A DNA stretch of 34,288 bases, from the NCBI GenBank assembly GCA_021826255.1, contig JAKBAZ010000003.1, forward strand, positions 1 through 34,288. The letters run 5' to 3'. The notes below the pieces were generated by a model, which saw only the letters and a list, made by a program, of their open reading frames with translations, ran no database searches and was not told the origin of the DNA. The stretch is from Actinomycetes bacterium (lineage in GTDB: Bacteria > Actinomycetota > Acidimicrobiia > Acidimicrobiales > RAAP-2). This document shows, piece after piece, positions 1 to 34,288 of this stretch. Within the stretch, counting starts at the first letter, position 1, and each line of letters begins with the position of its first letter. Both the position numbers and the translations under genes were made by a program.

Positions 1-576
1 GGGGCCCGTCCCCCGGGCCATCTTCCCGCCAACGTGGTCACCACGTGGGGGATGACCGAGACCGGTTCGGGAGTCGTCTACGATCGCAAAACGTTGCCGA
101 GCGTTGAGCTCCTCATCGTCGACGGTGAACTCTGCGTCAGGTCGCCCACGCTGGCTCGTGGCTACCGTCACGCCCCCTTGCCCACTCACCTCGACCACGA
201 GGGCCAGGCCTGGTTCCGAACAGGGGACGGTGCAACTTTCGACAACGGAGAGCTTCGCGTTCTTGGTCGACTGGACTACGTGGTGAATACCGGGGGCGAA
301 AAAGTCTGGCCCGAAGCCTTGGAGGAGGCCTTCCTCAGGGTTCCTGGACTTAGAGACTGCGCGGTCGTCGGTGTTCCCGACGCTGAGTGGGGAGAACGCG
401 TCGAGGCGCTCGTCGTCGCCGAGGGCAACCTCGATGATCGTCTACGGGCCATCGCCGAAGACACCATCGGTCCGTGGGCCAAACCCAAGAGTCTGACGTA
501 TGTCCCGGAGATTCCCCGAACGGCGAACGGAAAGATCGACCGACCCCGCGCCCGCCAACTCCTGGCGGAGGGCTAG
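1..576 (+). CDS. AMP-dependent acyl-CoA synthetase/ligase (MenE-like), C-terminal part; 5' end truncated by window
   Basis: Frame 1 is open from base 1 to TAG at 574-576. Motifs GRLDYVVNTGGEKVWPEALEEAF and PRTANGKIDRPRARQLL are typical of the C-terminal subdomain of ANL-superfamily ligases. Confidence 0.85.
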   Translation, partial: GARPPGHLPANVVTTWGMTETGSGVVYDRKTLPSVELLIVDGELCVRSPTLARGYRHAPLPTHLDHEGQAWFRTGDGATFDNGELRVLGRLDYVVNTGGEKVWPEALEEAFLRVPGLRDCAVVGVPDAEWGERVEALVVAEGNLDDRLRAIAEDTIGPWAKPKSLTYVPEIPRTANGKIDRPRARQLLAEG

Positions 577-582
577 AGAAAC

Positions 583-1812
583 CTACTTCGCCAACTGTTG
601 TGAGCGCCGACCCACCACGTCCACCAACACGGCGGCGATGAGGACGACACCGGTCACGATGTACTGAGCGGGACCAGACAACTGAATCAGGGTCAGTCCG
701 TTCTTGATGACCGCGAGAATCACGCCACCGAGCACCGCTCCCACCATGCGACCGCGACCACCGAAGAGGCTCACCCCACCGATGACTGCTCCGGCAACGG
801 CGTAGAGAACGATGGTCGAGTCCGTCGACGATGACGCGATTCCGCCCAACTGAGAGATCAGCATGAGACCGGCAATCGCGGCGGTAAATCCCCCGAGCAT
901 GAAGGCGTAGATCCGGTACCGGTCGACCGGAATACCGGCTCGACGCGCCGCTTCGGCGTTGCCACCAATCGCGTACATGTACCGCCCGAACTTTGTTCGT
1001 CCGAGGATGAAAGAGTAGAGGCCGACCAGGGCGAAAACGATCGGCACGGCGAAGGGAACACCCGTCACGGCGATGAAGGACCCGCGGTTCACCGAGAAGA
1101 TGTAGCCGAGGAAGAGTCCGACCGCGGCGATCACTACCACCCGCAAGACGAGCTTCCACAGTGCGGGTGCGGTGAGTCCCGCGGCCTTGCGCTTGGCGCG
1201 GCGTACGAAAGCGAGAGCACTCAACCCCACCACCACCGCAATCACGAAGATCCACGACCACGTGGGTGTCAGATCGCCCGCGATGAGGTTGCGCAAGACG
1301 GCGTTTTGAACCGGCACTCCACCACCCTGGAAGACCTTGTCCAACTCGTAGATGACGAGGCCCTGGACGATGAGTTGCATTCCCAACGTCACGATGAATG
1401 AGGCCACCTTGAACTTCACCGTGAGAAAGCCCGACACCGCGGCCACAATGACTGCAGCCACGATACCGAGAAGGAACGCCACGGGCCAGGGCCACCCGTA
1501 CTGCACGTTGGTGTAGATACCGGCGAGCATCCCCGCGCCCGTCGAGGCCCATCCGAGAGACAGGTCAATCTCACCGAGGAGCAAGAGCCACGTTTCGGCC
1601 ATAGCCAAGAGAACGTAGACCGCCGCTTGAGTGAAGAGGTTGGCGATGTTGGCGGCTTGAAGAAAGACCGAACTACGAATCTCGAAGTAGACGACGAGAA
1701 GAACCAGTGCAACGAGCACCGGAATAAGACCGGAGTCTTGGCGAAGGAGTTTGCGTAACGCGTCCAACCACGACGTTGTGGAGGGGGTGTCGGAAATGGT
1801 GTCAGTGGTCAT
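583..1812 (-). CDS. Sugar ABC transporter permease (XylH/RbsC-like, BPD_transp_2)
   Basis: 409 aa, many TM segments. Motifs GEIDLSLGWASTGAGMLAG and GGVSLFGGRGRMVGAVLGGVIL typical of ribose/xylose-type permeases. Next to ATPase and binding-protein genes. Confidence 0.9.
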   Translation of the reverse strand: MTTDTISDTPSTTSWLDALRKLLRQDSGLIPVLVALVLLVVYFEIRSSVFLQAANIANLFTQAAVYVLLAMAETWLLLLGEIDLSLGWASTGAGMLAGIYTNVQYGWPWPVAFLLGIVAAVIVAAVSGFLTVKFKVASFIVTLGMQLIVQGLVIYELDKVFQGGGVPVQNAVLRNLIAGDLTPTWSWIFVIAVVVGLSALAFVRRAKRKAAGLTAPALWKLVLRVVVIAAVGLFLGYIFSVNRGSFIAVTGVPFAVPIVFALVGLYSFILGRTKFGRYMYAIGGNAEAARRAGIPVDRYRIYAFMLGGFTAAIAGLMLISQLGGIASSSTDSTIVLYAVAGAVIGGVSLFGGRGRMVGAVLGGVILAVIKNGLTLIQLSGPAQYIVTGVVLIAAVLVDVVGRRSQQLAK

Positions 1813-1829
1813 CGTGAGCCCTTAGAGAG

Positions 1830-2672
1830 TTACGCGAAGGAGTGGAGGGGGTGGGGTTCGACTCGCTCTGAGGCGCCCGTGGTGATCAGTTCCACGGTGC
1901 TTGAGGGGTCGTACTTCGAAATTGGACCGTTGGAAACCAGGTTTCCGAGGTACATCACGGCGATGCGATCGGCAACCGCAAACACGTCGTTCAAGTTGTG
2001 AGAAATCACCAGAACAGAGATGCCCCGACTGGACAACGTCTTAATCAGGTTCAAGACGTTGGCCGTCTGAGTTACTCCGAGCGCCGCGGTCGGCTCGTCC
2101 ATGATGACCAGTCTGGCGTCGCGCATCACCGCGCGGGCGACAGCAATGGCCTGACGTTGACCCCCCGAGAGGGATCCCACCAACTGACGAACCGACTTCA
2201 CGGTCGACACTTGGAGGTCCTTCAGGGTTTGAACCGTCTTCAACTCCATCGAAATTTCGTCGAGCGCCCCAGCGGACGTGTCCTCGAATCCGAGAAACAT
2301 GTTGCCGACGATGTCGATGTTGTCGCACAGCGCTAAGTCCTGGTACACGGTGGCAATCCCGAGTGCGGCGGCATCGCGAGGGGTGTGGGGGTGGACTTCT
2401 TGTCCGTTCCACATCATCGTGCCTGACGACGGCGCGTAGATACCGGCGATGGCCTTAATCAGGGTCGACTTTCCGGCACCGTTGTCACCCACCAGGGCAG
2501 TGACTTGCCCGGCGGGGATGTCGAGATCAACGCGCTGGAGGGCCTGCACGGGCCCAAAGTTCTTACTAATGCCTCGAAGCGCGAGCAGAGGAACCGAGGG
2601 TTGCCCTCCGCCAGAGTTATCCATCGGGGGCCGCGCCGTAGTGTCCGGCGTGCTCGAGTTGGTCTCTGACAT
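1830..2672 (-). CDS. Sugar ABC transporter ATP-binding protein, single NBD
   Basis: 280 aa. Walker A GDNGAGKST, signature LSGGQRQ, Walker B LVIMDEPTAALG. Only one nucleotide-binding domain. Confidence 0.92.
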   Translation of the reverse strand: MSETNSSTPDTTARPPMDNSGGGQPSVPLLALRGISKNFGPVQALQRVDLDIPAGQVTALVGDNGAGKSTLIKAIAGIYAPSSGTMMWNGQEVHPHTPRDAAALGIATVYQDLALCDNIDIVGNMFLGFEDTSAGALDEISMELKTVQTLKDLQVSTVKSVRQLVGSLSGGQRQAIAVARAVMRDARLVIMDEPTAALGVTQTANVLNLIKTLSSRGISVLVISHNLNDVFAVADRIAVMYLGNLVSNGPISKYDPSSTVELITTGASERVEPHPLHSFA

Positions 2673-2737
2673 GGGGGGTCTCCTCGGTTCCTCTTACTCG
2701 CTACTTCAGTACTGCGTTAAGGCGTGAAACTACTCGA

Positions 2738-3967
2738 CTACTTGATGCCGTAGGTCTTGCAGTCCTGGGCGTAGGTCGGAGCCTTGAAGCCCTTCACCGC
2801 CGGGCGGAAGCTCGTGCAGAGCGCCACCGGGCTGATGACGCCGTTCGCCACCACCGTCTTCTCGACGTTCGCCGCAGTCACCCAGGTCGGGGTCAGCAAG
2901 ACGGACGCGACCGAGCGGTGCGCAACCTTGTCAGCCGTGTGGCCGTTGACGAGACCCGCGGGAGGAGCCATGCCGGCGCGGAGGTAGAGCGCCAGAGCCG
3001 CAGCGGCCTGAGCTTCCTGCCAGATCGGCTTGTAGACGGTGCCGCACTGGTAGCCAGAGATGATGTTCTGGAAACCGGTGAGGGTCGCGTCTTGACCCGT
3101 GAACGGAATGGACTTCGGCTTCAGGCCCTGGCCCTGGAGGAACGAGATGATCGGCGCAGCGTTCTCGTCGTTCGGAGTAACGACCGCGTTGATCTTGCTG
3201 TTCTTCGAGAAGGCACCCTGGAAGTCAGTCAGCGCCTGCGACGGGGTCCACGTACCGGTTCCGGTCTCGTTGATCGTCTTGGCGTTGCCCATACCACCCA
3301 CGGCAGCCATGTAGCCAGCCTTGTTCAGCACGCCGTCGTAGCCCTGAGCGAACAGCACCGCGTTGTTGTCGGTGGTGGTCGAACCGTTCATGACGTAGAG
3401 CAGCGGGTTCTTGACGTGCCAGGCGCTGATGCAGGACAGCACGCCCTGACCGATCAACTGACCGACAGTCACGTTGTTGAAGCTGACGTAGTACTTCGCC
3501 GAACCACCGACGGTGAGACGGTCGTAGTCGATGACCTGAACACCGGCCTTCTTGGCGAGCGTCTCAATGGTCTTACCCGTGGTCGAGTCCAGCGGGTCCA
3601 TGATGAGGACCTTGTCCTTCGCCGCGATGTCGGCCTGAGCAATGGCGATCTCGTTCGAGGCCACGCCCTGGGCGTTCTGGACGTTGATCTGCGAGGTCGA
3701 CAGACCGGCGTCGGTCAGCGCCTGCGTGATGTTCGGAGCGTCGAACTCGACGTAGCGGTTGGACGACACTTCGTCGGGGAGGATCACTCCGATTCCCGAC
3801 TTCGACATCCCCGCAATCTTCTGAAGGCCAAACATCGCCGAATACGTCGGCGTGAAGGACTTCGCCGTCACTCCACCACTAGCCCCACTCACTCCCGGGA
3901 TCAAGGCGGCAGCACCGCTGCCCACCAAGGTCGCCGAGGCGAGGAGCTTCACAATCTTGGAATTCAT
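2738..3967 (-). CDS. Sugar ABC transporter substrate-binding protein (XylF-like, periplasmic binding protein type 1)
   Basis: 409 aa, N-terminal signal peptide (MNSKIVKLLASATLVGSGAAALIPG). Type-1 PBP features (VLIMDPLDSTTGKTI, AQGYDGVL, VVTPNDENAAPII). Confidence 0.88.
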   Translation of the reverse strand: MNSKIVKLLASATLVGSGAAALIPGVSGASGGVTAKSFTPTYSAMFGLQKIAGMSKSGIGVILPDEVSSNRYVEFDAPNITQALTDAGLSTSQINVQNAQGVASNEIAIAQADIAAKDKVLIMDPLDSTTGKTIETLAKKAGVQVIDYDRLTVGGSAKYYVSFNNVTVGQLIGQGVLSCISAWHVKNPLLYVMNGSTTTDNNAVLFAQGYDGVLNKAGYMAAVGGMGNAKTINETGTGTWTPSQALTDFQGAFSKNSKINAVVTPNDENAAPIISFLQGQGLKPKSIPFTGQDATLTGFQNIISGYQCGTVYKPIWQEAQAAAALALYLRAGMAPPAGLVNGHTADKVAHRSVASVLLTPTWVTAANVEKTVVANGVISPVALCTSFRPAVKGFKAPTYAQDCKTYGIK

Positions 3968-4024
3968 CTCCCCAACTCATTTCTGACGCCCGAAGACGTC
4001 GTTTGTAATTGCATCGGTTTACCG

Positions 4025-4040
4025 CCTCACTCGCGTGAGG
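4025..4040 (-). promoter_or_regulatory. Leader hairpin upstream of xylF-like gene, CCTCAC-GCGA-GTGAGG
   Basis: Perfect 6-bp stem; on the mRNA (minus) strand the loop is the GNRA tetraloop GCGA. Lies 58-73 nt upstream of the ATG at 3967. Confidence 0.45.
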
Positions 4041-4135
4041 GGGCAGGTGTGAAAGTAGCAGAACTTTGAACACTGTGAACGCCACATGAACGAAAGATAG
4101 GAAGACGTCATCGAGCGTTGAAGACTCTCGCGAAA

Positions 4136-4149
4136 TGCAAGCGCTTGCA
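4136..4149. promoter_or_regulatory. LacI-family operator-like perfect palindrome TGCAAGCGCTTGCA
   Basis: 14-bp perfect palindrome with central CG, matching the general LacI-family operator form; in the intergenic region upstream of the xylF-like gene. Confidence 0.7.
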
Positions 4150-4248
4150 GTGCTTTCGGCGACCGACAATCGCGAGTTTCACGTGCCCCGATTGTCACGC
4201 AGAGTGGCTATCGGGTGAGGCGGAATCCCGGGTGAAGTTGTGGTGCCG

Positions 4249-5001
4249 TTACTGGTTCAAGCCGGTGATGGTGCCGAGCAAACTCTCGACGGTGAACTCC
4301 GACGTCGGGGCGTCGCGGACGATACGACCAAGACGCAACACGATGATTCGGTCCGTCACTTCGAGGACGTGGGGCAGTGTGTGCGAGATGAATAAGACGC
4401 ACAGTCCTCGATCGCGCGCCGCCTTCATCACCTTCAGCACCTCGATGGATTGACGCGCCCCGAGGTGGTTCGTGGGCTCGTCGAGGATGATGACGTGCTT
4501 GGCCCACATCGCGGCCCGACCAATGGCCACCGCTTGACGTTGACCACCGGACAGTTCGGACACCGTACGCTTGGCGGCCCCGATGGAGATACCCACTTTT
4601 TCGAGTTCCTCCATAGCCTGAGTCTCCATGGAACGCTGGTCTAAAAACCCCAAGCGACCGAGAACGTTGCGGCGTCGCAGTTCGCGTCCTAGGAAGATGT
4701 TGGATCCAATCGTGAGGTCGGGCGCGAGTCCGGAGTCTTGGTAGAGCGTCTCGATTCCCGCCTCGATGGCGTCGTGGGGGGACTTCCAGTGTCGAGGCGT
4801 CCCGTCGACGAGAATCTCCCCTTCGTCGGGAGTGTAAACACCCGAGATGGTCTTAATCATTGACGACTTACCGGCACCGTTGTCACCCACGAGTCCGATG
4901 ATCTGACCGGCGAAGGCCTGGAAACTCACGTCGGTCAGCGCCCTCACGGAACCGTAGGACTTCGACACGTGGCGAAGTTCGAGAATGGGGGTGTCGGTCA
5001 T
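4249..5001 (-). CDS. Sugar ABC transporter ATP-binding protein, single NBD (FrcA-like)
   Basis: 250 aa. Walker A GDNGAGKSS, LSGGQRQ, HVIILDEPTNHLG. Overlaps the permease start by 4 nt. Confidence 0.92.
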   Translation of the reverse strand: MTDTPILELRHVSKSYGSVRALTDVSFQAFAGQIIGLVGDNGAGKSSMIKTISGVYTPDEGEILVDGTPRHWKSPHDAIEAGIETLYQDSGLAPDLTIGSNIFLGRELRRRNVLGRLGFLDQRSMETQAMEELEKVGISIGAAKRTVSELSGGQRQAVAIGRAAMWAKHVIILDEPTNHLGARQSIEVLKVMKAARDRGLCVLFISHTLPHVLEVTDRIIVLRLGRIVRDAPTSEFTVESLLGTITGLNQ

Positions 5002-6038
5002 GAGCGCCTCCTCAAGCGAAGTCGTCCACTCTGAATGATGCTCGCGACGGCCACGACGCTCGCCACGACCACGGGCACCCAGTTTGCGGAGACGTTGACG
5101 AAGATGGCGCCATCTTGGACGACGATCAAGATGGCCGCACCGAGAACGGTGCCGAGAAAGGTTCCCGAACCTCCGAAGAGGCTGGTGCCACCAATCACCA
5201 CGGCCGCGATGGCGATGAGAGTGGTGGTCTGGCCAGTGGTCGGAGCTCCAGAACCCAGGCGAATGTCGAAGAACATTCCGGTCAGACCGGCGAGGGCCCC
5301 GGAGAGCACGTAGAACGAACCGACGTACTTCTTCACTCCAATACCCGCGGCGCGTGCCGCGAAGTTGTTAGATCCGATCGCGAAGGTGTAGCGACCGTAG
5401 CGGGCCTTGCGTAGTACGAGGCCCAACACCACCGTGATACCAATCACGATGAGCGAGAGCCAGCTGAGAAAGGGTAGGCCGGGAATCGTCGCCGCCGACC
5501 AGGTCTGTGCCCCCGGGTTTAATCCGTAGGGTTGTCCCCCGGTCCAGACCAGGGCGAGACCCTGTCCGCCGTACCACATGGCGAGGGTCGCGACGAAGGG
5601 GACCACATTGAATCCGACGATAAGGGTGGCGTTGATGGCCCCGGCGACCATGCCCACCAGAAGCGCTACCCCCGTACCAAGGAGCAGGACGACCGCCTCG
5701 TTCGTGTGCGAGTTAATCAGCGGTTGCATGGCTCTCGCGGCGAGCACTCCCGCCACGGCCATAACGCTCCCCACCGAGAGGTCGATTCCCCCGGAGATGA
5801 TGACGAAGGTTTCGGCCACCGCGACGAGGACCAGGCCGGAGAAGTCCGCGAGAAGAAACGACATCTCCGAGGACGTGAAGAACCTCGAGTTGTGGTTGCC
5901 AAGGAACAGCATCAATGCGATGAGGATGAAGACCAGCACCGTCAATTGATTGGTGAGAAGTGCGCGCCACCGGGGTACCTCCGTCACCGGAGTGACGAGG
6001 TTCGGGGGTGATGCGGACAAATCTTCAGACGAGGACAC
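4998..6038 (-). CDS. Sugar ABC transporter permease (RbsC-like)
   Basis: 346 aa. SGGIDLSVGSVMAVAGVLAA and GGTSLFGGSGTFLGTVLGAAIL typical of RbsC-family permeases. Confidence 0.92.
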   Translation of the reverse strand: MSSSEDLSASPPNLVTPVTEVPRWRALLTNQLTVLVFILIALMLFLGNHNSRFFTSSEMSFLLADFSGLVLVAVAETFVIISGGIDLSVGSVMAVAGVLAARAMQPLINSHTNEAVVLLLGTGVALLVGMVAGAINATLIVGFNVVPFVATLAMWYGGQGLALVWTGGQPYGLNPGAQTWSAATIPGLPFLSWLSLIVIGITVVLGLVLRKARYGRYTFAIGSNNFAARAAGIGVKKYVGSFYVLSGALAGLTGMFFDIRLGSGAPTTGQTTTLIAIAAVVIGGTSLFGGSGTFLGTVLGAAILIVVQDGAIFVNVSANWVPVVVASVVAVASIIQSGRLRLRRRS

Positions 6039-6091
6039 GAAATACCCCTACCGTTTCATTCGGCTCACGAGCCCAGTGGGCGCAATGTGGA

Positions 6092-6131
6092 GACGGCCCC
6101 CGAGCGTACCGAAGTACACCCGGGGGCCGTC
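6092..6131 (-). promoter_or_regulatory. Intercistronic hairpin between binding-protein and permease genes
   Basis: GACGGCCCCCG (6092-6102) pairs perfectly with CGGGGGCCGTC (6121-6131). The 18-nt loop contains GTAC-CGAA-GTAC, which can nest. No T-tract. Confidence 0.65.
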
Positions 6132-6152
6132 GGACTACTTAAGTGACAGGTC

Positions 6153-7178
6153 CTAGCTCGCCACGTAGACGTAGGTCGAGCACAGCTTGGCGCAGTTCTG
6201 CGGCGTCAGCAAGATGTTCGGCAACGTCTGGAGGTGAGGAATGCCCCTGGCGTTCTTGTGAACGAGACGGTCGTAGGCGTACTGAATGATCAGCTTGCCT
6301 TCGAGGGTCGGCTGCTGGGCCACGATGGCCGCCAGCTTCCCGGCCTGCATGTTGGCGATGTTGGTCGCGTACGAGTCGTAACCCACCACCTTGATGTTGG
6401 CCCCAGCCGAACCAGCCGCGGCGATCGCCGACGCGGCCCCTTCGGCGTCGGTACCGTCAATGGCGAAGATACCCGCGAGGCTGTGCGCCGCGATGTCCTG
6501 CGAGAAGCCCGACTGGGCCACCGAAGGCTGCGACTGCGACACGACCGGGTTCAGCGCCGTGATGTTGGGGTACTTCTTCTTCAGTTCCTGGTTGAAGCCG
6601 AGGAGTCGAGCGGCGTCCGTCGAGGTCGTCACCGAACTCACACCCACCGCAACGACGCACTTCTTCGCCTTCGTGCAGGCCGTCTTGTACTTCAGGGCCG
6701 CGGCCAACGCGTCGGCAGCCGCTTGGCCACCCTGCACGTTGTTACCCGTCACCCACGCGGTGATGTTGCTCTGAACACTCGAACCCGAGTCCACGTTGAA
6801 GACCGGAATCCCCTGCTTCACCGCTTGAGCCATCACGGAGTTCAGAGCCTTCGTGTCGGTCGGCGCCACCACGAGGGCGTTTGGCTTCTCCGCGAGGACC
6901 TGCTGAATGATGGGCAGCTGAGTCGCCGGCGAGTAGTCGACGGGGTCACCCGACCAGATCAGGTTGATTCCGAGGGCCTTGGCTTCCTTCGACGCACCCA
7001 CGTACATCGACTGGAAGAACGGGTCCGCTTCGGCACCCACGACAAATCCGACGGTGAACTTCTTGCCGGCCGCGCCCGCCGGGTTCGCCCCGGTTCCGAC
7101 GAAGGCCAGCGCCGACGCCGCGAGCGTCGACACCACTGCGGCGCCCGAGAACAGGCGCACTGTACGTGACTTCTTCAC
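6153..7178 (-). CDS. Sugar ABC transporter substrate-binding protein (RbsB-like)
   Basis: 341 aa, signal peptide, ribose/autoinducer-2-type PBP pattern (VVAPTDTKALNSVMAQAVKQGIPVFNVDSG, GIFAIDGTDAEGAASAI). GTG start. Confidence 0.9.
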   Translation of the reverse strand: MKKSRTVRLFSGAAVVSTLAASALAFVGTGANPAGAAGKKFTVGFVVGAEADPFFQSMYVGASKEAKALGINLIWSGDPVDYSPATQLPIIQQVLAEKPNALVVAPTDTKALNSVMAQAVKQGIPVFNVDSGSSVQSNITAWVTGNNVQGGQAAADALAAALKYKTACTKAKKCVVAVGVSSVTTSTDAARLLGFNQELKKKYPNITALNPVVSQSQPSVAQSGFSQDIAAHSLAGIFAIDGTDAEGAASAIAAAGSAGANIKVVGYDSYATNIANMQAGKLAAIVAQQPTLEGKLIIQYAYDRLVHKNARGIPHLQTLPNILLTPQNCAKLCSTYVYVAS

Positions 7179-7230
7179 AGTTACTTCCCCCTATGTCCGA
7201 ACACCGAGACCTTCTCAGTGCCCCCTTCTG

Positions 7231-7242
7231 GACAACGTTGTC
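7231..7242. promoter_or_regulatory. LacI-family operator GACAACGTTGTC
   Basis: 12-bp perfect palindrome just downstream of the predicted -10 of the rbsB-like gene. Nearly identical to the element at 8394-8405. Confidence 0.75.
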
Positions 7243-7246
7243 TCAG

Positions 7247-7275
7247 ACTTTACCGAGCCACTTCCCCGCTGTCAA
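7247..7275 (-). promoter_or_regulatory. Sigma-70 promoter for the rbsB-like operon: TTGACA-N17-TAAAGT
   Basis: Minus strand reads TTGACA (7275-7270), 17-nt spacer, TAAAGT (7252-7247). Confidence 0.75.
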
Positions 7276-7285
7276 ACATCTTCGG

Positions 7286-8338
7286 CTAGACGACCGACGG
7301 CGCAGGAATCTCACCGGATCCGCGGATCACCAACTCGCTCGGGACGACGACTTCGCGAACCGGAGAGGTGTCACCGTCGAGGCGGCAGAACAGCAAGGTG
7401 GCCGCTTCTCTAGCAATTCTTTCGGGATTCTGAGCGACGACCGTGACTGCCGGTTCGAGGAGATCGGCCATAATGAGGTCGTCGAAACCCACGACGGCGA
7501 CTCGCTGTTGCAAGTGTCGAGAACGAATTGCCCGAAGCGCTCCCATAAGTACGAGGTTTTGTCCGGCGAATAAGGCGGTGGGCGGATTGGCGGAATCGAG
7601 TAGCCGACCGACCACGTGTTCGGCCGCCGGAGCCGTTCGCAAATCGAGGTGCACCAGGGTGGGATCAACGCTCAGTCCCGCTTCACTCATCGCGTCGCGA
7701 AATCCGGCGAATCTCTCCTGAGAGGTGTAGATCGTAGTGAGATCACCCAGAAAGGCGATTCGACGGTGCCCGTATCGAAGAAGGTGCCGAGTCGCTCTCG
7801 TCACGCCGTCGCGCGAATCACTCAGCACGCAGTCTGCTTCGAGATTGACTGGTGGGCGGTCGACGAAGACAAAGGGGGTTCCGGCACGCTGCTCGCGAGC
7901 GAGGTAGCTGTGGTCTCGTGACGCGGGAGCCATGATGAAGCCGTCGACACGATGGCGTGACATCGCGGCCGTCAGAGTCAGTTCTCGCTCGGGGTCCTCC
8001 TCGAAACTTCCACCGACCACCACGACACTTCGCCTGATAGCCACTTCTTCCACCGAACGATAGATCGTGGCTGAAAAGGGATTGGAGAGATCCTCGAGCA
8101 AGACCGCAATAGTGGACGACCGTCCGTCCAGTCTCCGTAGGGCGCTGGCTGAGATATTGGGTTGGTAGTGCAGTTGGGCCGCCGCCAGTCGAACTCGGCT
8201 GGCCAACTCCTCGTTCACGGTGGACTCGTTATTGACAACGCGCGATACGGTCTTCAAGCTGACCCCGGCCAACGCGGCCACGTCTTTCATCGTGGCCCGA
8301 GGGCCCGACGCGCGACCCGCATTCAACTCTTTTGCCAC
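7286..8338 (-). CDS. LacI/GalR-family transcriptional regulator
   Basis: 350 aa. N-terminal HTH ATMKDVAALAGVSLKTVSRVVNNESTVNEELASRV; type-1 PBP sensor domain. Confidence 0.96.
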   Translation of the reverse strand: MAKELNAGRASGPRATMKDVAALAGVSLKTVSRVVNNESTVNEELASRVRLAAAQLHYQPNISASALRRLDGRSSTIAVLLEDLSNPFSATIYRSVEEVAIRRSVVVVGGSFEEDPERELTLTAAMSRHRVDGFIMAPASRDHSYLAREQRAGTPFVFVDRPPVNLEADCVLSDSRDGVTRATRHLLRYGHRRIAFLGDLTTIYTSQERFAGFRDAMSEAGLSVDPTLVHLDLRTAPAAEHVVGRLLDSANPPTALFAGQNLVLMGALRAIRSRHLQQRVAVVGFDDLIMADLLEPAVTVVAQNPERIAREAATLLFCRLDGDTSPVREVVVPSELVIRGSGEIPAPSVV

Positions 8339-8359
8339 CTACTACTCCCCCAGCCTGGT

Positions 8360-8373
8360 GGTCGACGTCGACC
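8360..8373. promoter_or_regulatory. Perfect palindrome GGTCGACGTCGACC in lacI-pfkB intergenic region
   Basis: 14-bp perfect palindrome 22 bp upstream of the LacI-family ATG; possible autoregulatory site. Confidence 0.45.
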
Positions 8374-8392
8374 GGCAATCGGATGTTAGGTG

Positions 8393-8406
8393 AGATAACG
8401 TTGTCT
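8393..8406. promoter_or_regulatory. LacI-family operator AGATAACGTTGTCT upstream of pfkB-like gene
   Basis: Near-palindrome (6 of 7 pairs) sharing GA[CT]AACGTTGTCT with 7231-7243. Confidence 0.7.
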
Positions 8407-8427
8407 TTCAAGAACTGAGGGGGGACT

Positions 8428-9387
8428 GTGGCTCAGCGCGTGGCCGTCATCGGTGAGAATCTCGTGGATCTTTTCGTCAATTCCGAGGGCGTCATCACGG
8501 GGGTGGTTGGCGGTGGGCCGCTCAATGTCGCTCGAACCGTGGCCCGGCTAGGGGGTAACGCGGACTTCGTCTCTGGGATATCGGACGACATCTTTGGCCG
8601 ACGAATTCGAGAGGTCGCCACCGCCGACGGAGTACACCTCGCGCGCCCGGTCGCTTCGCCCCGACCCACCACTATGGCTCTCGTGGAACTGAGCGCTGGG
8701 GACGCGCGCTACCACTTTCATCTGCGAGACACCGCGGCGTTTGACGTGGACGACGTCAGCGATCTCGTCGACGTGGGCGCCCTCTACGTCGGCACTCTGG
8801 GTCTCGTCGTTGCCCCCATGGCCGACTCGTGCCTACTCGCCGTGAGGAACGCCGACGAGCGAACACTGGTGGTGCTCGATCCCAACTGTCGCCCCCAAGC
8901 CACACCTCACCGTGAGGAGTACGTCACACGAATCATCGCTCTGTGTGCGCGCACGGACGTGCTCAAGGTATCGGTAGATGACCTCGACTTTCTTTTTCCC
9001 GGACTCGATCCCCAATCGGGGGGCGAGAAGTTGAGAGAGGCGGGGGCCAGACTCGTCGTCGTGACCGACGGCGGAGAACCCATCCGGGCGCTCGTGGGTG
9101 AACGCTGGATCGAAGTTCCGGTGGCACCCGTCGCGGTGGTTGACACCGTAGGAGCCGGTGACTCGCTCGTGGGGGCGTTCATCGTGTGGTGGCTCGGACA
9201 CGACCTCAGCCGGTCCAGCCTGGTGGACGAGTCGTTCGTGGATCCCGCGCTTCGAGCCGCGGTCGACGTCTCTCGACGGACCTGCATGGTTCACGGGGCC
9301 GAGCCACCCCACCTCGATGAGGTCCTCTCCGAGGACACCTGGAGTTGGGCTAGGACGGACTCATCCACCACTCCATCAACTCCATGA
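8428..9387 (+). CDS. PfkB-family carbohydrate kinase (fructokinase-like)
   Basis: 319 aa. GGGPLNVARTVARLGG N-terminal signature and DTVGAGDSLVGAF C-terminal signature. GTG start with RBS gaggggg. Confidence 0.93.
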   Translation: MAQRVAVIGENLVDLFVNSEGVITGVVGGGPLNVARTVARLGGNADFVSGISDDIFGRRIREVATADGVHLARPVASPRPTTMALVELSAGDARYHFHLRDTAAFDVDDVSDLVDVGALYVGTLGLVVAPMADSCLLAVRNADERTLVVLDPNCRPQATPHREEYVTRIIALCARTDVLKVSVDDLDFLFPGLDPQSGGEKLREAGARLVVVTDGGEPIRALVGERWIEVPVAPVAVVDTVGAGDSLVGAFIVWWLGHDLSRSSLVDESFVDPALRAAVDVSRRTCMVHGAEPPHLDEVLSEDTWSWARTDSSTTPSTP

Positions 9388-10309
9388 TGGCGACGGTCTC
9401 GTCGTGCGGCATGACGGGACTTTCGAGAAGCCCGGCCCTGAGGCACCGAGCGACTTCTTGAGCCTGGTAGTGAAGCCCACGTCCCGTAACGGGAAAGTCG
9501 AATCGTGTCTCTTCGCCCGTTCGGTCGATCAAGGTGAAGCCCCGGGAGGCATAGAAATCCCCGTCAATCTCGACTCGAGCCTCCGTGCCCGACACGCACG
9601 CTCGAGTGGCACTTCGAGCGCTCGAGGTGCAGGTAATCAGAGCGTGGGCCCCACCGGGATATCCGAGTACCGCTGAGGCTTGTCCATCGACTCCGGTAAA
9701 GGCGGGGTCGGTGAGGGCGACGCGTCGATGGGGCAGTCCGAGGATCATCACCGCGAAGGACAAGGGGTAGACCCCGAGGTCGAGAATCGCCGACCCTCCA
9801 AGTTCGGGGGCGTAGAGCCGAGACGAGGGATCTTCGGCGAACCACTTGCCGTGATCAGCCTCGACAGTGCGAATCTCACCGAGGCGACCCTCGGCGATGA
9901 GTTGGCGAAGACGCACAATGTGGGGTAAGAAACGCGACCACATCGCCTCCATGACGAAGAGATTCCGGACCCGCGCCTCATCCACCACCTCACGTGCTTC
10001 GGCGCCAGTCATAGTGAACGCCTTTTCGACGAGCACCGGCTTGCCGGCCCGCAGGGCGAGGAGCGCGTTGTCTCGGTGAAAAGGGTGGGGAGTTCCCACG
10101 TAGACGACGTCCACCTCGGGATCGTCCACCAACTCCTCGTAGGACCCGTAGGACCTCGCCACCCCCATCTCTTCGGCGAACGCTCGGGCCGAGTCGGCAT
10201 TGCGTGAACCCACGGCGTGAACCCGCTGATCCTCCACGAACGTCAAGTCCGAGGTAAAGGTATGGGAGATCTTCCCCGTTCCAAGAACACCCCAGCGCAA
10301 CTCCGACAT
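9350..10309 (-). CDS. Gfo/Idh/MocA-family oxidoreductase
   Basis: MSELRWGVLGTGKISHTF Rossmann start; VVYVGTPHPFHRDNALLALRAGKPVLVEKAFT family motif. Start set to internal ATG at 10309. Confidence 0.93.
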   Translation of the reverse strand: MSELRWGVLGTGKISHTFTSDLTFVEDQRVHAVGSRNADSARAFAEEMGVARSYGSYEELVDDPEVDVVYVGTPHPFHRDNALLALRAGKPVLVEKAFTMTGAEAREVVDEARVRNLFVMEAMWSRFLPHIVRLRQLIAEGRLGEIRTVEADHGKWFAEDPSSRLYAPELGGSAILDLGVYPLSFAVMILGLPHRRVALTDPAFTGVDGQASAVLGYPGGAHALITCTSSARSATRACVSGTEARVEIDGDFYASRGFTLIDRTGEETRFDFPVTGRGLHYQAQEVARCLRAGLLESPVMPHDETVAIMELMEWWMSPS

Positions 10310-10353
10310 GCTGACTCCCTTCAGTCGACCCACCTTAGAAGGCGCTCGACCCC

Positions 10354-10359
10354 TAAAGT
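10354..10359 (+). promoter_or_regulatory. Candidate -10 element TAAAGT of a leaderless transcript for the yyaL-like gene
   Basis: TANNNT hexamer ends 6 nt before the GTG start codon at 10366, with no Shine-Dalgarno in between. Confidence 0.5.
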
Positions 10360-10365
10360 TTCCCC

Positions 10366-12315
10366 GTGCCCCTGCTCCGCGATGTTCAGCACCTCTCTGC
10401 GTACCTCGACGCTCATCGCGATAATCCGGTCGACTGGTGGGCGTGGGGTGAGGACGCGTTTGACGAAGCTCGTCGACGAGACGTTCCGCTTCTCATTTCC
10501 GTGGGCTACGCCGCGTGCCACTGGTGCCACGTGATGGCTCACGAGTCCTTCGAGAGTCCCACTCTTGCGGCCCTGCTCAACGAGAGTGTGGTAGCCATCA
10601 AAGTCGATCGAGAAGAGCGCCCCGATATCGATGCGCTCTATATGGCGGCCACGCAACTGTTATCGGGCCACGGGGGATGGCCCATGACGGTCTTCGTCCG
10701 ACCTGACGGACGACCCTTCGTTGCCGGCACCTACTATCCACCCTCCGATCGAGGCGGACTCGTGGGGTTTCCCACCCTGGTTCGCGCTGTCGCCGACGCG
10801 TGGAGAGACCGCCGAGACGTGGTGAACGACCAGGTGGAGAGACTCGACGAGGCTCTTCGGCGCGAAGTACGCGTCGTCGACCACCTCAGCCCCCACACCG
10901 ACGTCGGCAGTGACCTCGAGGCGGCGGAGGCTCGACTCGTAGACGAACTCGTCACCATGACCGATACTCACGGTGGTCACGGTGCTCCCCGTTTCCCGCG
11001 CCCCTCATTCGCGGAGGCTCTGTGGAGAGGACGCCACTCTGACGCGCGGGCGGCCGCAACCCGAATGCTGAGGTCCCTTTCTCGGGGCGGGCTCTTCGAC
11101 CATCTCGACGGTGGTTTCGCTCGTTACAGCGTCGACGAGTATTGGAACGTTCCTCACTTCGAGAAGATGCTGAGCGACCAAGCGTTGCTCGCTCGCACCT
11201 TCTGGCGCATCGGTAGCGACCCCGGCGCCGACCCGGAGTGGCGGATCGTGGCGGAACGAACCGCTGACTTCGTGGAGCGGAGACTTCGCCGGGGGGATCT
11301 CTACTGCTCCTCCCTCGACGCCGACGCCGACGGGCGAGAAGGAAGTCACGTGACCTGGACCCTCGACGAAGTCGACTCCGCCCTCGGCGACTTCCCGAGC
11401 ACCCTTCGCAACCGAGTACTCGAGCGGTACTGCATCCGGGCCGAGGGCGATCTCGAGGGACGCTGTGTCCCTCGCCTCGCCGCGAGTGAACCTTTTGAGG
11501 AGCCGAGAGAACTCGTCAACGCTCTCGAGCGACTGCGCGCGGTAAGAGAACAACGCCCGGCGCCCGCTCGGGACAACAAGATTGTCCTGGAATGGAACGC
11601 GATGTGGGCTAGTGCCCTCTTCGCCTCCCGCGATGCCTCGCTTGAACAACGCGCCCGCGACGTGCTCGTCGCCCTCGACACGACCTGCTCGGACGGTGAG
11701 ACGTGGTGGCGGACTGACTCGCGACAGCACCATGCGACGGCGTCCGACCTCGCGTGGTACCTCGACGCCCTGCTCGACGCCTTCGAGTCCGATGGGTCTC
11801 CCGAGTGGCTCGAACGAAGCAGACACGTGGCCACCGTCCTTCGGCGCGACTTCGTCGAGTCGGGCACGTTGCGCGTGAGCGCTCCCGACGCCGGCCTGTA
11901 CCTCGCCCCCCAGGAGGTCTTCGACGGGGCCACTCCCTCCGCTCACGCCATCGGCCTACGCGCTTTCGCCCGCCTCGGCCTGGTGGACGACCCGGCCTTC
12001 ACCGAGCTCGCGCGAGATCTCGCGCAATCGGTGACCCCTCTCGTGACAACTCATCCGCGCGCGGTCGTCGACTCCGTCGAGGCGTCGCGCTGGGTGGACG
12101 ATGCCGTCGAGGTGGTGATTCCGGGTGAACGGGGGGAACTCGCCCGTCACGTACGATCGATGCCGATGTTGCGCGCGATTCTCGTCACCGGTCAGGGATC
12201 GTCATCTCTTCTCGATGACAAGGCGCCCGGTTGGGCCTACGTCTGCCGTCGAGGGGTATGTCGACACCCCGTGAGCGACGTCGGCGCACTGACGAGCGCT
12301 CTCGAGGAGGCGTAG
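10366..12315 (+). CDS. yyaL: Thioredoxin-domain protein, DUF255/YyaL (SPATA20-like)
   Basis: 649 aa. YAACHWCHVMAHESFESPTLAALLNESVVAIKVDREERPDID is the family hallmark; C-terminal (alpha/alpha)6-like region. Confidence 0.93.
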   Translation: MPLLRDVQHLSAYLDAHRDNPVDWWAWGEDAFDEARRRDVPLLISVGYAACHWCHVMAHESFESPTLAALLNESVVAIKVDREERPDIDALYMAATQLLSGHGGWPMTVFVRPDGRPFVAGTYYPPSDRGGLVGFPTLVRAVADAWRDRRDVVNDQVERLDEALRREVRVVDHLSPHTDVGSDLEAAEARLVDELVTMTDTHGGHGAPRFPRPSFAEALWRGRHSDARAAATRMLRSLSRGGLFDHLDGGFARYSVDEYWNVPHFEKMLSDQALLARTFWRIGSDPGADPEWRIVAERTADFVERRLRRGDLYCSSLDADADGREGSHVTWTLDEVDSALGDFPSTLRNRVLERYCIRAEGDLEGRCVPRLAASEPFEEPRELVNALERLRAVREQRPAPARDNKIVLEWNAMWASALFASRDASLEQRARDVLVALDTTCSDGETWWRTDSRQHHATASDLAWYLDALLDAFESDGSPEWLERSRHVATVLRRDFVESGTLRVSAPDAGLYLAPQEVFDGATPSAHAIGLRAFARLGLVDDPAFTELARDLAQSVTPLVTTHPRAVVDSVEASRWVDDAVEVVIPGERGELARHVRSMPMLRAILVTGQGSSSLLDDKAPGWAYVCRRGVCRHPVSDVGALTSALEEA

Positions 12316-13031
12316 TGGCCTGGCGTCGAGATCCGGCCGCTCGCGAGATTAAACGGCTGGTGGAGAGAATCCCCACGACGAGAGCCGTCGACCTCACCCC
12401 CGGTTCGACCGTCCTCGGACTCGTTCTCGGGTCGACCAACGAGTCGACCACGGTGATCGACCTCTACTCCCACGCCCTCGTGCGATGGCGTGTTCCGTGG
12501 CCCGAGGACACCGAGACCGACCTGGCCGCCTTTGACGTCGTGGAGGGAGTTCTCGCCGAGGACGTCGAACGCCACGATCTAGCCCAGCCCGAGGCCGTCA
12601 CGCTCGCCGAACTTCCCCGACGCCTCGGTACCTATCGGGGTCGGAGGGTTCGGCGCTGGCTGGAGGCCCTCGTCACCCCCTCGGACGGACCTCTCTTTGG
12701 ATTTCGCGGTCCGTCCGCTCCGTACTGGGAGTTTCGGGGTGAACGGCCGTCGGTCGCGCTGATCGCGGCCGATCGCGGACCCCAGCTCATGCGTCGATTC
12801 GAGGACGGCTCGACGTGGGTTCGTTTCGGATGGGCCGGCGACGACATTTGGCTTCTCTGCGAGGACGCCCACGCGGTGCGCACGATCGAGGCGACGAGAC
12901 GTGCCACCCTCACGGGAAGGGACCTCGCGACGTCGCTCGGATTCCGCCCCAACTACGTGCTCACGACGTTGTCAGCGCCCATCGACGGGCACTGCTACAA
13001 GAGCTGCACGGGTCTACTACCGCGCTCCTAG
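12315..13031 (+). CDS. Uncharacterised protein, 238 aa, translationally coupled to the yyaL-like gene
   Basis: GTG at 12315 overlaps the yyaL TAG stop (TAGTG). The provided ORF starts further upstream, inside yyaL. No family recognised. Confidence 0.7.
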   Translation: MAWRRDPAAREIKRLVERIPTTRAVDLTPGSTVLGLVLGSTNESTTVIDLYSHALVRWRVPWPEDTETDLAAFDVVEGVLAEDVERHDLAQPEAVTLAELPRRLGTYRGRRVRRWLEALVTPSDGPLFGFRGPSAPYWEFRGERPSVALIAADRGPQLMRRFEDGSTWVRFGWAGDDIWLLCEDAHAVRTIEATRRATLTGRDLATSLGFRPNYVLTTLSAPIDGHCYKSCTGLLPRS

Positions 13032-13041
13032 TTCTGAGGAA

Positions 13042-13713
13042 TTAGCGGGGCAACTTACCCGAGGCCAGCGCCTCGGCCATGGCCCACCCGAAGACCACGA
13101 GGCGCTGTCCCGCGTCGGGGTCTAAGCCCTCGAACAGTTGAGCGTGCTCGGTGTCGGACGGAGCCTTCGCGGACACGAAGTCCAAGCCGCCCACCGGCTG
13201 GCTATCCACGCTCATAACGAAGGTCTTATCGTCAATCGCCTTCTCTGAGCCAAAACGCTTTGCCAATCGACGGCCCCAGGCCCGATCCTCTCCGGTGGGC
13301 TTGTAGCCCACGCGCGGCACGACGTCCTCCAGCCCCTGATAGGCCCGAAGTCCGTCCGGGCTCAAGAGGCGCGATCCGAGCAGCACGTCTTCATCGGGAA
13401 AGGCGAGCAGGGCGCGACGATACTGGTCGTGGAGTAGAGCCTTAAGAGTCGCGTCGGACTTCGCGTTTCGCTCCACGCAGAGCAACCCGATCAGGAGAGA
13501 CGGAGTGCCCCCAATGCGCTCGAGAGTGCAAAAGGCGTAACCCCTCAACTTCTCACCCTCACGGACCTGAGTCACGAGGACCCACTCCTCTCGCTGTTTC
13601 GAGAGAAATCCGATGTCAAAATACGGCGGACGCTCCACACACAAATCGGCCATCGCGGCAAGTTCCGCGTCACTGAGCGCCGTGCTGTCCTTGGTCGTCA
13701 CGCTGAGAGCCAT
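13042..13713 (-). CDS. Uncharacterised protein, possibly GNAT-fold
   Basis: 223-aa ORF ending 10 bp from the convergent upstream gene. GNAT resemblance is only an impression of secondary-structure pattern. Confidence 0.65.
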   Translation of the reverse strand: MALSVTTKDSTALSDAELAAMADLCVERPPYFDIGFLSKQREEWVLVTQVREGEKLRGYAFCTLERIGGTPSLLIGLLCVERNAKSDATLKALLHDQYRRALLAFPDEDVLLGSRLLSPDGLRAYQGLEDVVPRVGYKPTGEDRAWGRRLAKRFGSEKAIDDKTFVMSVDSQPVGGLDFVSAKAPSDTEHAQLFEGLDPDAGQRLVVFGWAMAEALASGKLPR

Positions 13714-13747
13714 TCCCCCATTCTACGAGAACTGCGAGAAGGGTCTC

Positions 13748-16700
13748 TCAGGCGCGAATAACGTGGCGTCCGAATTCGGAACGAAGTTCAGGAACGACTT
13801 GGGCGATGGCTACCTGAAAGTCGGCCCCGAGGCGAAACGCCTTGCCGTCGTCGCCCGTTTCCAGAATGACCGGAGAGGGCCCGGGGTGACGCTGGAGAAC
13901 GTCTTTTAGTCGCGAAATAGTTGAGGGGGTGATGTCCTCGGGTCGAAAGGCCAGCCGTAACTCGCCGTCGCCGCGCTCGACGTAGAGCACCTCGACGTCC
14001 ATCCCACTGAACCGGGGTTCTTCGTCACGGACGTCGACTCGCACTTTGACAACCACGATGTTGTCCTTTGACAAGAGTCCCGAGACTCGAGCGAAGGCCT
14101 TGGTGGAGAAATTGATCTCAATAGACCCTCCCAGGTCTTCGAGAACCACCCGCGCGTAGGCCTGACCATCTTTGCTCGTACGGAGTTGCACTTCGGAGAA
14201 GATTCCCCCGACCCGAAAAGTTTGGTGGGCACTCCCCAAATCCTCAGCCTGTTCCCGCAGTGACACGATCGGGCCGTCCGTCTTCGTGGCGAGAAGATGC
14301 TCAACGGCGTAGAGGGGGTGGTCGGAGACGAAGGTCCCGAGCATTTCACGCTCGAAGTTAAGTTTCAGCGACGGATCGAACTCCACCGGCGGAATCGAGA
14401 CCTCGGTGCCCTCCCAGTCGTTCCCCCCGTCACCATCAAAGGCGGCAAAGAGGGTAGTAATACCGAGCGAAAGGTCCTTTCGGCGAGCCAACGTCGCCTC
14501 GACAATCTCGTCGATGGTGACCACGAGACCCATTCGGGGAAGCCCGAGTGAGTCGAACGCGCCGGCCTTAATCAGCGACTCCATGGTGCGCTTGTTGAGG
14601 ACGATGGGGTCGACACGCCGCACGAAGTCGTACATGGAGCTGAAAGGACCGGCACTCTCGCGCTCGCTCACGATCCGCTCCACGACGGCCTCACCGACGT
14701 TTCTCACTGCGGCCATACCGAACACGATCTCTCGTTGTCCCCCCGCGCGCGGCGCGAACTCGGCGAGAGACTCGTTCACGTCGGGCACTCCCACACCGAT
14801 GCCCATCTGACGAGCCTCGGCGAGGTACAGAGCGGCCTTGTCCTTGTCGTCCTTAAACGACGTGAGAAGAGCTGACATGTACTCCACCGGGTAGTTGGCC
14901 TTCAGCCAGGCGTTCTGGTACGCGATATAGGCGTACCCGTACGCGTGACTCTTATTGAAGGCGTAGTCAGCGAACGGCTCGATTTTGTCGAAGATGGCCT
15001 TGCCGAGTTCTCGCCCGTAACCCTCACGCTCAGCTCCGTCTTCGAACTTCTGACGTTGCTTTTGAATCATCTCTTTAATCTTTTTGGAGCACGCTTTGCG
15101 TAGATCGTCCGCTTCGGTCATCGAAAAGCCCGCCACTTTGGTGGCGACGCGCATGATGTCCTCTTGATAGATCATTAATCCGTACGTCTCGCCGAGGATG
15201 GTCTCAAGGTCCGGGTGGTCGTAGCGAACCGACTGGCGCTGGTTCTTACGGTCGGCGTAGTCGTTGTGGACGTTTTCGGACAGGGGCCCCGGTCTATACA
15301 GCGCCACGAGGGCCGCAATGTCGTCAAAACTCGTCGGAGCCAGTCGACGCATCAGTTGACGCATCTTTTCGCCCTCGAGCTGAAAAATACCGATGGAGTT
15401 TCCGAGGCGCAACATCTCGAAGACCTTCGGATCGTCGAGGGGCACGTGGTCAATATCAATATCGAGGCCGTGGAGTCGGCGAATGTGCTCGAGGGTGCGT
15501 TCGATGATGGCCAGGTTGCGTAGTCCCAGGAAATCCATCTTTAACAGACCCAGTTTTTCGATGGCCGTCGCCTCGTACTGAGTCACGATGGGCGCTTCTT
15601 CGAGGGACGCGTTAGGACCGGCCTTGCGTTGAATGGGGACGTAGTCGAGCACGGGTCCACGAGTAATCACCACGGCGGCGGCGTGGATACCGTCTTGGCG
15701 ACGCTTGTCGACAAAACCCATCGCGGTATCGACAATGTGGCGTACTTCGGCGTCGCTGTCGTAGAGAGTTCGGAGGTCCTGGGCCTCGGCAAATCGAGAT
15801 TCGTAGCCCGGAGTGGGAGTGAAGCACGCCGCCAACGGCAGGTCTTGACCCATCACGAGTGGGGGCATGGCCTTGGCGATGAGGTCACCCTTGGCCGGGG
15901 GGTATCCGAGCACTCGGGCCGCGTCGCGCACGGCGGCGCGGGCCTTGATGGTGGAGAAGGTCACGATCTGGGCCACGTGGTCACTGCCGTAGCGCTCGGC
16001 GGCGTAGCGGATCATGTCGCCGCGGTAGCGCTCGTCGAAGTCCATGTCGATATCGGGCATCTGTTTGCGGCCCGGATTCAAAAATCTCTCGAAAATAAGT
16101 CCGTACCGAATCGGATCGATGTCCACGATGCGCAGGCAGTACGCCACGCAGCACCCCGCCGCCGAACCGCGCCCCGGACCCACCCGAATTCCGACCTCTC
16201 GCGCGTGTCGAATCAAGTCCCACACCACGAGGAAGTAGTCGGAGAAACCCATCTCGGCGATCACCGACAGTTCGTAGTCCAATCGTTCGCGAACTTCCGA
16301 CGAGAGATCTTCGCCGTAGCGCTCCTTCGCCCCAAGGTAGGTCAAATGCTTCAAGTAGGCGTCCGCCCCCTCGGAGTGGACAGCACCCGCGTGCTCTCGC
16401 GGAATGGGGAACTCCGGAAGGGCGTTATTGCCAAAGTCAATGGTGACTTCGGCTCGTTCGGCAATCGCCAAGGTGTTATCACAGGCCTCGGGCACCTCTT
16501 TGAAGAGTTCTCGCATCTCGACGGCACTCTTCAAGTAGTGCTGGTCGGAGTCGAAGCGAAAGCGATCCGGATCGGCCACCCGGGCGCCGGTTCCGATGCA
16601 GAGCAACGCGTCGTGCATGGCGGCGTCCTCGTGACGGACGTAGTGAAGGTCGTTCGTCGCCACGAGGGGTGCCCCAATGTCCCGGGAGAGACGGATGAGA

Positions 16701-17308
16701 TCAGGGTTAGTTCGACGCTGCTCGGGCAGTCCGTGGTCTTGAATCTCCACGAAGAAGTTCTCGGGACCAAAGATGTCGCGCAAACGGCCCGCCAACTGGC
16801 GAGCTTTGTCGTAGTTGCCCTGCTTCAGGGCGTGAAGAACAACTCCCCCGAGGCACCCCGAAGTGGCGATGAGCCCGCCGGCGTGTTCGGCGAGCAACTC
16901 CCAGTCCACCCGCGGCTTGTAGTAGTACCCCTCAAGGTAGGCCCGCGACGAAATGTGACGAAGGTTGTCGTAGCCCTGGTTGGTGAGGGCCAGCAGAGTG
17001 ATGTGGTGGTAGATCTTCTGTCCACCCTCAGCGTCACCCCCCGTGTCATCAATCTTGCCTCGGCGAGTCGGGCGATCAAAACGAGACTCCGCCGCCATGT
17101 ACGCCTCAAGCCCGAGGATCGGAGTGACGTCGTGCTTACGACAGGTCTCGTAGAACTCGATGAGGCCGTAGAGATTGCCGTGGTCGGTAATCGCAATCGC
17201 CCGCTGGCCATCCGCCTTCGCGCTCACCACCATGTTTTCGACGCGCGCGGCGCCGTCCAGCATGGAGTATTCGGTGTGATTGTGGAGGTGAACGAATCCG
17301 TCGGCCAC
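13748..17308 (-). CDS. dnaE: DNA polymerase III subunit alpha (DnaE)
   Basis: PHP start FVHLHNHTEYSMLDGA, catalytic PDIDMDFDERYRGD, VGPGRGSAAGCCVAYCL. Start set to GTG at 17308; the ORF-track extension overlaps bpa. Confidence 0.97.
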   Translation of the reverse strand: MADGFVHLHNHTEYSMLDGAARVENMVVSAKADGQRAIAITDHGNLYGLIEFYETCRKHDVTPILGLEAYMAAESRFDRPTRRGKIDDTGGDAEGGQKIYHHITLLALTNQGYDNLRHISSRAYLEGYYYKPRVDWELLAEHAGGLIATSGCLGGVVLHALKQGNYDKARQLAGRLRDIFGPENFFVEIQDHGLPEQRRTNPDLIRLSRDIGAPLVATNDLHYVRHEDAAMHDALLCIGTGARVADPDRFRFDSDQHYLKSAVEMRELFKEVPEACDNTLAIAERAEVTIDFGNNALPEFPIPREHAGAVHSEGADAYLKHLTYLGAKERYGEDLSSEVRERLDYELSVIAEMGFSDYFLVVWDLIRHAREVGIRVGPGRGSAAGCCVAYCLRIVDIDPIRYGLIFERFLNPGRKQMPDIDMDFDERYRGDMIRYAAERYGSDHVAQIVTFSTIKARAAVRDAARVLGYPPAKGDLIAKAMPPLVMGQDLPLAACFTPTPGYESRFAEAQDLRTLYDSDAEVRHIVDTAMGFVDKRRQDGIHAAAVVITRGPVLDYVPIQRKAGPNASLEEAPIVTQYEATAIEKLGLLKMDFLGLRNLAIIERTLEHIRRLHGLDIDIDHVPLDDPKVFEMLRLGNSIGIFQLEGEKMRQLMRRLAPTSFDDIAALVALYRPGPLSENVHNDYADRKNQRQSVRYDHPDLETILGETYGLMIYQEDIMRVATKVAGFSMTEADDLRKACSKKIKEMIQKQRQKFEDGAEREGYGRELGKAIFDKIEPFADYAFNKSHAYGYAYIAYQNAWLKANYPVEYMSALLTSFKDDKDKAALYLAEARQMGIGVGVPDVNESLAEFAPRAGGQREIVFGMAAVRNVGEAVVERIVSERESAGPFSSMYDFVRRVDPIVLNKRTMESLIKAGAFDSLGLPRMGLVVTIDEIVEATLARRKDLSLGITTLFAAFDGDGGNDWEGTEVSIPPVEFDPSLKLNFEREMLGTFVSDHPLYAVEHLLATKTDGPIVSLREQAEDLGSAHQTFRVGGIFSEVQLRTSKDGQAYARVVLEDLGGSIEINFSTKAFARVSGLLSKDNIVVVKVRVDVRDEEPRFSGMDVEVLYVERGDGELRLAFRPEDITPSTISRLKDVLQRHPGPSPVILETGDDGKAFRLGADFQVAIAQVVPELRSEFGRHVIRA

Positions 17309-17316
17309 GACTCTCC

Positions 17317-17814
17317 CTAGAGGTACGTACCGGCTCGGCCGTCTCCGGAACCCGGATTCAGCGAGCGCTCGCGCATCTTCTCCAACTGCGCCGCCGCAGC
17401 CGCCTGTTGGGCGAAGAGGGACGCCTGGATTCCGTGAAACAGGCCCTCGAGCCAACCCACGAGTTGGGCTTGGGCAATGCGTAGCTCCGACTCCGACGGG
17501 ACGTCGTCTTCGAAGGGCAAGGCCATTCTCGCGAGCTCGTTACTCAAGTCGCTCGAGAGAGCTCCCGAGAGTTCTTGGATGGAGGTCTGGTAGATCTCGC
17601 GAAGTCTCTTGCGCCCGGCCTCGTCGAGGGGCGCCGCACGGGCCTCGTCGAGCAAGGTTTTGACCATAGCCCCGATTCTCATGACCTTCGCGGGCTGAGA
17701 GATGAAGTCGGAGCCCTCGGAGTCGCCGGTCTCGCCGTCGGGAGTTCCGGGAGAGAGCACGTCGTCGGGTTCGACCGCGACGTTGTCGGAGTCGGGAGAG
17801 AGTTCATTCGTCAC
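17317..17814 (-). CDS. bpa: Bacterial proteasome activator (Bpa) family protein
   Basis: QPAKVMRIGAMVKTLLDEARAAPLDEAGRKRLREIYQTSIQEL and ELRIAQAQLVGWLEGLFHGIQASLFAQQ match the mycobacterial Bpa family from memory. C-terminus GTYL resembles the GQYL docking motif. GTG start at 17814. Confidence 0.9.
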   Translation of the reverse strand: MTNELSPDSDNVAVEPDDVLSPGTPDGETGDSEGSDFISQPAKVMRIGAMVKTLLDEARAAPLDEAGRKRLREIYQTSIQELSGALSSDLSNELARMALPFEDDVPSESELRIAQAQLVGWLEGLFHGIQASLFAQQAAAAAQLEKMRERSLNPGSGDGRAGTYL

Positions 17815-17881
17815 CCTTAGAGTGTGCCAGACGACCGCGACGTGCCGGGCCGCCAAACCACCCGGCCGGTAGTGTGGTGTC

Positions 17882-18334
17882 GTGAGAGTGTCCACCCGCG
17901 GGGACTACGCCAGTCGGGCCTTGCTCAGCCTCGCCCTGAACCCGGACGCAGAGCACCCCACGTCCGTTCGTGACCTCGCCGAACGCACCGGCCTTCCCCA
18001 GCCCTACCTCGAACAAATTCTGCTCACCCTGAAAGGCGTAGGTCTGGTGCGCTCCAAGCGCGGTGTGGGGGGCGGTTACGTTCTCGCCCGAGACCCCGAC
18101 GACATCACCTTGGCCGAAATCGTGGCCGCCGTCGACGGACCCATCGTCGCGGGAGACTTCGGTGAACCCCACCGGGACGGCGCCTGTAATCACGAGGGCC
18201 AGTGCGTTCTCCTCGCGGTGTGGGCCGACGTCGGAAATCACATGCGCGAGCACCTCTCGAGTTTTTCCCTGGCCGACATGGTGCGTCAGGCGCGCGGTCT
18301 GGCCCCGGCGCGTCGCACCCACGAGGACGGGTGA
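17882..18334 (+). CDS. Rrf2-family transcriptional regulator
   Basis: RVSTRGDYASRALLSLAL, SVRDLAERTGLPQPYLEQILLTLKGVGLVRSKRGVGGGYVLAR winged HTH; C-x5-C (CNHEGQC). Confidence 0.95.
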   Translation: MRVSTRGDYASRALLSLALNPDAEHPTSVRDLAERTGLPQPYLEQILLTLKGVGLVRSKRGVGGGYVLARDPDDITLAEIVAAVDGPIVAGDFGEPHRDGACNHEGQCVLLAVWADVGNHMREHLSSFSLADMVRQARGLAPARRTHEDG

Positions 18335-18441
18335 GTTCGTTAAGACCTCGTTAAAGGTGACGCTTCACCTCTTCTACCGTATGGTAAGTTCGTACTACGT
18401 GCATAGGAGAAACTCTCCCAAACGCGAGTGAGGAGCGAGCT

Positions 18442-19296
18442 GTGAACACCGCCAAGCGAACCACCGTCAACACCAACGACATGCTGGGTCTTCTGATGCG
18501 CGACCTCGACCGCTACCCGATGCCCAACTACGACGAGCAGGTCGAACTAGCGAAGCGAGTAACGGCCGGGGACGAGGAAGCAAAGAAGCAGATGGTCGCC
18601 GCCAACCTTCGCCTCGTGTTGCACTGGGCCCGCCGGTACCAGGACCGCGGCGTGGAGATGGTCGACCTCGTCCAAGAGGGTACTTTCGGTCTCCTGCGCG
18701 CCGTCGAGAAGTTTGACTGGGAGCGCGGATTCAAGTTTTCCACCTACGCCACCTGGTGGATCCGCCAGGCCCTTCAGCGCGCCGTCCAACAGCACGGTCG
18801 CACTATTCGAATTCCCCTCGAAGTGGGTGAGCAGCTCCAGCGTCTCGAGGCCACGACCGCCGAGTTGACCGCCCTGTTCGGTCGTAAGCCCACCGACGAG
18901 GAGTTGGAGGAAGCGACTGGGATGAGCAAAGCCGAGCGCGACTCGCTCCGCGGTCTCGCGGGAGTCACCGCGAGTCTCGACCAGCCGGCCTCGTCCGACT
19001 CGGCGACGACTCTCGGCGACCTCGTCGCTCCGAGCCAGGACGACTGGGTCGGCTCCATTGAGCAGACCATGCTCGATCAGCAACTTCACCGAGCGCTCGA
19101 CCAGTTGAGCCCCCTCCAGCGTGACGTGGTCACTCTGCGCTTCGGCCTGAACGGAGCTACTCCCCTCTCTCTCCAGGCGACCGCTACCCACCTGGACGTC
19201 GGGGTGCGTCGAGTCCGGCGAGCCGAAGAGGAAGCTCTCGAGATTCTGCGTCGTGACGCCTCCGTGCAAGCGGTGCACAGCGACGCCGCGCTCTAA
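18442..19296 (+). CDS. RNA polymerase sigma-70 family factor (group 2-like)
   Basis: 284 aa. Region 2 NLRLVLHWARRYQDRGVEMVDLVQEGTFGLLRAVEKFDWERGFKFSTYATWWIRQAL; regions 3 and 4 present, no region 1.1. RBS gaggag before GTG. Confidence 0.95.
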   Translation: MNTAKRTTVNTNDMLGLLMRDLDRYPMPNYDEQVELAKRVTAGDEEAKKQMVAANLRLVLHWARRYQDRGVEMVDLVQEGTFGLLRAVEKFDWERGFKFSTYATWWIRQALQRAVQQHGRTIRIPLEVGEQLQRLEATTAELTALFGRKPTDEELEEATGMSKAERDSLRGLAGVTASLDQPASSDSATTLGDLVAPSQDDWVGSIEQTMLDQQLHRALDQLSPLQRDVVTLRFGLNGATPLSLQATATHLDVGVRRVRRAEEEALEILRRDASVQAVHSDAAL

Positions 19297-20252
19297 CTCG
19301 TCGAGAGGAACTCGCGCCAGTGGGGCGCGAGTTCACTCAAATCTCCCGGCAAATCAGCAGTGAATCGTTGCGGTTCGCCCGTGGCCGGGTCGACGAATTC
19401 GAGTTGGTAGGAGTGGAGAAAGAAGCGCTCTTCTTCGAGACGGCGATCGCGGCGGTGCCCGTAGCGTAAGTCGTTGACAACGGGGTGACCAATCGTGGAG
19501 AGATGAACCCGGATTTGGTGGGTTCGGCCGGTATCGAGTCGTAGGCGCAGCAGACTGGTCGCGGGACGATCGAGCCGCGCCAGTACGTCGTAGTGAGTGC
19601 GCGCCTCGCGCCCGTCGGCTCGAACCGCCATCAACGTGGGCTGGCGAGTCGAACGTCCAATGGGCGCCTCCACCACTCCACGATCCTCTTCCACGTGGCC
19701 GTCAACCAACCCGAGATAGGTTCGCCCCATCACGCGGCTCGCCAGTTCCTCGCGCAGAGTCTCGAGACCACGGCGGGTCGTGGCCACGACGAGAAGGCCA
19801 CTCGTTCCCTTATCCAACCGGTGCACCACTCCCGGGCGAGAAGGGTCACAGAGCCCCTCAGACGCCAACTGAGCGATTTCCGGGCGCCGGGCGAGCACGC
19901 CAGCAATCAGAGTGCCGATGAGCTGACCAGCTCCCGGGTGAACGACTTGACCCGCCCGCTTATTGATGACGAGGTAGTCCTCCCCTTCGGCGACCACATC
20001 AACCGGGACCGACGCGTCAGGTTCGACGGCGTCACTCGTCTCGTCAATGCGGGCGACCAGGTGCTGACCCTCGACCACTTTCAACGACGCCTTGGCGACG
20101 ACAGCGCCATCGAGTTGCACCTCTCCCGAATCGATCAGTCGGGCCACCTCCGCTCTCGAGAGCCCTGACACCAGCGCCAATGCACGATCGAGTCGTAGAC
20201 CATCGAGGGTCGCGGGAAGAACAATGTCAACGTCCGACTCGCTCATCGCCAC
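19293..20252 (-). CDS. rluD: RluD-family 23S rRNA pseudouridine synthase
   Basis: N-terminal S4 domain (LDRALALVSGLSRAEVARLIDSGEVQLDG), catalytic HRLDKGTSGLLVVA, TGRTHQIRVHLSTIGHPVVND. Confidence 0.95.
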   Translation of the reverse strand: MAMSESDVDIVLPATLDGLRLDRALALVSGLSRAEVARLIDSGEVQLDGAVVAKASLKVVEGQHLVARIDETSDAVEPDASVPVDVVAEGEDYLVINKRAGQVVHPGAGQLIGTLIAGVLARRPEIAQLASEGLCDPSRPGVVHRLDKGTSGLLVVATTRRGLETLREELASRVMGRTYLGLVDGHVEEDRGVVEAPIGRSTRQPTLMAVRADGREARTHYDVLARLDRPATSLLRLRLDTGRTHQIRVHLSTIGHPVVNDLRYGHRRDRRLEEERFFLHSYQLEFVDPATGEPQRFTADLPGDLSELAPHWREFLSTS

Positions 20253-20719
20253 ACCCTTCTCCCCGCCACAACGAGGATGGCGAGGATAGCGAATCCGAGG
20301 GTGAGCGCGGCGTCGGCGACGTTGAAAACGGGAAAACCTCCGACCGAAATGAAATCAGTCACTTGATGAATAGGTGAGTGTAACCGGTCCCAGAGATTGC
20401 CAAGTCCACCGCCCACGACTAACCCCCAGCCGAGAGCCGCCCACCCGGGAGCCGCGCGACTCGCTAGTGCGACGATGGCCACCAGAACGGCACTACTCAA
20501 CATCACGGCGAGCGGAGAGCGCGAGGCACCCAGCGAGAAGGACACTCCCGAGTTGTACTGCAGGCGCCACCAGAGGGGCCCCACCACGTGGTGGGCGTGC
20601 TGAACGAGGGCCCGACGAGCCCAACTTTTCGAGAGGTCGTCCGCGCCGATTACGGCCGCGGCGACCGCGACAACGGTGAAAGATGCGATGCCTACACGGT
20701 GGCGCGACACGTCACGCAC
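20243..20719 (-). CDS. lspA: Lipoprotein signal peptidase (signal peptidase II)
   Basis: 158 aa. Motifs LQYNSGVSFSLG and GGGLGNLWDRLHSPIHQVTDFI (catalytic Asp pair). Confidence 0.94.
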   Translation of the reverse strand: MRDVSRHRVGIASFTVVAVAAAVIGADDLSKSWARRALVQHAHHVVGPLWWRLQYNSGVSFSLGASRSPLAVMLSSAVLVAIVALASRAAPGWAALGWGLVVGGGLGNLWDRLHSPIHQVTDFISVGGFPVFNVADAALTLGFAILAILVVAGRRVWR

Positions 20720-21828
20720 GTAAAGACCGGCACTTGGAACTCAAGTCGCGCCTTCGAGATGGGCTCGAAGCACTCGTCACAGCGTCCGTAGGAGCCGTCC
20801 TTGACTCGGGCCAGCGCCACTTCAATTTCATCAGCCTTGAGGCGCAGGGCACTCGCAAACTCTTTGATCTGGTCACGCTGGATATCCGAGGCAACACTCG
20901 ATCCGTCCTCGTCGTCGTACTCGAGGCGCTCGCGATCCACCAACATCTCGTTGGCCTCGTTGTCGCTCACCGCGATTTGATCCAGGGTGTGCTGACGCGC
21001 CTCGAGAAGGAGACCCTCGAGTTGCTTCAAGAACGCCGAGTCGTTGGCGTAGGGCTTCGAATTCTTCTTGGCTTCCAGCTCTTCGGCCCGGCGACGCTCC
21101 TCGGCCTCTCGGCGTTCGCGGCGCGAGCGTTCCTCAGCCTCCAGGCGCTCGAGTTCCTGACGCTTTCGCGTCTCGGCGGCGGCCTTCTCCTTAGCCTTCG
21201 CGTCAATCTCGCGCTGCTTCTTCGCCTCGGCAGCGGCCTTCTCCTTCGCCTTCTGAGCGAGAGCGCGAGCCTTCTCGGCGGCCTTGGCCTTGGCTTCCTT
21301 CTCCTTCTGGAGAGCGCGAGCCTTAGCCTCCTTCTCCTTTTGGAGCTTCGCCTTCTCGGCGGCCTTGGCCTTGGCTTCCTTCTCCTTTTGGAGAGCGCGA
21401 GCCTTAGCCTCCTTCTCCTTCTGAATCTTCACCTTCTCGGCGGCCTTGGCCTTGGCTTCCTTCTCCTTCTGGAGAGCGCGAGCCTTAGCCTCCTTCTCCT
21501 TCTGAATCTTCAACTTCTCGGCGGCCTTGGCCTTGGCTTCCTTCTCCTTCTGGAGAGCGTTCGAGGCGGACACCTTCAACGGGGCGCTCTTCTTCGCGGG
21601 CGCCGCCTTGGTCGCAGCACTCTTCGTCGGGGCCTTCTTCGCAGGGGCTTTGGCCACCGCCTTCGAACCACCCGACGACGCGGCGACGGCCTTCTTCGCC
21701 ACGGCCTTCACCGGAGTCTTAGCGCCCGATTTCGCCGTAGCTGTGGCTGAAGACTTCTTCGCGGGGCTCTTGGCCGGCGACGCCTTCGCCGGGGACTTGG
21801 CGACGGCCTTCTTCGCGGGGGTTGACAT
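20692..21828 (-). CDS. DksA/TraR-type zinc finger protein with histone-H1-like and KE-repeat N-terminal region
   Basis: C-terminal EIEVALARVKDGSYGRCDECFEPISKARLEFQVPVFTCVTC (CxxC-x17-CxxC). N-terminal SPAKASPAKSPAKK and KAVAKAPAKKAPTKSAATKAAPAKK. RBS AAGGAGAT before ATG. Confidence 0.9.
   Translation of the reverse strand: MSTPAKKAVAKSPAKASPAKSPAKKSSATATAKSGAKTPVKAVAKKAVAASSGGSKAVAKAPAKKAPTKSAATKAAPAKKSAPLKVSASNALQKEKEAKAKAAEKLKIQKEKEAKARALQKEKEAKAKAAEKVKIQKEKEAKARALQKEKEAKAKAAEKAKLQKEKEAKARALQKEKEAKAKAAEKARALAQKAKEKAAAEAKKQREIDAKAKEKAAAETRKRQELERLEAEERSRRERREAEERRRAEELEAKKNSKPYANDSAFLKQLEGLLLEARQHTLDQIAVSDNEANEMLVDRERLEYDDEDGSSVASDIQRDQIKEFASALRLKADEIEVALARVKDGSYGRCDECFEPISKARLEFQVPVFTCVTCRATV
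21281..21560 (-). repeat. In-frame 81-bp tandem repeat (27-aa unit, about 3.5 copies) in the DksA-like gene
   Basis: gccttggcct recurs at 21281, 21362, 21443 and 21524, spaced exactly 81 bp. Protein unit ALQKEKEAKAKAAEK[LVA]K[IL]QKEKEAKAR. Confidence 0.9.
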
Positions 21829-21883
21829 GGGGATCTCCTTGGTCAGTGCGCAGCGAGGCTAGCAGTCCGTCGCTGCGAAACGC

Positions 21884-22579
21884 TCACTCCTGGTCGAAGC
21901 GCAGCGCCTGGGAGATGGTGGGAACCTCACTCGCCACGGCGCTCGTCGGCGCCGCGTGGCTACCCTGGCCGAGTCGCAGTGAGGAGTCCACCCGGGTCGT
22001 CAGTTCCGACAGGACTCGAAGCAACTGCTCCCGGTCGACTTCCAACTGACGGGTCAGGGCCGCAATCTCCTCGCTCAAACGTTGCTTGAGCCCGTTTAAG
22101 CGGGTGACTTCATCTTCAGCGCGACTCTTCGCCTCGGTCACGATCTCTCGTGCTCGCTCCTGGGCCGCTTGGGTCACTTCACGCGCCTTGGCTTCGGCCT
22201 CGGAACGAGTTTCGGCCACGAAGTGCTGGGCCATCGCGATCATCTCGGTGATCTCGCCCGAGGCATCCCGAGAGACGACCGGAGCCGGGCTTGGGGCGGG
22301 GGCGGGAACGGGGGCGAGCGGTGCCGGTGCCGGAGCCGGAGCGGGGGCGGGGGCGGAAGGGGTTGAACTCAACGACGCCTGGAGTTGCGCAATACGCTCA
22401 GCGGCCTGGCGCAGTTGTTGATGCTGCTGAGCGAGGCGATCACGAACCTTCTCGTAGTCCGTCGCGGCCCGGTCGAGGAAGTCATCCACCTCGGCGATGG
22501 AGTAGCCGCGCATCCCCTGCTTAAAGGTGACGTCCTTTAATTCATCAAGAGCGGAACGAGGCGTGTCAGTGCTTTCCAT
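21884..22579 (-). CDS. divIVA: DivIVA/Wag31-family cell polarity and division protein
   Basis: N-terminal SALDELKDVTFKQGMRGYSIAEVDDFLDRAATDYEKV, Pro-Ala linker, coiled coil. Confidence 0.94.
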   Translation of the reverse strand: MESTDTPRSALDELKDVTFKQGMRGYSIAEVDDFLDRAATDYEKVRDRLAQQHQQLRQAAERIAQLQASLSSTPSAPAPAPAPAPAPLAPVPAPAPSPAPVVSRDASGEITEMIAMAQHFVAETRSEAEAKAREVTQAAQERAREIVTEAKSRAEDEVTRLNGLKQRLSEEIAALTRQLEVDREQLLRVLSELTTRVDSSLRLGQGSHAAPTSAVASEVPTISQALRFDQE

Positions 22580-22621
22580 AGCCCTCCACCCTACCGCTCG
22601 CCTCGAAGAGACGGGGTGATG

Positions 22622-22870
22622 TTAAAGGAGTCGGGAGATGATGTCGAGCACGACGACGGCGATGATCGGCGACAGGTCAATCGCTCCCATACCTACTCGA
22701 AGCGGAGGGACAACGGCCCGAATCGGACGCAGGACGGGATCGGTCACCGAGGTCAGGACCCGTCGAATCGTGGCCAGCGTCCCCGTGGCCTGGGGTACCC
22801 AGGTCAAGATGATGGCGAAGAAGATCAGCCAGATGTAAATAAGGATCAACTGGCGAAGGAGAGAGACCAC
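22622..22870 (-). CDS. YggT family membrane protein
   Basis: 82 aa, two hydrophobic segments, VTDPVLRPIRAVVPPLRVGMGAIDLSPIIAVVVL signature. Confidence 0.93.
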   Translation of the reverse strand: MVSLLRQLILIYIWLIFFAIILTWVPQATGTLATIRRVLTSVTDPVLRPIRAVVPPLRVGMGAIDLSPIIAVVVLDIISRLL

Positions 22871-23451
22871 TACTCCACCGATCGGTAGTTGGAGGCCTTC
22901 AGCGCCGCGCGAACCTCCGGACTGACCCGGACCGACGCGGGATAGGTCAGGTAGACCCGACCCTTTTCGAGGGTCTCGATCTTCGCCAAGAACGCGTACA
23001 CGCAGCCCGACGTGAAGTCGAGCAGGCGACGACGAACCTCCGCCGGCGCCTCAGTGAGCACCACGACACTCGCCCGACCGTTGCGAAGATTGTCGGCGAT
23101 CGCCTGGCACTCGTCGAAGGTCACCGGGCGCAGAATCTCCACCTCGGCCATCGGGGTCATACCCCGCAGACCCCCGGGCGGCGCCGGAACCGGGCGCGGC
23201 CGGGGCACCACGGGACCGGAGTTGAGAACGGACACCGACGACGTCCGAGGCGTGGGGGCGGGTGCCGGGGCGGGTGCGGGGGGAACGTTTTGGTAGGGCG
23301 GCGTGACCGAACGGGGTCGGGCGTCGCGGGACCTCACCGGCTCGGTCTGGGGCTCGTCGTCGTAGTAGGGGCGCTCCATCGCGGGGTAGTCGCTGTAGTC
23401 GTCCTCGACTAATCCGAGGAATCCCAGCATTTTGCGCACTCGTTCATTCAT
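22870..23451 (-). CDS. sepF: Cell division protein SepF
   Basis: MNERVRKMLGFLGLVEDD N-terminal amphipathic helix; VEILRPVTFDECQAIADNLRNGRASVVVL; LLDFTSGCVYAF. Confidence 0.95.
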   Translation of the reverse strand: MNERVRKMLGFLGLVEDDYSDYPAMERPYYDDEPQTEPVRSRDARPRSVTPPYQNVPPAPAPAPAPTPRTSSVSVLNSGPVVPRPRPVPAPPGGLRGMTPMAEVEILRPVTFDECQAIADNLRNGRASVVVLTEAPAEVRRRLLDFTSGCVYAFLAKIETLEKGRVYLTYPASVRVSPEVRAALKASNYRSVE

Positions 23452-23482
23452 GACAGTCTCCTTGCGGCTCGACCGCGTCGTT

Positions 23483-24145
23483 CTATGTTAGGGCAGCGCC
23501 GACTCGGGGCGCCCTCGGGCCAAAGAGAGCCCGGCCGACCCGGATCTCGGTCGAACCTTCGGCTAACGCCAGTTCGAGGTCGTCGCTCATGCCCATCGAG
23601 AGCTCGGAGAGTCCGAGTCGACTGGCGAGGCCCGCTAGAGAACCGAACGCGCGTTGCGCCGCCGTTCGCTCCGGCGGGGCGACCGTCATCAGACCCCGAA
23701 CGCGAAGGCCCCCGTCGAGTGCTCGCGCGACGAGGTCGGGAACCTCCTCGGGTGATGCCCCCCCGCGCTCGGGTCGCCCGGTGAAGTCCACTTGAACGTC
23801 GACTTCTTGGGTCGCGTTCAGCCGAACGAGACGATCGATCTCTCTGGCACGACTCAACGAACTAATCACGTCCGCGTGCTCAAGCACCCGGGCAATTTTG
23901 TTCGTCTGAAGCGCCCCGAGATAGTGCCACCGGGGGGTCGGAGTCCAGCCCTCGCAGGCGCGCCGAGTCTCTCCCAACTCATCCACGTAGTTCTCCCCCA
24001 GGTCGGTGATCCCCTCGTCGAGAGCGGCCCGGACGGCGGCGGGGCCGAAGGACTTGGTCACGGCGACGAGTCGAACTCGCTCGAGAGGTACCCCGGTGGC
24101 GCGAATACGTTCACGCAACTCGCCGAGAGCGGCGTGAACGTCCAC
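23483..24145 (-). CDS. YggS/PLPBP family pyridoxal-phosphate homeostasis protein
   Basis: VRLVAVTKSFGPAAVRAALDEGITDLGENYVDE, WHYLGALQTNKIARV, LSMGMSDDLELALAEGSTEIRVGRALFG. Confidence 0.94.
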   Translation of the reverse strand: MDVHAALGELRERIRATGVPLERVRLVAVTKSFGPAAVRAALDEGITDLGENYVDELGETRRACEGWTPTPRWHYLGALQTNKIARVLEHADVISSLSRAREIDRLVRLNATQEVDVQVDFTGRPERGGASPEEVPDLVARALDGGLRVRGLMTVAPPERTAAQRAFGSLAGLASRLGLSELSMGMSDDLELALAEGSTEIRVGRALFGPRAPRVGAALT

Positions 24146-24149
24146 GAAC

Positions 24150-25259
24150 TCAGAGTCCGTTGATGAATCCCGGCAAGTCGTCGTCGCCGAAGTCGAGGAA
24201 GTCGTCCGAACTCGTCGAGGAGAAGATGTCGCTCACCGGCGCCTCCGGGGCGGTCAGGGTGGCCGCCGGCGAGACGCTCGTGCGAGGGGTGTTCGCCGAG
24301 GGCGCCGCGTGGTCGAACCCGGCCGCAATCACCGTCACGCGCACCGCGTCGCCAATCGACTCGTCAAAGACCGCTCCGAAGATGATGTTGGCGTCGGCGT
24401 GGGCGACGTCGTGAATGATGCTCATGGCGTCGGTGACCTCGTTGAGGGTCAGCGAATTACCCCCCACGATGTTCATCAAGATTCCCCTCGCGCCCTCGAT
24501 GGACGCTTCGAGCAGGGGCGACGTGATGGCGGCCCGAGCGGCGTTCACGGCCCGACCCTCTCCGGTCGAGGTGCCCACCCCCATGATGGCCGTGCCGGCG
24601 TTACGCATCACCGTGTTGACGTCCGCGAAGTCGGTGTTGATCAGGCCGGGAACCGTGATGATGTCGGTCACGCCCCGCACGGCCGACAACAGCACGTCGT
24701 CGGCGATCTTGAAGGCGTCGAGCAGCGAGGTGTCGCTGGTCGCCACCGTACGCAGCCGGTCATTGGGAATGACGATGAGCGTGTCCACCTTCTCGCGAAG
24801 AGTTTGAATTCCCCGCTCGGCCTGAGACGCGCGGCGCTTACCCTCGAACGCGAAGGGGCGCGTCACCACGCCGATCGTCAAAATCCCGAGGGAACGAGCC
24901 ACGTCGGCCACCACGGGCGCTGCCCCCGTTCCCGTACCACCACCCTCGCCCGCCGTGATGAACAGCATGTCGGCGTCCTTGATGGCGTCTTCAATCTCGC
25001 CCCGGTGCTCTTCGGCGGCCTGACGGCCCATTTCGGGATCGCTCCCCGCTCCGAGTCCCCGGGTGAGGTTACGACCAATGTCCAGTTTGATGTCGGCTTC
25101 GGAGAGCAAAAGGGCCTGGGCGTCGGTATTGGCGGCGATGAACTCAATACTGCGCATTCCCGAGGTAATCATGCGATTGACCGCGTTGACGCCACCTCCA
25201 CCCACGCCGACTACCTTGATCACCGCCTGGTAGTTGCTTTGATTCAGGCTCATGGCCAT
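24150..25259 (-). CDS. ftsZ: Cell division protein FtsZ
   Basis: [51 protein letters not shown]. Start set to ATG at 25259 (or 25253). Confidence 0.97.
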
Positions 25260-25270
25260 CCCTTCGATCC

Positions 25271-25306
25271 GACCTCGAGGTCGAGGGCCGCGCACCGCGG
25301 GCCTCG
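25271..25306 (-). promoter_or_regulatory. Structured ftsZ leader: palindrome GACCTCGAGGTC plus GC-rich hairpin
   Basis: GACCTCGAGGTC 25271-25282 (perfect). CGAGGGCCGCG 25282-25292 pairs with CGCGGGCCTCG 25296-25306 (10 of 11 pairs, 3-nt loop). Confidence 0.6.
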
Positions 25307-25317
25307 CCAGACAGGTC

Positions 25318-25323
25318 ATTTTA
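25318..25323 (-). promoter_or_regulatory. Candidate ftsZ-proximal -10 element TAAAAT
   Basis: Minus strand GGCATAAAATGACC in the ftsQ-ftsZ gap; no convincing -35. Confidence 0.3.
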
Positions 25324-25337
25324 TGCCTCTTTCACCC

Positions 25338-26237
25338 CTACGATGAGGAAGAAGGCCCAGAAACTGCGATTTCGCTGGGTGTCGACACGTCAACCACGTC
25401 CCCCGGAGCGAAACTGGCGTGGGCAATCGCCGAGGCGATGGCCACGAATTTCGCCCCAAGATCACTCGGCGGACCGAGGACGAAAGTCAACGGAGTGGTC
25501 ATCACGAGCGAAACCGAACCCGACGACGACTGGTGAATCTCACGAACTTGGGCGGAAAAGGCCACGGGTAGTTGGGACGCCACGAGGGCCGCGGCCGATC
25601 CCTTCCACACCCACGCCTTCTCCCCCGTCAGACCCAACGGACTCACGAGAGTGGGCAGATTGGCGTTCAGTGGCGCGGAACCCAGGTCCTGACCCTGGTC
25701 ACCCACGTAGAACAACTGGTGGGCTCCGATGAAGGTCACGCCCACGGCGTGAGACTCGCTCACCGCGATGTCCACCCGGTGGGGCCAGTGGGTCACGACG
25801 GAGACTCGATCAATCCAGGGAAACCTGGCGAGGCGCTCGGAAATAGCGCTGCTCGACACGTCGATCATTGCCGGGCGGTTCGCTAGTCCAGAGGCCGCGA
25901 TCACCTGAGCCGCACTCTCGTGGATCTCCCCCGTCACGACGACGTCAGTGACAGAAAAATAGGACGAGTGCAGGACGACGTCACCACCTTTGGCGAGAGC
26001 TCCCGCCACCAGGGCGAGAGCGACGACCACCACGACGCGCCGAACGCGGCGCCGGCGACGGGGTCGGGCGATCTCCACCACGTTGTCGCTCGACGAGACC
26101 TCAGGGCGTTCGCGCCGACGGGGTGCTCGACCCCGTCGCGGCGACGTCGCCGTGGGCTTGGAGGGTGACCGAACGGGACGAGTCTTCTTCGAGCGGGACT
26201 TTTCGTCATCACTCGACACCAGGGGCTTGCGACTCAC
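25338..26237 (-). CDS. ftsQ: Cell division protein FtsQ/DivIB
   Basis: Basic cytoplasmic N-terminus, one TM, POTRA-like YFSVTDVVVTGEIHESAAQVIAASGL, FPWIDRVSVVTHWPHRVDIAVSE. Confidence 0.9.
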   Translation of the reverse strand: MSRKPLVSSDDEKSRSKKTRPVRSPSKPTATSPRRGRAPRRRERPEVSSSDNVVEIARPRRRRRVRRVVVVVALALVAGALAKGGDVVLHSSYFSVTDVVVTGEIHESAAQVIAASGLANRPAMIDVSSSAISERLARFPWIDRVSVVTHWPHRVDIAVSESHAVGVTFIGAHQLFYVGDQGQDLGSAPLNANLPTLVSPLGLTGEKAWVWKGSAAALVASQLPVAFSAQVREIHQSSSGSVSLVMTTPLTFVLGPPSDLGAKFVAIASAIAHASFAPGDVVDVSTPSEIAVSGPSSSS

Positions 26238-27133
26238 CAGGGAGCCTCCACGCCAATGAAGCGATGTTCAGTCTCGAGCGTGACGCCGCACTCGTGTCGC
26301 ACTCGATCTCGCATATGGATCATGAGATCAATCACCTCGCTCGCGCCGGTCCCGGGCTCACAGAGGATGAAGTTCGCGTGCTTCGTCGACACCACCGCTC
26401 CCCCGCGGCGAGCACCCTTCACGCCGGCGACCTCGAGAAGGCGCGCGGCGTGGTCGCCCGGAGGATTCGTAAAGACGCTGCCGGCGTTTCGCCCCCCGGG
26501 CTGATGCTCCCGTCGCCAGCGCACGATCTCACGGAGCCGCTCGGCCGACTCGTCAGGGTCACCTGGCACCAGGCGAATCTCGGCTTCGAGAACCACGTCG
26601 TCGTCCGACAGGGCCGAATGACGATAGGTCAACTCGAGTTCGGACGCGGAGATCCACTCGATCCTCCCGTGACGCCAGAGCGCCACTCGGGAGAGCACAC
26701 TCGCGGTGTCGGCTCCGTGACCCCCCGCGTTCATCACGACCGCCCCCCCGACACTCCCGGGGATTCCGACCGCCCACTCAAATCCGGTCCACCCGGCCGA
26801 GCTCAACCGACGGGCCGCCACCGGGAGAGCGAGTCCGGCCCCGAGTCGGGCGAGCCCGGTCTCGTCGACCGACATGGCGCCCCACTCGCCTTCAAGAGAG
26901 ACAATGGTCATTCGTGCGCACCCCGGACCCAGTACCACGTTGGAGCCCTGGCCGAGAGTTCGCCACGGGTGTCCGAGAGCTTCGATGACCTCGTCGAGTC
27001 CCTCGAGGTCGTCGCGCGAGCGAACGCTCAGCACCGTAGAGGCCCGGGCGTTTAATCCGTAGGTGGAGCGTGACGAGAGGTCGACGTCGTGAGCAACCCG
27101 CGGGTCGTCATCGAAGCGGGTGCTCGAACTCAA
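26234..27133 (-). CDS. murB: UDP-N-acetylmuramate dehydrogenase MurB
   Basis: TLGQGSNVVLGPGCARMTIV, FEWAVGIPGSVGGAVVMNAGGHG, AGSVFTNPPGDHAARLLEVAGVKG. Confidence 0.95.
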   Translation of the reverse strand: MSSSTRFDDDPRVAHDVDLSSRSTYGLNARASTVLSVRSRDDLEGLDEVIEALGHPWRTLGQGSNVVLGPGCARMTIVSLEGEWGAMSVDETGLARLGAGLALPVAARRLSSAGWTGFEWAVGIPGSVGGAVVMNAGGHGADTASVLSRVALWRHGRIEWISASELELTYRHSALSDDDVVLEAEIRLVPGDPDESAERLREIVRWRREHQPGGRNAGSVFTNPPGDHAARLLEVAGVKGARRGGAVVSTKHANFILCEPGTGASEVIDLMIHMRDRVRHECGVTLETEHRFIGVEAPW

Positions 27134-28488
27134 CGTGACACCCCGAGAAGGGTAGCGACGTCGGGAACGTCCCCCGCGCCCACGAGGAGGAGAAGGTCCC
27201 CCGGGCCGTTCTCCTCGACGGCCCGAGCGGCGTCGGAGAGTTCTGGGGCGTACACCACTCGAGGAACTCGCCCCCGTCGGCGCAACGCCTCGGCGACGTA
27301 CTCTCCAGTGACGCCCGACGAATTGATCTCACCCGCCGAGTAGATGTCAGTCACAATGACGAGTTCCACCCCGTCAAAAGCGGGAGCGAAATCCTCACCC
27401 ACTTCGAGGGTTCGGGTGTAACGGTGGGGCTGAAAGACGACGACGGGTAACTGGTAGCCCGACGTCCACGCCGTGGAGAGCGTTGAGGCGATTTCTGCAG
27501 GGAGGTGGGCGTAATCGATGACCACGTCGGCGTCGCGCCATCGCCCCACGCGCTCAAATCGGCGCGGAGCCCCCCGAAACGCTGAGAGCCCCTCCGTGAC
27601 CGTATCGTTCGCTACCCCGTGGGCGAGGGCTAACGTCGCCACTAGTGCCGCATCAAGGAACGAATGATTCCCGGCAACTCCGAGACCTATATCGAGCGAT
27701 CCCCAGGGCGAGGTGAGGGTTCCCGAGACCCGAAAGGGCCCGGAGGAGACTCGTTCGAGTTCCACGTCACACCCCGACCCGGGCGGGCCGACTCTGATGA
27801 GTGGACGCGACACCGAATCGGCCACCGCCCGCGCACCCTCGTCGGGCTGGTACACGACGACCGGTCCACGGGTGCGTTCCACCACGTCAGCGAAGGCGGC
27901 GCGCAGGTGTGCGACGTCCCCGTAGTAGTCCAAGTGATCAACGTCCACGTTCAACACGACGAGACCCGCGGGAGTGATCTCGGTGAAGGCGCCGTAGCTT
28001 TCGTCAAGTTCGAGGGCGAGGGGACCTCCCCCGAAGTGACCAGACCGTCCCAGTCCGCGCACGTCGGCTCCCACGATCCACGAGGCGGGACCGGCGCTGG
28101 CGAGGACGTGAGCCAGCATGGACGTGGCCGTCGTCTTGCCGTGGGTCCCCGTCACCGCCAGTACGTCTCGGCCGTCGGCGAGCGCGGCGAGCAGGCGGCG
28201 TCGGGGAAGTAGTTCGCACCCGGCCACTCGAGCCGCGTCGAGTTCGCCGTGGTTCTCCCTCACCGCCGGCGACCAGAGAACGACGTCGACGTTACTTACG
28301 TGAGAGTCATCGTGGCCGCACACGACGTCAATGTGATTCGCGCGAAGTTCGTCGAGTACCGCGGACTCGCGAGCGTCGCACCCGCTCACGAGACAGCCCC
28401 ACTCACGGAGATAGTGAGCGAGGGCGCTCATGCCGGCCCCGCCAACGCCGAGTACGTGAACCCGAGCACCCGGACGTAAGCGGCTCAC
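27130..28488 (-). CDS. murC: UDP-N-acetylmuramate-L-alanine ligase MurC
   Basis: HVLGVGGAGMSALAHYLREWGCLVSGCD, VTGTHGKTTATSMLAHVL, VVFQPHRYTRT. Confidence 0.96.
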   Translation of the reverse strand: MSRLRPGARVHVLGVGGAGMSALAHYLREWGCLVSGCDARESAVLDELRANHIDVVCGHDDSHVSNVDVVLWSPAVRENHGELDAARVAGCELLPRRRLLAALADGRDVLAVTGTHGKTTATSMLAHVLASAGPASWIVGADVRGLGRSGHFGGGPLALELDESYGAFTEITPAGLVVLNVDVDHLDYYGDVAHLRAAFADVVERTRGPVVVYQPDEGARAVADSVSRPLIRVGPPGSGCDVELERVSSGPFRVSGTLTSPWGSLDIGLGVAGNHSFLDAALVATLALAHGVANDTVTEGLSAFRGAPRRFERVGRWRDADVVIDYAHLPAEIASTLSTAWTSGYQLPVVVFQPHRYTRTLEVGEDFAPAFDGVELVIVTDIYSAGEINSSGVTGEYVAEALRRRGRVPRVVYAPELSDAARAVEENGPGDLLLLVGAGDVPDVATLLGVSR

Positions 28489-29588
28489 CTTGCCACCTCG
28501 AGGATGACGTTGGCAATTCGCTGCGAGGCGTCGGGACGCCCGAGAGCTCGAGCGGCGTCGGCCATGGCGGCACGAGTCGTGGGTTCGAAGAGACGCTCGA
28601 GAGCGAGTTCGAGCGTTGCTGGAGAGAGATCCTGATCAGCAACGACCAGCGCGGCGCCCGACGAGGCCAGCTGACGCGCGTTCACGCTCTGGTGGTCGCC
28701 CGGTGCTCCGGGCAGGGGCACGATCACTGCGGGAATACCGAGAGAACAGAGCTCCGCGACCGTAGTGGCCCCGGCGCGCGTGACGGCGACGTCGGCGAGG
28801 GCCCACCAGAACGTCATATCCCCGTAGGGCACTACGCGGTAGTCGAAGGACCCCTCGACTCCCGCTCGGTAGCGCTCGAAGTCTCGTCGACCGGTGATGT
28901 GGACCAGGGTCACTCCCGAGCGATCACGCCACGACAGCGCCAAGTTCCTCACGGCGTCGTTCACGCTGCGGGCCCCCAACGATCCCGACATGACCACGAC
29001 GACCAAGTTCTGCGGGTCAATCGGGGGGTCGATCTCGGTCCGACGGAGTCGGCGGGCCTCCTCGCTCCGATCGAGGTGACGAAGGGAACGGCGCAGGGGC
29101 GCGCCCGTCACCACTCCTCCCCCGGGGCCCGCGAAGGCCCGGCATCGTTCGGTCGCCAGTCGCGAGAGAAGCCGATTCGTCAAACTCGGAGCCGCGTCGA
29201 GATCGACGAGGACGAGGGGCCGACGACAGACCCACGCGGCGAACGAGGTCGCCGCGGCGGCGTAACCACCGACCGAGACCACGACACGTGGTCGGTCGCG
29301 AATCGTCCAGTAGAGGGACGTCACCACCGCTACCGCGAGCCCGCCAAGCGCTCGCACATTGTCGCGCACCGCTGACGCCGAGAGCGAGCGCCGCAGACCG
29401 CGCCCCGGGAGGAGGCGACGAGCGAATCGACTGTCGGCGAGAATAATCGCGTCTTGGCCACGCTGGGAGCCCACGAGAAGAACGTCCTCGTAGTCGAGGC
29501 CGCTTTCCACGAGGGACTCGGCGATCGCCAGCATCGGATAGAGGTGGCCACCGGTGCCACCGCCCGTGATAACGACCGGCCCTCTCAC
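28485..29588 (-). CDS. murG: MurG (UDP-GlcNAc:lipid I GlcNAc transferase)
   Basis: VVITGGGTGGHLYPMLAIAESL; RAGATTVAELCSLGIPAVIVPLPGAPGDHQSVNARQLASSGAALV. GTG at 29588 overlaps the ftsW stop (GTGA). Confidence 0.95.
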   Translation of the reverse strand: MRGPVVITGGGTGGHLYPMLAIAESLVESGLDYEDVLLVGSQRGQDAIILADSRFARRLLPGRGLRRSLSASAVRDNVRALGGLAVAVVTSLYWTIRDRPRVVVSVGGYAAAATSFAAWVCRRPLVLVDLDAAPSLTNRLLSRLATERCRAFAGPGGGVVTGAPLRRSLRHLDRSEEARRLRRTEIDPPIDPQNLVVVVMSGSLGARSVNDAVRNLALSWRDRSGVTLVHITGRRDFERYRAGVEGSFDYRVVPYGDMTFWWALADVAVTRAGATTVAELCSLGIPAVIVPLPGAPGDHQSVNARQLASSGAALVVADQDLSPATLELALERLFEPTTRAAMADAARALGRPDASQRIANVILEVAR

Positions 29589-30844
29589 CGGCGAGGAACC
29601 CGCACGGGAGTTCGGGGGCGCGTCGGCGACCTTAAGGGAGCCTCCCGCGACGACACCCGCCTCTCGTGACGATTGACGATGAGTAGCGTGGGACCCCGTC
29701 GAGTATCGCGCGCGACACTGTAGAGAACTGCGACGGCCGCTAGCTGAACGATGAGCGCACTTCCGCCGTAGCTGAAGAAGGGCAGGGGAATCCCGGTGAC
29801 CGGCCAGAGTCCGACCACCGAGGCCATGTTGAGAAGAGCCTCTCCACAGATCCACCACGTCACGCCGGCCGCCAAGAGTCGATTGCGATCGCTCGAGGCG
29901 CGAGCGGAGATTCGCATTCCGACGAACAAGAAGGCGAGGAAGAGCCCGAGGACCAAGAGGGTTCCGATGAGCCCCAACTCCTCACCGAGTATCGAGAAAA
30001 TGAAGTCGGTGTGGGGGTTAGGCAACAGCCCCCACTTCTCACGACTCTGCCCAAATCCGAGTCCACTGACTCCGCCCGCGCCGAGTCCGATTTTCGATTG
30101 CTGGAGCTGGTAGTTAGCTCCCGCCAATTGGCTCGAGGGGTGCAAGAAGGCGGTGAGACGCTGGAGGGAGTAGCGTCCGCGTGCGCTCTGGGCGTACAGG
30201 AGAAGGCCCCCCACCGCGCTCGCCAGTCCCCAACCGACGAAACGTTGCTCCAGTCCGGCGAGGAGCAACACCACCACCACGATGGACGCGATGATGGACG
30301 ACGTCCCGATGTCGGATCCGTAGAGAACGAGGAGGAGGACGAGGCCCACGGGGGAGAGATACTTCACCAGGCTGCGCGGTTCATTCAAGTGCTGGCGAAA
30401 GCGCTCGAGAACCCACACGGCGTAGAAGAGAACGGCCAATTTGGCGAACTCGGATGGTTGCACCGTGAATCCCGCCACCCGAATCCAGCGTCGTCCGCCG
30501 TTCACCGAGGTGCCCACCGCCGCCACCGCCATCAGTCCCGCGACCGCCGCACCCATCAGATACGGGGCGGCGCGGACGAGGAGGTCGAGATCGAATCGAG
30601 TGACGATGTAGAACGTCATCACCCCCAAGAAGAGGTACAGAACTTCTCGGACCAGAATGCCGTAGGGCGAACCGGTCGAGAGGGTCTCAATGGCGCTCGA
30701 CGCCGAGGCCACCATGACGACGCCGCCCGTGCAGAGCAGAGCCGTCAGCACCACGAGGGAGTGCCCGAGAGTATGGCGCGCGGGACGCTCCGGGGAGTCT
30801 GGTCCCGTACGGCGAGGGCGCCGAAGGAGTTCGCGAATCATCAC
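29585..30844 (-). CDS. ftsW: SEDS peptidoglycan polymerase FtsW
   Basis: 419 aa. NGGRRWIRVAGFTVQPSEFAKLAVLFYAVW; TDFIFSILGEELGLIGTLLVL; GIPLPFFSYGGSALI. Confidence 0.95.
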   Translation of the reverse strand: MMIRELLRRPRRTGPDSPERPARHTLGHSLVVLTALLCTGGVVMVASASSAIETLSTGSPYGILVREVLYLFLGVMTFYIVTRFDLDLLVRAAPYLMGAAVAGLMAVAAVGTSVNGGRRWIRVAGFTVQPSEFAKLAVLFYAVWVLERFRQHLNEPRSLVKYLSPVGLVLLLVLYGSDIGTSSIIASIVVVVLLLAGLEQRFVGWGLASAVGGLLLYAQSARGRYSLQRLTAFLHPSSQLAGANYQLQQSKIGLGAGGVSGLGFGQSREKWGLLPNPHTDFIFSILGEELGLIGTLLVLGLFLAFLFVGMRISARASSDRNRLLAAGVTWWICGEALLNMASVVGLWPVTGIPLPFFSYGGSALIVQLAAVAVLYSVARDTRRGPTLLIVNRHERRVSSREAPLRSPTRPRTPVRVPRR

Positions 30845-31875
30845 ACCACCTTCGCAATCTTCAAAAAGTCACCGTAAAAGGCGCCCAGTCCGAGGGCGGC
30901 TAGGAGACCCGCGAGAATCCAAAAGCGAATGATCACCGTGACTTCGGGCCAACCCTTTAACTCGAAATGGTGGTGGAAGGGAGCCATGCGAAAGAGCCGG
31001 CGCCCAAAAACTCGGTAGGAGAAGACCTGCAGAATGACCGAGGAGGTCTCCGCCACGAAGAGCCCTCCGATGACCGGTAAGAGGAGGTCGAGGTTCATCA
31101 GCAAACACAACGATCCAAGAGCGGCACCGATGGCGAGAGATCCCGTATCGCCCATGTAGATGCGCGCCGGGGCGGCGTTCCACCACAAGAACCCGAGGCA
31201 GGCTCCAACGAGGGCGGTGGCGACGAGGCTCAAGTCGAGGGCGGAGGGGAGATGGTAGATCGCGAAGTGACGAAACTGCCAGTATCCGATGATGGAGAGC
31301 ACCCCGAAGGCGAACGTGCCCGAGCCCGCCGCTAGGCCGTCCAAGCCGTCAGTCAGATTGACCGCGTTGGACGTGGAGACAATGACGAGTATCGCCATCA
31401 GCGCCCAGCCCCAGGTACTCAAGGGCCACCCGGGCAGGGAGAACCGCGTGAAGGACAACGTGGTGTGAACGTGAATCCACCCCACGGCGAGTGCGGCGAA
31501 GACGACAGCAATCAGAAGTTGCCCGAAGAACTTGCCCCGTTTGTTGAGTCCGAGATTACGAGAGTGACGAATCGCGAGGTAGTCATCGACGAAACCCACG
31601 ATGCTAGTGGCGAGTGTCACGGCCACGGTAAGAACTCCGCTGCGCGTGAACTCCACCGCCGTGCCCACGTGACCCATGACGTACCCGACAATCATCGCCA
31701 GAACGATGACGACACCACCCATGGTCGGGGTTCCCGCTTTCACGAGGTGCGATGCGGGGGCATCTTCTCGAATATTTTGACCCAGACTGCGTCGACGAAC
31801 GAACCGAATCCAGCCCGGGGTCACGAAGAGCGCGAAGAGGAACGCCAGTCCGCCCGACTCCATCAAACTCAACAT
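30841..31875 (-). CDS. mraY: Phospho-N-acetylmuramoyl-pentapeptide-transferase MraY
   Basis: KAGTPTMGGVVIVLAMIVGY; NAVNLTDGLDGLAAGSG; MGDTGSLAIGAALG; MAPFHHHFELKGWPE. Confidence 0.97.
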   Translation of the reverse strand: MLSLMESGGLAFLFALFVTPGWIRFVRRRSLGQNIREDAPASHLVKAGTPTMGGVVIVLAMIVGYVMGHVGTAVEFTRSGVLTVAVTLATSIVGFVDDYLAIRHSRNLGLNKRGKFFGQLLIAVVFAALAVGWIHVHTTLSFTRFSLPGWPLSTWGWALMAILVIVSTSNAVNLTDGLDGLAAGSGTFAFGVLSIIGYWQFRHFAIYHLPSALDLSLVATALVGACLGFLWWNAAPARIYMGDTGSLAIGAALGSLCLLMNLDLLLPVIGGLFVAETSSVILQVFSYRVFGRRLFRMAPFHHHFELKGWPEVTVIIRFWILAGLLAALGLGAFYGDFLKIAKVV

Positions 31876-33275
31876 GCGCGCTTCCTCAACTCTTGAGCCA
31901 CGACCTCGAGGTCACTAAAGGGCTCTTCACGGTCGGCGAAGACTTGGACCCGCTCGTGACCCTTTCCGGCCACAATCACCACGTCTCCGTCGTCAGCCAG
32001 CCCAATCGCCCTCGCGATGGCCTCCGCCCGATCGACAATTCTCTCCACCTCAGCCCCGGGGACAACCCCCGCCATAACCTCGTCAATAATGGCATCCGGA
32101 GACTCGCGACGCGGGTTATCCGAGGTCACGATGGTGATGTTGGAGCCTCTCGAAGCGACCTCGCCCATGAGGGGACGCTTACCGCGATCTCGATCACCTC
32201 CGCACCCGAACACAGTAATGAGACGACCCGTACTCACGGATCGCACATCGGTGATTAACCGTTCGAGTCCGTCGGGCGTGTGGGCGTAGTCCACCACCAC
32301 GTCCACTCCCCCGGCCCGCTGCACGTTGAAGCGACCCTCCACGGGAGTCAGGCGGCTCACCCCCTCCACGACGGTCTCCTCCGAAAGTCCCAGTTCCACC
32401 GCGGCGCTCATAGCGAGCAAGAGATTGTCGACGTTGTACCCACCCACGAGGGGACTCGACACCACGCGCCCCCGCCACAAGAACGTCGTGCCGAGCAGGG
32501 TGCCCACGACGTCTGAGGCGTCGTCACGAGAGACGCGAAGTACGGGGAGGGCAGCGGTCTCGGCGAGGCGCTCTCCGTAGCCGTTATCACTCCACACCAC
32601 CGCTCGTGTGGCGTAGTTGGGGGTGAACAGTCGGGCCTTGGCGAGAAAGTACTCCTCCATTGAACCGTGGTAGTCGAGGTGATCTCGGCTGAGGTTAGTG
32701 AACACCGCGAGGTCGAAGTGCAGCCCCTTCACCCGATCCTGGACGAGGGCGTGAGATGACACTTCGACCACCACGGTGGGAGGTTCAGCCTGATCCCCGA
32801 AGTGCTGGCGCCACTGGCGAAGGTGTCGGTAGAGCTCGGGCGCGGCGGGTGTCGTACGCGCCTGCGTGAGCGTACCGATGACTCCACTCGGATGACCCGA
32901 GAAGTTCAAGAGATGGCCGATGAGCGTGCTCACGGTGGTTTTACCGTTCGTCCCCGTCACTCCGACCAATCGCAGTTCACGCTCGGGGTGGCCCGTAATG
33001 TCGGCCGCCAGTCGCGCGCTCTCGTCCCCCAACTGGTCAGGGGAAATCACGATTTCGGGAACGGGCAGACCGTGGGAGCGAGTCGTCACAATCGCCGAGG
33101 CCCCCCGAGCCAGTGCGTCATCGATGTGCCGGCGTCGTTCGTCGTCTGATGGCGACCACGCGATAAAGAGGGAGCCGAATTCGCAGCGACGAGAGTCAAG
33201 TTCGACGGACAGGATTTCGGTGGTGGCCGCGTCGAGGTCCAGACTCGCCAGGGGAAAGAGATCGCCGAGATGCAT
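31869..33275 (-). CDS. murE: MurE, UDP-MurNAc-L-Ala-D-Glu:meso-DAP ligase (predicted specificity)
   Basis: VTGTNGKTTVSTLIGHLL; DYAHTPDGLERLI; TSDNPRRESPDAII with DNPR motif of DAP-adding MurE. Confidence 0.95.
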   Translation of the reverse strand: MHLGDLFPLASLDLDAATTEILSVELDSRRCEFGSLFIAWSPSDDERRRHIDDALARGASAIVTTRSHGLPVPEIVISPDQLGDESARLAADITGHPERELRLVGVTGTNGKTTVSTLIGHLLNFSGHPSGVIGTLTQARTTPAAPELYRHLRQWRQHFGDQAEPPTVVVEVSSHALVQDRVKGLHFDLAVFTNLSRDHLDYHGSMEEYFLAKARLFTPNYATRAVVWSDNGYGERLAETAALPVLRVSRDDASDVVGTLLGTTFLWRGRVVSSPLVGGYNVDNLLLAMSAAVELGLSEETVVEGVSRLTPVEGRFNVQRAGGVDVVVDYAHTPDGLERLITDVRSVSTGRLITVFGCGGDRDRGKRPLMGEVASRGSNITIVTSDNPRRESPDAIIDEVMAGVVPGAEVERIVDRAEAIARAIGLADDGDVVIVAGKGHERVQVFADREEPFSDLEVVAQELRKRAC

Positions 33276-34288
33276 CAGGTCACATCCGAGGCAAACGAGG
33301 CACTTCCGGGGAGCGGGTGGATGACGACTCCGCTCGAGGGGATGCCGTAGTGACGAAGGGCGTAGCTCATTACCTCTTTAAAAACGGGCGCCGCCGCTGA
33401 ACCACCGTAGATAGTGGTGAGGGGGCGCTCGATCAGCACAATCATGGACAACACCGGCTTGTTGGCCGGGGCGAATCCGACGAACGACGCGTCGAAGTAG
33501 GGCGTGTAGGCGGCGTGACCCGGATACGGGATGGAGGATGTTCCCGTCTTTCCAGCCACTTCGTAGCCGGGAATAATGGCGTTCGTTCCCGTGCCCTGAA
33601 GTACCACCTGCTCCAGCATCTTGGTGAGGGTGCTCGAGACGGCGGGGGTTAACACCGGTCGGCTCGGTACAGCGGGTGCCGGCACGACGCGCCCAGAGGG
33701 GCCGACGTAGCCTCGGACCAATCGGGGCTCCACGAACGTTCCGTTATTGGCGACGGTGTTGTATGCGTCCAGAACTTGAATGGCCGGAACGGCGTCGGTC
33801 TGCCCGATGGGAAGTGACGCCGCGTCACTGGCGTACCAGGTGGCGGCGGACACCAGCAGTCCGGGAGTCTCCCCCGGGAAATTCGTCGCCGTCACCTGCC
33901 CGAAGCCCAGGCGCTCCACCTGAGCCAAGATGCCCGCTTCGCCGACGCGCTGGCCAATTTCGTACGTCCCAATGTTGGACGACTGAGCGATGATCTGTGT
34001 CGCGGTCAACACCTCGGTTCCGTGAGGTTCCGCGTCGTGGAACATGTAGTTTCCGACCATGACTCCACCGGGAACGGTGAAGCGGGTCGTCGGAGTAATG
34101 AGACCTTCATTGAGGGCCGCCGAAAACGTCACGAGTTTGAAGACCGATCCGGGCTCGTAGGCCTGAGTAAAGGGAAGATTGTTGATCGTCTGATCAATTC
34201 CCGGAACTCCGATGGAGGTCCCCCACGACGGAATCGGGCCGAGCACCCCGGGATTCTGCTTGGTATTGACGAGCGCCGAGTATGAACG
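33275..34288 (-). CDS. ftsI: FtsI/PBP2-type transpeptidase, C-terminal part (5' end outside window)
   Basis: Frame stays open to the window edge. SxxK (EPGSVFK), SxN (QSSNIG), KTG (AGKTGTSS) motifs; position upstream of murE. Confidence 0.93.
   Translation of the reverse strand, partial: RSYSALVNTKQNPGVLGPIPSWGTSIGVPGIDQTINNLPFTQAYEPGSVFKLVTFSAALNEGLITPTTRFTVPGGVMVGNYMFHDAEPHGTEVLTATQIIAQSSNIGTYEIGQRVGEAGILAQVERLGFGQVTATNFPGETPGLLVSAATWYASDAASLPIGQTDAVPAIQVLDAYNTVANNGTFVEPRLVRGYVGPSGRVVPAPAVPSRPVLTPAVSSTLTKMLEQVVLQGTGTNAIIPGYEVAGKTGTSSIPYPGHAAYTPYFDASFVGFAPANKPVLSMIVLIERPLTTIYGGSAAAPVFKEVMSYALRHYGIPSSGVVIHPLPGSASFASDVT

Follow-up and report, generated by a model that had tools for sequence, protein, structure and literature searches.

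A predicted autoregulated LacI-family sugar regulon with two palindromic operators in an acidimicrobial draft genome

Results

In the present study, the window, a stretch of 34,288 nucleotides from contig JAKBAZ010000003.1, was found to carry what is very probably (at about 0.88) a local LacI-family regulon. In this regulon a repressor at GAYAACGTTGTC sites would block a transporter operon and its own gene, and probably a pfkB-type kinase gene, and would presumably be released by a sugar. This reading draws on two palindromic sites, on how rare and how conserved they are, and on where they lie relative to promoter-like boxes, all of which were observed directly.

On the plus strand, positions 7231-7242 read GACAACGTTGTC, a perfect palindrome followed by T, and positions 8393-8406 read AGATAACGTTGTCT, with the 12-mer core GATAACGTTGTC at 8394-8405. 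The two 12-mers have a single difference at position 3 (C or T), as an earlier note on this DNA had described, and it was equally right that they bracket the lacI-type gene (7286-8338, minus strand). Both are intergenic. Since the second site lies between the divergent lacI and pfkB genes (55 bp from the lacI start and 22 bp from pfkB), it stands upstream of both genes. The features of the locus are as follows.

583-3967, minus strand: second ABC transporter (XylF/ChvE-like substrate-binding protein, single-domain ATPase, permease); conserved neighbourhood
4249-5001, minus strand: single-domain ATPase of transporter 1, 250 aa; profile matches
4998-6038, minus strand: permease (BPD_transp_2) of transporter 1; profile matches
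6153-7178, minus strand: substrate-binding protein (SBP; Peripla_BP_4, distantly RbsB-like) of transporter 1; profile and PDB matches
7231-7242, no strand: predicted operator 1, GACAACGTTGTC, placed where transcription of the transporter operon is predicted to begin; invariant (2.0 bits per column) in the 15 genomes with the first transporter intact
7247-7252, minus strand: predicted -10 (TAAAGT) of the transporter operon; TTGACA-17-TAnnnT kept in relatives
7270-7275, minus strand: predicted -35 (TTGACA) of the transporter operon; consensus match
7286-8338, minus strand: LacI-family regulator with recognition helix GVSLKTVSRVVN; profile matches, helix, alignment to RbsR
8383-8388, minus strand: predicted -10 (TAACAT) of lacI; consensus match
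8394-8405, plus strand: predicted operator 2, GATAACGTTGTC, in the lacI promoter spacer, 22 bp before pfkB; 1.97 bits per column in 17 genomes
8406-8411, minus strand: predicted -35 (TTGAAA) of lacI; same geometry, with spacer 17-18, in 16 of 17 genomes
8428-9387, plus strand: sugar kinase of the PfkB family, closest to fructokinases and probably a third target; NCBIfam and PDB relatives
9350-10333, minus strand: Gfo/Idh/MocA oxidoreductase, conserved neighbour with no operator; profile match

The motif is not spread throughout the genome. Exact GAYAACGTTGTC sites were confined to these two places, both within the window and in the whole 1,412,194-bp assembly (about 80% complete), for which about 0.12 are expected from base composition. 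When two mismatches were allowed, the window held 17 matches against 5.0 +/- 2.8 in dinucleotide shuffles, and 17 was reached in none of 100 shuffles. Elsewhere in the assembly eight places differ by one mismatch, six of them inside ORFs as called by a heuristic; the other two comprise one with an altered centre (GACAAGGTTGTC) and one at an ORF edge.

The sites were compared across 99 congeners, 17 of which (the window's genome counted) have a close lacI orthologue in the same gene context. Exact sites were found in 17/17 of these genomes, while 15 of the 82 others have one somewhere, and GATAACGTTGTC is present in 16/17 versus 3/82; these counts are descriptive only, because these genomes are relatives of one another and membership of the class of 17 was settled only once the context had been seen. 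In genomes without any orthologue, 11 of the 12 sites examined fall inside ORFs. Congeners that carry an orthologous lacI keep the same gene order and the same two sites, and column information reaches 1.97 bits (operator 2) and 2.0 bits (operator 1) in the 12-mers against 0.3-1.0 bits in the flanks. The conservation upstream of orthologues, whose absence the earlier note had named as refuting, is present, and its proposal of a local sugar regulon gains support from the rarity of the sites, from this conservation and from a helix-turn-helix (HTH) type that fits the site.

Both sites are in close register with predicted promoters. The sequence TTGACA-17-TAAAGT precedes operator 1, so transcription of the SBP gene would start inside this operator; in the relatives the promoter has the form TTGACA-17/18-TAnnnT, and its -10 box begins 8-10 bases before the 12-mer. 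Operator 2 lies between the -35 and -10 boxes of the predicted lacI promoter (TTGAAA-17-TAACAT), in a geometry found in 16/17 genomes, and at this putative promoter it is first of all an autorepression site. The promoter boxes are consensus matches, and some lacI promoters are individually no better than shuffles. The proposed circuit of one repressor and two targets is supported for the transporter and plausible for pfkB, and the count rises to three predicted targets with lacI autorepression added. Co-control of uptake and phosphorylation is likewise backed at the transporter promoter, and its pfkB arm is the least certain of the three.

It is possible, but unlikely, that the repressor controls the transporter and itself alone, with operator 2 purely autoregulatory and pfkB transcribed independently. 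The place of operator 2 within the lacI promoter would suit such an arrangement, no consistent or conserved promoter in the pfkB direction was seen among the genomes compared, and in several relatives the pfkB start is about 90-115 bp from the site. Here, however, only 22 bp separate operator 2 from the pfkB start, so that any local pfkB promoter must overlap the operator, and in every genome whose locus is of the GAT version pfkB adjoins the site. Furthermore, one of the three genomes outside the context class that carry GATAACGTTGTC (G143) has a more distant lacI in tandem with pfkB, and its site directly precedes pfkB with no divergent lacI, which supports pfkB as a target. Overall, control of pfkB by the same repressor is considered plausible and indeed probable.

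The kinase had its best NCBIfam match in fructokinase NF006957 (107 bits against a cut-off of 450), compared with 47 against 300 for ribokinase, and in the PDB its relatives are annotated as fructokinase or as PfkB kinase of unspecified type. From the kinase, a ketohexose such as fructose may be proposed as the sugar, as a weak guess. The pfkB gene (8428-9387) convergently overlaps the Gfo/Idh/MocA gene, and a DUF255 thioredoxin-like gene (Thioredox_DsbH, 10366-12315) follows; the latter adjoins the locus in nearly all relatives with pfkB and has no operator of its own. In the nearest relatives, pfkB shows 65-67% identity, whereas the transporters show 86-97% and lacI 88-89%.

The product of 7286-8338 contains both the LacI HTH and the periplasmic-binding-protein-like sensor domain (PF00356, 61 bits with a cut-off of 27; PF13377, 116 bits; PF00532, 84 bits). 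Family rules link the hinge leucine and the Arg of TVSR to a CG centre and to G at NT-6 (PMC2978694, PMC3899939), and in TVSR proteins Arg-20 favours G at NT-6, with residues 15 and 16 setting NT-5 and NT-4 (PMC2978694). The regulator has the helix GVSLKTVSR and the hinge SALRR, the operator GACAAC-GTTGTC has a CG centre, and its half-site GACAAC has G at NT-6; the predicted pairing of the helix (LK-TVSR) with a CG-centred palindrome thus fits these rules. Among relatives with K-T[VA]SR helices, 13 have the palindrome within 700 bp of lacI at no more than one mismatch, against 0/39 relatives without the K; in 16 K-type LacI relatives, mostly from a Streptomyces group, the motif was absent near the gene. 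The regulator lies far below the curated cut-offs of RbsR (177 bits versus 382; 158 versus 531) and of all other named equivalogs. DNA looping by a lac-type tetramer was considered and rejected: the operator spacing (1163 bp here, about 1162-1273 bp in relatives) has no fixed helical phase, and the protein ends 9 residues beyond the part aligning to RbsR, so there is no sign of a tetramerisation tail.

The assembly contains two other LacI-type sequences and is only about 80% complete, and another regulator such as a second LacI paralogue could in principle bind the sites. This is very improbable, since their helices differ (VSAGTVSRA and VSVATVSRA), no exact or one-mismatch site was found beside either of them in the assembly, and across the genus the sites track the orthologue of the window's lacI.

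Changes in more diverged loci were also followed. In the more distant orthologues, those of 57-60% identity that lie directly before an SBP gene and have no adjoining pfkB, the site is TTGACAACGATGTCA or its mirror and overlaps the SBP promoter's -35 box, a position that is shifted and yet would still be blocking; the sister group L161, L163-L168 and L065 has such a site, with an asymmetric core, upstream of the SBP gene (TTGACAACGATGTCA). In two orthologues at 60% identity (G183, G185; L160, L162), no site was found near lacI. In G029 and G165 (L064, L072) transporter 1 lacks both SBP and permease and retains just a piece of its ATPase; its operator 1 has decayed to GCCAACGTTGTC and its promoter no longer fits the consensus, operator 2 is intact, and a further exact site stands before the second ABC operon. 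G017, in which transporter 1 is intact, also has such an extra site. A near-identical locus, with an SBP 97% identical, was seen in a record labelled Acidobacteria (L083, JAGXAY010000020.1), and another in one labelled Acidimicrobiaceae (L082); one of the two labels is probably wrong.

A few LacI-family members work as activators, and this precedent is what an activating role of the protein at these sites would have in its favour. Such a role is very unlikely, because both sites overlap or directly follow core promoter elements, and the site of the distant orthologues overlaps a -35 box; all of these are blocking positions.

Position 3 is T in every pfkB-side site, giving TAACGT (TATCGT in one relative), and C in the transporter-side sites. 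We tentatively suggest, as a rather doubtful extension, that operator and promoter are interlocked at the level of single bases, that TAACGT within the operator may serve as a -10 for pfkB, and that in the more distant orthologues the operator was displaced, its core little changed, from the start of transcription to the -35 box (TTGACAACGATGTCA). If so, the choice of C or T would set different strengths for uptake on one side and for kinase and regulator on the other, and one operator would have been re-registered on its promoter within the evolution of a single genus.

An extra regulon member was at first sight offered by GACAACGTTGTC in an aldose-epimerase-like gene common to six relatives (L183:425, L184:4409, L078:9423, L177:6695, L079:227, L080:7139). 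This 12-mer resembles a conserved distant operator, but it consists of Asp-Asn-Val-Val codons and is accounted for by the protein sequence, and it was therefore dropped. That the two palindromes of the window are themselves chance or coding-driven repeats, as such 12-mers in ORFs of other genomes might suggest, is scarcely credible, for they are intergenic, paired, the sole exact copies and invariant amid diverged flanks, a conservation footprint that contradicts it.

Leftwards the locus runs from lacI (8338-7286) over operator 1 to the SBP-permease-ATPase genes (7178-4249) and the second ABC operon (3967-583). In the window only the first transporter operon (4249-7178) has an operator; between it and the second ABC operon (3967-4249) no third operator was found, the best match having three mismatches, and three relatives have one there. 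The Peripla_BP_4 SBP and the BPD_transp_2 permease fit a CUT2-type sugar ABC transporter. Neither ATPase has the double-domain form of about 500 aa (RbsA/XylG type): those at 4249-5001 (250 aa) and 1830-2672 (280 aa) match the RbsA/XylG models over their first half only. Single-domain ATPases occur in some CUT2-type systems.

The operon had been called rbsB-like, and the site does stand before it, but the name does not mean ribose. The SBP gave its best PDB alignments with 5dkv and 4rxt and scored 85 bits against an RbsB equivalog cut-off of 337. Among the residues that contact ribose in E. coli RbsB, some are kept (the two Phe that follow Pro, and one Arg, Asp and Gln) and others are changed, which speaks against plain ribose; this is only a lead. 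A ribose regulon (RbsR/RbsB) was rejected, with RbsR, RbsB and ribokinase (47 versus 300) all below their cut-offs. The search for the sugar through PDB, NCBIfam and plasmid homologues returned generic or distant names only.

Discussion

From these data we infer binding, repression, the dimeric state, the inducer and the control of pfkB as follows. The product of 7286-8338 would act as a local repressor, probably as a dimer, that binds GAYAACGTTGTC. Bound at 7231-7242, it would cover the transcription start of the SBP-permease-ATPase operon and block it; bound at 8394-8405, it would fill the spacer between the -35 and -10 boxes of the lacI promoter and repress its own gene. The same binding would probably block pfkB, whose start lies opposite at a distance of 22 bp. 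Release of the repressor presumably comes from a sugar or sugar phosphate inside the cell, and uptake, and probably phosphorylation, would then be induced together.

The E. coli lac repressor has its operator O1 at the transcription start of a transport and catabolic operon. The present system is alike in that operator 1 is at a predicted transcription start and in that the regulator has the same fold and HTH. It differs in that operator 2 falls within the promoter of the regulator gene itself, in the centre and the half-site of the operator, and in that no tetramerisation tail or phased looping is seen.

Local LacI-family sugar regulons have been reconstructed by Ravcheev et al. 2014 (PMC4052901), with CG-centred palindromes 30-140 bp upstream of genes and autoregulation as the family norm, and with Actinobacteria, by their own account, under-represented in the survey. 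The window's regulon shares with them the even palindrome with central CG, the upstream sites, the regulator beside transporter and kinase genes and the predicted autoregulation; it differs in its operator sequence and regulator group, the regulator being far below named-equivalog cut-offs. In the literature searched no description of this operator sequence and regulator group was found, and of the eight papers that contain the string, the seven listed all deal with matters other than a LacI regulator. In the frc fructose locus of Sinorhizobium meliloti, sugar ABC transporter genes lie next to a divergent putative negative regulator, and the fructokinase gene frk is found within 2 kb (PMC10433430). 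The window likewise has ABC sugar transporter genes, a regulator and a fructokinase-like gene close together, a likeness drawn at the level of gene layout.

Conclusion

The same palindrome stands before neighbouring catabolic genes and before the regulator, and it is conserved in orthologous loci, as in a local autoregulated LacI regulon. LacI-family regulons built in this way are already well documented (PMC4052901), so the present one adds a new but ordinary case to a well-known type of sugar control and leaves the understanding of LacI regulation unchanged. It supplies a well-supported operator motif, a regulator and a target set for a genus that is represented here by fragmented draft genomes only and for which few such assignments exist. 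The regulon thereby becomes searchable, and the helix type K-T[VA]SR is tied to the half-site GACAAC.
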